Part shown: positions 1-64,000 of the stretch, one piece after another
Layout of the letters: each line of letters opens with the position of its first letter
How positions within the stretch are numbered: the first letter of the stretch is position 1
Origin: Streptomyces sp. NBC_00286
GTDB taxonomy: Bacteria; Actinomycetota; Actinomycetes; Streptomycetales; Streptomycetaceae
DNA length: 64,000 nucleotides
Assembly (NCBI RefSeq): GCF_036173125.1
Contig: NZ_CP108054.1
Coordinates: forward strand, 6,043,001 to 6,107,000
Reading direction: 5' to 3'
Program-made: the position numbers and the translations under genes
The notes under the pieces: model-generated
What the model saw: only the letters and a program-made list of their open reading frames with translations
Told to the model about the DNA's origin: nothing
Database searches by the model: none

Positions 1-2076
1 GAGGCGATCATGGCGTTCGACGCCGGCGAGCTCTCGCTGCAGTCGCGCGTGGACATCCGCTTCCCGGTGGGCACCATCCCGCCGCGCGGCTGGACCCCGC
101 CGGCGCGCGAGGAGGGCGAGCCGGAGTGGCAGCAGGGTGACACCTTCCGCCTGAAGACGACCCTGGGCCGTGCGCTCTTCAACGAGCTGCTTCCCGAGGA
201 CTACCCCTTCGTCGACTACGAGGTCGGCAAGAAGCAGCTCTCCGAGATCGTCAACGACCTCGCCGAGCGCTACCCCAAGGTCATCGTGGCGGCGACGCTC
301 GACAACCTGAAGGCGGCCGGCTTCTACTGGGCGACCCGTTCCGGCGTCACCGTGGCCATCTCCGACATCGTCGTTCCCGAGGCGAAGAAGGAGCTCGTCA
401 AGGGGTACGAGGCGCAGGACGAGAAGGTCCAGAAGCAGTACGAGCGCGGTCTGATCACGAAGGACGAGCGCACGCAGGAGCTCATCGCGATCTGGACCAA
501 GGCGACCAACGAGGTTGCCGAGGCGATGAACGCGAACTTCCCGAAGACGAACCCCATCTTCATGATGGTTGACTCGGGTGCCCGAGGAAACATGATGCAG
601 ATGCGCCAGATCGCCGGTATGCGTGGTCTGGTGTCGAACGCCAAGAACGAGACCATCCCGCGGCCCATTAAGGCGTCGTTCCGTGAGGGTCTGTCCGTGC
701 TGGAGTACTTCATCTCCACGCACGGTGCCCGTAAGGGTCTGGCTGACACCGCCCTGCGTACCGCCGACTCGGGTTACCTCACCCGTCGTCTGGTCGACGT
801 CTCGCAGGACGTCATCATCCGCGAGGAGGACTGCGGCACCGACCGTGGCCTCAGGCTGCAGATCGCGGCCCGGGACGCCGCTGGCAACCTGCTCAAGGAC
901 GACAACGTCGAGACGTCCGTGTACGCGCGCTGCCTCGCCGAGGACATCGTCGTCGACGGCAAGGTGCTGGCCCCGGCCGGTACCGACCTGGGCGACGTGC
1001 TCATCGACGAGCTGGTCCGGCACGGTGTCGCGGAGGTCAAGACCCGCTCGGTCCTGACCTGCGAGTCCGCCGTCGGCACCTGCGCCATGTGCTACGGCCG
1101 TTCGCTGGCCACCGGCAAGCTGGTCGACATCGGTGAGGCGGTCGGCATCATCGCCGCCCAGTCCATCGGTGAGCCCGGCACCCAGCTGACGATGCGCACC
1201 TTCCACACCGGTGGTGTGGCCGGTGACGACATCACCCAGGGTCTGCCCCGTGTCGTCGAGCTCTTCGAGGCTCGTACGCCCAAGGGTGTCGCCCCGATCT
1301 CCGAGGCCTCCGGCCGCGTACGGATCGAGGAGACCGAGAAGACCAAGAAGCTCGTCGTGACCCCGGACGACGGCAGCGACGAGACGGCGTACCCGATCTC
1401 GAAGCGCGCCAAGCTCCAGGTGCGGGAGGGCGACCACGTCGAGGTGGGCCAGAAGCTCACCTACGGTGCCACCAACCCGCACGACGTGCTGCGCATCCTC
1501 GGTCAGCGGGCCGTTCAGGTCCACCTGGTCGGCGAGGTGCAGAAGGTCTACAACTCGCAGGGTGTGTCGATCCACGACAAGCACATCGAGATCATCATCC
1601 GGCAGATGCTGCGCCGGGTGACGATCATCGAGTCCGGCGACGCCGAGCTGCTGCCCGGTGAGCTTGTGGAGCGCTCGAAGTTCGAGACCGAGAACCGTCG
1701 TGTGGTCCAGGAAGGCGGCCACCCGGCCTCCGGCCGTCCGCAGCTGATGGGTATCACCAAGGCCTCGCTGGCGACGGAATCCTGGCTGTCGGCCGCCTCC
1801 TTCCAGGAGACGACCCGAGTCCTGACGGACGCGGCGATCAACGCCAAGTCCGACAGCCTCATCGGCCTCAAGGAGAACGTCATCATCGGTAAGCTCATCC
1901 CGGCCGGTACGGGCCTGTCCCGCTACCGCAACATCCGGGTCGAGCCGACCGAGGAGGCCAAGGCCGCGATGTACTCGGCCGTCGGCTACGACGACATCGA
2001 CTACTCGCCGTTCGGCACGGGCTCCGGCCAGGCCGTCCCGCTGGAGGACTACGACTACGGTCCGTACAACCAGTAA
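1..2076 (+). CDS. rpoC: RNA polymerase beta' subunit, C-terminal part (5'-truncated by window edge)
   Basis: The reading frame is open from the first base, so this is the last 691 residues of beta'. The bridge-helix segment [16 protein letters not shown] lies near residues 236-251. The second zinc-binding cysteine set is visible: one Cys in EEDCGT (codon at 832) and three in [12 protein letters not shown] (near residues 356-367). It is followed by the trigger-loop start [20 protein letters not shown]. The protein ends in a Tyr/Asp-rich actinobacterial tail. The gene would be the end of the rpoBC operon; a hairpin follows the stop codon. It is the catalytic core subunit acting with beta, alpha and omega. 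The identification is secure; only the 5' part is missing. Confidence 0.99.
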
Positions 2077-2093
2077 GCGAGCAGCTTGAGTTG

Positions 2094-2132
2094 AAGGGCG
2101 GTCACTCCGTTTCGTACGGGGTGGCCGCCCTT
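2094..2132 (+). terminator. Stem-loop after rpoC
   Basis: AAGGGCGGTCAC (2094-2105) pairs with GTGGCCGCCCTT (2121-2132) with a single mismatch around a 15-nt loop. It starts 18 nt after the rpoC stop. There is no long T-run, as is usual for Streptomyces terminators. It probably ends the rpoBC transcript. Confidence 0.75.
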
Positions 2133-2180
2133 CGGCGTGCGCTTCGGAGTGCCCGCTTGTGTGCTTTTGCGGGACTGAAA

Positions 2181-2209
2181 TTGCGGGCCAGGGAACCGAT
2201 GCCGATATT
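2181..2209 (+). promoter_or_regulatory. Possible promoter for the DUF1707/DUF4190 gene
   Basis: TTGCGG (2181-2186) and GATATT (2204-2209) are separated by 17 bp and lie about 50 nt upstream of the probable GTG start at 2258. The match is moderate and was found by eye only. Confidence 0.3.
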
Positions 2210-2257
2210 GGCGCGTTAGAGGATGATGGAGGCATACAGCCCCCGGGGGAGGTGTCC

Positions 2258-2803
2258 GTGTCGTACCCATCACAGTGGCAGCCGTGGCAGGGCGGCAACA
2301 GCCCGCAGCCCTGGCAGGGCCAGAACAGTTCGTCGATGCTCGCCTCCCACGCCGATCGGGAGCGCGCAGTCGACGTGCTCAGAGCGGGCTTCGGTGAGGG
2401 GCGCCTGCAGCAGGACGAGCTCGAGAAGCGGATCGCGAGGGCCTACCAGGCCCGCACGGTCGGCGAACTGGCCCTGCTCGTCGCCGACCTCCCGCAGGGC
2501 CCCATGCCGGTGCCCCTGGCCGCCGCGCCGCCGGTTCCGAGGACGTTCCTGCCCGCTCAGCCGCCGCCCACGAACGGCAAGGCGGTCGGTTCCATGGTCT
2601 GCGGTGTGCTCACCACGATGACCTTCGGAATCACCGGCCTGCCCGCGGTGATCCTGGGCCACGCGGCACGCGCCGAGATACGCCGTACCAACGAGGGCGG
2701 CGAGGGCTTCGCGACGGCCGGGCTCATCCTCGGCTGGCTGTCCGTCGCGGGCTGGGCCTTCTTCCTGGTGATCATGGTCTTGGCGGCCGCTTCGGGCGCC
2801 TGA
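2258..2803 (+). CDS. DUF1707 + DUF4190 small membrane protein
   Basis: A 181-aa protein. After a Q/W-rich start, residues about 24-75 form a DUF1707 domain (ASHADRERAVDVLRAGF, then LQQDELEKRI and an ARTVGELALLVADLP end). Residues about 108-180 form a DUF4190 domain with two hydrophobic membrane helices (VCGVLTTMTFGITGLPAVIL and LILGWLSVAGWAFFLVIMVL). The GTG at 2258 is preferred because GGGGGAGG at 2245-2252 lies 5 nt upstream; GTG 2252 would overlap that site. The pairing is common in actinobacteria and its function is unknown; DUF1707 is often attached to membrane or cell-wall-associated proteins. It lies alone between the rpoC terminator and the rpsL promoter. Confidence 0.85.
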   Translation: MSYPSQWQPWQGGNSPQPWQGQNSSSMLASHADRERAVDVLRAGFGEGRLQQDELEKRIARAYQARTVGELALLVADLPQGPMPVPLAAAPPVPRTFLPAQPPPTNGKAVGSMVCGVLTTMTFGITGLPAVILGHAARAEIRRTNEGGEGFATAGLILGWLSVAGWAFFLVIMVLAAASGA

Positions 2804-2828
2804 CGGTCCGGATTTCGGTCGGTTGACG

Positions 2829-2843
2829 GCCCAGGTCCTGGGC
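2829..2843 (+). terminator. Short hairpin upstream of rpsL
   Basis: GCCCAGG and CCTGGGC form a 7-bp inverted repeat with a 1-nt centre, followed 10 nt later by a T-rich run. It lies 25 nt after the previous stop and just before the rpsL -35 element. It is a weak terminator candidate. Confidence 0.35.
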
Positions 2844-2857
2844 GGCGCCCATTTGTT

Positions 2858-2886
2858 TTGACCGCAGCGTATGAGGTAGGTACGCT
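2858..2886 (+). promoter_or_regulatory. rpsL (str operon) promoter
   Basis: TTGACC (2858-2863), a 17-bp spacer and TACGCT (2881-2886) form a good housekeeping sigma (HrdB-type) promoter. Transcription would start near 2893, giving a leader of about 187 nt before rpsL that contains the hairpin at 3006-3030. Confidence 0.7.
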
Positions 2887-3005
2887 CAGACCTTGTGCCT
2901 GGGGTGTGCCCTGGCTTCCGTGCGTGCCTTCAGACCGCAACGGGATCCGTCACCGGCCACCGTAATCTGCGCCCTTTCTGCCTTGCGGCGGGAGTCTGCA
3001 GCATT

Positions 3006-3030
3006 CGACACACCCGACCGCGTGGGTCGG
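3006..3030 (+). promoter_or_regulatory. Leader hairpin motif shared with the rpsJ leader
   Basis: CCGACC (3014-3019) and GGTCGG (3025-3030) form a stem with the loop GCGTG. This 25-nt stretch matches 13777-13801 in the rpsJ leader with one difference outside the stem. It ends 49 nt before rpsL. Its placement in two r-protein leaders suggests an RNA regulatory element; the ligand or partner is unknown. Confidence 0.55.
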
Positions 3031-3079
3031 CAACGTTCCAGGTTAGCTTCACCATCGGCACACAGAAACCGGAGAAGTA

Positions 3080-3451
3080 GTGCCTACGATCCAGCAGCTG
3101 GTCCGGAAGGGCCGGCAGGACAAGGTCGAGAAGAACAAGACGCCCGCACTCGAGGGTTCCCCTCAGCGTCGTGGCGTCTGCACGCGTGTGTTCACGACCA
3201 CCCCGAAGAAGCCGAACTCGGCCCTGCGTAAGGTCGCGCGTGTGCGTCTGACCAGCGGGATCGAGGTCACCGCTTACATTCCGGGTGAGGGACACAACCT
3301 GCAGGAGCACTCCATCGTGCTCGTGCGCGGCGGCCGTGTGAAGGACCTGCCGGGTGTTCGCTACAAGATCATCCGTGGCTCCCTCGACACCCAGGGTGTC
3401 AAGAACCGCAAGCAGGCCCGCTCTCGCTACGGCGCCAAGAAGGAGAAGTAA
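3080..3451 (+). CDS. rpsL: 30S ribosomal protein S12
   Basis: A 123-aa protein of normal actinobacterial length with a GTG start preceded by GGAGAAG at 3071-3077. It contains the decoding-centre loops [10 protein letters not shown] (Lys43, Lys44) and [13 protein letters not shown] (Lys88, Asp89). Lys43 and Lys88 are the residues commonly altered in streptomycin-resistant Streptomyces mutants, and both are wild type here. It is the first gene of rpsL-rpsG-fusA-tuf; rpsG starts 2 nt after its stop. It takes part in tRNA selection on the small subunit. Confidence 0.99.
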
Positions 3452-3453
3452 GA

Positions 3454-3924
3454 ATGCCTCGTAAGGGCCCCGCCCCGAAGCGCCCGGTCATCATCGACCC
3501 GGTCTACGGTTCTCCTCTGGTGACCTCCCTCATCAACAAGGTGCTGCTTAACGGCAAGCGCTCCACCGCCGAGCGCATCGTGTACGGCGCCATGGAGGGT
3601 CTGCGTGAGAAGACGGGCAACGACCCGATCATCACGCTGAAGCGCGCGCTGGAGAACATCAAGCCGACCCTCGAGGTCAAGTCCCGCCGTGTCGGTGGCG
3701 CCACCTACCAGGTTCCGATCGAGGTCAAGCCCGGTCGTGCCAACACCCTGGCGCTGCGCTGGCTCGTCGGTTACTCCCGCGCCCGTCGCGAGAAGACCAT
3801 GACCGAGCGTCTGCTCAACGAACTTCTGGACGCCTCGAACGGCCTCGGCGCGGCCGTGAAGAAGCGCGAGGACACCCACAAGATGGCCGAGTCCAACAAG
3901 GCCTTCGCGCACTACCGCTGGTAG
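3454..3924 (+). CDS. rpsG: 30S ribosomal protein S7
   Basis: A 156-aa protein beginning [20 protein letters not shown]. It carries the rRNA-binding core [11 protein letters not shown] and the C-terminal AFAHYRW. It nucleates assembly of the 30S head and contacts E-site tRNA. It lies 2 nt after rpsL and 39 nt before fusA. In enterobacteria S7 feeds back on str-operon translation; nothing here tests that. Confidence 0.99.
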
Positions 3925-3963
3925 TCGCTACCCACATCGAGACCGAGAGAAGACCGAAGCCTT

Positions 3964-6090
3964 ATGGCTACCACTTCACTTGACCTGGCCAGGGTCCGGA
4001 ACATCGGGATCATGGCCCACATCGACGCGGGCAAGACGACCACCACCGAGCGGATCCTGTTCTACACCGGCGTCTCCTACAAGATCGGTGAGGTCCACGA
4101 CGGCGCTGCCACCATGGACTGGATGGAGCAGGAGCAGGAGCGTGGCATCACGATCACCTCCGCCGCCACCACCTGTCACTGGCCGCTGGACAACGACGAC
4201 TACACCATCAACATCATCGACACCCCGGGTCACGTCGACTTCACCGTCGAGGTGGAGCGCTCGCTGCGCGTGCTCGACGGTGCCGTGACGGTGTTCGACG
4301 GTGTCGCCGGTGTCGAGCCGCAGTCCGAGACGGTGTGGCGTCAGGCCGACCGTTACGGCGTGCCTCGCATCTGCTTCGTCAACAAGCTGGACCGTACCGG
4401 CGCCGAGTTCCACCGCTGCGTGGACATGATCTCGGACCGCCTGGGCGCCCAGCCGATCGTCATGCAGCTGCCGATCGGTGCCGAGGCCGACTTCAAGGGC
4501 GTAGTGGACCTGGTCCGCATGAAGGCGCTCGTGTGGTCCGCCGAGGCGGCGAAGGGCGAGATGTACGACACCGTCGACATCCCGGCCACGCACGCCGAGG
4601 CCGCCGAGGAGTGGCGCGGCAAGCTGCTCGAGGCCGTCGCGGAGAACGACGAAGAGATCATGGAGCTGTACCTGGAGGGCGTTGAGCCCACCGAGGAGCA
4701 GCTGTACGCCGCGATCCGTCGCATCACCATCGCGTCCGGCAAGTCCAACGACACCACGGTCACCCCGGTGTTCTGTGGCACCGCGTTCAAGAACAAGGGC
4801 GTCCAGCCCCTGCTCGACGCGGTCGTGCGCTACCTGCCGACTCCGCTCGACGTCGAGGCCATCGAGGGCCACGACGTCAAGGACCCGGAGCTGGTCGTCA
4901 AGCGCAAGCCGTCCGAGGACGAGCCGCTGTCTGCCCTTGCCTTCAAGATCATGAGCGACCCGCACCTGGGCAAGCTCACCTTCGTCCGGGTTTACTCGGG
5001 CCGCCTGGAGACCGGCACCGCGGTGCTGAACCCGGTCAAGGGCAAGAAGGAGCGCATCGGCAAGATCTACCGTATGCACGCGAACAAGCGTGAGGAGATC
5101 GCGGCGGTGGGCGCCGGCGACATCGTCGCCGTGATGGGCCTGAAGCAGACCACGACCGGTGAGACGCTGTGCGACGACAAGCAGCCGGTGATCCTGGAGT
5201 CCATGGACTTCCCGGCGCCGGTCATCCAGGTCGCCATCGAGCCCAAGTCCAAGGGTGACCAGGAGAAGCTGGGTGTCGCCATCCAGCGTCTCGCGGAGGA
5301 GGACCCCTCCTTCCAGGTCCACTCGGACGAGGAGACCGGCCAGACCATCATCGGCGGCATGGGCGAGCTGCACCTCGAGGTGCTGGTCGACCGCATGAAG
5401 CGCGAGTTCAAGGTCGAGGCCAACGTCGGCAAGCCGCAGGTGGCCTACCGCGAGACGATCCGCAAGGCCGTCGAGCGTGTCGACTACACGCACAAGAAGC
5501 AGACTGGTGGTACTGGCCAGTTCGCCAAGGTGCAGATCGCGATCGAGCCGATCGAGGGCGGCGACGCCTCGTACGAGTTCGTGAACAAGGTGACCGGTGG
5601 TCGCATCCCGAAGGAGTACATCCCTTCGGTCGACGCCGGCTGCCAGGAGGCCATGCAGTTCGGCATCCTCGCCGGTTACGAGATGACGGGCGTTCGCGTC
5701 ACGCTCATCGACGGCGCCTACCACGAGGTCGACTCCTCCGAGCTCGCGTTCAAGATCGCCGGTTCGCAGGCCTTCAAGGAGGCCGCGCGCAAGGCCAGCC
5801 CCGTGCTGCTCGAGCCGATGATGGCCGTAGAGGTCACCACGCCCGAGGACTACATGGGCGAGGTCATCGGTGACATCAACTCCCGACGTGGTCAGATCGA
5901 GGCCATGGAGGAGCGTGCCGGTGCCCGCGTTGTGAAGGGCCTGGTTCCGCTGTCGGAGATGTTCGGCTACGTCGGCGACCTCCGCAGCAAGACATCGGGT
6001 CGCGCGAGCTACTCGATGCAGTTCGACTCCTACGCCGAGGTTCCCCGGAACGTCGCCGAGGAGATCATCGCGAAGGCCAAGGGCGAGTAA
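3964..6090 (+). CDS. fusA: Translation elongation factor G
   Basis: A 708-aa ribosomal translocase GTPase of full length. The GTPase motifs are in order: [15 protein letters not shown] (P-loop), RGITI (switch I), DTPGHVDF (switch II) and NKLDRTG (G4). Domain IV includes [19 protein letters not shown]. The start ATG lies 39 nt after rpsG. It drives tRNA/mRNA translocation after peptide transfer. The long open frame on the opposite strand is a composition artefact. Confidence 0.99.
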
Positions 6091-6132
6091 CTCACCCGAG
6101 TTCACGCTTTAGGCTTGACTCCGGAGCTTGCT

Positions 6133-6167
6133 GGGGCATTCCGTCACCATCGTGGCTGGAGTGCCCC
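6133..6167 (+). promoter_or_regulatory. Stem-loop in the fusA-tuf spacer
   Basis: GGGGCATTCC (6133-6142) pairs with GGAGTGCCCC (6158-6167) through a 10-bp stem with one G-U. It sits in the middle of the 153-nt spacer before tuf. From memory, Streptomyces tuf can have its own promoter in this interval; TTGACT at 6115-6120 could be a -35, but I see no convincing -10. It may attenuate or stabilise the processed tuf mRNA. Confidence 0.45.
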
Positions 6168-6243
6168 GGGCCCCGGCTTTCCAGCAAAGATCACCTGGCG
6201 CCGATGAGTAAGGCGTACAGAACCACTCCACAGGAGGACCCCA

Positions 6244-7437
<1,194 letters not shown>

Positions 7438-7477
7438 GCTTGTTGACTTGACCTGGTAGCTCCGCTGCGAGCTCCAC

Positions 7478-7514
7478 AAAGGGCCCGTACGACTTTGGTC
7501 GTACGGGCCCTTTT
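7478..7514 (+). terminator. Intrinsic terminator after tuf
   Basis: GGGCCCGTACGAC (7481-7493) and GTCGTACGGGCCC (7498-7510) form a perfect 13-bp stem with the tetraloop TTTG, followed by TTTT. It ends the str operon and would also work on the opposite strand, closing the tsnR transcript. Confidence 0.93.
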
Positions 7515-7564
7515 GCTGTTTGCGGGTCTTCGGCTTGCCGGTGCTTGGCTTACCGGTACTTCGC

Positions 7565-8386
<822 letters not shown>

Positions 8387-8523
8387 ACAGCGCTGTGTAA
8401 CGGCGAATATCGACGAAATGTGCGTGCGCGGTTCACGCCGTGTGCTGTTCACGCTGTGCGGCGTTGCTTCAGGGGAGCACTCGGCCCAGACCGTCTTGCG
8501 CGGGGGCGGGCCCTGCGTGACGC

Positions 8524-8700
8524 CCAGAGCGCGAGCCGGAAGTCGCGGCCGGGGATGCGGCCGTGCGTCGCGGCGTTGGCCGCCAGTTCGGCCACGATGT
8601 GGCCGGCTGCTTCCAACGCGAGCTCCCGGGAACGGAGTTGCTCGGTGGCGAGCAGTCCGGCCAGGCGGGCGCCGCGCCGGGTGGATCCGAGAGCTGACGC
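8524..8700 (-). pseudogene. Remnant of an anti-sigma-type HATPase gene
   Basis: The minus strand encodes STRRGARLAGLLATEQLR followed by HIVAELAANAATHGRIPGRD. This matches the N-terminal helix and N-box (E-L-x-x-N-A-x-x-H) of Streptomyces SpoIIAB/RsbW-like ATP-binding regulators. The ATP-lid and later motifs are absent: after FRLALW the frame runs into unrelated Arg/Pro-rich sequence. The upstream part abuts the end of the next gene at 8705 with no plausible start. I read it as a decayed gene in a variable interval. Confidence 0.55.
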
Positions 8701-8704
8701 CCGA

Positions 8705-11653
8705 TCAGTACAGCGTCGGGATCTCGCCGCCCTCAACTCTCCTCAGCGTGACCCCGATTAGGCCGCGCAGTCGGCGTTCCGCGATAGCCGCGAGGTGGGC
8801 CGGAGCCGGTGGGTTGAGGCCCAGGCCGATGGCGTAGCGGAGTGGGTCCGTGGTGAAGGGGCGGGGCCAGGCGTGGGTGGCCGGGGTCGCCTCCGACAGG
8901 TCGGTCAGCAGGGCTCGCATCCTTCCCCGTACCCGGCCCGCGTCAGCGCCGGGGCCCAACTCCACGACCGCCCAGGCCGCGTGGCGGCGGTGCAGTGGGG
9001 GAGGAGACAGCAACTCGGGCCAGGGGAACGGGTCCGGGGTCGAGTCCAGCAACTCCCAGGCACGGAACGGTTCTTGGGTGATGAGGTCTCGCATGCCCGG
9101 CGTGACCTGGTCTGTGCAGGGGCGGACCGGGTCGGACGGTGTCGTGATCGTGAGGGGGAGGGACTGGCGAGACGGTTCGCCCCGGTCACCTGGTTCGCCG
9201 ACCGGGACCCGCCAGTCCCAGGCCGCCCACGTCGCGAAGAAGTGCCGTAGGAGATCGGCCGGGGGCAGCTCGCCGGCCTCCCGCACCGTACGGGCCGCCA
9301 GGACGGACCAGGCCAGGCCCGGCAGCCCGCCGAACGGTGCCGAATCCAGGCCGCGTGCCTTCGCCCACGCCTTGACCTGCCTGGCCAGCCGGGCGAAGGC
9401 CGGTCCGTGGTTGTCGACAGAAGCGAGGAGCGCGTCGGCGTCGCTCACCGCGCTGAGCGCGATCGCCGCCGCCTCGCCCAACTCGGCCCGGTGGGCCACC
9501 GCCTCGGTGGGGTCCATCGAACCGGTCGCCACGACGACCACGTCCACGTCCAGCCCGTCCAGCCACAACCGCAGGCCGGGTACGCGCGCCCCGACCACCT
9601 CCCGCATGTCGCTCGCCTCGGGCAAGGCTTCGGTCAACTTCGCCTGTACGGCGGCGAGTTCAACCGTGCCGGGTAGTGCCGCCACCAGGTCCAGGTCCGC
9701 TCCCGGCAGCGCGCAGCCCATGCGCCGGGAGCCGACGACGTGGACGACGCCGTCGGGGAGGGCCTGCGCGATGCGATGGGTGATGCGGTCTGCCACAGCG
9801 GCGTCGGCCACGGCGGTGTCTGCCGCACCGGCGTCGGCCACGGCGGTGTCTGCCGCACCGGCGTCGGCTACGTCCATGTCGGCGGCCTCGTACCCGTCCC
9901 CGAACCCATAGTCCACGCCCGTATCGCCGGCGTCGTACCCGTAGTGCTCGGCAGCCTCATACCCGTGGTGCGGGGCCTCCTCCGCCCACCGCACCTCTCC
10001 CGTGCCCAACGTCACCGTCCCCCGCAACCGCATCGGCTCGTCCCCGCGCCGCGACAGCAGCGCCAACTCGCCGATCCGTACCGGCATGAGGGTGAGCCGG
10101 GCCTCGCAGGCGGCGGCCAGGGTGTTCGGGTCGGTGGTGCGGCCCAGGCTCAGGTGCGGGGTGAAGGCCGCGTGGCGGCCTCGGCAGTGGGGGAAATGGC
10201 GTACGAGGGTGCGGTGTAGCTCGGCCCACGGCTCCTCGTCGGCCGCCGCCGGGTCCAGCCACACCGTCGCGTAATCCCGGTGGCCGAACCAGTGCACGCC
10301 CTCCAGCCGGGCGTCGAAAGGAGCCGTCCTGGCCGCCGCGAGCACGGATGCCGCCTGCTCAAAGGCGTGTTCCGGTACGAAGCCGAAGAGAACGTTGACG
10401 TGTGGGGGCCAGCGGTGGATCTGCGGGTCGTGGTTCCGGCGGATGTCCTGGAGGGGCGGCCACAGCTCCTGGGGCGGGATCCACGCCAGGGCCGTACGGG
10501 GCGTCGGGCGCGCGTCGAGAACGTCGTACGCCCCTGTCTCGGCCGAGTCCGCCGAGTGCGCCGCCAACTCGACCCGTACTCCGTAGTGATCGGAGATGTG
10601 GAGGCCGTCAGCCGTGGGAGTGTCGCCGTACAGCTCGGCTCGCCGTACGCGCAGGCCCTCCGAGCGCAGCAGCACCCGGTCCAGCCGGGAGGCCCGGCCG
10701 GTGAGGGAGGAGACCGCGGCCAACGGGTTGGCGCCGGGGTCGAACGTCGGCGTCCGGTCATCGGCGCCGTGCGTCTGGCTCCACGCGTCCCGCATACCGA
10801 GGGTCACTTGCGGTGTGTCCCCGCCGTCGTTGAAGTCGCCCATGAGGACGAGGTCGTCTTCCAGGGGCGCCAACCCCTCGGCGATACGGGCGAGTTCGGC
10901 TTCGCGTCGACCGGCGCCGTTCTCGGAGTGGTCGCTGCTGAGGTGGGTCGCGGCGACGACGAGGGGCCGTACTCCCGTCTCCACGACCACCGCGGTCACC
11001 GCCTTGTGCGGCCCCAGCTCGTGGAACGCGGCCTCGCGGACCGGCATCCGGCTCAGCAGCAGCAGACCGTACTCGTCCACGTCCCGCGCCCGAGGGTCCA
11101 TGGCCAGCGTCCAGTCCGCCCGTACCCACGGCTCCCGGAGCAGCATGCCCAGCAGCTCCGCCTCGACCTCCTGCAGCGCGATCACGTCCACGTCGGCATC
11201 CCGCAGGGCCCGCAGGAGCAGAGGCCTGCGCCGGGCGCTGTCGATGCGGTCGGCGTCGTACCGGTCCCAGAGGGTGTTCCACGTCAGGACCCGCACAGCG
11301 CCGGGGCCGGGCTCGGTCCCGTGGGGCGGGCGCGCGGGCCGCCAGTCGTCGCCGTCCCAGGCGTACGGCGTACGGGCCGTGAAGAACGGCGCCCGAAGCC
11401 GCCGCGCCTCCCGCACCCGCCCGGCCTCCGTCGCGTCGATCCGGTCCACGCCCGTGGTCCGGTCCCACACCACCTCGCCGTCGGCCTCGAAGAACAGCAC
11501 CCTGTGCCACGGGATCTCGCCGCCCGGTACGAAGGCGGGCAGCGGAACGCGCTTGGGATCGGCGCCGCGCTGCATGACTCCCAGCACGAAGCGGGCCGGG
11601 TCGAAGCGCGCGTCCCAGCGCACCCGGTGGTAGATCTCCTCGCTCGTACGCAC
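8705..11653 (-). CDS. Multidomain RNA-repair protein: MJ1316 domain, EEP phosphatase, 2H phosphoesterase, poly(A)-polymerase-like nucleotidyltransferase
   Basis: A 982-aa protein. Residues 1-70 form an MJ1316/DUF504 RNA-end recognition domain ([14 protein letters not shown], then IPWHRVLFF and VVWDR). Residues about 119-365 form an endonuclease/exonuclease/phosphatase fold with Asn126 (TWNTLW), Glu162 (QEVE), MGDFND near 271-276 and SDHYGV (His356). Residues about 390-560 form a 2H phosphoesterase with HVN (His418) and HLS (His500). A low-complexity linker (about 563-622) contains the repeat [10 protein letters not shown]. Residues about 630-980 form a class-I-like nucleotidyltransferase with GS (641-642) and DLD (653-655), a further LDVDV at 701-705, and a poly(A)-polymerase-like RNA-binding tail. 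It starts 6 nt after the ligase-kinase gene. I infer end-healing of broken or cyclic-phosphate RNA and nucleotide re-addition. Domain calls are by motif only. Confidence 0.88.
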
Positions 11654-11659
11654 CGTTCC

Positions 11660-13336
11660 TCAGACCTCTTCCTCGATGGTCCCCGTCGCTCCGATGTACC
11701 AGGTGCGATGCGCGTCGCCCGCGTACGGCGGGCCGAAGCGGCGCAACTGGGCGGTGAGCACCTCGGGCGGCACCGGGTGCTCACGGCGGGCGTTGCGCCG
11801 TATCAGCTCGTCCTCGTCGACCAGAACCACGGTGTGGGTGAGCAAGGCGTCGCGGCGGTGGGCGATCGCGTGGACGAGCGAGCGCTGCTGCTTGTTGAGG
11901 GACGTGGCGTCCCAGACCACGGTCCCACCGGTGGCCAGTGCGGTGTCCAGCCGGTCGAGACCCTCGCGCAGGACGTCGGCGTTCGCCCGCTGGTCGGCGC
12001 GTGAACCGCGGGCCTCGCGCAGGTCGTCCAGGCAGATGTACGTGTCTACCCCGTGGAGCCCCCTGGCGAAGGTGCTCTTGCCGCTGCCCGCGGGGCCGAC
12101 CGTCTGGATCAGCTTCGGGAAGTCGCCGGAGCGCCAGCGCCATGTGGCGGCGACTGCCTCGTCGAGACCGTGGATGCGCCCTCGCGCGTACGCCTCCCGT
12201 GCCTCGGCCCGGCAGCGGACGGCCGCGTCGCCCGGCAGACCGGCGAAGGCTTCCCGCAGCCCGCCTTCGTCCAGGCCGTTCCCCTCCGGGCTGCCGATGT
12301 CCTCGGCGTGCATTGCCGACCACTCCACCTGCTCACGTGCCTCGTCCGTGTCCGCCGTGGCCCGGGCGACCGCGTGCAGGAGACCGAGATCGGCGGCGTA
12401 CGACAGCCGTATCAGGCCGGCCCGCCGGTCCTCGTCCGGATACGGCCGGTGCAGCGCCGGGTGCAATCCGACGAGGTCAGCGACCCGGCGTGCGAGCGGC
12501 ATGCCCGCCGTCGCGGCGATCTTGGCGGCTATCCGTGCGCGCTGCTTTCCGTGCAGCAGCGCGGCCAGCACGCCCGCGAGCCGGTCGTCCCCGGACCGCC
12601 CCACCAGATCGAGCCGGGCGGCGGCCTCCGGGTCCTCCTCGCCGGCCAGCCCCACCGCACGCGTCAGGGCGTCCACGTCGACCGCCGCCCCCGAACGTAC
12701 GGCCCACAGGGCGGCCCTCGCCCCGAGCCCGTTCTCCACGACGGCCGCGTGCATCCAGTGCGTGTCCGTCCGCACATGCCCGGCCCGCACCCACTTGGCG
12801 ACCCGCTGCCCGAACTCCTCCGCGCCGAAGGCGTCCACGACCCGTACGACGTATCCCTCCTGTCGCACGGGATCCAGCCGCAGCGCCCGCAGCGCGCGCT
12901 CGTCGAACACGCCCCGCCACAGCACGCGCGGCACGGGAATCCCGATCCCGCGCAGATACGTGACCGTCCGGTCCCAGTCCAGGCAGTGGCCGTCCGCGTC
13001 CCACACCGAGAAGCCGTAGAACCAGCTCTCCAGGTCCTCGTACGCGATCGAATGCCGGGCGTACATGCTCTCCCCGCACACGCGCCAGCCCTCGGGGATG
13101 GCATGACCGATACGCCCCTGGAGCGCTTTGACCCAGGCTCGGGAGGGGTGGTGGGCCGAGTCGAGCGAGCGGGCGTGCAGGCCGTCGGCGTACAGCGTGG
13201 TGTTCTCGCCGTCGAGCTTCTCGGTGACGACGACCTCGCGTCCCCGCAGACCCGACAGGTCCGTGACCCGGAGGTCGTCCGCGGTGGCGCCGGGCGACCA
13301 GGGCAGATGCCGGGTCCGTGGGTAGTGCGTACGCAT
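11660..13336 (-). CDS. RNA ligase fused to polynucleotide kinase
   Basis: A 558-aa protein. The N-terminal half is a nucleotidyltransferase-type RNA ligase: motif I KLDGEN (Lys40 as the AMP-accepting residue), CGESMYARHS, motif III-like WFYGFSVWD, motif IV EGYVVR (160-165) and motif V KWVR (181-184). A helical middle region (about 200-400) leads to a C-terminal P-loop kinase: Walker A GPAGSGKST (414-422), ICLDDLR (Asp437, Asp438) and WDATSLNKQQR (475-485). The ATG follows GGGGGAA on the minus strand. It is the first gene of a two-gene operon with the MJ1316/EEP/2H/nucleotidyltransferase gene. Together they supply 5'-OH phosphorylation, 3'-end processing and sealing, the steps required to repair cleaved tRNA or rRNA. 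The substrate is unknown. Confidence 0.9.
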   Translation of the reverse strand: MRTHYPRTRHLPWSPGATADDLRVTDLSGLRGREVVVTEKLDGENTTLYADGLHARSLDSAHHPSRAWVKALQGRIGHAIPEGWRVCGESMYARHSIAYEDLESWFYGFSVWDADGHCLDWDRTVTYLRGIGIPVPRVLWRGVFDERALRALRLDPVRQEGYVVRVVDAFGAEEFGQRVAKWVRAGHVRTDTHWMHAAVVENGLGARAALWAVRSGAAVDVDALTRAVGLAGEEDPEAAARLDLVGRSGDDRLAGVLAALLHGKQRARIAAKIAATAGMPLARRVADLVGLHPALHRPYPDEDRRAGLIRLSYAADLGLLHAVARATADTDEAREQVEWSAMHAEDIGSPEGNGLDEGGLREAFAGLPGDAAVRCRAEAREAYARGRIHGLDEAVAATWRWRSGDFPKLIQTVGPAGSGKSTFARGLHGVDTYICLDDLREARGSRADQRANADVLREGLDRLDTALATGGTVVWDATSLNKQQRSLVHAIAHRRDALLTHTVVLVDEDELIRRNARREHPVPPEVLTAQLRRFGPPYAGDAHRTWYIGATGTIEEEV

Positions 13337-13458
13337 GATGAACGTTCCCCCGTGATAACCGCCGTACGTGATCAGCGTAGGAGCGCGGGGGAGCGGGGAG
13401 CGAGCGGATTAGCGGCGGTTACCGAGTGACGCACACGGCCCTTGGTGCGAGCCCGTGT

Positions 13459-13486
13459 TTGACGCACGTCACTCCGGGGGTACCCT
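13459..13486 (+). promoter_or_regulatory. rpsJ (S10 operon) promoter
   Basis: TTGACG (13459-13464), a 16-bp spacer and TACCCT (13481-13486). Transcription would start near 13493, about 375 nt before rpsJ, consistent with a long structured leader. A second weaker candidate is TTGGCC at 13498 with CAGACT at 13523. The 531-nt gap between the ligase gene and rpsJ holds these sites and the two leader elements listed next. Confidence 0.55.
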
Positions 13487-13563
13487 CTACCGCTCGATTG
13501 GCCAGCGCAACGCCCCGTGTGGCAGACTAACCGGGTTGCTCGGTTGAGTGCCGATGCTGCGCG

Positions 13564-13604
13564 CCTCCCGCCGGGAGGACTGGAAGCGAGTCCCACAGTA
13601 CTCG
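13564..13604 (+). promoter_or_regulatory. Tandem hairpins in the rpsJ leader
   Basis: CCTCCC/GGGAGG (13564-13578, loop GCC) is followed by CGAGT/ACTCG (13587-13604, loop CCCACAGT). The two adjacent short stems lie about 260 nt upstream of rpsJ. From memory, similar sequences occur in other Streptomyces r-protein leaders. The regulatory role is inferred. Confidence 0.45.
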
Positions 13605-13776
13605 TCGCTTCAACTGCCTCTCAGGGCAGCGCTGAGGCGGACGTACGGGAATCTTCCGGGAAGTGTCAGCGGGGTACCGGCCAGGCGCCCGGTGGGTGTC
13701 TCACCCTCGGATCCGCGGTCGATGATCGCACCCCCTAGCAGGGAATCCCTTGTGGATATCTGTGTCAGTGAGGGAG

Positions 13777-13801
13777 CGACACGCCCGACCGCGTGGGTCG
13801 G
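13777..13801 (+). promoter_or_regulatory. Leader hairpin motif shared with the rpsL leader
   Basis: The 18-nt hairpin core CCCGACCGCGTGGGTCGG (13784-13801) is identical to 3013-3030, and the 25-nt stretch differs at one flanking base. It ends 66 nt before the rpsJ ATG. Two co-regulated r-protein operons sharing the same leader hairpin points to a common trans-acting factor or RNA-processing signal. Confidence 0.6.
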
Positions 13802-13867
13802 AGGAAAGAGACGCGGACCTTCCGAGTCGCCAGAGCGTTTATTGAGAGACAGGACTACGGAGTAGCC

Positions 13868-14176
13868 ATGGCGGGACAGAAGATCCGCATCCGGCTCAAG
13901 GCCTACGACCACGAGGTCATCGACTCCTCGGCGAAGAAGATCGTCGAGACGGTGACGCGTACTGGTGCGTCGGTCGCGGGCCCGGTGCCGCTGCCCACTG
14001 AGAAGAACGTGTACTGCGTCATCAAGTCGCCGCACAAGTACAAGGACTCGCGCGAGCACTTCGAGATGCGCACGCACAAGCGCCTGATCGACATCCTCGA
14101 CCCGACGCCCAAGACCGTTGACTCTCTGATGCGACTCGACCTCCCGGCCGGTGTCGACATCGAGATCAAGCTCTGA
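13868..14176 (+). CDS. rpsJ: 30S ribosomal protein S10
   Basis: A 102-aa protein, [20 protein letters not shown] through [10 protein letters not shown], of standard length. The ATG at 13868 is chosen because the in-frame extension upstream runs through the conserved leader hairpin. Part of the 30S head; S10 also pairs with NusB in antitermination. It is the first gene of the S10 operon. Confidence 0.99.
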
Positions 14177-14193
14177 GGCCGGTGAATCTGAGA

Positions 14194-14838
14194 ATGGCTA
14201 AGCAGATCAAGGGCATCCTGGGCGAGAAGCTCGGTATGACGCAGGTGTGGGACGAGAACAACCGTGTTGTTCCGGTCACCGTCGTCAAGGCCGGGCCGAA
14301 CGTCGTCACCCAGGTCCGTACGAACGACACCGACGGCTACGAGTCCGTGCAGATCGCCTTCGGCGAGATCGACCCGCGCAAGGTGAACAAGCCCCTCAAG
14401 GGCCACTTCGCCAAGGCCGACGTGACCCCCCGCCGCCACCTCGTGGAGCTCCGCACCGCGGACGCCAGCGAGTACACGCTCGGGCAGGAGATCACCGCCG
14501 AAACCTTCGAGGCCGGCGTGAAGGTCGACGTCACCGGCAAGAGCAAGGGCAAGGGCTTCGCCGGTGTCATGAAGCGTCACAACTTCAAGGGCCTCGGTGC
14601 CGGTCACGGTACCCAGCGCAAGCACCGCTCTCCCGGCTCCATCGGTGGCTGCGCCACCCCGGGCCGTGTGTTCAAGGGCCTCCGCATGGCGGGTCGTATG
14701 GGCAACGAGCGGGTCACCACCCAGAACCTGACCGTCCACGCCGTTGACGCGGAGAAGGGTCTGCTGCTCATCAAGGGCGCGGTTCCCGGTCCGAACGGCG
14801 GCCTCGTCCTGGTCCGCACCGCGGCCAAGGGGGCCTGA
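14194..14838 (+). CDS. rplC: 50S ribosomal protein L3
   Basis: A 214-aa protein starting [20 protein letters not shown]. It contains the loop that reaches the peptidyl-transferase centre ([16 protein letters not shown]). The ATG at 14194 gives the family's usual start; an in-frame GTG at 14182 is a less likely alternative. It starts 17 nt after rpsJ. Confidence 0.98.
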
Positions 14839-14846
14839 GGTAACCG

Positions 14847-15500
14847 ATGAGCACTGTTGACATCCTTTCGCCGGCAGGCGACAAGACCGGGACGGTCGAG
14901 CTCCCCGCGGAGATCTTCGACGTCGAGAAGGTCAGCGTTCCGCTGCTTCACCAGGTCGTCGTCGCGCAGCTGGCCGCTGCCCGCCAGGGCACGCACAAGA
15001 CCAAGACCCGCGGCGAAGTCCGTGGTGGTGGCAAGAAGCCTTACCGCCAGAAGGGCACCGGTCGCGCCCGTCAGGGTTCGACCCGCGCGCCGCAGTTCGC
15101 CGGTGGTGGCGTCGTGCACGGTCCCGTGCCGCGTGACTACTCGCAGCGGACCCCGAAGAAGATGAAGGCCGCGGCCCTGCGCCACGCCCTCACCGACCGG
15201 GCTCGCAACAACCGCATCCACGTCGTCAGCGGCGTGGTCGAGGGCGAGATCTCCACCAAGGCCGCCAAGTCGCTGCTCGGCAAGATCTCGGAGCGTAAGA
15301 ACGTGCTCCTGGTGATCGACCGCGCGGACGAGGCCTCGCTGCTCTCCGCCCGCAACCTGCCCCAGGTGCACATCCTGGAGCCGGGCCAGCTGAACACGTA
15401 CGACGTTCTCGTCTCGGACGACGTGGTCTTCACCCAGGCCGCTTTCGAGTCCTTCGTCGCCGGCCCGAAGGCCAACGACACTGAAGGGAGCGAGGTCTGA
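14847..15500 (+). CDS. rplD: 50S ribosomal protein L4
   Basis: A 217-aa protein with the exit-tunnel loop [20 protein letters not shown], where macrolide-resistance changes occur in other bacteria; the loop looks normal. It starts 8 nt after rplC and overlaps rplW by one base (TGATG). In enterobacteria L4 is the S10-operon autoregulator; that has not been shown for this leader. Confidence 0.98.
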
Positions 15501-15916
15501 TGGCTATCCGTCACCCCTCCATCGCCTCGAAGGCCGCCAAGAAGGCCAAGGAGGCGCGCGTCAAGAAGGCGCGTCGCCACGCCACCGAGGGCAAGAACAC
15601 CGTCGAGACTCCGCTGAGCAAGTCGTACACGGACCCCCGTGACGTACTGATCAAGCCGGTCGTCTCCGAGAAGAGCTACGCGCTTCTCGACGAGAACAAG
15701 TACACGTTCATCGTCGACCCGCGCGCCAACAAGACCCAGATCAAGGAGGCCGTGCAGTCGGTCTTCTCGGTCAAGGTCACCGGGGTCAACACGATCAACC
15801 GCCAGGGCAAGCGCAAGCGGACCCGCACTGGTTTCGGCAAGCGTGCCGACACCAAGCGCGCGATCGTGACCCTTGCAGAGGGCGACCGTATCGACATCTT
15901 CGGCCAGGCCTCCTAA
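15500..15916 (+). CDS. rplW: 50S ribosomal protein L23
   Basis: A 138-aa protein, longer than the roughly 100-aa norm because of a basic N-terminal extension ([20 protein letters not shown], to about residue 45). The core starts at [19 protein letters not shown]. It lies at the tunnel exit, where trigger factor and SRP dock. Translationally coupled to rplD through the TGATG overlap. Confidence 0.97.
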
Positions 15917-15954
15917 CGGAGTGCCCTGGTCCGATATCGGACGAGGACTGAGAA

Positions 15955-16791
15955 ATGGGAATCCGCAAGTACAAGCCGACTACGCCGGGCCGCCGTGGCT
16001 CCAGCGTCGCCGACTTCGTCGAGGTCACGCGGTCCACGCCGGAGAAGTCGCTGGTCCGCCCGCTGCACAGCAAGGGCGGCCGTAACAATTCCGGTCGTGT
16101 GACCGTGCGCCACCAGGGTGGTGGCCACAAGCGCGCCTACCGCGTCATCGACTTCCGTCGCCATGACAAGGACGGCGTGCCGGCGAAGGTCGCGCACATC
16201 GAGTACGACCCCAACCGCACCGCGCGCATCGCGCTGCTGCACTACGCGGACGGCGAGAAGCGCTACATCCTTGCCCCGCGCAACCTGCGGCAGGGCGACC
16301 GGGTGGAGAACGGTCCCGGGGCCGACATCAAGCCGGGCAACAACCTGGCGCTCCGCAACATCCCGGTCGGTACCACGATCCACGCGATCGAGCTCCGTCC
16401 CGGTGGCGGCGCCAAGTTCGCCCGCTCCGCCGGTGCCTCCGTGCAGCTGCTCGCGAAGGAGGGCCAGATGGCCCACCTCCGCATGCCGTCCGGTGAGATC
16501 CGCCTGGTCGACGTGCGCTGCCGCGCCACCGTCGGCGAGGTCGGCAACGCCGAGCAGAGCAACATCAACTGGGGCAAGGCCGGCCGTAAGCGCTGGCTGG
16601 GCGTCCGTCCGACCGTTCGCGGTGTGGCGATGAACCCGGTTGACCACCCCCACGGTGGTGGTGAGGGCAAGACCTCCGGTGGTCGCCACCCGGTCAGCCC
16701 CTGGGGCCAGAAGGAAGGACGTACTCGTTCGCCCAAGAAGGCCTCGAACAAGTACATCGTCCGCCGCCGCAAGACGAACAAGAAGCGCTAG
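15955..16791 (+). CDS. rplB: 50S ribosomal protein L2
   Basis: A 278-aa protein of normal length, [20 protein letters not shown]. The peptidyl-transferase-proximal motif [13 protein letters not shown] with its conserved His is present, and a basic tail ends KTNKKR. It lies 38 nt after rplW. Confidence 0.99.
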
Positions 16792-16803
16792 GAGCGGGTT
16801 TAG

Positions 16804-17085
16804 ATGCCGCGCAGTCTCAAGAAGGGGCCCTTCGTCGACGACCACCTGATCAAGAAGGTGGACGCCCAGAACGAAGCCGGTTCCAAGAACGTCATCAAGA
16901 CCTGGTCCCGTCGCTCGATGATCGTCCCGGCCATGCTGGGCCACACGATCGCGGTGCACAACGGCAAGACCCACATCCCGGTGTTTGTCACCGAGTCCAT
17001 GGTCGGCCACAAGCTCGGCGAGTTCTCGCCGACGCGCACCTTCCGGGGTCACGTCAAGGACGACCGGAAGTCGAAGCGCCGCTAA
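16804..17085 (+). CDS. rpsS: 30S ribosomal protein S19
   Basis: A 93-aa protein starting [20 protein letters not shown], with [20 protein letters not shown] and the C-terminal SPTRTFRGH. It binds the 30S head with S13. It starts 12 nt after rplB. Confidence 0.99.
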
Positions 17086-17125
17086 GGCGGGGTGAATGAC
17101 CATGACAGACACTGAAGGGACAACC

Positions 17126-17473
17126 ATGGAAGCCAGGGCCCAGGCGCGGTACATCCGCGTCACGCCCATGAAGGCCCGCCGAGTGGTGGACCTCATCCGT
17201 GGCATGGACGCCACGGAGGCCCAGGCGGTCCTGCGTTTCGCCCCGCAGGCCGCGAGCGTGCCGGTCGGCAAGGTGCTGGACAGCGCCATCGCCAACGCCG
17301 CGCACAACTACGACCACACCGACGCCGACAGCCTTGTCATCACCGAGGCCTACGTCGACGAGGGCCCGACCCTGAAGCGGTTCCGTCCGCGTGCCCAGGG
17401 CCGCGCCTACCGGATCCGCAAGCGGACCAGCCACATCACCGTGGTCGTCAGCAGCAAGGAAGGAACCCGGTAA
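17126..17473 (+). CDS. rplV: 50S ribosomal protein L22
   Basis: A 115-aa protein starting [27 protein letters not shown] at 17114-17120 lies 5 nt upstream and decides this ATG over in-frame ATGs at 17099 and 17102. Its beta-hairpin lines the exit tunnel ([18 protein letters not shown]). The stop overlaps the rpsC start by one base (TAATG). Confidence 0.96.
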
Positions 17474-18315
17474 TGGGCCAGAAGGTAAACCCGCATGGGT
17501 TCCGGCTCGGTGTCACGACCGACTTCAAGTCGCGTTGGTACGCCGACAAGCTGTACAAGGACTACGTCAAGGAAGACGTCGCCATCCGTCGGATGATGAC
17601 GTCCGGCATGGAGCGCGCCGGTATCTCGAAGGTGGAGATCGAGCGCACCCGTGACCGTGTGCGTGTGGACATCCACACCGCGCGTCCGGGCATCGTCATC
17701 GGCCGCCGTGGCGCCGAGGCCGACCGCATCCGCGGTGACCTCGAGAAGCTCACGGGCAAGCAGGTCCAGCTGAACATCCTCGAGGTCAAGAACCCCGAGA
17801 CGGACGCTCAGCTGGTCGCTCAGGCCGTTGCCGAGCAGCTGTCCTCCCGTGTCTCCTTCCGCCGTGCCATGCGTAAGAGCATGCAGTCGGCGATGAAGGC
17901 GGGCGCCAAGGGCATCAAGATCCAGTGTGGTGGCCGTCTCGGCGGCGCCGAGATGTCCCGCTCGGAGTTCTACCGCGAGGGCCGCGTGCCCCTGCACACG
18001 CTCCGCGCGAACGTCGACTACGGCTTCTTCGAGGCCAAGACGACCTTCGGCCGCATCGGTGTGAAGGTCTGGATCTACAAGGGCGACGTCAAGAACATCG
18101 CCGAGGTCCGTGCCGAGAACGCTGCCGCCCGTGCGGGTAACCGCCCGGCCCGCGGTGGCGGCGCCGACCGCCCGGCCCGCGGTGGCCGTGGTGGCGAGCG
18201 CGGCGGTCGCGGCCGTAAGCCGCAGCAGTCCGCTCCGGCGGCTGCCGAGGCCCCCAAGGCCGAGGCTCCCGCGGCGGCGGCTGCCGAGCCCAGCGCTGCC
18301 GGAAAGGAGAGCTGA
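17473..18315 (+). CDS. rpsC: 30S ribosomal protein S3
   Basis: A 280-aa protein with the KH domain ([20 protein letters not shown]) and the C-terminal S3 domain ([20 protein letters not shown]). Beyond about residue 215 there is an Arg/Gly-rich then Ala/Pro/Glu-rich tail ([16 protein letters not shown]) typical of actinobacteria and absent from E. coli. S3 forms part of the mRNA entry channel. Confidence 0.98.
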
Positions 18316-18320
18316 CCGAC

Positions 18321-18740
18321 ATGCTGATCCCCCGTAGGGTCAAGCACCGTAAGCAGCACCACCCCAAGCGCAGTGGTATGGCCAAGGGTGGTACTGAGGT
18401 CGCGTTCGGCGAGTACGGCATCCAGGCGCTGACCCCGGCGTACGTGACGAACCGTCAGATCGAGGCCGCTCGTATCGCGATGACCCGCCACATCAAGCGT
18501 GGCGGCAAGGTCTGGATCAACATCTACCCGGACCGTCCCCTCACGAAGAAGCCCGCCGAGACCCGCATGGGTTCCGGTAAGGGCTCCCCGGAGTGGTGGG
18601 TCGCGAACGTCAAGCCCGGTCGGGTGATGTTCGAGCTGTCCTACCCGAACGAGAAGATTGCGCGTGAGGCGCTTACCCGCGCTGCTCACAAGCTTCCGAT
18701 GAAGTGCCGCATCGTGCGGCGCGAGGCAGGTGAAGCGTGA
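18321..18740 (+). CDS. rplP: 50S ribosomal protein L16
   Basis: A 139-aa protein starting [40 protein letters not shown] is the loop near the A site where evernimicin/avilamycin-resistance changes are known; it looks normal. It overlaps rpmC by one base (TGATG). Confidence 0.98.
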
Positions 18741-18964
18741 TGTCGGCCGGTACCAAGGCGTCCGAGCTGCGCGAACTGGGCGACGAGGAGCTTCTTGGGA
18801 AGCTTCGCGAGGCCAAGGAAGAGCTGTTCAACCTCCGCTTCCAGGCGGCGACCGGTCAGCTCGAGAACCACGGCCGTCTGAAGGCGGTCCGTAAGGACAT
18901 CGCGCGGATCTACACCCTGATGCGTGAGCGCGAGCTGGGCATCGAAACGGTGGAGAGCGCCTGA
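18740..18964 (+). CDS. rpmC: 50S ribosomal protein L29
   Basis: A 74-aa helical-hairpin protein starting [20 protein letters not shown]. The ATG at 18740 is used instead of the GTG at 18737 because it gives the common Streptomyces start and the TGATG coupling. Located at the tunnel exit next to L23. It overlaps rpsQ by one base. Confidence 0.97.
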
Positions 18965-19251
18965 TGAGCGAGAGCAACGTGACTGAAGAGACGAAGGCCG
19001 CGCGCGGCTTCCGCAAGACCCGTGAGGGTCTCGTCGTCAGCGACAAGATGGACAAGACCGTCGTCGTCGCCGTCGAGGACCGCGTCAAGCACGCGCTGTA
19101 CGGCAAGGTCATCCGCCGTACGAACAAGCTCAAGGCGCACGACGAGCAGAACGCCGCCGGCGTTGGCGACCGGGTTCTCCTGATGGAGACCCGTCCGCTG
19201 TCGGCGACGAAGCGCTGGCGCGTCGTCGAGATCCTCGAGAAGGCGAAGTAA
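18964..19251 (+). CDS. rpsQ: 30S ribosomal protein S17
   Basis: A 95-aa OB-fold protein with [18 protein letters not shown] and MQETRP-like [15 protein letters not shown]. It is the last gene of the S10 block and is followed by an unusually long 525-nt spacer before rplN. Confidence 0.98.
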
Positions 19252-19333
19252 ATAAGCGGGGGTTCCACCCCCGCTGACCCCCGCTGGGGGCTCCGCCCCC
19301 AAGCCCCCGGGCCGGTGGCGAAGGCCCCGGCAC

Positions 19334-19634
19334 GGGATCCGGCGCAGGCTCGGCACCGGGCTCCGCGAGTCACCTCGCGAAGCTCGACCGGCCCGCGACC
19401 GGACCCACGGGGCCACTGCCCCTGGGCCCTCGGGCCTGCGGGACGGAGGCTCCGCGGCCTCCGCGAAGGGCGCTGCTCCGGCCACCGGCCCGGATCGGCC
19501 CCGGCGCCAGGTCGGCCGACGGCTCGCGAGGCGACTCGCGGAGCCCGGCCGGACGGCCTGCGGCCGGACCGGCTGGGGCACTGCCCCAGGCTCCTCGGGG
19601 CCGGCGGGGCGGAAGTCCCGCGGCCCCCGCAAGG
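19334..19634. repeat. GC-rich spacer with an imperfect tandem duplication between rpsQ and rplN
   Basis: The 525-nt gap is extremely G/C-rich. Two related segments of about 140 nt (roughly 19334-19470 and 19491-19634) share blocks such as GGCACTGCCCC, TCCGCGGCC/TCCCGCGGCC and CCGCGAAGG/CCGCAAGG in the same order. At 19256-19310 there are runs of complementary GGGGGTT/CCACCCCC and GGGGGCTCCGCCCCC that can form stable hairpins. A frame open across the spacer joins rplN, but no r-protein or other domain is encoded there, so I treat it as non-coding. Confidence 0.6.
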
Positions 19635-19692
19635 TGGCGCCACCGGCCCTCGGGCCCGGCGGGGGTTTTCGCCTCCAGAGGCACAAGTAATT

Positions 19693-19755
19693 CCTGCGGG
19701 AGCAACCCGCAGGACGGTTCCGCCAGGCTCTCCGGCTTACCCCCGGAGGGAACCG
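19693..19755 (+). promoter_or_regulatory. Structured leader of rplN (spc operon)
   Basis: CCTGCGGG/CCCGCAGG (19693-19713, loop AGCAA) is a perfect 8-bp hairpin. A second two-stage stem follows: CGGTTCC/GGAACCG (19715-19721 with 19749-19755) enclosing CTCCGG/CCGGAG (19730-19735 with 19743-19748). It ends 21 nt before the rplN GTG. It looks like a translational control structure for the spc operon. Confidence 0.55.
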
Positions 19756-19776
19756 GCAGACGATCAGGAGATAGAC

Positions 19777-20145
19777 GTGATCCAGCAGGAGTCGCGGCTG
19801 CGTGTCGCCGACAACACTGGTGCGAAGGAGATCCTTTGCATCCGTGTGCTCGGCGGGTCCGGTCGCCGCTACGCGGGCATCGGTGACGTCATCGTTGCCA
19901 CCGTCAAGGACGCGATCCCCGGTGGCAACGTGAAGAAGGGTGACGTCGTCAAGGCGGTCATCGTTCGCACCGTCAAGGAGCGCCGCCGTCCGGACGGCTC
20001 GTACATCCGCTTCGACGAGAACGCCGCCGTCATTCTGAAGAACGACGGCGACCCTCGCGGCACCCGCATCTTCGGCCCCGTGGGCCGGGAGCTGCGCGAG
20101 AAGAAGTTCATGAAGATCATCTCGCTCGCGCCGGAGGTGCTGTAA
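19777..20145 (+). CDS. rplN: 50S ribosomal protein L14
   Basis: A 122-aa protein with the exact family length from the GTG at 19777 ([20 protein letters not shown]); AGGAG at 19766-19770 lies 6 nt upstream. The frame continues open upstream, but that part has no homology. Contains KEVVKA-like [13 protein letters not shown] and [11 protein letters not shown]. First gene of the spc operon. Confidence 0.97.
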
Positions 20146-20147
20146 GC

Positions 20148-20471
20148 ATGAAGATCAAGAAGGGCGACCTGGTCCAGGTCATCACCGGTAAGGACAAGGG
20201 CAAGCAGGGCAAGGTCATTGCCGCTTACCCGCGCGACGAGCGTGTCCTGGTCGAGGGTGTCAACCGGGTCAAGAAGCACACCAAGGCCGGTCCGACGGCT
20301 CGCGGTTCGCAGGCCGGCGGCATCGTCACCACCGAGGCGCCGATCCACGTCTCCAACGTCCAGCTGGTCGTGGAGAAGGACGGCAAGAAGGTCGTGACCC
20401 GCGTCGGTTACCGCTTCGACGACGAAGGCAACAAGATCCGCGTTGCCAAGCGGACGGGTGAGGACATCTGA
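20148..20471 (+). CDS. rplX: 50S ribosomal protein L24
   Basis: A 107-aa protein with an N-terminal KOW motif ([20 protein letters not shown]). It is an early assembly initiator of the 50S subunit. It starts 2 nt after rplN and overlaps rplE by one base (TGATG). Confidence 0.98.
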
Positions 20472-21028
20472 TGACTACCACCACCAGCCCGCGTCTGAAG
20501 CAGAAGTACCGCGAGGAGATCGCGGGCAAGCTGCGTGACGAGTTCAAGTACGAGAACGTCATGCAGATCCCCGGCCTCGTCAAGATCGTGGTCAACATGG
20601 GTGTGGGCGACGCCGCCCGCGACTCCAAGCTGATCGAGGGCGCCATCCGCGACCTCACCACGATCACCGGTCAGAAGCCGGCCGTCACCAAGGCCCGTAA
20701 GTCCATCGCGCAGTTCAAGCTGCGTGAGGGCCAGCCGATCGGTGCCCACGTCACGCTCCGTGGCGACCGCATGTGGGAGTTCCTGGACCGCACCCTGTCG
20801 CTCGCGCTGCCGCGCATCCGCGACTTCCGTGGTCTGTCCCCCAAGCAGTTCGACGGCCGTGGCAACTACACCTTCGGTCTCACGGAGCAGGTCATGTTCC
20901 ACGAGATCGACCAGGACAAGATCGACCGCGTCCGGGGTATGGACATCACCGTGGTCACCACGGCGACCAACGACGCTGAGGGCCGCGCGCTCCTTCGTCA
21001 CCTCGGCTTCCCCTTCAAGGAGGCGTGA
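20471..21028 (+). CDS. rplE: 50S ribosomal protein L5
   Basis: A 185-aa protein, [20 protein letters not shown]. It has [12 protein letters not shown] and [19 protein letters not shown], typical of L5, which binds 5S rRNA. Coupled to rplX by a one-base overlap. Confidence 0.99.
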
Positions 21029-21033
21029 GCGAG

Positions 21034-21219
21034 ATGGCGAAGAAGGCTCTGATCGCTAAGGCTGCCCGCAAGCCCAAGTTCGGTGTACGCGCGTACACCC
21101 GCTGCCAGCGCTGCGGTCGTCCGCATTCCGTGTACCGCAAGTTCGGCCTCTGCCGCGTGTGCCTTCGTGAGATGGCTCACCGTGGCGAGCTGCCGGGCGT
21201 GACCAAGAGCTCCTGGTAA
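21034..21219 (+). CDS. rpsN: 30S ribosomal protein S14, zinc-binding type
   Basis: A 61-aa type-Z S14 with [20 protein letters not shown], giving Cys24, Cys27, Cys40 and Cys43 as a zinc ribbon. The ATG at 21034 gives the canonical [10 protein letters not shown] start; an in-frame GTG at 21025 would add three residues. Streptomyces usually also has a zinc-free S14 elsewhere under Zur control (from memory). Confidence 0.98.
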
Positions 21220-21428
21220 TTCCCAAATAGGGGATTTCAGGGCTCTCGGTAAGTAAAGGGCTCGGTCAGGGGCCCACCCCTTCATGGCTTAGGCTTGGAG
21301 GGTTGGGCGCCTGACGCCCGTACGACTTACTACGCCGTAGGTCCACCGCGCCGCACCCGTCCCGTCTCGGATCGGGGAGAGGGATGGCGCACCAGGAAAC
21401 CCCGGCGAGAGAGGCCGAAGGCCAATTC

Positions 21429-21827
21429 ATGACCATGACTGATCCGATCGCAGACATGCTGACGCGTCTGCGTAACGCGAACTCGGCGTACCACGACTCC
21501 GTGGCTATGCCGCACAGCAAGATCAAGTCGCACATCGCGGAGATCCTCCAGCAGGAGGGCTTCATCACGGGCTGGAAGGTCGAGGACGCCGAGGTCGGCA
21601 AGAACCTCGTTCTCGAGCTGAAGTTCGGCCCGAACCGTGAGCGCTCCATCGCGGGCATCAAGCGGATCTCCAAGCCCGGTCTCCGGGTGTACGCGAAGTC
21701 CACCAACCTGCCGAAGGTGCTCGGCGGCCTGGGCGTGGCGATCATCTCCACGTCCCACGGGCTCCTCACCGACAAGCAGGCCGGCAAGAAGGGCGTAGGC
21801 GGAGAAGTCCTCGCCTACGTCTGGTAG
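21429..21827 (+). CDS. rpsH: 30S ribosomal protein S8
   Basis: A 132-aa protein starting [20 protein letters not shown] and ending GGEVLAYVW. The ATG at 21429 gives the family start; the frame extends 15 codons upstream without homology. The 209-nt spacer after rpsN is long for this operon and contains a GGGCG/CGCCC hairpin (21303-21317); no clear promoter was seen. In E. coli S8 represses the spc operon; not tested here. Confidence 0.98.
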
Positions 21828-21851
21828 CGGAAGGGAACGGAGGAAACAGCT

Positions 21852-22391
21852 ATGTCGCGCATTGGCAAGCTCCCCATCACGGTTCCCGCCGGCGTGGACG
21901 TCACCATCGATGGCCGTACGGTCCAGGTGAAGGGCCCCAAGGGCGCCCTCTCCCACACCGTCGCGGCGCCGATCGAGATCGCTAAGGGCGAGGACGGCAT
22001 TCTCAATGTCACCCGCCCGAACGACGAGCGTCAGAACAAGGCCCTGCACGGCCTGTCCCGCACGCTGGTGGCGAACATGATCACCGGCGTGACCACGGGT
22101 TACGTGAAGAAGCTCGAGATCAGCGGTGTCGGTTACCGAGTCCTGGCCAAGGGTTCCAACCTGGAGTTCTCGCTCGGCTACAGCCACCCGATCCTGGTCG
22201 AGGCCCCCGAGGGCATCACCTTCAAGGTCGAGAACCCGACGCGGTTCTCGGTCGAGGGCATCGACAAGCAGAAGGTCGGCGAGGTTGCGGCCAACATCCG
22301 CAAGCTGCGCAAGCCCGACCCGTACAAGGCCAAGGGTGTCAAGTACGAGGGCGAAGTCATCCGCCGCAAGGTCGGAAAGGCGGGTAAGTAA
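21852..22391 (+). CDS. rplF: 50S ribosomal protein L6
   Basis: A 179-aa two-domain L6, [20 protein letters not shown], with the C-terminal [28 protein letters not shown] lies 7 nt upstream of the ATG. It sits near the sarcin-ricin loop. Confidence 0.99.
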
Positions 22392-22394
22392 GCC

Positions 22395-22778
22395 ATGGCA
22401 TACGGGCAGAAGATCGCCAAGGGCGACGCCTACAAGCGTGCTGCCATCAAGCGGCGTCACATCCGGATCCGTAAGAAGGTCTCGGGTACGGCTGAGCGTC
22501 CCCGCCTGGTCGTGACGCGCTCGAACCGCCACATCGTGGCCCAGGTGATCGACGACCTCAAGGGGCACACCCTTGCGTCGGCGTCCACCCTGGACACCTC
22601 GATCCGCGGTGCCGAGGGCGACAAGTCCGCGCAGGCCAAGCAGGTCGGCGCCCTGGTCGCCGAGCGTGCGAAGGCCGCGGGCGTCGAGGCCGTCGTGTTC
22701 GACCGTGGTGGCAACCAGTACGCCGGGCGCATCGCCGCCCTGGCGGACGCCGCCCGCGAAGCCGGGCTCAAGTTCTGA
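22395..22778 (+). CDS. rplR: 50S ribosomal protein L18
   Basis: A 127-aa 5S-rRNA-binding protein with [20 protein letters not shown] and the C-terminal [19 protein letters not shown]. It starts 3 nt after rplF. Confidence 0.98.
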
Positions 22779-22817
22779 GCCTGCCGTAGCTAGCGGAAAC
22801 AGAGAGAGGTAAATCCA

Positions 22818-23426
22818 ATGGCTGGACCCCAGCGCCGCGGAAGCGGTGCCGGTGGCGGCGAGCGGCGGGACCGGAAGGGCCGTGACGGCGGCGCAGCTGC
22901 CGCCGAGAAGACCGCGTACGTTGAGCGCGTCGTCGCGATCAACCGCGTCGCCAAGGTTGTGAAGGGTGGTCGTCGCTTCAGCTTCACTGCGCTCGTCGTA
23001 GTGGGCGACGGTGACGGCACCGTGGGTGTCGGTTACGGCAAGGCCAAGGAGGTGCCGGCCGCCATCGCCAAGGGTGTCGAGGAGGCCAAGAAGCACTTCT
23101 TCAAGGTCCCCCGTATCCAGGGCACCATCCCGCACCCGATCACGGGCGAGAAGGCCGCGGGCGTCGTCCTGCTCAAGCCGGCTTCCCCCGGTACCGGCGT
23201 TATCGCCGGTGGCCCGGTGCGTGCCGTGCTCGAGTGCGCCGGTGTTCACGACATCCTGTCGAAGTCGCTCGGCTCGTCGAACGCGATCAACATCGTGCAC
23301 GCGACCGTGGAGGCCCTGAAGGGTCTGCAGCGTCCCGAGGAGATCGCGGCCCGCCGTGGTCTGCCCCTCGAGGATGTCGCTCCCGCGGCTCTGCTGCGTG
23401 CGCGTGCCGGGGCTGGTGCTGCGTAA
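22818..23426 (+). CDS. rpsE: 30S ribosomal protein S5
   Basis: A 202-aa protein with a Gly/Arg-rich N-terminal extension ([20 protein letters not shown]). The core has [20 protein letters not shown] and [16 protein letters not shown]. It overlaps rpmD by one base (TAATG). Confidence 0.98.
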
Positions 23427-23608
23427 TGGCTCAGCTCAAGATCACGCAGACGAAGTCGTACATCGGCAGTAAGCAGAACCACCGTGACACGCTGCGTTCG
23501 CTTGGTCTGAAGAGGATCAACGACGTGGTCGTCAAGGAGGACCGCCCCGAGTTCCGCGGCATGGTGCACACCGTCCGCCACCTCGTGACGGTCGAGGAGG
23601 TCGACTGA
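23426..23608 (+). CDS. rpmD: 50S ribosomal protein L30
   Basis: A 60-aa protein starting [20 protein letters not shown] and ending HLVTVEEVD. The ATG lies inside the TAATG junction with rpsE; the longer open frame upstream is the S5 gene read out of frame. Confidence 0.97.
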
Positions 23609-23610
23609 TC

Positions 23611-24066
23611 ATGGCGGAGCAGAACCCGCTCAAGATCCACAACCTCCGTCCCGCCCCGGGCGCCAAGACCGCCAAGACCCGTGTCGGTCGTGGTGAGGCC
23701 TCGAAGGGTAAGACGGCCGGTCGTGGTACCAAGGGCACGAAAGCCCGCTACCAGGTTCCGGAGCGCTTCGAGGGTGGGCAGATGCCCCTCCACATGCGGC
23801 TCCCGAAGCTGAAGGGCTTCAGGAACCCGTTCAAGACCGAGTACCAGGTCGTGAACCTCGACAAGCTGGCCTCCCTCTACCCCGAGGGCGGCGAGGTCAC
23901 GGTGGCCGATCTGGTCGCCAAGGGCGCCGTTCGCAAGAACAGCCTTGTCAAGGTCCTCGGCCAGGGCGAGATCTCCGTGGCGCTGCAGGTGACGGTCGAC
24001 GCCGCCTCCGGCTCCGCCAAGGAGAAGATCACCGCCGCCGGCGGTACCGTCACCGAGCTCGTCTGA
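23611..24066 (+). CDS. rplO: 50S ribosomal protein L15
   Basis: A 151-aa protein with the Gly/Lys-rich N-terminus ([20 protein letters not shown]) and [18 protein letters not shown]. It starts 2 nt after rpmD and is followed by a strong stem-loop that separates it from secY. Confidence 0.98.
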
Positions 24067-24101
24067 ACTCCACGGACGCCTCGATGACTTGAGCGCACCC
24101 G

Positions 24102-24135
24102 ACCGGGGATGCCCCACAAATGGGGCATCCCCGGT
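24102..24135 (+). terminator. Stem-loop between rplO and secY
   Basis: ACCGGGGATGCCCCA and TGGGGCATCCCCGGT form a perfect 15-bp stem with the loop CAAA. No T-run follows. With the secY promoter downstream, it probably limits read-through from the r-protein genes. Confidence 0.8.
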
Positions 24136-24224
24136 TGGTCGTTCCAAGGAAAGCTGTGCCGCGGGTATGGTGGCCAGCACTGCTCATTTTCGCCTGGTGT
24201 GCCCACTGGGAACTTCAGGCGGCT

Positions 24225-24253
24225 TCTGACTGTTAGTTAGCTGTCCGTATACT
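24225..24253 (+). promoter_or_regulatory. secY promoter
   Basis: TATACT (24248-24253) is a near-consensus -10. At 17 bp upstream lies TCTGAC (24225-24230), a weak -35. The start would be near 24260, about 50 nt before the secY GTG. Confidence 0.5.
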
Positions 24254-24311
24254 CGTCGAACCTCAAGACCGTCACCTCTGACGCAGTTGCGCGGGGGTCG
24301 CAGGAGGCACC

Positions 24312-25625
24312 GTGCTCACCGCGTTCGCCCGGGCGTTCAAGACGCCCGACCTGCGCAAGAAGCTGCTCTTCACGCTCGGCATCATCGTGATCTACCGGAT
24401 CGGTACGCACATCCCGATCCCGGGCGTGGACTACAGGAACGTCCAGACCTGTATCGACAACGCCAACGCGAACCAGGGCCTCTTCGGCCTGGTCAACATG
24501 TTCAGCGGTGGCGCTCTGCTGCAGATCACGGTCTTCGCGCTCGGCATCATGCCGTACATCACGGCGAGCATCATTCTGCAGCTGCTGACCGTGGTGATCC
24601 CGCGTCTGGAAGCCCTCAAGAAGGAGGGCCAGGCCGGCACGGCGAAGATCACGCAGTACACCCGTTATCTCACCGTGGCGCTGGCCGTCCTCCAGGGCAC
24701 CGGCCTGGTGGCCACCGCCCGCACGGGCGCGCTGTTCCAGGGCTGCCCGGTCGCCACGCAGATCGTGCCCGACCAGTCGGTCTTCGTGACGATGACGATG
24801 GTCATCACCATGACCGCCGGTACGGCCACGGTCATGTGGCTCGGTGAGCTCATCACCGACCGCGGCATCGGCAACGGCATGTCGATCCTGATGTTCATCT
24901 CGATCGCCGCCACCTTCCCGTCCGCTCTGTGGGCCATCAAGGAGCAGGGCGACCTCGCCGGCGGCTGGATCGAGTTCGGCATCGTGGTCGCCGTCGGCTT
25001 CGTCATGGTCGGGCTTGTGGTCTTCGTCGAGCAGGCCCAGCGCCGTATCCCGGTCCAGTACGCGAAGCGCATGATCGGCCGCCGCTCCTACGGCGGCACG
25101 TCGACGTACATCCCGCTGAAGGTCAACCAGGCGGGCATCATCCCTGTGATCTTCGCCTCGTCGCTGCTCTACATCCCGGCGCTGATCGCTCAGTTCGCCG
25201 GTGGAACTTCCGGCTGGAAGACCTGGATCGAGAAGAATCTCGCGGATGTAGACGCTCCGGCGCACCTCTCGCTCTATTTCTTCCTGATCATTTTCTTCGC
25301 GTTCTTCTACGTGGCGATCTCGTTCAACCCCGAGGAAGTCGCCGACAACATGAAGAAGTATGGTGGCTTCATCCCGGGCATCCGGGCTGGCCGACCGACC
25401 GCTGAGTACCTGGGTTACGTACTCAACCGGATCACCTGGCCGGGTTCGCTGTACCTGGGCCTGATTGCTCTCGTCCCGACGATGGCGTTTGCCGGGTTCG
25501 GGGCAAACCAGAACTTCCCGTTCGGCGGTACCAGCATCCTGATCATCGTGGGTGTGGGTCTGGAGACGGTGAAGCAGATCGAGAGCCAGCTCCAGCAGCG
25601 CAATTACGAAGGGTTCCTCCGCTGA
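24312..25625 (+). CDS. secY: Preprotein translocase subunit SecY
   Basis: A 437-aa ten-helix membrane channel protein. It begins MLTAFARAFKTPDLRKKLLF and has the plug-region HIPIPGVDYRN, LQLLTVVIPRLEAL and the cytosolic loop QAQRRIPVQYAKRMIGR. It forms the SecYEG export channel. GTG start with AGGAGG 7 nt upstream. It overlaps adk by one base (TGATG). Confidence 0.99.
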   Translation: MLTAFARAFKTPDLRKKLLFTLGIIVIYRIGTHIPIPGVDYRNVQTCIDNANANQGLFGLVNMFSGGALLQITVFALGIMPYITASIILQLLTVVIPRLEALKKEGQAGTAKITQYTRYLTVALAVLQGTGLVATARTGALFQGCPVATQIVPDQSVFVTMTMVITMTAGTATVMWLGELITDRGIGNGMSILMFISIAATFPSALWAIKEQGDLAGGWIEFGIVVAVGFVMVGLVVFVEQAQRRIPVQYAKRMIGRRSYGGTSTYIPLKVNQAGIIPVIFASSLLYIPALIAQFAGGTSGWKTWIEKNLADVDAPAHLSLYFFLIIFFAFFYVAISFNPEEVADNMKKYGGFIPGIRAGRPTAEYLGYVLNRITWPGSLYLGLIALVPTMAFAGFGANQNFPFGGTSILIIVGVGLETVKQIESQLQQRNYEGFLR

Positions 25626-26308
25626 TGCGAATCGTCCTCGTTGGGCCACCTGGTGCGGGCAAGGGAACGCAGGCCGCGTTTCTTGCCAAGAATCTGTCGA
25701 TCCCGCACATCTCCACGGGCGACCTCTTCCGCTCCAACATCAGCCAGAAGACGGAGCTCGGGAAACTCGCCAAGTCGTACATCGAGGCGGGGAACCTGGT
25801 ACCGGACGAGGTCACGATCGGAATGGCCCGGGACCGCATGGAGCAGCCGGACGCCGAGAACGGCTTCCTGCTGGACGGCTTCCCGCGGAACGTCTCGCAG
25901 GCCGAGGCGCTGGACCAGGCGCTGAAGGCCGACGGTGTGGAGCTGGACGCGGTGCTGGACCTGGAGGTCCCCGAGGACGAGGTGGTCAAGCGCATCGCCG
26001 GCCGCCGCACCTGCCGCAAGGACTCGAGCCACGTTTTCCACGTGATCTACAGCCCGCCGAAGAAGCAGGACGTCTGTGACGTCTGCGGCGGCGAGCTGTA
26101 CCAGCGTGGCGACGACTCCGAGGAGACCGTCCGCAAGCGGCTGGAGGTCTACCACACGCAGACCGAGCCGATCATCGACTACTACCGGGCTCAGGGCCTG
26201 GTCGTGACGATCTCGGCGCTCGGCAAGGTGGACGAGGTCACGCGGCGGGCGATGGACGCGCTGAAGCGTGGGGACGACGAGAGCTCTGAGGGTGACGAGA
26301 GCGCGTAG
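25625..26308 (+). CDS. adk: Adenylate kinase
   Basis: A 227-aa long-type adenylate kinase with P-loop GPPGAGKGTQA, LDGFPRNVSQAEAL and the LID domain. The LID keeps CDVCGG, but the first zinc pair, usually CxxC, is CRKD here with nearby His residues, so zinc binding may be altered. It interconverts ATP, AMP and ADP. The acidic tail ends SSEGDESA. Coupled to secY. Confidence 0.98.
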   Translation: MRIVLVGPPGAGKGTQAAFLAKNLSIPHISTGDLFRSNISQKTELGKLAKSYIEAGNLVPDEVTIGMARDRMEQPDAENGFLLDGFPRNVSQAEALDQALKADGVELDAVLDLEVPEDEVVKRIAGRRTCRKDSSHVFHVIYSPPKKQDVCDVCGGELYQRGDDSEETVRKRLEVYHTQTEPIIDYYRAQGLVVTISALGKVDEVTRRAMDALKRGDDESSEGDESA

Positions 26309-26327
26309 TCGTGTGTCTTGTTGGTTC

Positions 26328-26358
26328 GGCCGCGGTGCCCCCTCCGGGGACCGCGGCC
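26328..26358 (+). terminator. Stem-loop between adk and map
   Basis: GGCCGCGGT (26328-26336) pairs with ACCGCGGCC (26350-26358), with an inner CCCC/GGGG extension. It lies 20 nt after the adk stop. Perfect outer stem; no T-run. Confidence 0.7.
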
Positions 26359-26429
26359 GTACTGTTGTGTACGTAACTTTGTGACGCCGCCCAGTTTGTG
26401 GCACAGAAGACGGAGAGCGCAGGCCCCCC

Positions 26430-27266
26430 ATGGTGCAGATCAAGACGCCCGAGCAGATCGCCAAGATGCGTGAGGCGGGGCTTGTTGTTGCCGCCATTCA
26501 CAAGGCGACGCGGGAAGCGGCGGTGCCCGGGGCCACGACCAAGGATCTTGACGAGGTTGCTCGCAAGGTGCTGGACGAGCATGGGGCGAAGTCGAACTTT
26601 CTGGGGTACGGGGGGTTTCCGGCGACGATCTGCACCTCTGCGAATGAGGTCGTCGTTCATGGGATTCCCAGTGACGATGTCGTGCTCAAGGACGGCGACA
26701 TCATCTCCATCGATGCGGGGGCGATTGTGGATGGGTGGCATGGGGATGCCGCCTACACCGCGTTTGTGGGGAGTGGGCATGCGCCCGAGCTTGTTGAACT
26801 TTCTCGGGTGACCGAGGAGTCGATGTGGGCAGGGATCGCTGCGATGAAGGTGGGGCATCGGCTTGTTGATGTGTCCCGGGCCATCGAGACGTATATCCGG
26901 CGGCAGCCCAAGCCGGGGGGTGGCCGGTACGGGATCATTGAGGACTACGGCGGGCATGGCATCGGTACGGAGATGCACATGGATCCGCATCTCTTGAACT
27001 ATGTCGAGCGGAAGCGGGGGCGGGGGCCGAAGTTGGTGCCGGGCTTCTGTCTGGCCATTGAGCCGATGGTGTCCTTGGGGACTCCTAAGACCGAGGTTCT
27101 CTCGGATGACTGGACGGTCATCACCACGGACGGGACGTGGTCGTCTCACTGGGAGCACTCGGTTGCTCTGACGGAGGCGGGGCCGCTTGTGCTGACGGCT
27201 CCGGACGGGGGTAAGGCGAAGCTTGCCGAGTATGGGGTTGTGGCTGCGCCTGATCCGCTGGGGTGA
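26430..27266 (+). CDS. map: Methionine aminopeptidase, type I
   Basis: A 278-aa metallopeptidase. The metal ligands are in DIISIDAGAIVDGWHGDAAY (two Asp), GGHGIGTEMHMDP (His), CLAIEPMVS (Glu) and HWEHSVAL (Glu). It removes N-terminal Met from nascent proteins. The codon choice has visibly more T/A at third positions than the neighbouring r-protein genes, as expected for a less highly expressed gene. It is followed by dispersed repeat DNA. Confidence 0.98.
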   Translation: MVQIKTPEQIAKMREAGLVVAAIHKATREAAVPGATTKDLDEVARKVLDEHGAKSNFLGYGGFPATICTSANEVVVHGIPSDDVVLKDGDIISIDAGAIVDGWHGDAAYTAFVGSGHAPELVELSRVTEESMWAGIAAMKVGHRLVDVSRAIETYIRRQPKPGGGRYGIIEDYGGHGIGTEMHMDPHLLNYVERKRGRGPKLVPGFCLAIEPMVSLGTPKTEVLSDDWTVITTDGTWSSHWEHSVALTEAGPLVLTAPDGGKAKLAEYGVVAAPDPLG

Positions 27267-27274
27267 CGGGAGGG

Positions 27275-27501
27275 TTTTCTTTCCCCAGGCCCGCCCCTTC
27301 CCGAAACTGGGGCTGCACCCCCAGGCCCCCGCGAGGGGTGGGTGGGAAACAACGGGTGGGTGGGAAACCGCCCGGTGGGTGGGAGAGATTGTGGCTCGGT
27401 GCGGGTTCGTTGTGGCTTGTCGCTCCCCCACTCTCGACTCCGCTCGAGCGGGGGGACCCCCATCGCGGCGGAGCTGCAAATTGACACAGCCCCGCGCCCC
27501 T
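27275..27501. repeat. Mosaic of dispersed intergenic repeats between map and infA
   Basis: Module R1 (27275-27330; CCCCAG...CTGGGG hairpin then Pro-codon-like C-runs) also occurs at 46035-46090 and 52170-52227, each time just after a stop codon. A GGGTGGGTGGGAAAC repeat follows at about 27335-27390. Module R3 (27421-27501, 81 nt) is present as an inverted copy at 46484-46564 with one mismatch. No gene is visible in the 426 nt between map and infA apart from these and the infA promoter. Confidence 0.75.
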
Positions 27502-27582
27502 GACGGGGCGCACCCCCGGGCCCTGACGGGAACCGCCCCCGCGCCCCCGCTTAAGGATCATCCTGCATGGGCAGGCTCTCAA

Positions 27583-27612
27583 TTCGTGTTTCTGATGGCC
27601 CTGACGTAGACT
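27583..27612 (+). promoter_or_regulatory. Possible infA promoter
   Basis: TTCGTG (27583-27588) and TAGACT (27607-27612) are spaced by 18 bp. The -10 is good and the -35 weak. The start would be about 75 nt upstream of infA, just before the hairpin at 27634. Confidence 0.4.
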
Positions 27613-27633
27613 GACTCGTCGGCTCTTGTGTAC

Positions 27634-27651
27634 CCGCATGTCTGCATGCGG
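27634..27651 (+). promoter_or_regulatory. infA leader hairpin
   Basis: CCGCATG and CATGCGG form a perfect 7-bp stem with loop TCTG, 41 nt before the infA start. Candidate mRNA-stability or translational element. Confidence 0.45.
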
Positions 27652-27692
27652 TTGTTGGAGCCGATCAAGGTAGTCGATTCGAAGGGCGAAGC

Positions 27693-27914
27693 GTGGCCAA
27701 GAAGCAAGGTGCCATCGAGATCGAGGGCACTGTCGTCGAGTCTCTTCCGAACGCCATGTTCAAGGTCGAGCTCCAGAACGGCCACCAGGTCCTGGCACAC
27801 ATCAGCGGCAAGATGCGTATGCACTACATCCGCATCCTCCCTGACGACCGGGTCGTGGTGGAGCTGTCTCCGTACGACCTGACACGTGGCCGGATCGTCT
27901 ACCGGTATAAGTGA
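27693..27914 (+). CDS. infA: Translation initiation factor IF-1
   Basis: A 73-aa OB-fold protein, [20 protein letters not shown], ending [11 protein letters not shown]; the standard actinobacterial IF-1. GTG start with GAAGGG upstream. It occupies the 30S A site during initiation. It precedes rpmJ in the canonical order. Confidence 0.99.
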
Positions 27915-27963
27915 GCTTGGGCGAGTCCTGTACTTGCCTCGGCGGCCGGGAGGGTCGTCGTCG

Positions 27964-28030
27964 GACAGGCTCGTCCTGTCAAACTCCCCGGAGCGATCCA
28001 GGAGAGAGTCTTCCTGACCCGTCAGGAAGA
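27964..28030 (+). promoter_or_regulatory. Two hairpins in the rpmJ leader
   Basis: GACAGG/CCTGTC (27964-27980, loop CTCGT) is followed by the perfect inverted repeat TCTTCCTGAC/GTCAGGAAGA (28009-28030, 2-nt centre). They lie 83-149 nt before rpmJ, in a 198-nt spacer, where a leader-based control of the alpha operon would be expected. Confidence 0.45.
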
Positions 28031-28112
28031 GAACTCCAACGGTACAAGTAGATCTTTTGATGCGCCCCGCCTCCGCCTGGTGCGGTGGCACTGACCCGGA
28101 GAACCTCACCCA

Positions 28113-28226
28113 ATGAAGGTCAAGCCGAGCGTCAAGAAGATCTGCGACAAGTGCAGGGTGATCCGCCGTCACGGTCGGGTCATGGTCATCTGCGAAAACC
28201 CGCGCCACAAGCAGCGCCAGGGCTGA
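28113..28226 (+). CDS. rpmJ: 50S ribosomal protein L36
   Basis: A 37-aa protein, [20 protein letters not shown], with the zinc set Cys11, Cys14, Cys27 and His32. CCGGAG at 28097-28102 lies upstream. It is the zinc-containing form; Streptomyces often carries a zinc-free paralogue elsewhere (from memory). Confidence 0.97.
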
Positions 28227-28294
28227 CGCACGACCAACCTTCTGCATCCGCAGACTTCGCGCGACGCAAGCAGTACATGTTCATACGCAGGGCC

Positions 28295-28320
28295 CGGATC
28301 CCATGTTCAGCAAGGATCCG
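28295..28320 (+). promoter_or_regulatory. Stem-loop upstream of rpsM
   Basis: CGGATCC (28295-28301) and GGATCCG (28314-28320) form a perfect 7-bp stem around a 12-nt loop in the 192-nt rpmJ-rpsM spacer. Role unknown; a leader element for rpsM is possible. Confidence 0.35.
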
Positions 28321-28418
28321 ATACCCCCGGTCGGAGGCTGGGGACTCAGTTCGTACCTGGTACGGCGGCTGAGAGCCGGTTCTGTGGAAGACCTCCGAAC
28401 GACAACTGGAGCCATTGA

Positions 28419-28799
28419 ATGGCACGCGTTTCCGGTGTTGACATCCCGCGCGAAAAGCGCGTGGAGGTTGCCCTCACCTACGTGTTCGGCATTGGCCGGA
28501 CCCTCTCGCAGAAGACGCTGGCCGAGACCGGCGTCAACCCGAACACCCGCGTTCGTGACCTCTCCGAGGAGGAGCTGGTCAGGATCCGCGAGTACGTGGA
28601 CAACAACTTCAAGACCGAGGGTGACCTCCGCCGTGAGGTTCAGGCCGACATCCGCCGCAAGGTCGAGATCGGCTGCTACCAGGGTCTGCGTCACCGTCGT
28701 GGCCTGCCCGTCCACGGTCAGCGCACCAGCACCAACGCCCGTACCCGCAAGGGTCCGCGTCGCGCCATCGCCGGTAAGAAGAAGCCGGGCAAGAAGTAG
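28419..28799 (+). CDS. rpsM: 30S ribosomal protein S13
   Basis: A 126-aa protein, [20 protein letters not shown], with the H2TH-like core and the C-terminal [20 protein letters not shown] tail that contacts P-site tRNA. Begins the rpsM-rpsK-rpoA-rplQ segment. Confidence 0.99.
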
Positions 28800-28867
28800 T
28801 CCGCAGCGGACTTCGCCGTCCAGCGGTCTTCGCTGTAGGACCGACCACCTCCCCGTAGGAGAAATAG

Positions 28868-29272
28868 ATGCCCCCCAAGGGACGTCAGGGCGCTGCCAAG
28901 AAGGTGCGCCGCAAGGAAAAGAAGAACGTCGCTCACGGCCACGCGCACATCAAGAGCACGTTCAACAACACCATCGTTTCGATCACCGACCCGACCGGCA
29001 ACGTGATCTCCTGGGCCTCCGCCGGCCACGTCGGCTTCAAGGGCTCGCGTAAGTCGACCCCCTTCGCCGCGCAGATGGCCGCCGAGTCGGCCGCCCGTCG
29101 CGCGCAGGAGCACGGCATGCGCAAGGTGGATGTGTTCGTCAAGGGCCCGGGTTCGGGTCGTGAGACCGCCATCCGTTCGCTGCAGGCGACCGGGCTCGAG
29201 GTCGGCTCCATCCAGGACGTCACGCCCACCCCGCACAACGGCTGCCGTCCGCCCAAGCGTCGTCGCGTCTGA
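28868..29272 (+). CDS. rpsK: 30S ribosomal protein S11
   Basis: A 134-aa protein with [20 protein letters not shown] and the C-terminal [16 protein letters not shown]. Located on the 30S platform. GTAGGAGAA upstream. It lies 68 nt after rpsM. Confidence 0.99.
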
Positions 29273-29350
29273 CGCCAGCGACTTAAGGGCTTGCTGTGCC
29301 TCCGGGCTTTTCGGCCGGGGGCGTGGGGGTTGGCCCCCACATGTAACAGC

Positions 29351-29387
29351 CGGGCGGTACGGCTCCGTAAAAGGGCCGTATCGCCCG
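29351..29387 (+). promoter_or_regulatory. Stem-loop between rpsK and rpoA
   Basis: CGGGCGGTACGGC (29351-29363) pairs with GCCGTATCGCCCG (29375-29387), a 13-bp stem with one G-U. It lies mid-spacer, 84 nt before rpoA. Could be an attenuator or processing site setting the rpoA:r-protein ratio. Confidence 0.5.
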
Positions 29388-29470
29388 TACCCTTGCAGTA
29401 TCCCGCGCTCTGGTTGGCGCGGTTCCGTCGGGCGTCAAATAGCGGGCGTCCACGAAAAAAGGATCCACAC

Positions 29471-30493
29471 ATGCTGATCGCTCAGCGTCCCTCGTTGACC
29501 GAAGAGGTCGTCGACGAATTCCGCTCCCGGTTCGTGATCGAGCCGCTGGAGCCGGGCTTCGGCTACACCCTCGGCAACTCCCTGCGTCGCACGCTCCTGT
29601 CGTCGATTCCCGGTGCTGCTGTCACGAGCATCCGGATCGACGGTGTCCTGCACGAGTTCACCACCGTGCCGGGCGTCAAGGAGGACGTCACCGACCTGAT
29701 CCTCAACATCAAGCAGCTGGTCGTGAGCAGTGAGCACGACGAGCCTGTGGTGATGTACCTGCGCAAGCAGGGGCCGGGCCTGGTGACCGCCGCCGACATC
29801 GCGCCGCCGGCCGGTGTCGAGGTGCACAACCCGGATCTCGTTCTTGCCACGCTCAACGGCAAGGGCAAGCTGGAGATGGAGCTCACGGTCGAGCGTGGCC
29901 GTGGTTACGTCTCCGCTGTGCAGAACAAGCAGGTCGGTCAGGAGATCGGGCGTATCCCGGTCGACTCGATCTACTCGCCGGTGCTCAAGGTCACGTACAA
30001 GGTCGAGGCCACGCGTGTCGAGCAGCGCACCGACTTCGACAAGCTGATCGTCGACGTCGAGACCAAGCAGGCCATGCGTCCGCGTGACGCCATGGCTTCC
30101 GCCGGTAAGACGCTGGTCGAGCTGTTCGGTCTCGCCCGCGAGCTGAACATCGACGCCGAGGGCATCGACATGGGTCCGTCGCCGACGGACGCCGCGCTTG
30201 CCGCCGATCTGGCGTTGCCGATCGAGGAGCTCGAGCTCACCGTTCGGTCGTACAACTGCCTCAAGCGTGAGGGCATCCACAGTGTGGGTGAGCTGGTTGC
30301 GCGTTCTGAGGCTGACCTCCTGGACATTCGTAACTTCGGTGCGAAGTCCATCGACGAGGTCAAGGCCAAGCTGGCCGGCATGGGCTTGGCCCTGAAGGAC
30401 AGCCCGCCTGGGTTTGACCCGACCGCTGCCGCCGACGCCTTTGGCGCCGACGACGATGCGGACGCCGGGTTCGTCGAGACCGAGCAGTACTAA
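29471..30493 (+). CDS. rpoA: RNA polymerase alpha subunit
   Basis: A 340-aa protein, [20 protein letters not shown]. The N-terminal assembly domain has [20 protein letters not shown]; the C-terminal DNA/activator-binding domain (about 250-310) has [20 protein letters not shown] and [14 protein letters not shown]. Acidic tail. The ATG at 29471 gives the Streptomyces standard start; AAAGGA lies 7 nt upstream. Confidence 0.99.
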
Positions 30494-30534
30494 GAGCTCG
30501 GGTTCGACTGCTGGTTCCAGGCTGCGGGCCGGTC

Positions 30535-30577
30535 AGTGGCTGGTCGCGCAGTTCCCCGCGCCCCTACGGGGCGCGGG
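30535..30577. repeat. Dispersed repeat module R2 between rpoA and rplQ
   Basis: GGCTGGTCGCGCAGTTCCCC followed by CGCGCCCCT matches copies at 46181-46214 and 52318-52350 and, inverted, the tandem array at 52697-53164. Here it ends in a perfect hairpin CCCGCGCCCC/GGGGCGCGGG (30555-30577, loop TAC), which might act as an intra-operon terminator. Confidence 0.7.
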
Positions 30578-30686
30578 TCTTCCGGTCGCCTTGAAAAAGG
30601 TGGCCGGATCTCCGACAGGCGGCCGCCTGCTCGGATACTGACCTCGGTACCTGATACGGCCGGGGCAGACACCTAGGAGAAACACC

Positions 30687-31241
30687 ATGCCGAAGCCCGC
30701 CAAGGGTGCCCGTCTGGGCGGCAGTGCCGCGCACGAGAAGCTGCTTCTTGCGAACCTTGCGAAGGCGCTTTTCGAGCACGGCCGGATCACGACCACCGAG
30801 GCGAAGGCCCGTCGTCTGCGGCCCTACGCCGAGCGTCTGGTCACCAAGGCGAAGAAGGGCGACCTTCACAACCGCCGCCAGGTGCTCCAGGTCATCACGG
30901 ACAAGAGCATCGTGCACACGCTCTTCACCGAGATCGGCCCGCGGTACGAGAACCGTCCGGGTGGCTACACCCGTATCACCAAGATCGGTAACCGTCGGGG
31001 CGACAACGCGCCCATGGCTGTCATCGAGCTGGTGGAGGCGCTGACCGTGGCCCAGGAGGCCACCGGTGAGGCCGAGGCGGCGACCAAGCGTGCCGTCAAG
31101 GAGGACGCCTTCAAGAAGGAGGACACCTTCCAGAAGGAAGACGTTCTCAAGAAGGACGAGGCCGCTGAGGCCGAGGCCGAAGAGGTCGTCGAGGACGCGA
31201 AGCCGGCTGCCGCCGAGGGCGACGAGTCCAAGGACGCCTGA
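30687..31241 (+). CDS. rplQ: 50S ribosomal protein L17 with acidic/lysine-rich C-terminal extension
   Basis: A 184-aa protein. Residues 1-120 are a normal L17 ([40 protein letters not shown]). The tail holds a triple repeat of the type [20 protein letters not shown], then Glu/Ala-rich sequence, an actinobacterial feature of unknown role. AGGAGAAA lies 5 nt upstream of the ATG. It is followed by a terminator. Confidence 0.98.
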
Positions 31242-31260
31242 GGTTTCACCTCGCGTCGTG

Positions 31261-31292
31261 CGGGTCCGCCCCTGAGGGGGCGGGCCCGTTTT
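31261..31292 (+). terminator. Intrinsic terminator after rplQ
   Basis: CGGGTCCGCCCC and GGGGCGGGCCCG form a 12-bp stem with one G-U and loop TGAG, followed by TTTT. It closes the alpha operon. Confidence 0.9.
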
Positions 31293-31315
31293 CGTGTCCC
31301 TGAAAGGAACCAGGT

Positions 31316-32176
31316 GTGAGTGACGAGGTAGAGCCCGGGTTCGTACGGGTACGGCTTGATCTGTCGTATGACGGGAGCGCCTTCTCCGGGTGGGCCAAGC
31401 AGGCCGGGGGGCGGCGTACCGTGCAGGGGGAGGTCGAGGATGCGCTGCGTACGGTGACTCGGTCGCGGGAGACGACGTACGAGCTGACCGTGGCGGGGCG
31501 GACCGATGCCGGAGTGCATGCCCGGGGTCAGGTGGCGCACGTCGATCTGCCCGAGGGGCTGTGGGCCGAGCATCGGGAGAAGCTGCTCAAGCGGCTGGCC
31601 GGGCGGTTGCCGAAGGATGTGCGGGTGTGGTCGCTCAGGGAGGCGCCCAGCGGCTTCAACGCGCGGTTCTCGGCGGTCTGGCGGCGGTACGCCTATCGCG
31701 TCACCGACAACCCGGGGGGCGTCGATCCGCTGTTGCGCAGCCATGTTCTCTGGCACGACTGGCCGCTCGACGTCGATGCCATGAACGAGGCGGCGCGGCC
31801 GCTGCTCGGGGAGCACGATTTCGCCGCGTACTGCAAGAAACGGGACGGGGCGACGACCATTCGTACGCTTCAGGAGCTGAGCCTGGCGCGGGGGGCGGAC
31901 GGGGTGATTACGGCCACAGTGCGGGCCGATGCCTTCTGCCACAACATGGTGCGGTCGTTGATCGGGGCGCTGCTGTTCGTGGGGGACGGGCACCGGGGGA
32001 CCGACTGGCCGGGGAAGGTGCTCGCCGCCGGGGTGCGGGACTCTGCGGTGCACGTCGTACGGCCTCATGGGCTGACTTTGGAGCAAGTCGGGTACCCCGC
32101 CGACGAGTTGCTGGCGGCGCGGAACAAGGAGGCGCGGAACCGGCGATCGTTGCCGGGGACGGCCGGGTGCTGCTGA
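31316..32176 (+). CDS. truA: tRNA pseudouridine(38-40) synthase
   Basis: A 286-aa TruA. The catalytic Asp is in [20 protein letters not shown]; the fold continues with [13 protein letters not shown] and the C-terminal [14 protein letters not shown]. It modifies uridines in the anticodon stem-loop. GTG start at 31316 with AAAGGAA upstream. It sits just after the rplQ terminator, so some read-through or a promoter inside the terminator region is implied. Confidence 0.97.
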
Positions 32177-32253
32177 GTGAGAGGGTGCTTTTTATGCCCA
32201 CTGCGGCGGTGAGGGAAACCCCTGCGTAACACGTATGTTCGGGTGTACCTACT

Positions 32254-32292
32254 GAAACTCGGTTACGATGCGGCTGCTCGGCTTTGAGTTTC
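32254..32292 (+). promoter_or_regulatory. Inverted repeat and possible promoter before the polysaccharide operon
   Basis: GAAACTC (32254-32260) and GAGTTTC (32286-32292) flank TACGAT (32264-32269), which could be a -10 element. No clear -35 is visible. The 176-nt spacer after truA is relatively A/T-rich, as expected for a promoter. Confidence 0.3.
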
Positions 32293-32352
32293 ATGTGTAG
32301 TGGCCGGGCTTGGGTGGGGGTAACGGGCTGGACCGGCCCGGGGGGTTTGTGC

Positions 32353-33948
32353 ATGAGTCCAGTGGGGACTGCTCGTGTTCCGCAGAACCGACGTCGCAGG
32401 CGGGCGCCGCAGAGTCATGGGCTGCTGCCGCAGCCGCCGGACGATGTGGAGAAGTACTCGTACGCGCGGCGGTATCTGTGGGTGCTGACGATCGGCTCGC
32501 TGATCAGTTTCGCGTGTCTGGCGATGAGCCAGTTTCTGTTCACGGCGTCGAGTCCGTGGTTCTGGCTGACGATGCCGCTGCTGGCGTTCATCATCGCGGA
32601 CTATCTGATCTCGCTGTATCTCGACGGGCTCAGCAAGGACTTCGACCTCAAGGGACACAAGCGGCTCGTCCGCAAGTGGCAGCCCGCCGTGTACCCGAGC
32701 GTGGACATCTTCCTGCCGGTGTGCGGTGAGCCGCTGGAGGTGCTGCACAACACCTGGGTCCACGTGAACCGGCTCGCGGCCAGCTACCAGGGCGAGGTGA
32801 AGACGTACGTCCTGGATGACGCGGCCGAGGACGAGGTCGGGGCCATGGCGAACGACTTCGGCTTCAACTACGTGGTACGGCCCAACCGGGGCTGGTTCAA
32901 GAAGGCCGGCAACCTCAATCACGCCTTCGAGAAGACCGACGGCGACCACATCCTCATCCTGGACGCCGACTTCGCGCCGCGCGCCGATCTGCTCGACGAG
33001 CTGCTGCCGTACATGGACGACGACCCGAAGATCGGCATCGTGCAGTCGCCGCAGTTCTTCCGCATCGTCGACCGGCAGAACTGGATCGAGCGCGGGGCCG
33101 GCGCCGTACAGGAGCAGTTCTACCGCTCCGTGCAGACGTCCCGGGAGGACAAGGACGGGTCCATCTGCGTGGGCTCCTGCGCCGTGTACCGGCGTGAGGC
33201 CCTGGCGCAGATCGGCGGCATCACGCTGATCGAGCACTCCGAGGACATGTACACCGGCTTCGATCTGCGGGCGCTGGGCTGGAAGCTGCGTTACGTGCCC
33301 GTCGCGCTGTCCGCGGGTGTGTGCCCGGACACGGCCGGTGCCTTCCACAACCAGCAGTACCGCTGGTGCATGGGCTCGCTGGAGCTGCTGACCAGCAAGC
33401 GGTTCTGGGAGATGGACCTGAAGTTCAAGACGCGGCTCTGCTACGTCTCCGGCTTCCTCTACTACCTGCAGACCGCGCTCGCCACGTTCATCGCGCCCGT
33501 CATCCCGCTCGCGCTGATGATCCTGCGCCCCGATCTGCTGCGGGCCGAGGCCGCGCTGTGGGTGCTGCCGAGTGTCGCGTACGTGACGCTGGTGCTGCCG
33601 TTGTGGCACCGGGCGCCGTACCGGCTCGAGGCCTGGTCCGTCCGCATCATGTACGGGTGGTCGCATGTCTTCGCGGTCTGGGACGTGCTGCGCGGCCGTC
33701 CGATGGGCTGGAAGCCCACGGGTTCGGACGGCGCCAAGAAGAACGGCATGCGCCGCTACTGGAACTGCATGATCTTCTGGACCGGCGGCACCGCCCTGCT
33801 CTGGATCGTCGTCGCCGCCTGGCGCATGCTCACCCTCTATCCGCCGGACTTCGCGCTGATGCTGTCGGCCGGGCTGTTCTACGGGATGGTCGTCGGCCGC
33901 GTCCTCGTACAGCCCCGCGCCCAGGAAGCGCAGGAAGTGACCGCATGA
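32353..33948 (+). CDS. Cellulose-synthase-like family 2 glycosyltransferase (membrane)
   Basis: A 531-aa processive-type GT2. Two N-terminal membrane helices (about 45-95) precede a cytosolic catalytic domain with PSVDIFLPVCGEPLEV, the DADFAP (D-x-D) sugar-nucleotide site, a later HSEDMYTGFDL catalytic Asp and QQYRW (Q-x-x-R-W). Four or more C-terminal helices follow. It should polymerise a beta-linked glycan across the membrane. The ATG at 32353 is the best start. It opens a five-gene operon and overlaps the GH26 gene by ATGA. It is not the classical cslA, whose partner glxA is absent here. Confidence 0.88.
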   Translation: MSPVGTARVPQNRRRRRAPQSHGLLPQPPDDVEKYSYARRYLWVLTIGSLISFACLAMSQFLFTASSPWFWLTMPLLAFIIADYLISLYLDGLSKDFDLKGHKRLVRKWQPAVYPSVDIFLPVCGEPLEVLHNTWVHVNRLAASYQGEVKTYVLDDAAEDEVGAMANDFGFNYVVRPNRGWFKKAGNLNHAFEKTDGDHILILDADFAPRADLLDELLPYMDDDPKIGIVQSPQFFRIVDRQNWIERGAGAVQEQFYRSVQTSREDKDGSICVGSCAVYRREALAQIGGITLIEHSEDMYTGFDLRALGWKLRYVPVALSAGVCPDTAGAFHNQQYRWCMGSLELLTSKRFWEMDLKFKTRLCYVSGFLYYLQTALATFIAPVIPLALMILRPDLLRAEAALWVLPSVAYVTLVLPLWHRAPYRLEAWSVRIMYGWSHVFAVWDVLRGRPMGWKPTGSDGAKKNGMRRYWNCMIFWTGGTALLWIVVAAWRMLTLYPPDFALMLSAGLFYGMVVGRVLVQPRAQEAQEVTA

Positions 33949-35012
33949 CTTTCTCCGTACGTTCCGTCCACACGCTCCGGACCGTGCGGGCACTCGCCGC
34001 CGCACTGCTGGCCGGTGCGCTGCTCGCCGGATGCAGCACCTTCTCCGAGGAGGGCCGCGACCAGTACGAGCGCAGCCAGGGGGAGCCGCCCGCTGCCGAA
34101 GGGGCCGAAGGCGCCGCCTCCGACGAGGAGGAGAGCGAGTCCGCGAACCCGGAGCTGCCGTTCGACGTCAGACCGCTGCTGAAGCCGGACAAGGACTACC
34201 TGGGGCTGGCCGCCGACGGGGCGCCCGCCAAGATGACGGCCGTCAAGGACTTCGCCGAGAAGGCGGGCAAGAAGCCGAACCTCATCGAGTTCTACTCGGC
34301 CTGGGGCGACCAGTACGAGACGCGTCTGGTGAAGAACTCCTGGGACTACGGCGCGGTGTCCTTCATCGCGTGGGAGCCCTTCGAGACGCCCCTGAAGGAC
34401 ATCGCCTCCGGCAAGGAGGACGAGTACATCCGCGAGTACGCGCGCTCCGTCAAGAAGCTGAACCTGCCCGTGGCGATCAGCTGGGCGCACGAGATGAACG
34501 GCTTCTGGTACCCGTGGGGCACCAAGAAGGTCACGGCCGAGGAGTTCGTCGCCGCGTACAAGCACATCCACGACCTGTTCGCCGAAGAGGGTGCCACGCA
34601 GGTCATCTGGGTGTGGAGCCCGAACGTCATCAACCCGATGCCGAAGGTGAAGCTCGAGCCGTACTGGCCGGGCGACGAGTACGTCGACTGGGTCGGCGTC
34701 ATCGGCTATTACGCGGCCACCGGTCCCTCGACGTACCCGGAGCTCTACGGGCCGACGATGACCCAGATACGTACCTTCACGAAGAAACCGTTCATCATCG
34801 CGGAGACCGCGGCGCAGGCCGGCGAGCGCAAGCCCGCCGACATCAAGGATCTCTTCAAGGGGACGGCGAAGGCCGAGGACGTCATCGGGTTCGTCTGGTT
34901 CAACTTCGACAAGGAGACCGACTGGCGCATCAGCAGCGGCCCGCTGTCCCAGAAGACCTTCAGGGAGCAGGCCCAGAGCGACAGCTTCGGATTCGATGTG
35001 ACCAAGCCATGA
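33945..35012 (+). CDS. GH26-like glycoside hydrolase lipoprotein
   Basis: A 355-aa protein with a lipoprotein signal peptide ending LLAGC (Cys near residue 28), then a Glu/Ala/Pro linker. The catalytic region resembles GH26 (beta-mannanase clan A): ISWAHEMNGFWYPWG supplies the acid/base Glu and KKPFIIAETAAQAG the nucleophile Glu. It is anchored on the outer membrane face. Coupled by ATGA to the polymerase upstream, it probably trims or releases the polymer. Substrate unknown; some GH26 enzymes act on glycans other than mannan. Confidence 0.82.
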   Translation: MTFSVRSVHTLRTVRALAAALLAGALLAGCSTFSEEGRDQYERSQGEPPAAEGAEGAASDEEESESANPELPFDVRPLLKPDKDYLGLAADGAPAKMTAVKDFAEKAGKKPNLIEFYSAWGDQYETRLVKNSWDYGAVSFIAWEPFETPLKDIASGKEDEYIREYARSVKKLNLPVAISWAHEMNGFWYPWGTKKVTAEEFVAAYKHIHDLFAEEGATQVIWVWSPNVINPMPKVKLEPYWPGDEYVDWVGVIGYYAATGPSTYPELYGPTMTQIRTFTKKPFIIAETAAQAGERKPADIKDLFKGTAKAEDVIGFVWFNFDKETDWRISSGPLSQKTFREQAQSDSFGFDVTKP

Positions 35013-37054
35013 CGAACCGACGCACGCCCACCTGGGCGGAGGACTCTGAGCTGCGCGGCGGGGGGCACGAGCGCCCGTACGCGTACGAGCAGGGGAATCA
35101 ACAGGCCTACGACCAGGGGAATCACCAGCAGCAGTATCAGGGACAACAGCAGGCGTACGGGCAGCAGGGGAACCAGCAGGCGTACGGGCAGGGGAACCAG
35201 CAGCCGCACGCGCAGGCTGGTCAGCAGCAGTACGGACAAGGGCACCAGCAGTCGTACCCCCAGGCGCAGCAGCGGCAGGTCGGGAACGAGAGCCTGCGGC
35301 AGTACGTGCAGAACGCGCCTCCGCCTGTGTACCCGCACCATCCCGAGTACGACGAGGGCGGCGCGGGCGGGCGGCAGCTGACCAACACCGGCACCTGGCG
35401 GTTCAACGGGCGGACGTCCAAGTACCTGGACCAGGCGACGTTCCAGATCTACGCGCCCTTCGACCCGTACGCGCAGCTCACCGCCGTCGAGCCGGAGCCT
35501 CAGGCGCAGGAGGAGAAGCCGGGGTACACGCTGCCCGAGGTGCCCGAGTCGGCCTGGTCGGTGGACACCCGGCGCAGCAAGCTGCTGGGCCGCGCGGTGC
35601 TGCTGTTCATCCTGCTCGTGCAGGCCGGGCTGTCCCTGCGCCTGAAGGGGACGGCCTTCCAGGACGAGGCGCTGTACGTCGCCTCCGGCCACTACGAGCT
35701 GGCCAACCTGCTGCACGGCACGAAGCTGCCCGTCGACTTCGCGGCCTACTTCTCCGGCCACCCCAAGCTGTATCCGGTGCTCGCGGCGGTCGTGGACAGC
35801 CAGTTCGGGCTGACCGGCGTACGGCTGGTGAGCCTGGCGTTCATGCTGGCCTCCACCGGGCTGCTCTACTCGCTCACCCGGCGGCTGTTCAACCTCCGTG
35901 CCGCGCTCGGAGCGGCCGCGCTGTTCTCGGTGATCCAGTCGACGAGCGTGCTCGGCAACTTCGCCACGTACGACGCCGCCGCGGTCTTCCTGCTCGCGCT
36001 CGCGGCCTGGGCGGTGGTGCGCACCGACCGGATGGGCGCCTTCGCGGTGCTGCTCGCGGCGCCGCCGGCCGCGCTCGCCTTCGGAGTGAAGTACGCCTCC
36101 GGGCTCTATCTGCCGACCCTGGTACTCCTCGCGGTGGTCACCGCGCACCGGCACCGCGGCATCGGCGCGCTGTGGCGCGGTGTGGTGCTGGGCGCGGGCA
36201 CCGTGGTGCTGCTCGGCGTCGGTTACTACTTCTCCGGGCCGCTGGGCGGCATCAGCTCCACCACCACCGACCGTGCGAAGGGCCAGGACACCGCGGCGAC
36301 GATGCTCCAGCACAGCGCGGAGTGGGGCGGCCTGGTCTTCCTGGCCGCGCTGGGCGGCTCGATCGCGTACGTGATACGCGGCCGGATGGGCGAGATGCCG
36401 TGGATCGGCGACACCGCCACCCCGGGCCGCTGGCGCCGCGCCTCGCTCGGCCTGCTGCTGACCGGCACCGCGCTGCTCGCGCCCGCGTACCAGATCCACC
36501 TCCAGACCGAGATCTCGCTCTACAAGCACGTCGGCTTCGGCCTGCTCTTCGCGGCGCCGATGGCAGGACTCGGCATGGCCCGCCTGGTCGGCCCGCACTT
36601 CCGGCATCCGCAGCTCGGGATTCTGCTGTACTCCCTCGCGCTGGTGTTCGGCATGGTCCAGGCGCAGCGGGCGTACAGCTTCCCGGACTCGACGGAGATG
36701 ATCGCGTACATGCGCAAGGTGGTCGACAAGAAGGGCGAGTATCTGGCCGAGGAGCAGGAGGTTCCGGGCTACTACCTGCGTGACAAGACGAACTGGACGC
36801 AGTGGCAGAACTCCTACTTCATGGACTATCAGGGCAAGAAGGACAAGAAACAGTACTCCGGCCCTGAAGCCTTCCGGCAGGCCGTCCGTGAGGGGCACTT
36901 CGACGCGATCGTGATGCACGGCGGGGTGAGCCCCGACACGTTCAAGGCGGTCAAGGAGGGCCTGAAGGGCAACTCCCACTACCGGCTGGCCGCCGTCCTC
37001 CCCTTCACCACGAGCAGCGGTGAGCGCGCCTATCGGATTTGGGTGAAGCGATGA
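35009..37054 (+). CDS. GT39-like membrane glycosyltransferase with Q/G/Y-rich disordered N-terminus
   Basis: A 681-aa protein. Residues 1-110 are low-complexity with repeats such as GNQQAYGQGNQQ. A first membrane helix near 190 (AVLLFILLVQAGLSL) is followed by the FQDEALYVASG loop, the Asp-Glu pair typical of dolichyl/polyprenyl-phosphate-sugar glycosyltransferases (GT39/ArnT/PMT). About nine to ten more helices follow, then a soluble extracellular C-terminal domain (about 560-681). Overlaps both neighbours by ATGA. It probably transfers a sugar from a lipid-linked donor made by the DPM1-like enzyme downstream. Confidence 0.75.
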   Translation: MTNRRTPTWAEDSELRGGGHERPYAYEQGNQQAYDQGNHQQQYQGQQQAYGQQGNQQAYGQGNQQPHAQAGQQQYGQGHQQSYPQAQQRQVGNESLRQYVQNAPPPVYPHHPEYDEGGAGGRQLTNTGTWRFNGRTSKYLDQATFQIYAPFDPYAQLTAVEPEPQAQEEKPGYTLPEVPESAWSVDTRRSKLLGRAVLLFILLVQAGLSLRLKGTAFQDEALYVASGHYELANLLHGTKLPVDFAAYFSGHPKLYPVLAAVVDSQFGLTGVRLVSLAFMLASTGLLYSLTRRLFNLRAALGAAALFSVIQSTSVLGNFATYDAAAVFLLALAAWAVVRTDRMGAFAVLLAAPPAALAFGVKYASGLYLPTLVLLAVVTAHRHRGIGALWRGVVLGAGTVVLLGVGYYFSGPLGGISSTTTDRAKGQDTAATMLQHSAEWGGLVFLAALGGSIAYVIRGRMGEMPWIGDTATPGRWRRASLGLLLTGTALLAPAYQIHLQTEISLYKHVGFGLLFAAPMAGLGMARLVGPHFRHPQLGILLYSLALVFGMVQAQRAYSFPDSTEMIAYMRKVVDKKGEYLAEEQEVPGYYLRDKTNWTQWQNSYFMDYQGKKDKKQYSGPEAFRQAVREGHFDAIVMHGGVSPDTFKAVKEGLKGNSHYRLAAVLPFTTSSGERAYRIWVKR

Positions 37055-38943
37055 CCGTCAATGCCTCCCCGCCGTACGGCGGCGGATACCCGGATGCCCA
37101 CGGCAACCATGATCCGTACGCGGGTCAGGGTGGCTACGGGGGGCACGGCTCGTACGCCGGCGGCCAGGGCGGCTACGGCAACCAGGGCGCTTACGCCGAC
37201 CCGGCGCAGGGCGGGTACGCGGGTCCCGGTCAGTACGCCGACCCCGGTACGTACGCCGCCCCTGGAACGTACGCCCAGCCCGGCCAGGACACCTACACCC
37301 CCGAGCCCGCTCCGGTCGAACCGCCCCCGGCCCGGCACCGCGCGCCAAAGGCGGAAGAGCCCAAGGCTGAGGAGCCCAAGGCCGAACCCGACGCCGACGA
37401 GGAGCAGCCCGACGAGCCGGAAGGCGCGCGGCTTGCCGGTGCGCTGACCTTCCTGGTGCCCACGGTGCTGTCCTTCGCCATGATCTGGCGCGGGATCGGC
37501 GAGCGGCAGCTGTGGCGGGACGAGCACGCCACGTGGTGGGCGGCGAGCCTGTCGTTCCACGACCTGAGCATGCTGATCCGCACCATCGACGTGGTCTTCA
37601 CGCCGTACTACGTGCTCATGCACGCCTGGATCGCCGTCGCCGGGGACACCCCGACGGCGATGCGGATCCCCGGCGCGGTGGCCATGGCGGCGTCCTGCGG
37701 TCTGCTCGCCCTGCTCGGGCGGCGGCTGTTCACCACCCAGGCGGGAATCCTCGCGGGACTCGCCTTCGCCGTCGTACCGGCGACCACGCGGTACGGGCAG
37801 GAGATCCGGCCGTACGCCTTCGCCGTGGCGGCCGTGCTGCTGTCGACCTGGCTGCTCGCCCGGGCCCTGGACGAGCCGTCCTTCAAGGTGTGGGTCGCCT
37901 ACACGCTGTCGGTGCCGCTGATCGGCTGGAGCCATCTGGCCTCGATGGCGGTGCTCGGCGCGCATCTGGTGATGATCCTCATCGCGCGCCGCGAGGGCGA
38001 CAAGATCGTGGGCTGGGCCTATGCCGCCGCCTGCACCCTGGGTCTGTGCTTCGTCATACCCATGGCCGTCTCGGGCTCGGGACAGAGCGGGCAGATCGCC
38101 TGGAACAACCCAGTGCTCAAGGACCTGATCGACTTCCCGAAGAACCTCTTCGGCTCCTGGGCGGTCGCCGTGCCCGTGATGGCGCTCGGCGCGCTCGGAC
38201 TCCTCTTCGCGGGCAAGCGGGCCCTCGCACTGGCCGTCTGGATCGTGCTCCCGCCGCTCGCCACGTACGTCACCGCCGAGCAGCTCCATCTCTTCCTGCC
38301 GCGCTACCTGCTGTTCACGGCGCCCGCCTGGGTGCTGCTCGCCGCCGTGGCCGTGTGCCGGCTCGCCGGTCCGGTCGCCGGGGCCAAGGCCGGTTCCGGT
38401 GCCGCGGTGCGGCGCGGCTTCGGCTGGGTGCTCGCCGCGGCGGCGGTCGCCGGGATCGCCTTCCAGGCGCAGCCGGGCATCCGTGAGACCCGGGTGAACG
38501 CGGCGGGCGAGCCGGACTTCCGCGGCGCCGCCCGGATCATCGAGGCCGGGCAGAAGAAGGGCGACGGCATCGTCTTCAGCGGTGAGATGTCCGAACGCCG
38601 GGCCATGGACTACGAGTTGCGCAACGACGCGGGCCGCCCGAAGGACTGGCTGATGCACCGCACGCCGCAGGAGCTGGGCTCGTTCGGCGCCGCCGAGTGT
38701 CCCAACCCCGCGCAGTGCCTGGCGAAGGCCGACCGTCTGTGGCTCGTCGCGACGGGGTACGACGGGAATCCGTTCACCGGCATGTCGAAGGAGTCGGCGA
38801 CCGCGATCAAGAAGAGCTTCCGCACCGTGAAGACGCGGAAGCTGGACAGTCTCCAGCTCGTGCTCCTCGAAAGGACACGCGCCGCGACGGACGACTCCAC
38901 CAAGGAGAAGGACGACGCCGGCAAGCGCAAGGTGCACACCTGA
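37051..38943 (+). CDS. GT39-like membrane glycosyltransferase with G/Y/P-rich disordered N-terminus
   Basis: A 630-aa paralogue of the preceding protein in layout: a Gly/Tyr/Pro-rich N-terminus of about 80 residues (GGYGGHGSYAGGQGGYG), an Ala/Glu/Pro stretch, a first helix, then the loop RQLWRDEHATWWAASL with the Asp-Glu pair, and roughly ten helices with an extracellular C-terminal domain. The ATG at 37051 overlaps the previous stop (ATGA). I infer a second lipid-linked-sugar transferase for the same glycan. Confidence 0.75.
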   Translation: MTVNASPPYGGGYPDAHGNHDPYAGQGGYGGHGSYAGGQGGYGNQGAYADPAQGGYAGPGQYADPGTYAAPGTYAQPGQDTYTPEPAPVEPPPARHRAPKAEEPKAEEPKAEPDADEEQPDEPEGARLAGALTFLVPTVLSFAMIWRGIGERQLWRDEHATWWAASLSFHDLSMLIRTIDVVFTPYYVLMHAWIAVAGDTPTAMRIPGAVAMAASCGLLALLGRRLFTTQAGILAGLAFAVVPATTRYGQEIRPYAFAVAAVLLSTWLLARALDEPSFKVWVAYTLSVPLIGWSHLASMAVLGAHLVMILIARREGDKIVGWAYAAACTLGLCFVIPMAVSGSGQSGQIAWNNPVLKDLIDFPKNLFGSWAVAVPVMALGALGLLFAGKRALALAVWIVLPPLATYVTAEQLHLFLPRYLLFTAPAWVLLAAVAVCRLAGPVAGAKAGSGAAVRRGFGWVLAAAAVAGIAFQAQPGIRETRVNAAGEPDFRGAARIIEAGQKKGDGIVFSGEMSERRAMDYELRNDAGRPKDWLMHRTPQELGSFGAAECPNPAQCLAKADRLWLVATGYDGNPFTGMSKESATAIKKSFRTVKTRKLDSLQLVLLERTRAATDDSTKEKDDAGKRKVHT

Positions 38944-39017
38944 GCTGGCTTTGGGACGGACGCCGGAAACGCCCGCGTCCGTAGGGGTTCCTGTATGGGG
39001 ACAAGGGGAGGGAAAAG

Positions 39018-39779
39018 ATGACGTACGACCTGGGGGCGGGCGCGGCGGTCACCGTGGTGATGCCTACGTACAACGAGGCGGCCAACCTGCCGAGAATGGC
39101 CGAAGCGGTCCTTCAACTACCGCTCAGCGGGCTGCACTTGAAGATAGTGGACGACTCCAGTCCGGACGGCACCGGGCGAATAGCCGACGAGCTGGCGGAG
39201 AAGTACAACGCCGACCAGCCCGCCTGGCGGCCCCGGATGAGCGTGCTGCACAGGACCGAGAAGGACGGCCTCGGACGCGCGTACGTGGCGGGCATGAGCG
39301 CCGCCGTCGACGAGGGCGCCGAGTACGTCGTGCAGATGGACGCCGACGGCAGCCACCCCGTGGAAGCGGTCCCACGGATGCTCGGCACCGCCGTGGCCTC
39401 GGGCGTCGGCCTGGTCGTCGGCAGCCGGTACGTCCAGGGCGGTTCACTCGACGAGGACTGGGGCGCGCACCGCGTACTGCTGTCCCGCTTCGCCAACCGC
39501 TACGCGCGCACCGTGCTCGGCACGAAGATCCGCGACATCACGGCCGGCTTCAACCTCTGGTCGGCCCAGACCCTGCGGGACGTGGACCTGCACTCCCTGG
39601 ACAGCGCGGGCTACAGCTTCCAGGTCGAGCTCAAGTACAAGGCCGTACGAGCCGGTCACAGCGCCGTCGAGATCCCGATCCGCTTCGAGGAGCGCACCGA
39701 GGGCGTCTCGAAGATGACCTTGCGTACGCAGCTGGAGTCGGCGGTCGTGCCCGTACGGCTGCGGCTGAAGCACAAGTAG
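39018..39779 (+). CDS. DPM1-like family 2 glycosyltransferase (polyprenyl-phosphate sugar synthase)
   Basis: A 253-aa soluble GT2: VTVVMPTYNEAANL, KIVDDSSPDGTGRIA, VQMDADGSHP (D-x-D) and a C-terminal ERTEGVSKMTL. This is the short DPM1 type without membrane helices. It should charge polyprenyl phosphate with mannose or a similar sugar, the donor the two GT39-like enzymes need. AGGGGAGGGAAAAG lies just upstream. It closes the polysaccharide operon, 74 nt after the preceding gene. Confidence 0.88.
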   Translation: MTYDLGAGAAVTVVMPTYNEAANLPRMAEAVLQLPLSGLHLKIVDDSSPDGTGRIADELAEKYNADQPAWRPRMSVLHRTEKDGLGRAYVAGMSAAVDEGAEYVVQMDADGSHPVEAVPRMLGTAVASGVGLVVGSRYVQGGSLDEDWGAHRVLLSRFANRYARTVLGTKIRDITAGFNLWSAQTLRDVDLHSLDSAGYSFQVELKYKAVRAGHSAVEIPIRFEERTEGVSKMTLRTQLESAVVPVRLRLKHK

Positions 39780-39855
39780 CGGGCGGTACCGGGCAGTTGG
39801 CGGCGGTCGCCCACGGGTGGCCGCCGCTTTCCCGGTGCCCGCAGGCCGGTTGCGG

Positions 39856-40725
39856 CTACTCGTTGGCCGCCGCCGAAGCCTGGGCCTCGCCACGGCGGCG
39901 GATCTGGCGGAAGGTGAACTCCCCGAGGTCGTCGCCGGTGGAGAAGACCTTGGTGTCCTTCTGGGTGACGTCCTTGCCGTTGGTGAAGCCGGCGACCGTG
40001 AAGTAGGCATAGCGGCCGTACGAGTTGATCGTCGAGCGGCAGACCGCCGAGCTGCAGAACGCGGGCACGCCGTCGCCCGACAGCGACTTGACGACGCTCT
40101 TGTTGTCGGCGTCGTTCTTGGCCTTCGTCGCCTGGGCCTCGGTGTCGAAGACGGCCACGCCGACCGTCACCGCCACACCGTCCAGGGAGTACGTGACACG
40201 CATCAGCCGCGTGCAGTCGTTCTTCGTGAGAACCGTGCCGAGCGTGCCCTGAACGGCCGACGCGCAGTCCTTCGTGGACGCGGTCTTGCCCTTCTCGTAG
40301 CGGCTCTCGCCCATCGTCAGCCGCGAACCGGGGAAGAGGATGTCCGGGCTGAGCGGAGCCGTGTCCTTCTTCACGTTGGAGATGAAGTCCTTCGGGTCCA
40401 GCGGCGGCGGCGCCGAGGTCTCCGCGAAGGTCGGCTCGGGCCCGGTGGTGTCCGGCGGGATGTCCGAGGTGGCTGGCAGATCGGAGGCAGGCCGGTTCGC
40501 CGCCTGGCCGTTGCCGTCGGTCGAGACCACGGCCACGGCGACGGCCGCGCCTATCGCCACGGTGGCCAGCGCGCCACCGCCGACCATCAGCCACCTGCGG
40601 CGCCTGTTGCGCGACTCGGACGCCTCGGCGAGCGCAGCCCAGTCGGGGGTCTGGCTGCCCCACTGCGGCTGCTGAGAACCCGATCCCCCGGGACCCCACT
40701 GAGGTCCCCCCTGCCCAAAGCTCAT
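39856..40725 (-). CDS. Membrane-anchored secreted protein of unknown function
   Basis: A 289-aa protein from the ATG at 40725 (an alternative ATG at 40734 adds three residues). Residues 1-40 are Gly/Gln/Pro/Trp-rich; one membrane helix follows RNRRRRW (WLMVGGGALATVAIGAAVAV); then a Pro/Thr linker and an extracellular domain with four Cys (DCASAV, DCTRLM, FCSSAVC) that could form two disulfides. The type is common in Streptomyces; no function is known to me. TAAGAT on the minus strand ends 7 nt before ATG 40725, so the mRNA may be leaderless. Divergent from rplM. Confidence 0.8.
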   Translation of the reverse strand: MSFGQGGPQWGPGGSGSQQPQWGSQTPDWAALAEASESRNRRRRWLMVGGGALATVAIGAAVAVAVVSTDGNGQAANRPASDLPATSDIPPDTTGPEPTFAETSAPPPLDPKDFISNVKKDTAPLSPDILFPGSRLTMGESRYEKGKTASTKDCASAVQGTLGTVLTKNDCTRLMRVTYSLDGVAVTVGVAVFDTEAQATKAKNDADNKSVVKSLSGDGVPAFCSSAVCRSTINSYGRYAYFTVAGFTNGKDVTQKDTKVFSTGDDLGEFTFRQIRRRGEAQASAAANE

Positions 40726-40754
40726 GGGGCGCATCTTAGACGGGACAAGGGGTG

Positions 40755-40773
40755 TACTGGTCCCACACCAGTA
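40755..40773. promoter_or_regulatory. Palindromic operator candidate between divergent genes
   Basis: TACTGGT (40755-40761) and ACCAGTA (40767-40773) form a perfect 7-bp inverted repeat with centre CCCAC. It lies about 20 bp upstream of the minus-strand -10 and 30 bp upstream of the rplM -35, a suitable site for a dimeric regulator of the secreted-protein gene. Confidence 0.45.
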
Positions 40774-40804
40774 ACAGGGCCAAACTCTCGGCCGCTCGCG
40801 CGTT

Positions 40805-40834
40805 TTGACCCGTGTGGCCCGCCGGAGCTATTCT
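40805..40834 (+). promoter_or_regulatory. rplM-rpsI promoter
   Basis: TTGACC (40805-40810), an 18-bp spacer and TATTCT (40829-40834). The start would be near 40841, giving a leader of about 175 nt before the rplM GTG. Confidence 0.7.
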
Positions 40835-41016
40835 TGCCCTTCGTTATGTGTATTGGCTTGCTCATTCTCACGTGAGAGGCCCTTACACCGGTCCACCGGG
40901 GCCGATGACCAGCGATCTGCATGCGGTTGCGTCGCCGCCGTGCGGTCAGGGCTGTCGTGATCGTCCGTGGTGGCCTTGTCAGGACCCACTCACTGAAGAA
41001 GCGAAGGCTACGAACC

Positions 41017-41460
41017 GTGCGTACGTACAGCCCCAAGCCCGGCGACATCACTCGCCAGTGGCATGTCATCGATGCCCGGGACGTCGTTCTCGGCCGTCTG
41101 GCGACCACCGCCGCCACCCTTCTGCGGGGCAAGCACAAGCCGATCTACGCTCCGCACGTCGACGCTGGTGACTTCGTCATCATCATCAACGCGGACAAGG
41201 TCCACCTGTCCGGCAACAAGCGGACCCAGAAGCTGGCCTACCGCCACTCCGGGTACCCGGGTGGTCTGCGCTCCGTCCGCTACGACGAGCTGCTGGAGAA
41301 GAACCCCGAGAAGGCCGTAGAGAAGGCCGTCAAGGGCATGCTCCCGAAGAACTCCCTGGGCCGACAGATGCTCTCGAAGCTGAAGGTCTACAAGGGTGAC
41401 CAGCACCCGCACGGCGCGCAGCAGCCGCAGCCGTACGAGATCACCCAGGTCGCGCAGTAA
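41017..41460 (+). CDS. rplM: 50S ribosomal protein L13
   Basis: A 147-aa protein starting [20 protein letters not shown] at the GTG at 41017, ending YEITQVAQ. The open frame extends 32 codons upstream into the leader without homology. Early 50S assembly protein. rpsI follows 41 nt later. Confidence 0.98.
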
Positions 41461-41501
41461 GTCCGGCCACCCCTAAGACTGAAGAGAATCTGAGGAGAAT
41501 C

Positions 41502-42023
41502 GTGGCCGAGACCACTCCCGAGCAGCCGGTCGAAGAGACCGAGCTCGTCGACATCGAGCAGTACACCACCGAGTCCGAGGCCCCCGTCGAGGGCGAGTAC
41601 ACCTCGGAGTCCATGGCCTCCCGCTTCGGCGAGCCGCAGCCGGCCGCCGGACTGGGTCGCCGTAAGAACGCCATCGCCCGCGTCCGGATCGTCCCGGGCA
41701 CCGGCAAGTGGAAGATCAACGGTCGCACCCTTGAGGACTACTTCCCCAACAAGGTGCACCAGCAGGAAGTCAACGAGCCCTTCAAGGTGCTCGAGCTCGA
41801 CGACCGTTACGACGTTGTCGCCCGCATCTCGGGTGGCGGCGTCTCCGGTCAGGCCGGTGCGCTCCGTCTCGGTGTCGCCCGCGCGCTGAACGAGGCGGAC
41901 GTCGACAACAACCGTGGCGCCCTGAAGAAGGCCGGATTCCTTCGTCGCGACGACCGTGCGGTCGAGCGCAAGAAGGCCGGCCTCAAGAAGGCCCGCAAGG
42001 CCCCGCAGTACAGCAAGCGGTAA
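41502..42023 (+). CDS. rpsI: 30S ribosomal protein S9
   Basis: A 173-aa S9 with a roughly 45-residue acidic N-terminal extension ([20 protein letters not shown]) typical of Streptomyces. The core starts at [20 protein letters not shown] and ends with the tRNA-contacting tail [14 protein letters not shown] start. Confidence 0.98.
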
Positions 42024-42109
42024 CGCTCTGCTGTCGGGCCGGTTTATCAGCTGCGGGTCCGCTGTGGCTGGTCGCGCCCACGCGGCGGAGCCGCAAATCG
42101 GCACAGCCC

Positions 42110-42147
42110 CGCGCCCCTGAGAGGCCTCCGGCCTCTTTAGGGGCGCG
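42110..42147 (+). terminator. Repeat-derived terminator after rpsI
   Basis: CGCGCCCCT (42110-42118) pairs with AGGGGCGCG (42139-42147), with an inner GAGAGGCC/GGCCTCTTT stem around TCC. The upstream part (about 42061-42110) is a variant of dispersed modules R2/R3 (GTGGCTGGTCGCGCC, GGCGGAGCCGCAAATCGGCA). Confidence 0.75.
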
Positions 42148-42170
42148 ACACCGCACCTGGCTTCGATACA

Positions 42171-42204
42171 CCGCCCCGGCGGCACTCCTGTGCCGCCGGG
42201 GCGG
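42171..42204 (+). terminator. Second stem-loop after rpsI
   Basis: CCGCCCCGGCGGCAC and GTGCCGCCGGGGCGG form a perfect 15-bp stem with loop TCCT. Together with the preceding hairpin it gives a tandem terminator before glmM. Confidence 0.85.
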
Positions 42205-42290
42205 CGTATTTACGGCAGTAGGCATTTATCAGGGCCTTACCTGGACACTCTGCTTGAGCCGCAATTTCTGAGCATGTTCGGAGGACACCA

Positions 42291-43652
42291 GTGGGACGAC
42301 TCTTCGGCACGGACGGCGTGCGCGGTGTTGCCAACGCGGACCTGACGGCTGAGCTGGCGCTCGGCCTGTCCGTCGCGGCGGCGCACGTACTGGCCGAGGC
42401 GGGCACCTTCGAGGGCCACCGGCCCACGGCGGTGGTCGGGCGGGACCCGCGGGCGTCCGGGGAGTTCCTGGAGGCCGCCGTGGTCGCCGGCCTCGCCAGC
42501 GCGGGCGTGGACGTCCTGCGCGTGGGCGTGCTGCCGACACCGGCGGTGGCGTACCTCACCGGCGCACTCGGCGCCGACCTCGGCGTGATGCTCTCCGCCA
42601 GCCACAACGCCATGCCCGACAACGGCATCAAGTTCTTCGAGCGCGGCGGCCACAAACTCGCCGACGAGCTGGAGGACCGGATCGAGGCCGTGTACGAGGA
42701 GCACCGCACCGGCGCCCCCTGGGACCGCCCGACAGGTGCCGGGGTCGGTCGGGTGAAGTCGTATGACGAAGGCTTCGAGCGGTACGTCGCGCACCTCATC
42801 ACGGCGGTTCCGAACCGTCTGGACGGTTTGAAGGTCGTCCTCGACGAGGCGCACGGCGCCGCCGCCCAGGTCTCGCCCGAGGCCTTCACCCGGGCCGGCG
42901 CCGAAGTCGTCACCATCGGCGCCGAGCCGGACGGGCTGAACATCAACGACGGGTGCGGCTCCACGCACCTGGACCTGCTGCGGGCCGCCGTCGTCGAGCA
43001 CAGCGCCGACCTGGGCATCGCACACGACGGCGACGCCGACCGCTGCCTCGCCGTGGACCACACGGGCGCCGAGATCGACGGGGACCAGATCCTGGCCGTA
43101 CTCGCGCTGGCGATGCGGGAGCGTTCCGCACTGCGCTCCGACACCGTTGTCGCGACGGTCATGTCCAACCTGGGCTTCAAGCTGGCCATGGAGCGCGCGG
43201 GACTCTCCTTGGTACAGACGGCAGTTGGTGACCGTTACGTCCTGGAGGAGATGAAGAAGCACGACTACGCGCTCGGCGGCGAGCAGTCCGGGCACGTGAT
43301 CATCACGGACCACGCGACCACCGGCGACGGCACCCTGACCGGCCTGCTGCTGGCCGCCCGGGTCGCCCAGACAGGACGTACGCTCCGGGACCTGGCGTCC
43401 GTCATGGAACGGCTGCCGCAAGTACTCATCAATGTGCCGGACGTGGACAGGTCGCGGGTGAGCACCTCCGACGAGCTGACCGCCGCGGTCGCCGACGCCG
43501 AGCGCGAACTCGGTTCTACGGGACGGGTGTTGCTGCGTCCTTCGGGTACGGAGCCGCTGGTACGGGTGATGGTGGAGGCCGCCGACCTCGACCAGGCGCG
43601 GCGGGTGGCGGAGCGGCTCGCCGATGTGGTGAAGTCCGCGCTGGCCTGTTAG
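42291..43652 (+). CDS. glmM: Phosphoglucosamine mutase
   Basis: A 453-aa phosphohexomutase. [12 protein letters not shown] carries the phosphorylated active-site Ser, DGDADRCL the metal-binding loop, GGEQSGHVI the sugar loop and [12 protein letters not shown] the phosphate loop. It interconverts GlcN-6-P and GlcN-1-P for peptidoglycan and UDP-GlcNAc synthesis. GTG start with CGGAGGA upstream. Its stop overlaps that of the convergent DUF389 gene. Confidence 0.98.
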
Positions 43653-44596
43653 GCCTGCGCCTTCTTGGCGTTGCGCTCACGCTGCTTGGCCCAGAAGAAC
43701 TCCTGGGTGAGCAGCGTGAGGGTGCCGGCGAGGATGATGGCGAGCAGGTTCAGGAGTAGTTGTTCGACGGAGCCCCAGGTCTGTTTGGGGTTTCCGTAGC
43801 TCAGGGCGACGGCCGCGTTGGCGGCGGCCGGGATGGTCGTGACGGAGATCGCGACGCCGACCAGGGCACCCGACTTGGCCGAGGTCAGGGAGAGGGTGCC
43901 GGCGGTGCCGGCAAGGATGGCCACGATGAAGGAGAACCAGTCGGGGGCCCAGACGAAGTCCGTGTTGGGCCTGTCGCCGGCCAGCCGCTCCTCGGTGAAG
44001 AGCCCGATCGAGTCCATGAAGTAGCTGAAGACGACCGTCACCGCCATGGCGAAGGCGAAGCCCACGAGCAGCGCGATCGCCGAGCGCAGCGCGAGCCGCG
44101 GGGTGCGCCGCACCAGTGCCGTGCACAGACCGGCCAGCGGCCCGAACTCCGGGCCGACCGCCATCGCGCCCACGATCAGGATCGCGTTGTCGAGGACCAC
44201 ACCGCAGGCCGCGATCATCGTGGCCAGTGTGATGAAGGCGATGTACGTGACCGAGAGCGTCGACTCCTCGTGGGTCGCGTCCGCCAAGTGCTCCCACAGG
44301 ACCGCGTCCGCGCCCTCGCCCGGCGCCTGGTCGCGCGCCTGGTCGGCACGCTCCGACAGCGACAGGTCGATGTTCTCGATGGCGATCGAGCCGCACTTGT
44401 CGATGTCCAACGCCCGCAGCTCACCGAGCAGTTCGTCGCCCGCCTCGCGCGCCACGTCGCACATCACGACGTCCCCAACGGGATTGCGGGCAGCGCCCTG
44501 CATCACGACGAGATGCGTGGTGCCGACGGTGTCCTCGATCAGGCGGACCACGCCGTCGGTCTTGTCGGACGGCGTGATCAGGCGCAGATGCAGCAT
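43649..44596 (-). CDS. DUF389 (TIGR00341-type) membrane protein
   Basis: A 315-aa protein. A soluble N-terminal domain (about 1-115, [20 protein letters not shown]) precedes a DUF389 membrane domain starting at [20 protein letters not shown] and [20 protein letters not shown], with about six helices. The function is not established. The gene runs convergent to glmM, 24 nt downstream of coaA and probably co-transcribed with it. Confidence 0.88.
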
Positions 44597-44620
44597 GCCC
44601 GGCAGAGTAACCGGGCTCGA

Positions 44621-45610
44621 TCACAGCTTGCGCAGGCTCAGACGCTGCACCTTGTGGTCGGGGCCCTTGCGCAGGACGAGGGTGGCGCGACCGCGCGTGG
44701 GGGCCACGTTCTCCAGCAGATTGACCTTGTTGATCGTCCGCCACATGGTGCGGGCGTAGTCGAGGGCCTCCTCCTCGGAGACCTGGGTGTACTTGCGGAA
44801 GTACGAGGACGGGTTCTGGAAGGCCGTCTCGCGCAGCTTGCGGAAACGGTTCAGGTACCAGTGCTCGATGTCCTCGGGCCGCGCGTCGACGTACACGCTG
44901 AAGTCGAAGTAGTCGGCGAGACCCACGCGGGTGCGGCCGTCCTTGCCGGGCAGGGCGGGCTGCAGAACGTTCAGGCCCTCGACGATCAGGATGTCGGGGC
45001 GGCGCACGGTGAGGCGCTTGCCCGGCACGATGTCGTAGATCAGGTGGGAGTAGACGGGCGCGGTGACCTCGTCCTTGCCGGCCTTGATGTCCGCGACGAA
45101 ACGGGTCAGGGCGCGTCGGTCGTACGACTCCGGGAAGCCCTTCCTCGACATCAGGCCGCGCGCCTGCAACTCCTTGGTCGGCAGCAGGAAGCCGTCCGTG
45201 GTGACCAGTTCGACGCGCGGATGCTCGGGCCAGCGGGACAGCAGGGCCTGGAGGAGACGTGCGACGGTCGACTTGCCGACCGCCACGGAGCCGGCGACCC
45301 CTATGACGAACGGCGTACCGGACTGCGAGCCCTGCTCGCCGAGGAAGGTGTTCAGCGCGCCCCGCAGTCCGTCCGTGGCCTTCACATACAGGTTCAGCAG
45401 CCGGGACAGCGGCAGATAGATGTCCCGCACTTCGTCGAGGTCGATGACATCGCCCAGGCCGCGCAGTCTCTCGACCTCCTCGGCGGTCAGCGGGAGCGGC
45501 GTCTTCTCGCGAAGCGCACTCCACTCGGCACGGGTGAGATCGACGTAGGGAGTCGCCTCCGGCCTGGACCGGTGGGCGCTCCGCGGCGACGAGGAGACCG
45601 AAGAGATCAC
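44621..45610 (-). CDS. coaA: Pantothenate kinase, type I
   Basis: A 329-aa CoaA with P-loop [41 protein letters not shown] and VEGLNVLQP. It catalyses the first committed step of CoA synthesis and is feedback-inhibited by CoA in the family. GTG start at 45610. It lies near acpS, which uses CoA, so the neighbours are linked in function. Confidence 0.97.
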
Positions 45611-45796
45611 AGTCCATTGTTACGGGCCTGGGGGCGCCGTGGCGGGTGGGGTCCGTCACGTCCGCGGACGGCGCTTCCTGTGGATGGGTTGTGGGGAAAG
45701 TATGGACCTGCGGGGCCGGTGGGGATACGGTCCGGGCAGCCGGGAGCGAGCCGCCTTCCGGCGGGTTCTGGGGGGTTTGGGGTGGTGGCTGTGGCC

Positions 45797-46021
45797 ATGC
45801 GTATTCGTGACGCGGTGCGGTGGAGACGGGCGCGCGCCGACGCGGACTTCGCGGGGCGCGTGAGCAGCGAGCTGGCGGTGGATCTGCCGGATGAGGACTT
45901 GGGGGAGTACCTCTACGACTGCATCGACCTGTACGAGATGGGGAGCAAGCCGCGGTGTGAGGAAGTGGAGTACCTGCAGCTGGTGCAGGAGGCGATAGAG
46001 CGGGTTGAGCGGGGCCGCTGA
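45797..46021 (+). CDS. Small conserved-looking protein of unknown function
   Basis: A 74-aa charged, mostly helical protein, MRIRDAVRWRRARADADFAG, then DLPDEDLGEYLYDCIDLYEM. No signal peptide or membrane helix. Third-position G/C bias is normal, which supports coding. It is divergent from coaA. The 186-nt gap between them holds no recognisable feature except G-rich sequence. An in-frame GTG at 45785 is an alternative start. Confidence 0.65.
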   Translation: MRIRDAVRWRRARADADFAGRVSSELAVDLPDEDLGEYLYDCIDLYEMGSKPRCEEVEYLQLVQEAIERVERGR

Positions 46022-46034
46022 GCGGTTGGCTGCG

Positions 46035-46214
46035 TTTCTTTCCCCAGTCCCGCCCCTTCCCGAAACTGGGGCTCCGCCCCCAGGCCCCCCTGCCTCCGGC
46101 GAGGTGGGTGGGGCGCCTGCCGCGGGTGGGTGGGGTGCCTACCGGGGTGGTGGGTGACAGTCGTGTCGCGGCTGCGGGTGCGTTGTGGCTGGTCGCGCAG
46201 TTCCCCGCGCCCCT
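46035..46214. repeat. Dispersed repeat modules R1 and R2 (second locus)
   Basis: R1 (46035-46090) begins 14 nt after a stop codon and carries CCCCAG...CTGGGG. GGTGGGTGGGG repeats follow at about 46102-46155, then R2 (46181-46214; TTGTGGCTGGTCGCGCAG, TTCCCCGCGCCCCTAAA). The same order recurs at 52170-52350. Confidence 0.75.
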
Positions 46215-46232
46215 AAAGGCAAAAGCCTGCGA

Positions 46233-46317
46233 CTGCCCGCACCCCGACGAGCAAGCGAGCCGAAAAAGCCTACACTCCGACGAGCAAGCGACCCGAAAAA
46301 GCCTGCACCCCGACGAA
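46233..46317. repeat. 33-bp tandem repeat (two and a half units)
   Basis: GACGAGCAAGCGA occurs at 46246 and 46279, with a partial third GACGA at 46312, an exact 33-bp period. Each unit ends CCGAAAAAGCC. The locus at 52360-52540 has different sequence at this position, so this is a locus-specific insertion within the mosaic. Confidence 0.75.
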
Positions 46318-46353
46318 ATCTGGACTTTCCCGTCGGCGGGAGGGGACGTGGGC

Positions 46354-46453
46354 CGGTGCGTCGTATGCCCGTCGCGTAGGTTCTGTCTGGGCACAGTTGC
46401 GCCCTGTGTCAGCACGGGGTCGTATGCCCTGTTGGCGACGGGCTGACGCACCG
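46354..46453. repeat. 100-nt palindromic repeat element R4, copy 1
   Basis: CGGTGCGTC (46354-46362) pairs with GACGCACCG (46445-46453), and GCCCGTCGC (46367-46375) with GCGACGGGC (46435-46443). An inner CACAG/CTGTG hairpin is visible, and GTCGTATGCCC occurs twice. The second copy is at 52558-52657, same length, with changes concentrated in the interior. Confidence 0.75.
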
Positions 46454-46483
46454 GACCGCGGCCCCGCGCCCACCACGCACCCG

Positions 46484-46564
46484 AGGGGCGCGGGGCTGTG
46501 TCAATTTGCGGCTCCGCCGCGATGGGGGTCCCCCCGCTCGAGCGGAGTCGAGAGTGGGGGAGCG
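46484..46564. repeat. Dispersed repeat R3, inverted copy
   Basis: 81 nt that match the reverse complement of 27421-27501 at 80 positions. The core is GCTCGAGCGGAGTCGAGAG with GGGGGTCCCCCC. It ends 62 nt upstream of acpS, so acpS promoter sequences must lie in or just after it. Confidence 0.8.
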
Positions 46565-46626
46565 ACCAGCTACAACGCACCGTCAGCCGACAACGAACCC
46601 AACCGCTCAACCGCCGGAGGCCCAAG

Positions 46627-46995
46627 GTGATCATCGGAGTCGGGATCGATGTCGCCGAGATCGACCGGTTCGCGGCGTCGCTGGAGCGGACACCGGCGCT
46701 CGCGGACCGGCTTTTCGTCGAGCGGGAGTTGTGGCTCCCGAGCGGCGAGCGCCGCGGCGTCGCATCGCTCGCGGCGCGCTTCGCCGCGAAGGAAGCGCTC
46801 GCCAAGGCCCTGGGCGCGCCGAGCGGGCTGTACTGGACAGACGCCGAGGTGTACGTCGAGGACAGCGGGCAGCCACGGCTGCGAGTGCAGGGCACAGTCG
46901 CGGCTCGAGCCGCAGAGCTCGGCGTGCGGTCATGGCATGTGTCGCTGAGCCACGACGCGGGCGTGGCTTCGGCAGTGGTGGTCGCGGAGGGCTAG
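46627..46995 (+). CDS. acpS: Holo-[acyl-carrier-protein] synthase
   Basis: A 122-aa AcpS-type phosphopantetheinyl transferase: [18 protein letters not shown] (metal-binding Asp) and [15 protein letters not shown] (Glu and Lys of the second motif), then [17 protein letters not shown]. It transfers 4'-phosphopantetheine from CoA to acyl carrier proteins of fatty-acid and possibly polyketide synthases. GTG start with GGAGG 6 nt upstream decides the start; the frame upstream is repeat DNA. Confidence 0.96.
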
Positions 46996-47066
46996 GGCTC
47001 CGCTGGGCGATGGGTCCGGGCGGGTCGTACCCCCACCCAACGACCCCCAGCTGGGAACCGGCCGGC

Positions 47067-47243
47067 TTACGCAGCCTCGCGATGCCGCCGCCCCGCCGGC
47101 GCAGGAGCCCGCGGCGCAGGCGCCGGGTCCCGCGGCGGCGTAGACACGACGCGGGCGGCGGCGCACGCCGCGAGAAGCTCGCGCACCGACACCGCACCAG
47201 CCTCCGCAGGAACCCGTACAGGTTCGCGATCCGACGTCGACAT
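47067..47243 (-). CDS. Small 58-aa protein, possibly iron-regulated
   Basis: MSTSDREPVRVPAEAGAVSV, then RELLAACAAARVVSTPPRDP, then an Ala/Pro/Arg-rich end. A strong AGGAGG lies 6 nt upstream of the ATG, and codon third positions are G/C-rich. No domain is recognised; I recall similar short proteins in Streptomyces but cannot name a family. 34 nt upstream of the start is a 19-bp sequence resembling an iron box (47277-47295). It lies between acpS and tsaE in a 408-nt interval with nothing else visible. Confidence 0.55.
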   Translation of the reverse strand: MSTSDREPVRVPAEAGAVSVRELLAACAAARVVSTPPRDPAPAPRAPAPAGRRHREAA

Positions 47244-47276
47244 GGCCGCCTCCTGGGGCTCCCGGAGCAGACGTAG

Positions 47277-47295
47277 TTAGGTAACCCTAACCAGC
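47277..47295 (-). promoter_or_regulatory. Iron-box-like operator (DmdR1/IdeR type)
   Basis: On the minus strand the site reads GCTGGTTAGGGTTACCTAA. Against the remembered DmdR1/IdeR consensus TTAGGTTAGGCTAACCTAA it matches 14 of 19 positions, including the central GGTTAGG and the terminal ACCTAA. It lies 34 bp upstream of the small gene's ATG. Confidence 0.4.
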
Positions 47296-47403
47296 ACCGG
47301 TTCCCATATGAACACGCCGAACCCACCCCACGCAACCTCTTGCCGACGCCATGTCGGAACGTAACGAAACCCGGCCCTCAAGCCCTGCCCTCAAGCCCCG
47401 TTG

Positions 47404-47937
47404 TCAGGCCGACAGCACGCTCAGATCCGCGGTCGCCCACCGTTCCCCCACCCCGCGGAGCGTCACGTGCCGGACCTCGTCCGTCGTGTCCCCGACCGCC
47501 CGGTGGATGAACACATGCAGCCGCTCCTCGGTCAGCTCCTCGACCTTCCCCTCGCCCCACTCCACGACGATCACCGAATCGGTCAGCGAGACATCGAGGT
47601 CGAGGTCCTCCATCTCGTCGAGCCCGCCGCTCAGGCGGTACGCGTCGGCGTGCACGAGCGGCGGCCCGTCGCCGAGGGAGGGGTGGACGCGCGCGATCAC
47701 AAAGGTGGGGGACGTGACCGCACCTCGTACGCCGAGCCCTTCGCCGAGCCCACGGGTCAACGTCGTCTTGCCCGCGCCGAGCTCGCCGGTGAGCATCACC
47801 AGGTCACCGGCCCGCAGAAGCTTGGCCAGGTGGCGGCCCAACTCCTGCATCTGCTCGGGGGAGTTGACGGTGAGCTCGGTGGTGACGTACGGCATCGGGT
47901 GATCAGCCGGGCTGTGCGGTGCTGCTGGTGCTTCCAT
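47404..47937 (-). CDS. tsaE: tRNA t6A37 threonylcarbamoyladenosine biosynthesis ATPase TsaE
   Basis: A 177-aa protein with Walker A TGELGAGKTTLTRGLGEGLG, SPTFVIARVH and VVEWGEGKVEEL, typical of TsaE (YjeE). It assists the TsaB-TsaD complex encoded 6 kb downstream. The ATG at 47937 is preferred to the GTG at 47943. It overlaps the preceding hydrolase gene by 35 nt, implying co-transcription. Confidence 0.95.
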   Translation of the reverse strand: MEAPAAPHSPADHPMPYVTTELTVNSPEQMQELGRHLAKLLRAGDLVMLTGELGAGKTTLTRGLGEGLGVRGAVTSPTFVIARVHPSLGDGPPLVHADAYRLSGGLDEMEDLDLDVSLTDSVIVVEWGEGKVEELTEERLHVFIHRAVGDTTDEVRHVTLRGVGERWATADLSVLSA

Positions 47938-49135
47938 AACCACCCACGGTAGCGCCGGCCGGGACGGCTCCCGCGCGGGTGAGGAGGTCGGCGAGACGGT
48001 CCGTGACGACCTCCGGATGCTCCAGCATCACCAGGTGCCCGGCGTCCGGCACGAGCACCAGCTCCGCGTCCGGCAGCAGGTCCGCTATCGCCTCACTGTG
48101 CTCGCTCGGCGTGACCAGGTCCTTGACGCCGGACAGTACGAGGACGGGCAGCTCGGCGAAGTACGCCAGCGCCTCCGTCTTGTCGTGGTCGGTGAACGCC
48201 GGATAGAACTCGGCGACCACATCGATCGGCGTGCCCTCGATCAGCCGCTCAGCGAACCGCGCGACCGCCGGATCGACGTCCCTGGACGCGAACGAGTACC
48301 GCTTGATGATCCCGGCGAACAGATCGGCCGTCGCCCGCCGCCCCTTCTCCACCAGATCGGCCCGCTGCCCCAGCGCCTTCAGTACGCCGGGCAGTACGCG
48401 CCGTACCGCGTTGACGCCCGCGACGGGAAGCCCGAAGTTGACCTCGCCGAGCTTCCCCGACGACGTACCGACGAGAGCGACACCGACCACCCGCTCACGG
48501 ATGAGGTCGGGGTACTGGTCGGCAAGCGCCATCACCGTCATTCCGCCCATCGAGTGCCCGACGAGTACGAGCGGGCCTTCAGGGGCGGCCGCGTCGATCA
48601 CGGCCTTCAGGTCGCGGCCGAGCTGCTCGATGTCGAGCGGCACATCGTGCTGGACCTGTGCGACACCGCGTCCGGAGCGGCCGTGGCTGCGCTGGTCCCA
48701 GTGGACGGTCCGTACGACACCGCGCAGGGCGGCCCGCTGGAAGTGCCAGGAATCCTGGCTGAGGCAGTAGCCGTGGCTGAGGACGACGGTGACGGGGGCC
48801 GGGGCCTTGCGGCCGAACAGTCTGCGGCGGCGGGGGGTGAGCGTGGCGTCCTGCTCCACGTCGTCGATCTCGTAGTAGATCTCCGTGCCGTCGTCCGCGG
48901 TCGCCGTGCCGGGCATGCCGCGCAGAGCGCCGTACGGACCTGCCGAGTCGAGCGCGAGCCGGGCCTTCTGGCGCATGCCGCGGCCGACGGTGAGCCGCTC
49001 GATCGCGACTCCGGCGGCCGCCCCCGCGGCGACGACGCCTATCGCGGTGCCGACGATCCCCGCCCTGCGCCAGTTCCCGGCGCCCCCCGCGGCGGCGGCC
49101 ACCGAGGCGACGGCCTCCGCCTTGCTCTCGCTCAC
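47903..49135 (-). CDS. Alpha/beta hydrolase with N-terminal membrane segment
   Basis: A 410-aa protein. An N-terminal helix (about 22-48, RAGIVGTAIGVVAAGAAAGV) precedes an alpha/beta-hydrolase domain: VLSHGYCLSQDSWHFQ (oxyanion), VGHSMGGMTVMA (nucleophile Ser), GVKDLVTP (Asp) and DAGHLVMLEHPE (His). Substrate unknown. GTG start with GAGGAG upstream. It lies between alr and tsaE on the same strand in an actinobacterial arrangement. Confidence 0.9.
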   Translation of the reverse strand: MSESKAEAVASVAAAAGGAGNWRRAGIVGTAIGVVAAGAAAGVAIERLTVGRGMRQKARLALDSAGPYGALRGMPGTATADDGTEIYYEIDDVEQDATLTPRRRRLFGRKAPAPVTVVLSHGYCLSQDSWHFQRAALRGVVRTVHWDQRSHGRSGRGVAQVQHDVPLDIEQLGRDLKAVIDAAAPEGPLVLVGHSMGGMTVMALADQYPDLIRERVVGVALVGTSSGKLGEVNFGLPVAGVNAVRRVLPGVLKALGQRADLVEKGRRATADLFAGIIKRYSFASRDVDPAVARFAERLIEGTPIDVVAEFYPAFTDHDKTEALAYFAELPVLVLSGVKDLVTPSEHSEAIADLLPDAELVLVPDAGHLVMLEHPEVVTDRLADLLTRAGAVPAGATVGGYGSTSSTAQPG

Positions 49136-49267
49136 GTACCGCTCCTCTTCGCAGGTGTGTGGTCCGGGGGCCGTCCCCCGAAAGCTGCGTACCCGTCTCG
49201 TGCGTTATTCAACTGATTTCTCCGAAGGTGTCCCGGATCGCCCGCACGGTCGGGTACGCTGCCTGCC

Positions 49268-49303
49268 GTGCGTTGCGAGAACCAAGCGCGTACGCCGTGC
49301 TGA
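49268..49303 (+). CDS. Candidate 11-aa Cys-containing micro-ORF
   Basis: Reads MRCENQARTPC then TGA from a GTG. Its stop overlaps the start of the next micro-ORF (GTGCTGA). No Shine-Dalgarno site is visible. It shares the ENQ block with the next ORF because GAGAACCAAG is repeated in the DNA. Coding status is uncertain. Confidence 0.2.
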   Translation: MRCENQARTPC

Positions 49304-49380
49304 TCGAGAACCAAGACAGCACATGCACCTCCAAGCTTTGCAGTACGAACCCGGGCTGGTTTCAACCCGGCTGGTGTTGA
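49297..49380 (+). CDS. Candidate 27-aa Cys/Trp-rich micro-ORF
   Basis: A GTG start gives MLIENQDSTCTSKLCSTNPG followed by WFQPGWC and a stop. It has three Cys, several Ser/Thr and two Trp in a short peptide, which is compositionally unlike random GC-rich sequence. No RiPP enzyme gene is nearby and no clear ribosome-binding site is present. The 274-nt interval between alr and the hydrolase gene also contains the near-repeat CCCGGGCTGG/CCCGGCTGG inside this ORF. Confidence 0.25.
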   Translation: MLIENQDSTCTSKLCSTNPGWFQPGWC

Positions 49381-49409
49381 TCGTGGAAGACCTGTCGGGT
49401 CGCTGACCC

Positions 49410-50588
49410 TCAGGCATCGTGAGCCAGGAATCCCCCTGCTTCAGCTGGGGGAGGATTCAAGTAGACGCGTGGCACGCGGGTTCCGATCCGGGTCACGATT
49501 TCGTACGCGATCGTGCCCGCGGCCTGGGCCCAGTCCTCGGCGGTCGGCTCGCCTTCATCGCCAGGGCCGAACAGCACCACGCGTTCCCCCACCGCCGGCT
49601 GGTCCCCGCCGAGATCGACGGCGAACTGGTCCATCGCGACCCGCCCCGCCACCGTCCGCCACTTGCCGCCGGCCAGGACGGGCCCGGTGCCGGAGGCGTG
49701 CCGCGGGATCCCGTCCGCGTATCCCACGGGCACCAGGCCGAGGGTCGTGTCGCCCGGCGTCACGTAGTGATGCCCGTAACTGACGCCGTGTCCCGCCGGA
49801 ACGCGCTTCACCAGCGCGAGCGAGGCCGACAGCGTCATCACCGGCCGCAACCCCAGCTCGGCGGCGGTTCCGAGGGCGGGGCTGGGCGAGATGCCGTACG
49901 TCGCGATTCCGGTGCGTACGAGATCGAAGTGGGTCTCCGGGAGGGTGAGCGTGGCGGGCGAGTTGGCGATGTGCCGCACTTCGGGCTGTATGCCCTGCTT
50001 CTCCGCGTACGTCACCATCTCGTGGAAGGCGGTGAGTTGGGCCCCGATGGAGGGGTGCCCCGGCTCGTCGGCGCAGGCGAAGTGCGACCAGAGGCCGGTG
50101 ACCCGGACCAGCCCCTCGGCCTCGGCGCGCAGGGCCGCCGCCACCAACTCGGGCCAGTCACTGGGCTGACACCCGTTGCGCCCGAGCCCGGTGTCGGCCT
50201 TGAGCTGAACCCGAGCCGAACGCCCCGCAGCGCGCGCGCCCTCGACGGCTTCGCGCAAGGCCCAGAGCCCACTCACCCCCAGGTCCACATCGGCCTCGAC
50301 AGCCTCCCGCCAAGGGCCGCCCGGCGTCCACAGCCAGCACATGATCCGGCCAGGCAGCCCCGCCTCACGCAGGGCCAGGGCCTCCTCGGGCGTGGCCGTC
50401 CCGAGCCAGGTGGCCCCGGCGTCCAGCGCCGCCCGCGCACACCGCACCGCCCCGTGTCCATACGCGTCGGATTTCACCACCGCCATCAGGGCGGCATCCG
50501 GTGCGCAGGCGCGCAGGGTCCCCACATTGGCCGCCAGAGCGGCCAGATCGATCTCGGCGCGGGCACGCGCGGACGTTGTCTCATTCAT
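49410..50588 (-). CDS. alr: Alanine racemase
   Basis: A 392-aa PLP enzyme. AVVKSDAYGHG carries the PLP Lys near residue 37; GVSYGHHY carries the catalytic Tyr; AMDQFAVDLG and the C-terminal domain are present. It makes D-Ala for peptidoglycan. The ATG at 50588 gives MNETTSARARAEIDLAALAA; the frame upstream belongs to antisense sequence. It is divergent from nnrD across 121 bp. Confidence 0.97.
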   Translation of the reverse strand: MNETTSARARAEIDLAALAANVGTLRACAPDAALMAVVKSDAYGHGAVRCARAALDAGATWLGTATPEEALALREAGLPGRIMCWLWTPGGPWREAVEADVDLGVSGLWALREAVEGARAAGRSARVQLKADTGLGRNGCQPSDWPELVAAALRAEAEGLVRVTGLWSHFACADEPGHPSIGAQLTAFHEMVTYAEKQGIQPEVRHIANSPATLTLPETHFDLVRTGIATYGISPSPALGTAAELGLRPVMTLSASLALVKRVPAGHGVSYGHHYVTPGDTTLGLVPVGYADGIPRHASGTGPVLAGGKWRTVAGRVAMDQFAVDLGGDQPAVGERVVLFGPGDEGEPTAEDWAQAAGTIAYEIVTRIGTRVPRVYLNPPPAEAGGFLAHDA

Positions 50589-50709
50589 TGCGCCCAGTGT
50601 CTCAGAGCCCACTGACACGCCCGCCGAGCCGGTACGTCTCTGAGCAGCGGGCTCGCCCGGGGTGCCGGGCCGTTGCACGCGAGGCCGCCGCGTACGCGAG
50701 ACTCGGCGT

Positions 50710-52149
50710 ATGCGTAGTGCGTACGGAGTGGAGACGGTACGGGCGGCCGAGCGGGAGTTGATGGCGCGGCTTCCGGAGGGCGCGCTGATGCAGCGGGCGG
50801 CGGCCGGACTGGCCGCGGCCTGCGTGGAGTTGATGGGGCGGGTGTACGGCAGCCGGGTCGTCCTCCTGGTGGGCAGCGGGGACAACGGCGGAGACGCGCT
50901 GTACGCGGGAGCCCGCCTCGCCCGCCGCGGCGCGGGCGTCACGGCCGTACTGCTGTCCCCTGAGCGAACCCATCCCGGCGGCCTGGCAGCGCTGCGCCGG
51001 GCGGGCGGCCGCGTGCACTCCGCCAAGGACAACGCGCCCGTGGAGCGGGCGATCCGTTCCGCCGATCTCGTGGTCGACGGAATCGTCGGGATCGGCGGCA
51101 AGGGCGGGCTGCGCCCCGAGGCCGTGCCCTTGGCCGAGTTGGCCGCGTCCTCCCGTGCCGCCGTCGTCGCCGTGGATCTGCCGAGCGGTGTCGAGGCGGA
51201 CACCGGCGAGGTTCGCGGCGCGGCGATCCGTGCCGACCTGACCGTGACCTTCGGCACGCACAAGCCGGGGCTGCTGATCGATCCGGCACGGGAGTACGCG
51301 GGTTCGGTACGGCTCGTGGACATCGGGCTCTCGTTGCCCGACGCGGCCGAGGCGGAGGCCCTGCAACATGCCGATGTCGCGGCGCTGTTGCCTGTTCCGG
51401 GCGCCGAGAGCGACAAGTACCGGCGGGGGGTCGTGGGTATCGCCGCCGGGTCCTCGCGGTATCCCGGGGCCGCCGTACTCGCGGTGGCGGGCGCGCTGCG
51501 GGGCGGAGCCGGGGCCGTACGGTACGTCGGTCCCGCCGGGGACGCCGTGATCGCCCGCTTCCCCGAAACCCTTGTCTCGGACCAGGGGCCGAAGCGGGCC
51601 GGGCGGGTGCAGGCCTGGGTCGTCGGGCCCGGAGCCGGCGACGACGCGCAGAGCGTGGCGGAGGTGCTTGCCCAGGACGTGCCCGTCCTCGTGGACGCGG
51701 ATGGCCTGCGGCTGGCGGACCGGGATCTCGTACGGGGCCGGAAGGCGCCCACGCTGTTGACGCCTCACGCGGGTGAGGCTGCCGCCTTGCTCGGTGTCTC
51801 GCGGGAGTCGGTCGAGGGGGCGCGGTTGCACTCCGTGCGGGAGTTGGCGGAGCGGTATGGGGCGACGGTGTTGCTGAAGGGCTCGACCACGTTGGTGGCT
51901 TCGCCTGGGGGTGGGACGGTTCGGGTCAACGCGACGGGGACGTCGTGGCTGGCCACGGCTGGTAGCGGTGACGTGTTGTCGGGGCTGGCCGGTTCGCTTC
52001 TGGCCTCGGGGCTGGGCGCTCTGGACGCCGGGAGTGTTGCGGCGTACCTCCACGGGCTCGCTGGGCGCTTTGCCGCTGACGGGGCGCCGGTGGGCGCGCA
52101 CGACGTCTTCGAGTCGATCCGCTCCGCGTGGCGGGACGTCATGAGCTGA
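50710..52149 (+). CDS. nnrD: Bifunctional NAD(P)HX epimerase / ADP-dependent NAD(P)HX dehydratase
   Basis: A 479-aa fusion. The N-terminal YjeF_N domain has VLLVGSGDNGGDALYAGARL; the C-terminal ribokinase-like dehydratase domain has LLTPHAGEAAALLG and WLATAGSGDVLSGLAGSLLA. Together they repair hydrated NADH/NADPH. The start is ATG at 50710 with no ribosome-binding site; GAGACT ends 6 nt upstream, so the mRNA may be leaderless. The gene is followed at once by repeat module R1. Confidence 0.93.
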   Translation: MRSAYGVETVRAAERELMARLPEGALMQRAAAGLAAACVELMGRVYGSRVVLLVGSGDNGGDALYAGARLARRGAGVTAVLLSPERTHPGGLAALRRAGGRVHSAKDNAPVERAIRSADLVVDGIVGIGGKGGLRPEAVPLAELAASSRAAVVAVDLPSGVEADTGEVRGAAIRADLTVTFGTHKPGLLIDPAREYAGSVRLVDIGLSLPDAAEAEALQHADVAALLPVPGAESDKYRRGVVGIAAGSSRYPGAAVLAVAGALRGGAGAVRYVGPAGDAVIARFPETLVSDQGPKRAGRVQAWVVGPGAGDDAQSVAEVLAQDVPVLVDADGLRLADRDLVRGRKAPTLLTPHAGEAAALLGVSRESVEGARLHSVRELAERYGATVLLKGSTTLVASPGGGTVRVNATGTSWLATAGSGDVLSGLAGSLLASGLGALDAGSVAAYLHGLAGRFAADGAPVGAHDVFESIRSAWRDVMS

Positions 52150-52169
52150 GGTGGCTCCGCAGGGCAGGG

Positions 52170-52350
52170 TTTTCTTTCCCCAGCCCCGCCCCTTCCCGAA
52201 ACTGGGGGCTGCGCCCCCAGGCCCCCCTGCCTCCGGCGGGCGGGTGGGCGCCTTCGGCGGGTGGGTGGGGCGCCTGCCGGGGTGGTGGGTGACATGTCGT
52301 GTCGCGGCTGCGGGTGCGTTGTGGCTGGTCGCGCAGTTCCCCGCGCCCCT
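52170..52350. repeat. Dispersed repeat modules R1 and R2 (third locus)
   Basis: R1 (52170-52227) starts 20 nt after the nnrD stop; G-rich GGTGGGTGGGGC repeats follow; R2 is at 52318-52350. The order is the same as at 46035-46214. The 1067 nt from nnrD to the next gene contain only repeat DNA; long open frames there on both strands are artefacts of extreme G/C content. Confidence 0.75.
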
Positions 52351-52557
52351 AAAAAACCTGCGGCTGACCGCGCCCGGAGAAGGCGCCGGCGCCCAGAGCG
52401 GGCCCGCGCCCCGGAAGGCGGCCGCGGCCCGGCAGGTGCTCGGGGCCCGGAAGGTGCCCGCGCCCCGAGCAAGCCCGTGGCCCGGAAAGCAAGCCCCCGG
52501 CGGGAGCCCGCACCCCCGACTACCCGCGGCTTCCCTCCGGTGGGAGGGGACGTGGGC

Positions 52558-52657
52558 CGGTGCGTCGTATGCCCGTCGCTTAGCTTCGGTCTGGGCACAG
52601 CTTCGCCCTGTGGAAGCACGGGGTCGTATGCCCTGTTGGCGACGGGCTGACGCACCG
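52558..52657. repeat. 100-nt palindromic repeat element R4, copy 2
   Basis: Same outer arms as copy 1 (CGGTGCGTC/GACGCACCG and GCCCGTCGC/GCGACGGGC) and the same duplicated GTCGTATGCCC. The inner part differs (TTAGCTTCGG here versus GTAGGTTCTG) but keeps the CACAG/CTGTG hairpin. Both copies are followed by GCACCGGACCGCGGCCCCG and a GGGGCGCGGGG block. Confidence 0.75.
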
Positions 52658-52696
52658 GACCGCGGCCCCGCACCCACCACGCACCCAAGGGGCGCG

Positions 52697-53164
52697 GGGA
52701 ACTGCGCGACCAGCCACGACGGCGCCGCAGCCGCCCAACCGCCGGAGGCACCCCGCGGGGTTGGCGCGACCAGCCACAACGGCGCCGCAGCCGCCCCACC
52801 GCCGGAGGCACCCCGCGGGGAACTGCGCGACCAGCCACCACGCACCCGCACCCGCCCAACCGCCGGAGGCACCCCGCGGGGCTGGCGCGACCAGCCACAA
52901 CGGCGCCGCAGCCGCCCCACCGCCGGAGGCACCCCGCGGGGAACTGCGCGAGCAACCACCACGCACCCGCACCCGCCCAACCGCCGGAGGCACCCCGCGG
53001 GGAACTGCGCGACCAGCCACCACGCACCCGCACCCGCCCAACCGCCGGAGGCACCCCGCGGGGAACTGCGCGACCAGCCACCACGCACCCGCACCCGCCC
53101 AACCGCCGGAGGCACCCCGCGGGGAACTGCGCGACCAGCCACAACGGGCCGGCACCCGCCAAAC
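52697..53164. repeat. Tandem array of 60-61-bp units (seven full, one partial)
   Basis: Each unit starts GGGGAACTGCGCGACCAGCC (or GGGGTTGGCGCGACC / GGGGCTGGCGCGACC) and ends GCCGGAGGCACCCCGC. Units alternate early between two interior types (ACGGCGCCGCAGCCGCC and ACGCACCCGCACCCGCC), and the last three full units are almost identical. The unit start is the reverse complement of dispersed module R2. There are no unique spacers, so it is not a CRISPR array. Confidence 0.85.
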
Positions 53165-53216
53165 GAACCCCGACAACCCGCCCCCGTAGGCCCCCCACCC
53201 CGTCGTAGGGGAGGTG

Positions 53217-53798
53217 CTACTCCACGACGATGACCTTCGTTCCCACGGTCGCGAACTCCCACATCGCATCCCCATCCGCCCGGGACTCCCGAATCCCGCC
53301 CAGCTTCTTCCCGCGGTCGGGTGCGGCGGTCGAGCCGTCCACCGCCGCGCTGAAGCCGATCGGCGTGCCGTCCACGTTCGCGAAGCGGACGACGTGTTCG
53401 ACGGCGACTCCGTCGGAGCCGGTGATGGAGCCGGACCGCGAGGTCACGGCGTACGCGTCGGGCGACGGGTCGACCGTGCCGGGCGTGACGGGAAACGTGC
53501 GGGTCACCTTGTCGTTGGCGGCGACCAGCCACACCCGGTCGGCCTGCACCGAGTACACGACCCGCCGGCCGGTGCCGGAAGGCGGGGGCAGCGCCGCCGC
53601 GTTCGGCTCGGCGCGCGGAGACGGGGCGGAGGCGGCGGGCGACGACGACGCCCGATCCGGCGCACCCAGCGTGTCCGGCACATTGGCGGACGCCTGGTAG
53701 GCGAGGAAACCGACTGCGGCGATCGCCGCCACCGTAAGCCCGGCCACGAATCCCGAGCTGCTCCTAGCCACCTTGGGTGCCCACCTCTCGTACGGCAT
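53217..53798 (-). CDS. Membrane-anchored YkuD-like protein lacking the catalytic Cys
   Basis: A 193-aa protein from ATG 53798. One N-terminal helix (FVAGLTVAAIAAVGFLAYQA), a Ser/Pro/Ala linker, then a domain laid out like an L,D-transpeptidase (VVYSVQADRVWLVAANDKV, TFPVTPGT). At the expected S-H-G-C-I-R signature it reads LGGIRESRADGDAMWEFATV, so Cys is Gly and the His is missing. Probably a binding or structural domain rather than an enzyme. No clear ribosome-binding site; a GTG 27 nt downstream is an alternative start. Divergent from tsaB across 96 bp. Confidence 0.78.
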   Translation of the reverse strand: MPYERWAPKVARSSSGFVAGLTVAAIAAVGFLAYQASANVPDTLGAPDRASSSPAASAPSPRAEPNAAALPPPSGTGRRVVYSVQADRVWLVAANDKVTRTFPVTPGTVDPSPDAYAVTSRSGSITGSDGVAVEHVVRFANVDGTPIGFSAAVDGSTAAPDRGKKLGGIRESRADGDAMWEFATVGTKVIVVE

Positions 53799-53894
53799 TC
53801 GTTCGTCAACGTGACAGTTGAGGCGACGGTAGCAGCAGGGGCGCATGGGACCTGGGCGACGGTGCGTTCGCCCCGAGCGCCGTAGGCTGTTCGC

Positions 53895-54548
53895 GTGCTC
53901 TTGCTCGCTCTGGATACCGCCACCCCCGCCGTCACCGTCGCGCTGCATGACGGGACGTCCGTCATCGCCTCGTCGAGTCAGGTGGACGCCCGCCGGCATG
54001 GAGAGTTGCTGCTGCCTGCCGTCGACCGGGTGCTCACCGAGGCCGGGCTGCTGCTTGACGCCGTCACCGGCATCGTCGCGGGCGTGGGACCCGGCCCGTA
54101 CACGGGGCTGCGGGTCGGCCTGATGACCGCCGACACCTTCGGGCTCGCGCTGGGCGTGCCCGTGTACGGACTGTGCACGCTCGACGGCCTCGCGTTCGCG
54201 GCCGACATACAGGGCCCCTTCGTCGTGGCGACCGACGCGCGGCGCAAGGAGGTCTACTGGGCGCGGTACTCCGATTCCCGTACGCGCGTCAGTGGGCCCG
54301 CCGTGGACCGGCCCGCCGAGATCGCCGACGCCGTTGCCGGTCTGCCGGCCGTTGGCGCGGGCGCGTTGCTCTACCCGGACACCTTCCCGGATGTGTACGA
54401 GCCCGAGAACGTCTCGGCGTCGGCACTCGCGTCCCTCGCCGCCGAGAAGCTGGCCAAGGGCGAGGAACTCCCCGCTCCCCGGCCGCTGTACCTGCGCCGC
54501 CCGGACGCCCAGGTGCCCAAGAACTACAAGGTGGTCACCCCCAAGTGA
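53895..54548 (+). CDS. tsaB: tRNA t6A37 biosynthesis protein TsaB
   Basis: A 217-aa ASKHA-fold protein, MLLLALDTATPAVTVALHDG, with GVGPGPYTGLRVGLMTADTF. It is the non-catalytic partner of TsaD. GTG start. Its stop overlaps the rimI start (GTGA). Confidence 0.95.
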   Translation: MLLLALDTATPAVTVALHDGTSVIASSSQVDARRHGELLLPAVDRVLTEAGLLLDAVTGIVAGVGPGPYTGLRVGLMTADTFGLALGVPVYGLCTLDGLAFAADIQGPFVVATDARRKEVYWARYSDSRTRVSGPAVDRPAEIADAVAGLPAVGAGALLYPDTFPDVYEPENVSASALASLAAEKLAKGEELPAPRPLYLRRPDAQVPKNYKVVTPK

Positions 54549-55051
54549 CTCCCGTAGCGACGCCCGTGCTGCGCGAGATGCGCTGGTGGGACATCGATCC
54601 CGTACTGGAGCTGGAGAAGGCCCTCTTCCCCGAGGACGCCTGGTCGCGGGGCATGTTCTGGTCCGAGCTGGCCCATTCCCGGGGATCGACGGCGACGAAG
54701 CGGTATGTCGTGGCGCAGGACGGTGAGCGGATCGTCGGGTACGGGGGACTCGCCGCCTCCGCGGACGTGGGTGACGTACAGACCATCGCCGTCGCCCGCG
54801 ACCAGTGGGGCACCGGGGTCGGTGCGCTGATCCTGACCGAGCTGCTGCGGGCCGCGACCACCTTCGAGTGCGCCGAGGTCATGCTCGAGTGCCGGATCGA
54901 CAACATCCGGGCCCAGAAGCTGTACGAGCGCTTCGGCTTCGAGCCGATCGGCTTCCGGCGCGGTTACTACCAGCCGGGCAACGTCGACGCGCTCGTGATG
55001 CGCCTCCAAGATCCCTCAACCTCAGTACAAGGAACCGAGATCCATGGCTGA
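54545..55051 (+). CDS. rimI: GNAT N-acetyltransferase RimI-like
   Basis: A 168-aa GNAT protein. [20 protein letters not shown] holds the acetyl-CoA-binding segment, and [20 protein letters not shown] the typical RimI motif. Members acetylate the N-terminus of ribosomal protein S18 and possibly others. The start is GTG 54545 by coupling to tsaB; a later GTG near 54569 is possible. It overlaps tsaD by 8 nt. Confidence 0.93.
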
Positions 55052-56135
55052 CGAACCACTCGTCCTCGGCATCGAGACCTCCTGCGACGAGACCGGCGTC
55101 GGCATCGTCCGCGGCCACACACTGCTCGCGGACGCGGTCGCGTCGAGCGTCGACGAGCATGCGCGCTTCGGCGGCGTCGTCCCGGAGGTCGCGTCCCGTG
55201 CGCACCTGGAGGCGATGGTGCCGACCATCCACCGGGCGCTGAAAGAGGCCGGCGTGAGTGCGCGGGACCTGGACGGGATCGCCGTCACGGCCGGTCCGGG
55301 GCTCGCGGGCGCGCTTCTGGTGGGGGTTTCGGCGGCTAAGGCGTACGCATACGCGCTGGGGAAGCCGTTGTACGGGGTCAATCACCTGGCCTCGCACATC
55401 TGCGTCGACCAGTTGGAGCATGGGGCGCTGCCGGAGCCGACCATGGCGCTGCTGGTGTCCGGCGGGCATTCGTCTCTGCTGCTCTCCTCGGATGTCACCT
55501 CCGATGTACGGCCGCTGGGCGCGACCATCGACGACGCGGCGGGCGAGGCCTTCGACAAGATCGCGCGGGTGCTGGACCTGGGGTTCCCGGGCGGTCCGGT
55601 GATCGACCGGTATGCGCGTGAGGGCGACCCGGAGGCGATCGCGTTCCCGCGCGGGCTGACCGGGCCGCGGGATGCGGCGTACGACTTCTCCTTCTCGGGG
55701 CTCAAGACGGCGGTCGCCCGCTGGATCGAGGCCAAGCGGGCGGCGGGGGAGGAGGTGCCGGTGCGTGATGTGGCGGCTTCCTTCCAGGAGGCGGTCGTGG
55801 ACGTGCTGACGCGCAAGGCTGTGCGGGCGTGCAAGGACGAGGGCGTCGAGCATCTGATGATCGGCGGAGGGGTCGCGGCCAACTCGCGGCTGCGGGCCCT
55901 GGCGCAGGAGCGTTGCGAGGCGGCCGGGCTTCAACTGCGGGTGCCGCGGCCGAAGTTGTGCACGGACAACGGGGCGATGGTGGCGGCGCTCGGGGCGGAG
56001 ATGGTGGCGCGGAACCGGGCCGCCTCCGACTGGGATCTGTCGGCGGACTCGTCGTTGCCGGTGACGGAGCCGCATGTGCCGGGGAGCGGCCACGATCACG
56101 TGCATGAGGTGAGCAAGGAGAACCTGTACTCGTGA
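55044..56135 (+). CDS. tsaD: tRNA N6-adenosine threonylcarbamoyltransferase TsaD
   Basis: A 363-aa ASKHA-fold enzyme: [35 protein letters not shown], the metal site HLASHICVD (H-x-x-x-H) and [12 protein letters not shown]. It transfers the threonylcarbamoyl group to A37 of ANN-decoding tRNAs with TsaB and TsaE, both in this window. Confidence 0.98.
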
Positions 56136-56401
56136 CGGTCGCGCTGATGTGGGAGGCCCGCGCCACCCCTGGCCGGGGTGAGGAGCTGCTGGCCTGGGCG
56201 TTGGCGCAGGACCTCCCGGCGCGACCCCTGCGCCGGGAGACCTTCCGGGCACCGCAGGACCGCGTCCTGGTCATCACCTGGTGGGATGCTCCGTACGACG
56301 CCGACCTTCCCGAACTGCCTGAGCCGGACGGGGCGTTGGTGACGCGGGGGGTGCACAGGTGGCGGTTCGATTCCGTGGGCGCCGATCAGGGCGGAGGGTG
56401 A
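56132..56401 (+). CDS. Small protein of unknown function after tsaD
   Basis: An 89-aa protein, [20 protein letters not shown], with [20 protein letters not shown]. It overlaps the tsaD stop by four bases (GTGA), so it is probably translated with it. The N-terminal pattern is loosely like dimeric alpha/beta-barrel (ABM-type) proteins, but I would not assign a function. Confidence 0.7.
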
Positions 56402-56600
56402 TCGTCCGACCGTCTTCGGCGCAGCCGTCGGGACAGCGACTCGGTTGTGGCGTGGCCTCTTGGCCGGGGAGTTTGCGCCTTCGTCGCAGGCGCCGCCGCC
56501 CAGGTGGACTGACCCAAGCCGCCCGGTCCCCCTGTAGCCTTCACGCCGACCCCGGTTTTCCGGAAGACTGCTGCAAGGTTTCGGCAACGGAGGTGGGCGC

Positions 56601-57638
56601 GTGGCCCCGGAGAGCACCAAGAGCAAGGTGACCATCACCGAGATCGCCCGGCAGGCCGGGGTCTCGGTGCCCACTGTGTCGCGTGTCGTCAACGGCCGCT
56701 CCGACGTGTCGCCGGAAACCCGGGCCCGGATCGAGGACCTGCTCAGACACCACGGCTACCAGCGCAAGTCCTCCCCGCCGGGCGGCCGGGCGGTTCTCAT
56801 CGACCTGGTCTTCAACGACCTCGACAGCCCCTGGGCCGTGGAGATCATCCGGGGGGTGGAGGAAGTCGCGCACGCCTCGGGTGTGGGCACGGTCGTGTCC
56901 GCCATCCATGGCGCGTCGGGCTCGGCGCGGCAGTGGATGACCAATCTGCGTACCCGCGCCTCGGACGGGGTGATCCTCGTGACCTCCGTCCTCGAACCCC
57001 GTATGCACGAGGAACTGCGGCGGCTCGGTGTCCCGCTCGTCGTCGTCGACCCGGCGGGTTCGCCGTCCCTGGACGCGCCGACCGTCGGAGCGGCCAACTG
57101 GGCGGGCGGCATGGCCGCGACGGAACACCTGCTCGGTCTCGGCCACCGCAGGATCGGCCTCATCGCCGGGCCCCAGCGATTGCTGTGCTCGCGGGCCCGG
57201 CTCGACGGCTACCGCGCGGCTCTCGAAGGCGCGGACATCGCGGTCGACGACGCGCTGATCGTGCCGGGCGACTTCTACCACGCGTCCGGCTTCGACGGCT
57301 GCAACGCCCTGCTCGACCTGGACGAGCCGCCCACCGCCCTGTTCGCCGCCAGCGACCAGATGGCGCTCGGCGCGATCGAGGCGTTGCGGTGCCGAGGGCT
57401 CCGGGTGCCGGAGGACATGAGCGTCGTGGGGTTCGACGACCTGCCGGAGGTCCGCTGGTCGGCGCCGCCGCTCACCACCGTGCGCCAACCACTCGCCGAT
57501 ATGGGCAAGTTGGCGACCCGTACGGTGCTGCGCCTCGCCGCGGGCGAAGAGCCCGCGTCCCCCAGGGTGGAGCTCGCCACCGAGCTCGTCGTACGGGCGA
57601 GCACGGCGCCGCTGGCCCGGCAGGTCCGGCGTTCCTGA
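56601..57638 (+). CDS. bxlR: LacI-family repressor of the adjacent sugar-uptake operon
   Basis: A 345-aa regulator. The helix-turn-helix is VTITEIARQAGVSVPTVSRV followed by VNGRSDVSPETRARIEDLL; the periplasmic-binding-like effector domain follows (LIDLVFNDLDSPWAVEIIRG ... VVGFDDLPEVRWSAPPLTTV). It lies upstream of and codirectional with the ABC/GH3 operon. By gene order it matches the xylobiose regulator BxlR; the effector is an inference. A TTCCGGAAG palindrome (56558-56566) lies in its 199-nt upstream region. Confidence 0.85.
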   Translation: MAPESTKSKVTITEIARQAGVSVPTVSRVVNGRSDVSPETRARIEDLLRHHGYQRKSSPPGGRAVLIDLVFNDLDSPWAVEIIRGVEEVAHASGVGTVVSAIHGASGSARQWMTNLRTRASDGVILVTSVLEPRMHEELRRLGVPLVVVDPAGSPSLDAPTVGAANWAGGMAATEHLLGLGHRRIGLIAGPQRLLCSRARLDGYRAALEGADIAVDDALIVPGDFYHASGFDGCNALLDLDEPPTALFAASDQMALGAIEALRCRGLRVPEDMSVVGFDDLPEVRWSAPPLTTVRQPLADMGKLATRTVLRLAAGEEPASPRVELATELVVRASTAPLARQVRRS

Positions 57639-57665
57639 CGTTCCGGACGAACCTGGGGCGCCTGC

Positions 57666-57802
57666 CGATCCACCCGGCCTCGCATCGCCCGGCCTCGCAT
57701 CGCCCGGCCTCGATCCACCCGGCCTCGCATCGCCCGGCCTCGATCCACCCGGTCTCGCATCGCCCGGGTCTCGATCCACCCGGTCTCGCATCGCCCGGGT
57801 CT
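57666..57802. repeat. Tandem array of nine 15-16-bp units
   Basis: Units CGATCCACCCGGCCT and CGCATCGCCCGGCCT (later GGTCT/GGGTCT variants) follow one another in the order A-B-B-A-B-A-B-A-B without spacers. The array starts 28 nt after the LacI stop and ends exactly where CGATAATT begins, 27 bp before the -35 of the next operon. Confidence 0.85.
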
Positions 57803-57829
57803 CGATAATTCCGATGTTTGTCAGGAGCG

Positions 57830-57859
57830 TTGACATACCCGTCGCCGCGCCCGTAACTT
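57830..57859 (+). promoter_or_regulatory. Promoter of the sugar ABC/GH3 operon
   Basis: A consensus TTGACA (57830-57835), 18-bp spacer and TAACTT (57854-57859). The start would be near 57866, about 45 nt before the binding-protein ATG. Confidence 0.7.
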
Positions 57860-57874
57860 CCGTGCGCAACTCGA

Positions 57875-57888
57875 CCGATAATTTTCGG
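57875..57888 (+). promoter_or_regulatory. Operator candidate for the LacI-type repressor
   Basis: CCGATAATTTTCGG is a near-perfect palindrome (six of seven base pairs) about 10-20 bp downstream of the inferred start. From memory, Streptomyces BxlR protects a region overlapping the bxlE start and recognises CGAA-N-TTCG-like repeats. CGATAATT also occurs at 57803-57810. Confidence 0.55.
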
Positions 57889-57910
57889 GTTCTCTTCCGG
57901 AAGGTGTGCG

Positions 57911-59212
57911 ATGCGAGCGTTGGGTAACACCTCACTCTCCCGCCGCGGGTTCCTGGCGGCCTCCGCGGCGACCGGCCTGGGGGCCGCCGCCCTGAGCGCG
58001 TGCGGTTCCTCGGGCGGTGGGAACAGCTCCGGCAAGACGGAGATCGAATGGTGGAACATCACCACCACCCAGCCCGCGAAGAAGCTGTGGGCGCAGCGGG
58101 CCAAGGAGTTCGAGGCCGCGCATCCCGACGTCAAGATCAAGATCGTGACGCTGGAGAACGAGGCGTACAAGTCGAAGATGACCGCGCAGACCGCCTCGGG
58201 CAAGCTGCCGGACATCTTCCACACCTGGGGCGGCGGTGTGCTCCAGCAGCAGATCGACGCCGGTCTGGTCGAGGACCTGTCGGACAAGGTCTCCTCCTGG
58301 ACGAAGGACTACCTGCCCGCTTCGGTGGCGCCGTTCCGGCTGGACGACAAGATGTACGCCGTCCCCTTCGACGTCGGCATGGTCGGCTTCTGGTACAACA
58401 AGGCGCTCTTCAAGCAGGCCGGCATCGCCACCCCGCCCACCACCTGGTCCGGCTACCTCGACGCCGTCAAGGCCCTCAAGGACGAGGGCATCACGCCCAT
58501 CGCCCTGGCCGGCAAGGAGAAGTGGCCGGGCATGTACTACTGGGCGTACCTCTCGATGCGGGTCGCCGGCCTCGACGCGATGCAGAAAGCCGCCGACGAC
58601 GCCGACTTCACCGGCGAGGACTTCGTCAAGGCAGGCGCGCACGTCGAGGAACTCGTCGCCTTGAAGCCCTTCCAGAAGGGCTTCCTCGGCGCCGCCTACT
58701 CCACGCCCACCGGTGAGGCGGCCACGATGGGCAACGGCAAGGCGGCCATGGAACTGATGGGCCAGTGGGCGCCGGTCGTCCAGGAGGATGCGGGCAAGGG
58801 CCTCGGCAAGGACCTCGGCTTCTTCTCCTTCCCTGAAGTGGAGGGCGGCAAGGGCGCGCTCACCGACGTGTTCGGCGGGAGCAACGGCCACGCGGTGCGC
58901 AAGGGGGCGCCGGACGCCGCGGTGGAGTTCCTGAAGTTCTTCGCGGAGCAGGAGTTCGCGGAGAAGCTCGTCAAGGAGACCGGTCTTGTGCCGGTGTCCA
59001 AGGCCGCGCAGGGTGCGCTGACGGACCCCAACCTCATTGCCGTCTCGGAGGCGCTCAGCAAGTCCACCGGCTTCCAGCTCTACCTCGACCAGGCCTACGC
59101 CCCCGCGGTTGGCCAGGAGATCAACGACAGCGTCGCAGCGCTCATCGCGGGCTCCAAGTCGCCCGAGCAGGTGACGCGTTCGGTCACGCAGGTCGCCAAG
59201 AGCGAGGGTTAA
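57911..59212 (+). CDS. bxlE: Sugar ABC transporter substrate-binding lipoprotein (BxlE-like)
   Basis: A 433-aa family 1 extracellular solute-binding protein. The signal peptide has a twin-arginine pattern (SRRGFLAAS) and a lipobox LSAC near residue 31, so it is a Tat-dependent lipoprotein. The mature part has EIEWWNITTTQPAKKLWAQR and YAVPFDVGMVGFWYNKALF. It captures an oligosaccharide for the two permeases downstream. GGAAGG lies 6 nt upstream of the ATG. Xylobiose is the best guess from operon order and resemblance to BxlE; cello-oligosaccharides are possible. Confidence 0.85.
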   Translation: MRALGNTSLSRRGFLAASAATGLGAAALSACGSSGGGNSSGKTEIEWWNITTTQPAKKLWAQRAKEFEAAHPDVKIKIVTLENEAYKSKMTAQTASGKLPDIFHTWGGGVLQQQIDAGLVEDLSDKVSSWTKDYLPASVAPFRLDDKMYAVPFDVGMVGFWYNKALFKQAGIATPPTTWSGYLDAVKALKDEGITPIALAGKEKWPGMYYWAYLSMRVAGLDAMQKAADDADFTGEDFVKAGAHVEELVALKPFQKGFLGAAYSTPTGEAATMGNGKAAMELMGQWAPVVQEDAGKGLGKDLGFFSFPEVEGGKGALTDVFGGSNGHAVRKGAPDAAVEFLKFFAEQEFAEKLVKETGLVPVSKAAQGALTDPNLIAVSEALSKSTGFQLYLDQAYAPAVGQEINDSVAALIAGSKSPEQVTRSVTQVAKSEG

Positions 59213-59221
59213 CGGCCGTCG

Positions 59222-60244
59222 ATGACTCACCCGACCTCGACCTCGACCGCATCGACATCGACGTACGCGCCGGGGCTCGGCAAGTCCCCTGGCGCGGCGC
59301 CCGAGCCACCCGTACCGACGACCCGGCCGTCCGCCCTGCACCGCCTGCGCGCCTGGTTCTCGGCCTTCGTCTTCACCATCCCGGCCCTCGTCCTGTTCGG
59401 CCTGCTCGTCCTGGTGCCGATGGGCTACGCGTTCTACATCAGCTTCTTCAACTGGGGCGGATTCGATACGCCCACGGACAACGTGGGATTCGACAACTAC
59501 ACCCGGCTCTTCGACGACCCGGTCTTCCTGGGCGACCTGTGGCGCGGATTCCTGCTCATCGCGTTCTCCATCGTCCTCCAGCTGCCGTTCGCGCTCGCCA
59601 TGGCCGTGCTGCTCAACCAGAGGCTGCGCGGCCGGGCCGTCTACCGGATGCTGTTCTTCGCGCCGTACATCCTGTCCGAGGTCATCACCGGCGTGCTGTT
59701 CAGCATGATCTTCGCGCCGGACGAGGGGCTCGCGGACAAGGTCCTCGACGCGGTCGGGCTCGCCAGTCTGGGCGGGGACTGGTTCGCGGGCCAGGACACC
59801 GTGCTGCCCACGCTGTTCCTCGTGATGACGTGGAAGTACTTCGGCTTCCACATGATGCTCTACCTGGCGGGCCTGCAGGGCATCCCGGCCGAGCTGCACG
59901 AGGCGGCGCGCATCGACGGGGCGAGCACCTGGCAGCGCTTCCGTCACATCACGCTGCCGCTGCTCGCGCCGACGCTGCGGATCAGCGTCTTCCTGGCGGT
60001 GATCGGCGCCATCCAGCTCTTCGACCTGGTGTGGGTGATCACGGCGGGCGGTCCCGACCACGCCTCCGAGACCATGGTCATCAGCCTCTTCCAGTACGGC
60101 TTCAAGCGCTACCAGATGGGCTACGCCAGCGCCATCAGCGTGGCGATGTTCCTGATCAGCCTCGTCTTCGCCCTCGCCTACCAGCGCTTCGTGCTGCGCC
60201 GCGACACCGAAGGAGCCATCACCACCATGCGAGGTAACCGATGA
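59222..60244 (+). CDS. bxlF: Sugar ABC transporter permease (BxlF-like)
   Basis: A 340-aa MalF-type permease with six predicted helices after a Thr/Ser/Pro-rich cytosolic N-terminus. The EAA loop is EAARIDGASTWQRFRHITLP, which docks on the shared ATPase (MsiK type), not encoded here. It overlaps the next gene by ATGA. Confidence 0.93.
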   Translation: MTHPTSTSTASTSTYAPGLGKSPGAAPEPPVPTTRPSALHRLRAWFSAFVFTIPALVLFGLLVLVPMGYAFYISFFNWGGFDTPTDNVGFDNYTRLFDDPVFLGDLWRGFLLIAFSIVLQLPFALAMAVLLNQRLRGRAVYRMLFFAPYILSEVITGVLFSMIFAPDEGLADKVLDAVGLASLGGDWFAGQDTVLPTLFLVMTWKYFGFHMMLYLAGLQGIPAELHEAARIDGASTWQRFRHITLPLLAPTLRISVFLAVIGAIQLFDLVWVITAGGPDHASETMVISLFQYGFKRYQMGYASAISVAMFLISLVFALAYQRFVLRRDTEGAITTMRGNR

Positions 60245-61137
60245 GCGCGGTTGCGAAGACGAACGCGCCGAAGGCGAGCGCGCCGAAGACGAACGTGCCC
60301 AAGAGCGTCGTACGCCGCCGAAGGCTCCGCGCCATCCCCGTGTACGCGATCCTGTGGCTGGTCGGAGTGTTCATGGTCACTCCACTCCTGTACGCCCTCG
60401 TCTCCGGCTTCAAATCGACCGACCAGCTCTCCAGCAACACCTTCGGCCTTCCGGACCCGTGGGTGACCTCGAACTACACGTCGCTGCTCGGCTCGGGCGC
60501 GTTCTGGCGGGCTGTCGGCAGCAGCACCGTGATCGCTCTGGCCACCGCCGTGCTGACGGTGGGGGCGGCGGCGCTCGCCGCGTACGCGCTGGCCCGGTTC
60601 GCCTTCCGGGGACGGGAGTTGCTGTTCACCCTGTTCACGATGGGGCTGATGTTCCCCTTCGCGGTGGCGATCCTGCCGCTGTTCGTCCTGCTGCGCTCCT
60701 TCGGGCTGCTCGACAACCCGTGGGGCGTGATCCTGCCCCAGGCGGCCTTCGGCCTGCCCATCACGATCGTCATCCTGCGCGGCTTCTTCCGGGAGATACC
60801 GGGGGAACTGGAGGAGGCCGCGACGCTCGACGGCTGCTCCTCCTTCGGCTTCTTCTGGCGCATCCTGCTGCCGCTGGCCCGCCCGGCGCTCGGCACGGTC
60901 TCGGTCCTCGCCATCGTGGGGAGCTGGAACAACTTCCTGCTCCCGCTGCTCGTCTTCAGCGAACCCACGTGGTGGACGATCCCGGTGGGCATCCAGCAGT
61001 TCCAGGGTCAGTACGCCTCCGATGTGGCCCGCATCTTCGCGTACCTGGTCCTCGCCATGGCACCCGCCCTGGCCTTCTACGCGGTCGCCGAACGCCAGCT
61101 GATCGGCGGCATCACGCTCGGCGCGACCAAGGGCTGA
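60241..61137 (+). CDS. bxlG: Sugar ABC transporter permease (BxlG-like)
   Basis: A 298-aa MalG-type permease with six helices and the EAA loop EAATLDGCSSFGFFWRILLP. Partner of the preceding permease. A Lys/Ala/Pro-rich N-terminus (PKASAPKTNVPKS) precedes the first helix. No ATPase gene follows, as is usual in Streptomyces, where MsiK serves many sugar transporters. Confidence 0.93.
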   Translation: MSAVAKTNAPKASAPKTNVPKSVVRRRRLRAIPVYAILWLVGVFMVTPLLYALVSGFKSTDQLSSNTFGLPDPWVTSNYTSLLGSGAFWRAVGSSTVIALATAVLTVGAAALAAYALARFAFRGRELLFTLFTMGLMFPFAVAILPLFVLLRSFGLLDNPWGVILPQAAFGLPITIVILRGFFREIPGELEEAATLDGCSSFGFFWRILLPLARPALGTVSVLAIVGSWNNFLLPLLVFSEPTWWTIPVGIQQFQGQYASDVARIFAYLVLAMAPALAFYAVAERQLIGGITLGATKG

Positions 61138-61192
61138 CCCGAACCCCGGCGGACGAAATCCCCTTGATCCCCTTACGGATGTGAGGAGTTAC

Positions 61193-63421
61193 ATGATCCA
61201 CCCTTGGCAGGACCCCGCTCTGCCCGCAGGCGTCCGCGCCGCCGACCTGCTCGCCCGCATGACCCCGCAGGAGAAGATCGCGCAGCTCTACGGCGTCTGG
61301 CCCGGCTCGAACGAGACCCCGGGCGGGGACATGGCGCCGCTGCAGCACGCCCTGTCCGAGGACGTGGACCTCACCGAGCTGCTTCCACACGGCCTCGGCC
61401 AGCTGACCCGCCCCTTCGGCACCTCACCGGTCGAACCGGCCGAGGGCGCCGCCCGTCTGGCCTCCCTCCAGGAACGCGTCCGCAGCGCGAACCGCTTCCG
61501 GCTGCCCGCCCTCGCGCACGAAGAGTGCCTCACCGGCTTCACGGCCTGGCAGGCCACGATCTTTCCCACACCGCTCGCCTGGGGCGCGAGCTTCGACCCG
61601 GCCCTGGTGAAGGAGATGGCGTCGGCGATCGGGGCCTCGATGAAGTCGGTCGGCATCCACCAGGGGCTGGCTCCCGTTCTCGACGTCGTACGGGATCCGC
61701 GCTGGGGCCGCACGGAGGAGTCGATCAGCGAGGACCCCTACCTCGTGGCGACCGTCGGCACCGCGTACGTACAGGGTCTTGAAGAGGCGGGCATCGTCGC
61801 CACGCTCAAGCACTTCGCCGGGTACTCCGCCTCGCGCGGCGCCCGCAACCACGCGCCCGCGTCGATCGGCCCGCGCGAACTGGCGGACGTCATCCTGCCG
61901 CCGTTCGAGATGGCCCTACGGGACGGCGGCGCACGGTCGGTGATGGCGGCGTACAACGACATCGACGGGCTGCCCGCGCACGCACACCGTCAGCTGCTCA
62001 CCGAACTCCTCCGGGACGACTGGCAGTTCACGGGAACCGTCGTCTCCGACTACTTCGGCGTGTCCTTCTTGGAGACGGCGCACCAACTCGTGGACTCCCC
62101 GGAGGGAGCGGCGGCACTCGCGCTCGCGGCGGGAGTGGACGTGGAACTGCCGGTGGTTCGCTGCGTGGGGGCGGGGCCCCTCGACGAGGAGCTGGTGGAC
62201 CGGGCGGCGCTGCGCGTTCTGACGCAGAAGTGCGAGCTGGGGCTGCTGGATCCCGACTGGGCGCCGCCCGCGGCACCATCCGCTCCGGTCGATCTCGATC
62301 CACCCCACATGCGGGTACTGGCACGGCAGTTGGCGGAGGAGTCGGTCGTCCTGCTGTCCAACGACGGCACGCTGCCGCTCGCCCCCGAAACGCGGCGGAT
62401 CGCGGTTCTCGGCCCGCTCGCCGACGACCCGGCAGCCATGCTCGGCTGCTACACGTTCCCCCGCCACGTCCTCCTCGACCACCCCGAGGTTGCGATGGGG
62501 GTCGCCGTGCCGACGCTGCTCGAAGCGCTGCGCGTGGAGCTGCCGGACGCGGAGTTCGTGGACGATCCCGCGGCCGCCGGGCTGTGCGTGGTCGCGGTCG
62601 GCGACCGGTCGGGGCTGTTCGGGCGCGGCACGTCGGGCGAGGGCTGCGACGCCGCGGACCTCGAACTGCCCGACGCGCAGGGCGCGTTGCTGGACAAGGC
62701 GCTGGCATCCGAAACGCCGGTCGTCCTGGTCGTGCTCTCGGGCCGCCCCTATGCACTCGGACGCTGGGCGGACCGGTGCGCCGCGGTGGTTCAGGCCTTC
62801 TTCCCGGGCGAGGAGGGAGGGCCCGCGGTGGCGGGCGTACTGTCGGGGCGGGTCAATCCGTCCGGGAGGCTCCCCGTGAGCGTGCCGCGCGACCCCGCCG
62901 GCCAGCCCTGGACGTACCTCGCCCCGCCGCTCGGACAACGCGGAGAGGCCAGCAGCCTCGACCCCACACCCCAGTTCCCGTTCGGACATGGGCTGTCCTA
63001 CACGACGTACGACTGGCAGGAGCCGGCGGTCGACGCCGACGCGTTCCCGACGGACGGCGAGACCACGCTGCGTCTGACGGTGCGCAACACCGGCACGCGG
63101 TCCGGCGCGGAGCTCGTCCAGCTCTATCTCCACGACCCGGTCGGCAAAGTGGCCCGCCCGGTGGCCCGACTGGTGGGCTATGCGCGGGTGCCGCTGGAGG
63201 CGGGGGAGTCGGCGGAGGTCCACTTCACGTTTCCGGCGGACCTGGCCGCGTACACCGGGCCGGACGGCAACCGGATCGTGGAACCCGGAGCGCTGGAGCT
63301 GCGGTTGGCCGCATCCTGCGCCGAGGGAGACGCGCGGTATACGGTGCCGGTCACGCTGACCGGGCCGGAGCGGGTCGTGGGCCGGGAGCGGCGGATGCGG
63401 TGCGAAGTACGCGTGAAGTGA
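61193..63421 (+). CDS. bxlA: GH3 beta-glycosidase (beta-xylosidase/beta-glucosidase type, BxlA-like)
   Basis: A 742-aa GH3 enzyme without a signal peptide, so intracellular. VLDVVRDPRWGRTEESISED, LKHFAGYSASRGARNHAP and the nucleophile Asp in GTVVSDYFGVSF lie in the (beta/alpha)8 domain; the C-terminal domain ends in a fibronectin-like region (ELVQLYLHDPVGKVARPVAR). It hydrolyses the imported oligosaccharide. GAGGAG 5 nt upstream decides ATG 61193 over the GTG at 61181. Confidence 0.88.
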   Translation: MIHPWQDPALPAGVRAADLLARMTPQEKIAQLYGVWPGSNETPGGDMAPLQHALSEDVDLTELLPHGLGQLTRPFGTSPVEPAEGAARLASLQERVRSANRFRLPALAHEECLTGFTAWQATIFPTPLAWGASFDPALVKEMASAIGASMKSVGIHQGLAPVLDVVRDPRWGRTEESISEDPYLVATVGTAYVQGLEEAGIVATLKHFAGYSASRGARNHAPASIGPRELADVILPPFEMALRDGGARSVMAAYNDIDGLPAHAHRQLLTELLRDDWQFTGTVVSDYFGVSFLETAHQLVDSPEGAAALALAAGVDVELPVVRCVGAGPLDEELVDRAALRVLTQKCELGLLDPDWAPPAAPSAPVDLDPPHMRVLARQLAEESVVLLSNDGTLPLAPETRRIAVLGPLADDPAAMLGCYTFPRHVLLDHPEVAMGVAVPTLLEALRVELPDAEFVDDPAAAGLCVVAVGDRSGLFGRGTSGEGCDAADLELPDAQGALLDKALASETPVVLVVLSGRPYALGRWADRCAAVVQAFFPGEEGGPAVAGVLSGRVNPSGRLPVSVPRDPAGQPWTYLAPPLGQRGEASSLDPTPQFPFGHGLSYTTYDWQEPAVDADAFPTDGETTLRLTVRNTGTRSGAELVQLYLHDPVGKVARPVARLVGYARVPLEAGESAEVHFTFPADLAAYTGPDGNRIVEPGALELRLAASCAEGDARYTVPVTLTGPERVVGRERRMRCEVRVK

Positions 63422-63486
63422 GAGGGCCGGGCTGGGCCTCGTTTTCCCTGTTCAGGCTCGTCCTTCCCACCTCATCCGAAGCTATC

Positions 63487-63512
63487 CGAATGTTTCGAAT
63501 TGGGTATCGAAT
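63487..63512 (+). promoter_or_regulatory. Operator candidates upstream of the second LacI gene
   Basis: CGAATGTTTCG (63487-63497) is a palindrome (CGAA-TGT-TTCG), and TCGAAT recurs at 63495 and 63507. The region 63478-63520 is locally A/T-rich. Probably the autoregulatory site of the following gene or a second site of the first repressor. Confidence 0.45.
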
Positions 63513-63577
63513 ATTACGGGAGTGTGTAGCCGTCAAGGGGCTTCGCCAGGAGGGTGCGCAGGGATACGATCGCGCCC

Positions 63578-64000
63578 ATGACTCACCCGAATCCCGCCGT
63601 GGCCCGGTCCGCGACGCTCGCCGAGATCGCCCGCGAGGCGGGAGTCTCGGCTCCGACTGTTTCGAAGGTGCTCAACGGCCGCGCCGATGTGGCCCCCGCG
63701 ACCCGTACGCGGGTCGAGGAGCTGCTGCGGCACCACGGCTATCGGCGGCGCCGGGCCGAGGCGTCCCGTTCGCCGCTGATCGACCTGGTCTTCCATGAGC
63801 TGGAGAGCGCCTGGGCGTTGGAGGTCATCCGGGGCGTCGAGAACATCGCGCGGGACGAGGGCCTGAGCGTGGTGCTCTCCGAGAGCGCGGGCCGCCTCAC
63901 CCCGGGCCGCACCTGGGCCGACCAGGTCGCGGCCCGCCGCCCGCACGGTGTCGTCCTCGTACTGAGCGGGCTCGACGAGTCCCAGCGGGCGCTGCTGACC
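63578..64000 (+). CDS. Second LacI-family regulator (3'-truncated by window edge)
   Basis: The first 141 codons are present. HTH ATLAEIAREAGVSAPTVSKV, then LNGRADVAPATRTRVEELLR and the start of the effector domain (SPLIDLVFHELESAWALEVI). It is a close paralogue of the LacI protein at 56601. TACGAT ends 7 nt before the ATG with no ribosome-binding site, suggesting a leaderless mRNA. It begins 156 nt after the GH3 gene and may control this operon or the next locus. Confidence 0.9.
   Translation, partial: MTHPNPAVARSATLAEIAREAGVSAPTVSKVLNGRADVAPATRTRVEELLRHHGYRRRRAEASRSPLIDLVFHELESAWALEVIRGVENIARDEGLSVVLSESAGRLTPGRTWADQVAARRPHGVVLVLSGLDESQRALLT

What the first reader, a model, noticed from the sequence alone, without database searches (positions are those of the whole stretch)
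8705..13336. Two-gene RNA-repair operon inserted inside the ribosomal/elongation-factor cluster
Sequence shows an RNA ligase fused to a polynucleotide kinase (KLDGEN, EGYVVR, GPAGSGKST). Six bases downstream is a 982-aa protein joining an MJ1316/DUF504 domain, an EEP phosphatase, a 2H phosphoesterase and a poly(A)-polymerase-like nucleotidyltransferase. From family knowledge these activities cover every step of RNA break repair: end recognition, 2',3'-cyclic-phosphate opening, 5'-OH phosphorylation, terminal nucleotide addition and sealing. Four end-processing modules in one chain beside a ligase-kinase is unusual. The location between tuf and rpsJ suggests the substrate is tRNA or rRNA damaged by ribotoxins, but that is inference.
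Basis: partly seen in the sequence, partly recalled or inferred. Interest (0 to 1): 0.9.

Follow-up and report, generated by a model that had tools for sequence, protein, structure and literature searches.

The report
Two-gene actinobacterial RNA-break repair operon
A pair of bacterial genes appears to code for a toolkit that recognises, cleans, rebuilds and re-joins broken RNA; its closest studied relative is a radiation-induced Deinococcus operon whose job is disputed.

Summary
Window 13336-11660(-) encodes a 558-aa RNA ligase/polynucleotide kinase; six bases on, 11653-8705(-) encodes a 982-aa MJ1316-EEP-2H-PAP-type nucleotidyltransferase. In the 80 homologous loci read (best of 505) the two genes abut in all (gap -14 to +67 nt), and the main ligase, kinase, EEP and NTase active-site residues are invariant. 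It is an RNA-repair operon of a known general kind (Burroughs & Aravind; original not readable here). Three things were not in the finding. (1) The ligase is 58% identical to Deinococcus radiodurans DRB0100, and the kinase part is related to DRB0098, so a disputed radiation-induced operon can be tested as RNA repair. (2) The stretch between ligase and kinase looks like a decayed HD-phosphatase domain (H107 and D173 not kept in any of 73 aligned rows). (3) The 2H domain is missing in 17 of 80, by at least two and probably four changes, EEP staying intact. Best reading: end-cleaning moved from the dead HD to the partner, with EEP the essential phosphatase and 2H an accessory. EEP specificity is unproven; its nearest solved folds are TDP2, a 5'-end enzyme. 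The tuf-rpsJ location is incidental (37 of 80 loci). No experiment supports the biochemistry.

The parts
11660..13336 (-). RNA ligase-(decayed HD)-polynucleotide kinase gene, 558 aa
12722..13336 (-). RNA ligase (adenylyltransferase) domain, aa 1-205; nucleophile K40, motifs KLDGEN, FYGF, QEGYVVR, AKWV
   Evidence: Pfam RNA_ligase 1.4e-33; K40, D42, G43, E44, N45, E89, E160, G161, K181 each 80/80; 58% identical to D. radiodurans DRB0100 over 204 aa
12128..12718 (-). decayed HD-phosphohydrolase-like helical domain, aa 207-403
   Evidence: profile match of this part to the HD part of DRB0098-type proteins, prob 97-98%; H107 and D173 in 0 of 73 aligned rows; all-helical in the model. Against: Pfam HD is not among the 25 of 30 families shown for 40 members
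11726..12112 (-). 5'-OH polynucleotide kinase domain, aa 409-537, P-loop GPAGSGKS
   Evidence: Pfam AAA_33 2.2e-20; PDB Clostridium Pnkp kinase about 1e-7 by profile; Foldseek 4gp7 2.7e-6; K420, S421, D437, R440, R514 each 80/80
8705..11653 (-). MJ1316-EEP-2H-nucleotidyltransferase gene, 982 aa
11459..11650 (-). MJ1316 domain, aa 2-65, predicted cyclic-phosphate RNA end recognition
   Evidence: Pfam 2.2e-17; R35, W49, H50, R51 80/80, K34 74/80
10586..11287 (-). EEP phosphatase/phosphodiesterase domain, aa 123-356
   Evidence: Pfam 3.5e-19; N126, E162, H237, D273, N275, D325, D355, H356 each 80/80; nearest solved folds TDP2
10037..10477 (-). 2H phosphoesterase domain, aa 393-539; motifs HVN (418-420) and HLS (500-502)
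   Evidence: Pfam 1.5e-30; found in 63 of 80 homologues, not in 17
8708..9802 (-). poly(A)-polymerase-type nucleotidyltransferase, aa 618-982; carboxylates D653, D655, D704
   Evidence: PDB PAP gamma 2.5e-17, 9e-34 by profile; Foldseek 1f5a 3.5e-17; carboxylates in 79 of 79 rows with letters there

Best explanation
The pair is a chromosomal RNA-break repair operon. Predicted order: MJ1316 grips a 2',3'-cyclic-phosphate end left by a metal-independent RNase; the EEP domain, helped by 2H where present, removes the phosphate to leave 2',3'-OH; the PAP-type NTase can restore lost 3' nucleotides; the kinase phosphorylates the 5'-OH end; the ligase, adenylylated on K40, seals. The ligase-kinase is akin to a Deinococcus DRB0100 + DRB0098 pair joined in one chain, whose HD phosphatase domain decayed, its job passing to the partner protein. 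Shown by sequence: gene pairing, domains, active-site conservation, loss of HD residues, repeated 2H absence. Inferred: every reaction, their order, RNA as substrate, and the direction of evolution.
For: Pairing 80/80 with gap -14 to +67, mode -1 (48/80); genus co-occurrence 51/1/2/193 of 247 (counted by me from the tables; Fisher p 3e-49, not corrected for relatedness); both decayed together in G438 (L133). Ligase, kinase and EEP residues listed in 'parts' 80/80, NTase 79/79. 2H absent in 17/80, needing four changes on the ligase-kinase tree, at least two forced by well-supported branches, with no trace by a family HMM; 2 of those 17 genomes hold a separate MJ1316-2H gene; EEP kept in all. 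HD residues lost while the eight HD residues tested are kept in 5 of 5 Deinococcus/Pseudomonas relatives, and in none of 12 plasmid loci around DRB0100-type ligases (12 of 52 matching records fetched, 4-6 kb flanks) does tblastn at 1e-3 find MJ1316, EEP, 2H or NTase. MJ1316 is held to recognise 2'-3' cyclic RNA ends (PMC6514570, passages); ligase + kinase + phosphoesterase + NTase is the published logic of RNA repair (PMC7824862, passages). ANGEL2 shows that an EEP enzyme can be a 2',3'-cyclic phosphatase (PMC12265940, passages).
Against: No experiment on these proteins. [quoted passage not shown] work cited in PMC5128194 has it active as a ligase with DRB0098 and PprA, filed under DNA repair. 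EEP's nearest solved structures are TDP2; ANGEL2 is not among the 50 of 296 matches shown. The first 2H motif is H-x-N. The HD kinship rests on profile comparison and domain order; Pfam HD is not among the 25 of 30 families shown for 40 members, the 50 of 76 Foldseek rows shown are kinase-bearing chains, six rows still have H81 and D82 together, and vestigial H81 (58/73) and H139 (51/73) could be read as partial function. The 80 loci are the best of 505, so biased to close relatives. Unpaired cases: G488, G326, G302 and G032 (genes on different contigs). The genome also has a canonical bacterial Pnkp (1376 bits), so redundancy is possible.
Confidence: 0.68

Rival explanations
1. It is a DNA-break or RNA/DNA-hybrid repair operon, like the DNA role claimed for DRB0100 (LigB) with DRB0098 and PprA; EEP works like TDP2, unblocking 5' ends, and the NTase adds nucleotides at DNA ends.
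For: 58% identity to DRB0100; DRB0098 kinase phosphorylates DNA (PMC1997131, passages); LigB said to be active with DRB0098 and PprA, deletion losing DNA damage tolerance (PMC5128194, passages); EEP nearest to TDP2.
Against: MJ1316, 2H and PAP modules point to RNA; a DRB0100 knock-out was fully radiation-resistant and the protein showed no DNA ligation (PMC1978522, PMC1997131, passages).
Confidence: 0.13
2. (A narrower form of the best explanation, not exclusive of it.) The operon repairs specific tRNA or rRNA cleaved by ribotoxins of rivals or phages, rather than general oxidative or RNase damage.
For: Patchy in the genus (52 of 247) with a decayed copy; the ligase domain has relatives in 32 phage/virus records, mostly with large genomes (30 listed); published logic of conflict-linked RNA repair (PMC7824862, passages).
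Against: No recurrent third partner seen (crude gene calling); no PADLOC match at 0.01; 35 of 80 loci have rpsJ nearby, a housekeeping setting.
Confidence: 0.45
3. 2H, not EEP, opens the cyclic phosphate; in the 17 lineages without it a general ThpR/LigT enzyme substitutes, and EEP does something else (for example unblocks 5' ends or trims 3' tails).
For: 2H is the classical cyclic-phosphate enzyme (PMC9503650, PMC7824862, passages); EEP folds closest to TDP2.
Against: EEP residues 80/80 while 2H is absent in 17/80; a replacement of the same subfamily in 2 of the 17 genomes. General LigT/ThpR enzymes were not searched, so substitution stays open.
Confidence: 0.3

Closest known systems
Deinococcus radiodurans DRB0100-DRB0099-DRB0098 operon (plasmid MP1)
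   Same: Ligase 58% identical over 204 aa, same nucleophile K40; kinase and HD regions homologous
   Different: Separate genes with HD residues intact and a PARG gene; no MJ1316/EEP/2H/NTase found within 6 kb
RNA-repair systems surveyed by Burroughs & Aravind 2016 (recalled, and via papers citing it; original not held)
   Same: ligase + kinase + end-cleaning phosphoesterase + nucleotidyltransferase; MJ1316 fusions
   Different: Whether this exact actinobacterial pair is drawn there could not be checked
Calothrix brevissima plasmid protein BAY66805 (991 aa)
   Same: MJ1316, EEP, 2H and PAP domains in the same order, each above the Pfam cut-off
   Different: Domains 24-39% identical by tblastn; no ligase-kinase hit at 1e-3 within the 17.8 kb fetched
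Bacterial Pnkp/Hen1
   Same: kinase domain; TIGR04075 weak match, 35 bits
   Different: no metallophosphatase or methyltransferase domain found in these two proteins; this genome has a separate full-length Pnkp
Fungal tRNA ligase Trl1 (LIG-KIN-CPD, recalled)
   Same: ligase and kinase in one chain, cyclic phosphodiesterase logic; Trl1-LIG-KIN is Foldseek rank 12
   Different: rmsd 20.5 over the whole chain, so no shared arrangement shown; no EEP, MJ1316 or PAP part (recalled)

Membership tests
ATP-dependent RNA ligase (PF09414) | KxDG motif I lysine and motifs III-V | tested here: met
   Pfam 1.4e-33; residues 80/80
ATP-dependent RNA ligase (PF09414) | seals RNA | not testable with these tools
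   relative DRB0100 only adenylylated (PMC1997131, passages)
DRB0100/DRB0098-type operon | homologous ligase and HD-kinase | tested here: met
DRB0100/DRB0098-type operon | intact HD phosphatase motif | tested here: not met
   H107 and D173 0/73; D82 6/73; depends on the merged alignment
Bacterial Pnkp/Hen1 | Pnkp above the curated cut-off | tested here: not met
   TIGR04075 35.3 of 750 bits
EEP superfamily | conserved Asn/Glu/His/Asp metal and catalytic residues (recalled) and fold | tested here: met
   8 residues 80/80; fold
ANGEL2-like 2',3'-cyclic phosphatase | closer to ANGEL/CCR4 than to other EEP | tested here: inconclusive
   nearest solved structures listed are TDP2
2H phosphoesterase | two H-x-S/T motifs | tested here: inconclusive
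   second motif H-L-S/T in 60 of 61 rows with letters; first has N in place of S/T in 62 of 63
Poly(A)-polymerase-type NTase | GS motif, three carboxylates, PAP fold | tested here: met
Known anti-phage system (PADLOC) | match to a PADLOC model | tested here: not met
   0 families at 0.01

The most novel reading that the evidence does not exclude
A phosphatase swap: in actinobacteria the HD phosphatase of a Deinococcus-type ligase/HD-kinase pair died after fusion and was replaced by an EEP-centred partner that is a bacterial 2',3'-cyclic phosphatase (functional counterpart of human ANGEL2), so that the radiation-induced DRB0098-DRB0100 operon, long filed under DNA repair, is an RNA-repair system too.
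Probability: 0.35. Interest if true: 0.8.

Novelty: new variant of a known kind. Interest (0 to 1): 0.62.

Why it matters
It ties a disputed Deinococcus operon (induced by radiation, knock-out radiation-resistant, ligase inactive in vitro: PMC1978522, PMC1997131, passages) to a system whose partner carries RNA-type modules, giving concrete substrates to try (RNA with 2',3'-cyclic-P and 5'-OH ends, with the partner added). Nature has also run domain deletions: 17 of 80 loci without 2H and a decayed HD suggest which end-cleaning step is dispensable and make EEP's role directly testable.

Tried and rejected
Location as a substrate clue: rejected, rpsJ or tuf in 37 of 80 loci. Phage origin of the 982-aa protein: no match at 1e-5 in 50,697 phage records; the ligase domain matches there (32 records, 30 listed). 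Known defence system: PADLOC 0. A third operon partner: in the 45 largest neighbour clusters none outside the ribosomal/tuf cluster (names recalled) reached more than 15 of 80 loci; its gene calling was a crude GC filter that found the ligase-kinase in 73 and the partner in 42 of 80, so absences are soft. RNA genes nearby: Rfam 0 in window 1-26000, tRNA 0 in the window. Origin of the short MJ1316-2H genes: a tree with five of them did not resolve it. Cyanobacterial survey: not possible. HD fold by Foldseek: the rows shown are kinase-bearing chains. Burroughs & Aravind 2016 is not held. Paper searches listed, by title and start of abstract, no paper on this actinobacterial pair (some lists were capped: 20 of 49, 12 of 13, 10 of 14, 25 of 28); the library is open-access only, so this is no proof of absence.
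Full report
WHAT IS THERE. Two minus-strand genes lie between tuf (6244-7437) and rpsJ (13868-14176; ribosomal names recalled from sequence): a 558-aa ligase-kinase (13336-11660) and, six bases on, a 982-aa protein (11653-8705). Pfam gives RNA_ligase and AAA_33 in the first and MJ1316, Exo_endo_phos, 2_5_RNA_ligase2 and PAP_central in the second, all above cut-off. All four of the latter match in 50 of 50 members of A3, but A3 was chosen for members with 2H and long frames. The predicted structure of the 982-aa protein is confident (pLDDT 84.5) with two low linkers; its best solved matches are poly(A) polymerases (1f5a, E 3.5e-17) and TDP2 (E 1e-11) (50 of 296 matches shown). The ligase-kinase model is poorer (pLDDT 75.9, pTM 0.46); its kinase matches polynucleotide kinases. 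The genome is taken to be a Streptomyces: the nearest named ligase-kinase is from S. ureilyticus, 96% identical.

CONSERVATION. A scan of the genome-contig collection with a ligase-kinase alignment found 505 stretches that encode a relative (of 572 that matched a pattern); the best 80 were kept. In all 80 the partner gene follows directly on the same strand, gap -14 to +67 nt, -1 in 48. Four partner frames run off a contig (L051, L054, L089, L096) and two are short (L050, 849 aa; L093, 501 aa). The ligase, kinase and EEP residues listed under 'parts' are 80/80, kinase R518 79/80; NTase G641, S642, D653, D655, D704 79/79; MJ1316 R35, W49, H50, R51 80/80 and K34 74/80. In 247 genomes of the genus (E up to 1e-20) the ligase occurs in 52 and a long partner in 53: both in 51, ligase alone in 1 (G488, a divergent 206-aa ligase), partner alone in 2 (G326; G302, MJ1316-EEP only) (long partners counted by me from a match table that ends with 'more matches are not listed'). 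The 51 include G438 (remnants) and G012 (ligase part elsewhere). The other 45 of the 98 genomes with a match show, as far as listed, only MJ1316 and/or 2H parts. Of 198 genomes spread over the phylum, 2 hold each gene, the same two. Among 40 relatives of the window's genome, 13 hold both genes (2 of the same genus, 11 of the same order); in 11 they are adjacent (G037 with the partner cut by the contig end), in G032 they lie on different contigs, and in G012 the ligase part lies 2.8 Mb from kinase part and partner, which may be rearrangement or assembly.

LOCATION. rpsJ lies in the flank held (up to 10 kb) in 35 of 80 loci, always divergent, tuf in 21, either in 37. G438 holds a decayed copy between tuf and rpsJ: ligase aa 1-175 is followed at once by EEP pieces and part of the NTase; no kinase, MJ1316 or 2H hit. 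A ligase-less relative (G006) has an MJ1316-2H gene between tuf and rpsJ, also on the minus strand (L043). The site is thus old in part of the genus but says little about substrate.

MODULES CAN BE LOST. In 17 of 80 partners the 2H domain is missing; a family HMM finds no trace in them and finds it in the other 63. On the ligase-kinase tree (quick method) the 17 need four changes (a 14-member clade plus L067, L090, L100), at least two forced by branches with SH-aLRT of 95 or more; reading them as losses assumes 2H is ancestral, which the Calothrix protein favours. Of the 17 genomes, 2 hold a stand-alone MJ1316-2H gene elsewhere (17 of the 63 with-2H genomes were searched alongside). General LigT/ThpR enzymes were not searched. 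EEP is present in all 80. Conversely MJ1316-2H genes live without ligase.

A DECAYED HD DOMAIN. The ligase domain is 58% identical over 204 aa to D. radiodurans DRB0100, K40 at the same position; the rest aligns to DRB0098, an HD-kinase (32% over 305 aa; profiles E 4e-40). The middle part alone matches the HD part (prob 96.9% local, 98.2% global; E 2e-10 and 3e-13 for a single comparison). H43, H51, H81, D82, K85, H107, H139 and D173 are kept in 5 of 5 Deinococcus/Pseudomonas relatives. In 73 actinobacterial rows of a merged alignment H43, H51, H107 and D173 are kept in none (H43, H51 and H107 fall mostly or wholly in gaps), D82 in 6 (with H81 in L049, L081, L096, L108, L112, L114), while H81 (58) and H139 (51) linger. 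Pfam HD is not among the 25 of 30 families shown for 40 members. Around 12 DRB0100-type ligases on plasmids (12 of 52 matching records fetched) 5 have an HD-kinase neighbour and none has MJ1316, EEP, 2H or NTase hits within 4-6 kb. This suggests, but does not prove, that the partner took over the phosphatase step.

LITERATURE (passages only). PMC6514570: MJ1316 recognises 2'-3' cyclic ends and has diverse fusions, citing Burroughs & Aravind 2016. PMC7824862 and PMC9503650: ligase, kinase, phosphoesterase and NTase logic. PMC12265940: ANGEL2, an EEP enzyme, hydrolyses 2',3'-cyclic phosphates. PMC1997131: DRB0100 adenylylates at K40 but no ligation of DNA or RNA was seen; DRB0098 kinase active, HD phosphatase not shown. 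PMC1978522: DRB0100 knock-out fully radiation-resistant, operon strongly induced. PMC5128194: LigB said to be active with DRB0098 and PprA, deletion loses damage tolerance. PMC11833690: DRB0099 PARG cleans ADP-ribosylated RNA/DNA ends; operon proposed for RNA and/or DNA repair. PMC10272220: RtcB in Anabaena, background only. These conflict on whether the Deinococcus operon acts on DNA or RNA.

MECHANISM. Recognition by MJ1316, end-cleaning by EEP with 2H as accessory, optional nucleotide addition by the PAP-type NTase, 5' phosphorylation, sealing. All of it is inferred. Weak points: EEP specificity (nearest solved structures are TDP2, a 5'-end enzyme) and DRB0100's failure to ligate in vitro, which could mean that a partner or special RNA is needed. 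The genome also encodes a full bacterial Pnkp, so the pair presumably does something different, or is redundant.

VERDICT. The added points - the Deinococcus kinship, the decayed HD and the repeated 2H absence - make it a new variant with direct tests.

Noticed in passing
window 7565-8374 (-): Thiostrepton-resistance-type 23S rRNA methylase gene (Pfam TSNR_N 4.8e-43, SpoU_methylase 2.4e-29) beside tuf; relatives lie near the pair in L045, L046 and L065. Described only.
   Followed up: partly
window 8449-8736 (-): 95-aa frame that reads like a truncated anti-sigma-type ATPase (impression from sequence only); no Pfam match at 0.01.
   Followed up: partly
L103:16498-17574 (-): A second RNA ligase (RNA_ligase plus PHA02142 OB-fold, the same Pfam pair as D. 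radiodurans DR_RS15930) near the operon; its cluster occurs in 6 of 80 loci, median 5.6 kb away; only the L103 member was scanned.
   Followed up: partly
L125:7995-10970 (+): Calothrix conjugative-plasmid protein with the same four domains but no ligase-kinase hit in the stretch.
   Followed up: partly
L132:8211-8831 (+); L145:4983-5624 (+): Stand-alone 206- and 213-aa ligases of this type in Streptomyces (L145 on a linear plasmid near dndC), similar in size to those of large phages.
   Followed up: no
L025 and L026 (genome G012): Ligase part and kinase part of the gene lie 2.8 Mb apart, split within the decayed HD domain; real rearrangement or assembly fault not decided.
   Followed up: partly
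L140, L144: DRB0100-type ligases on large plasmids of Miltoncostaea and Bosea lie a few kb from peptidyl-/aminoacyl-tRNA hydrolase genes, in L140 also threonyl-tRNA synthetase.
   Followed up: no
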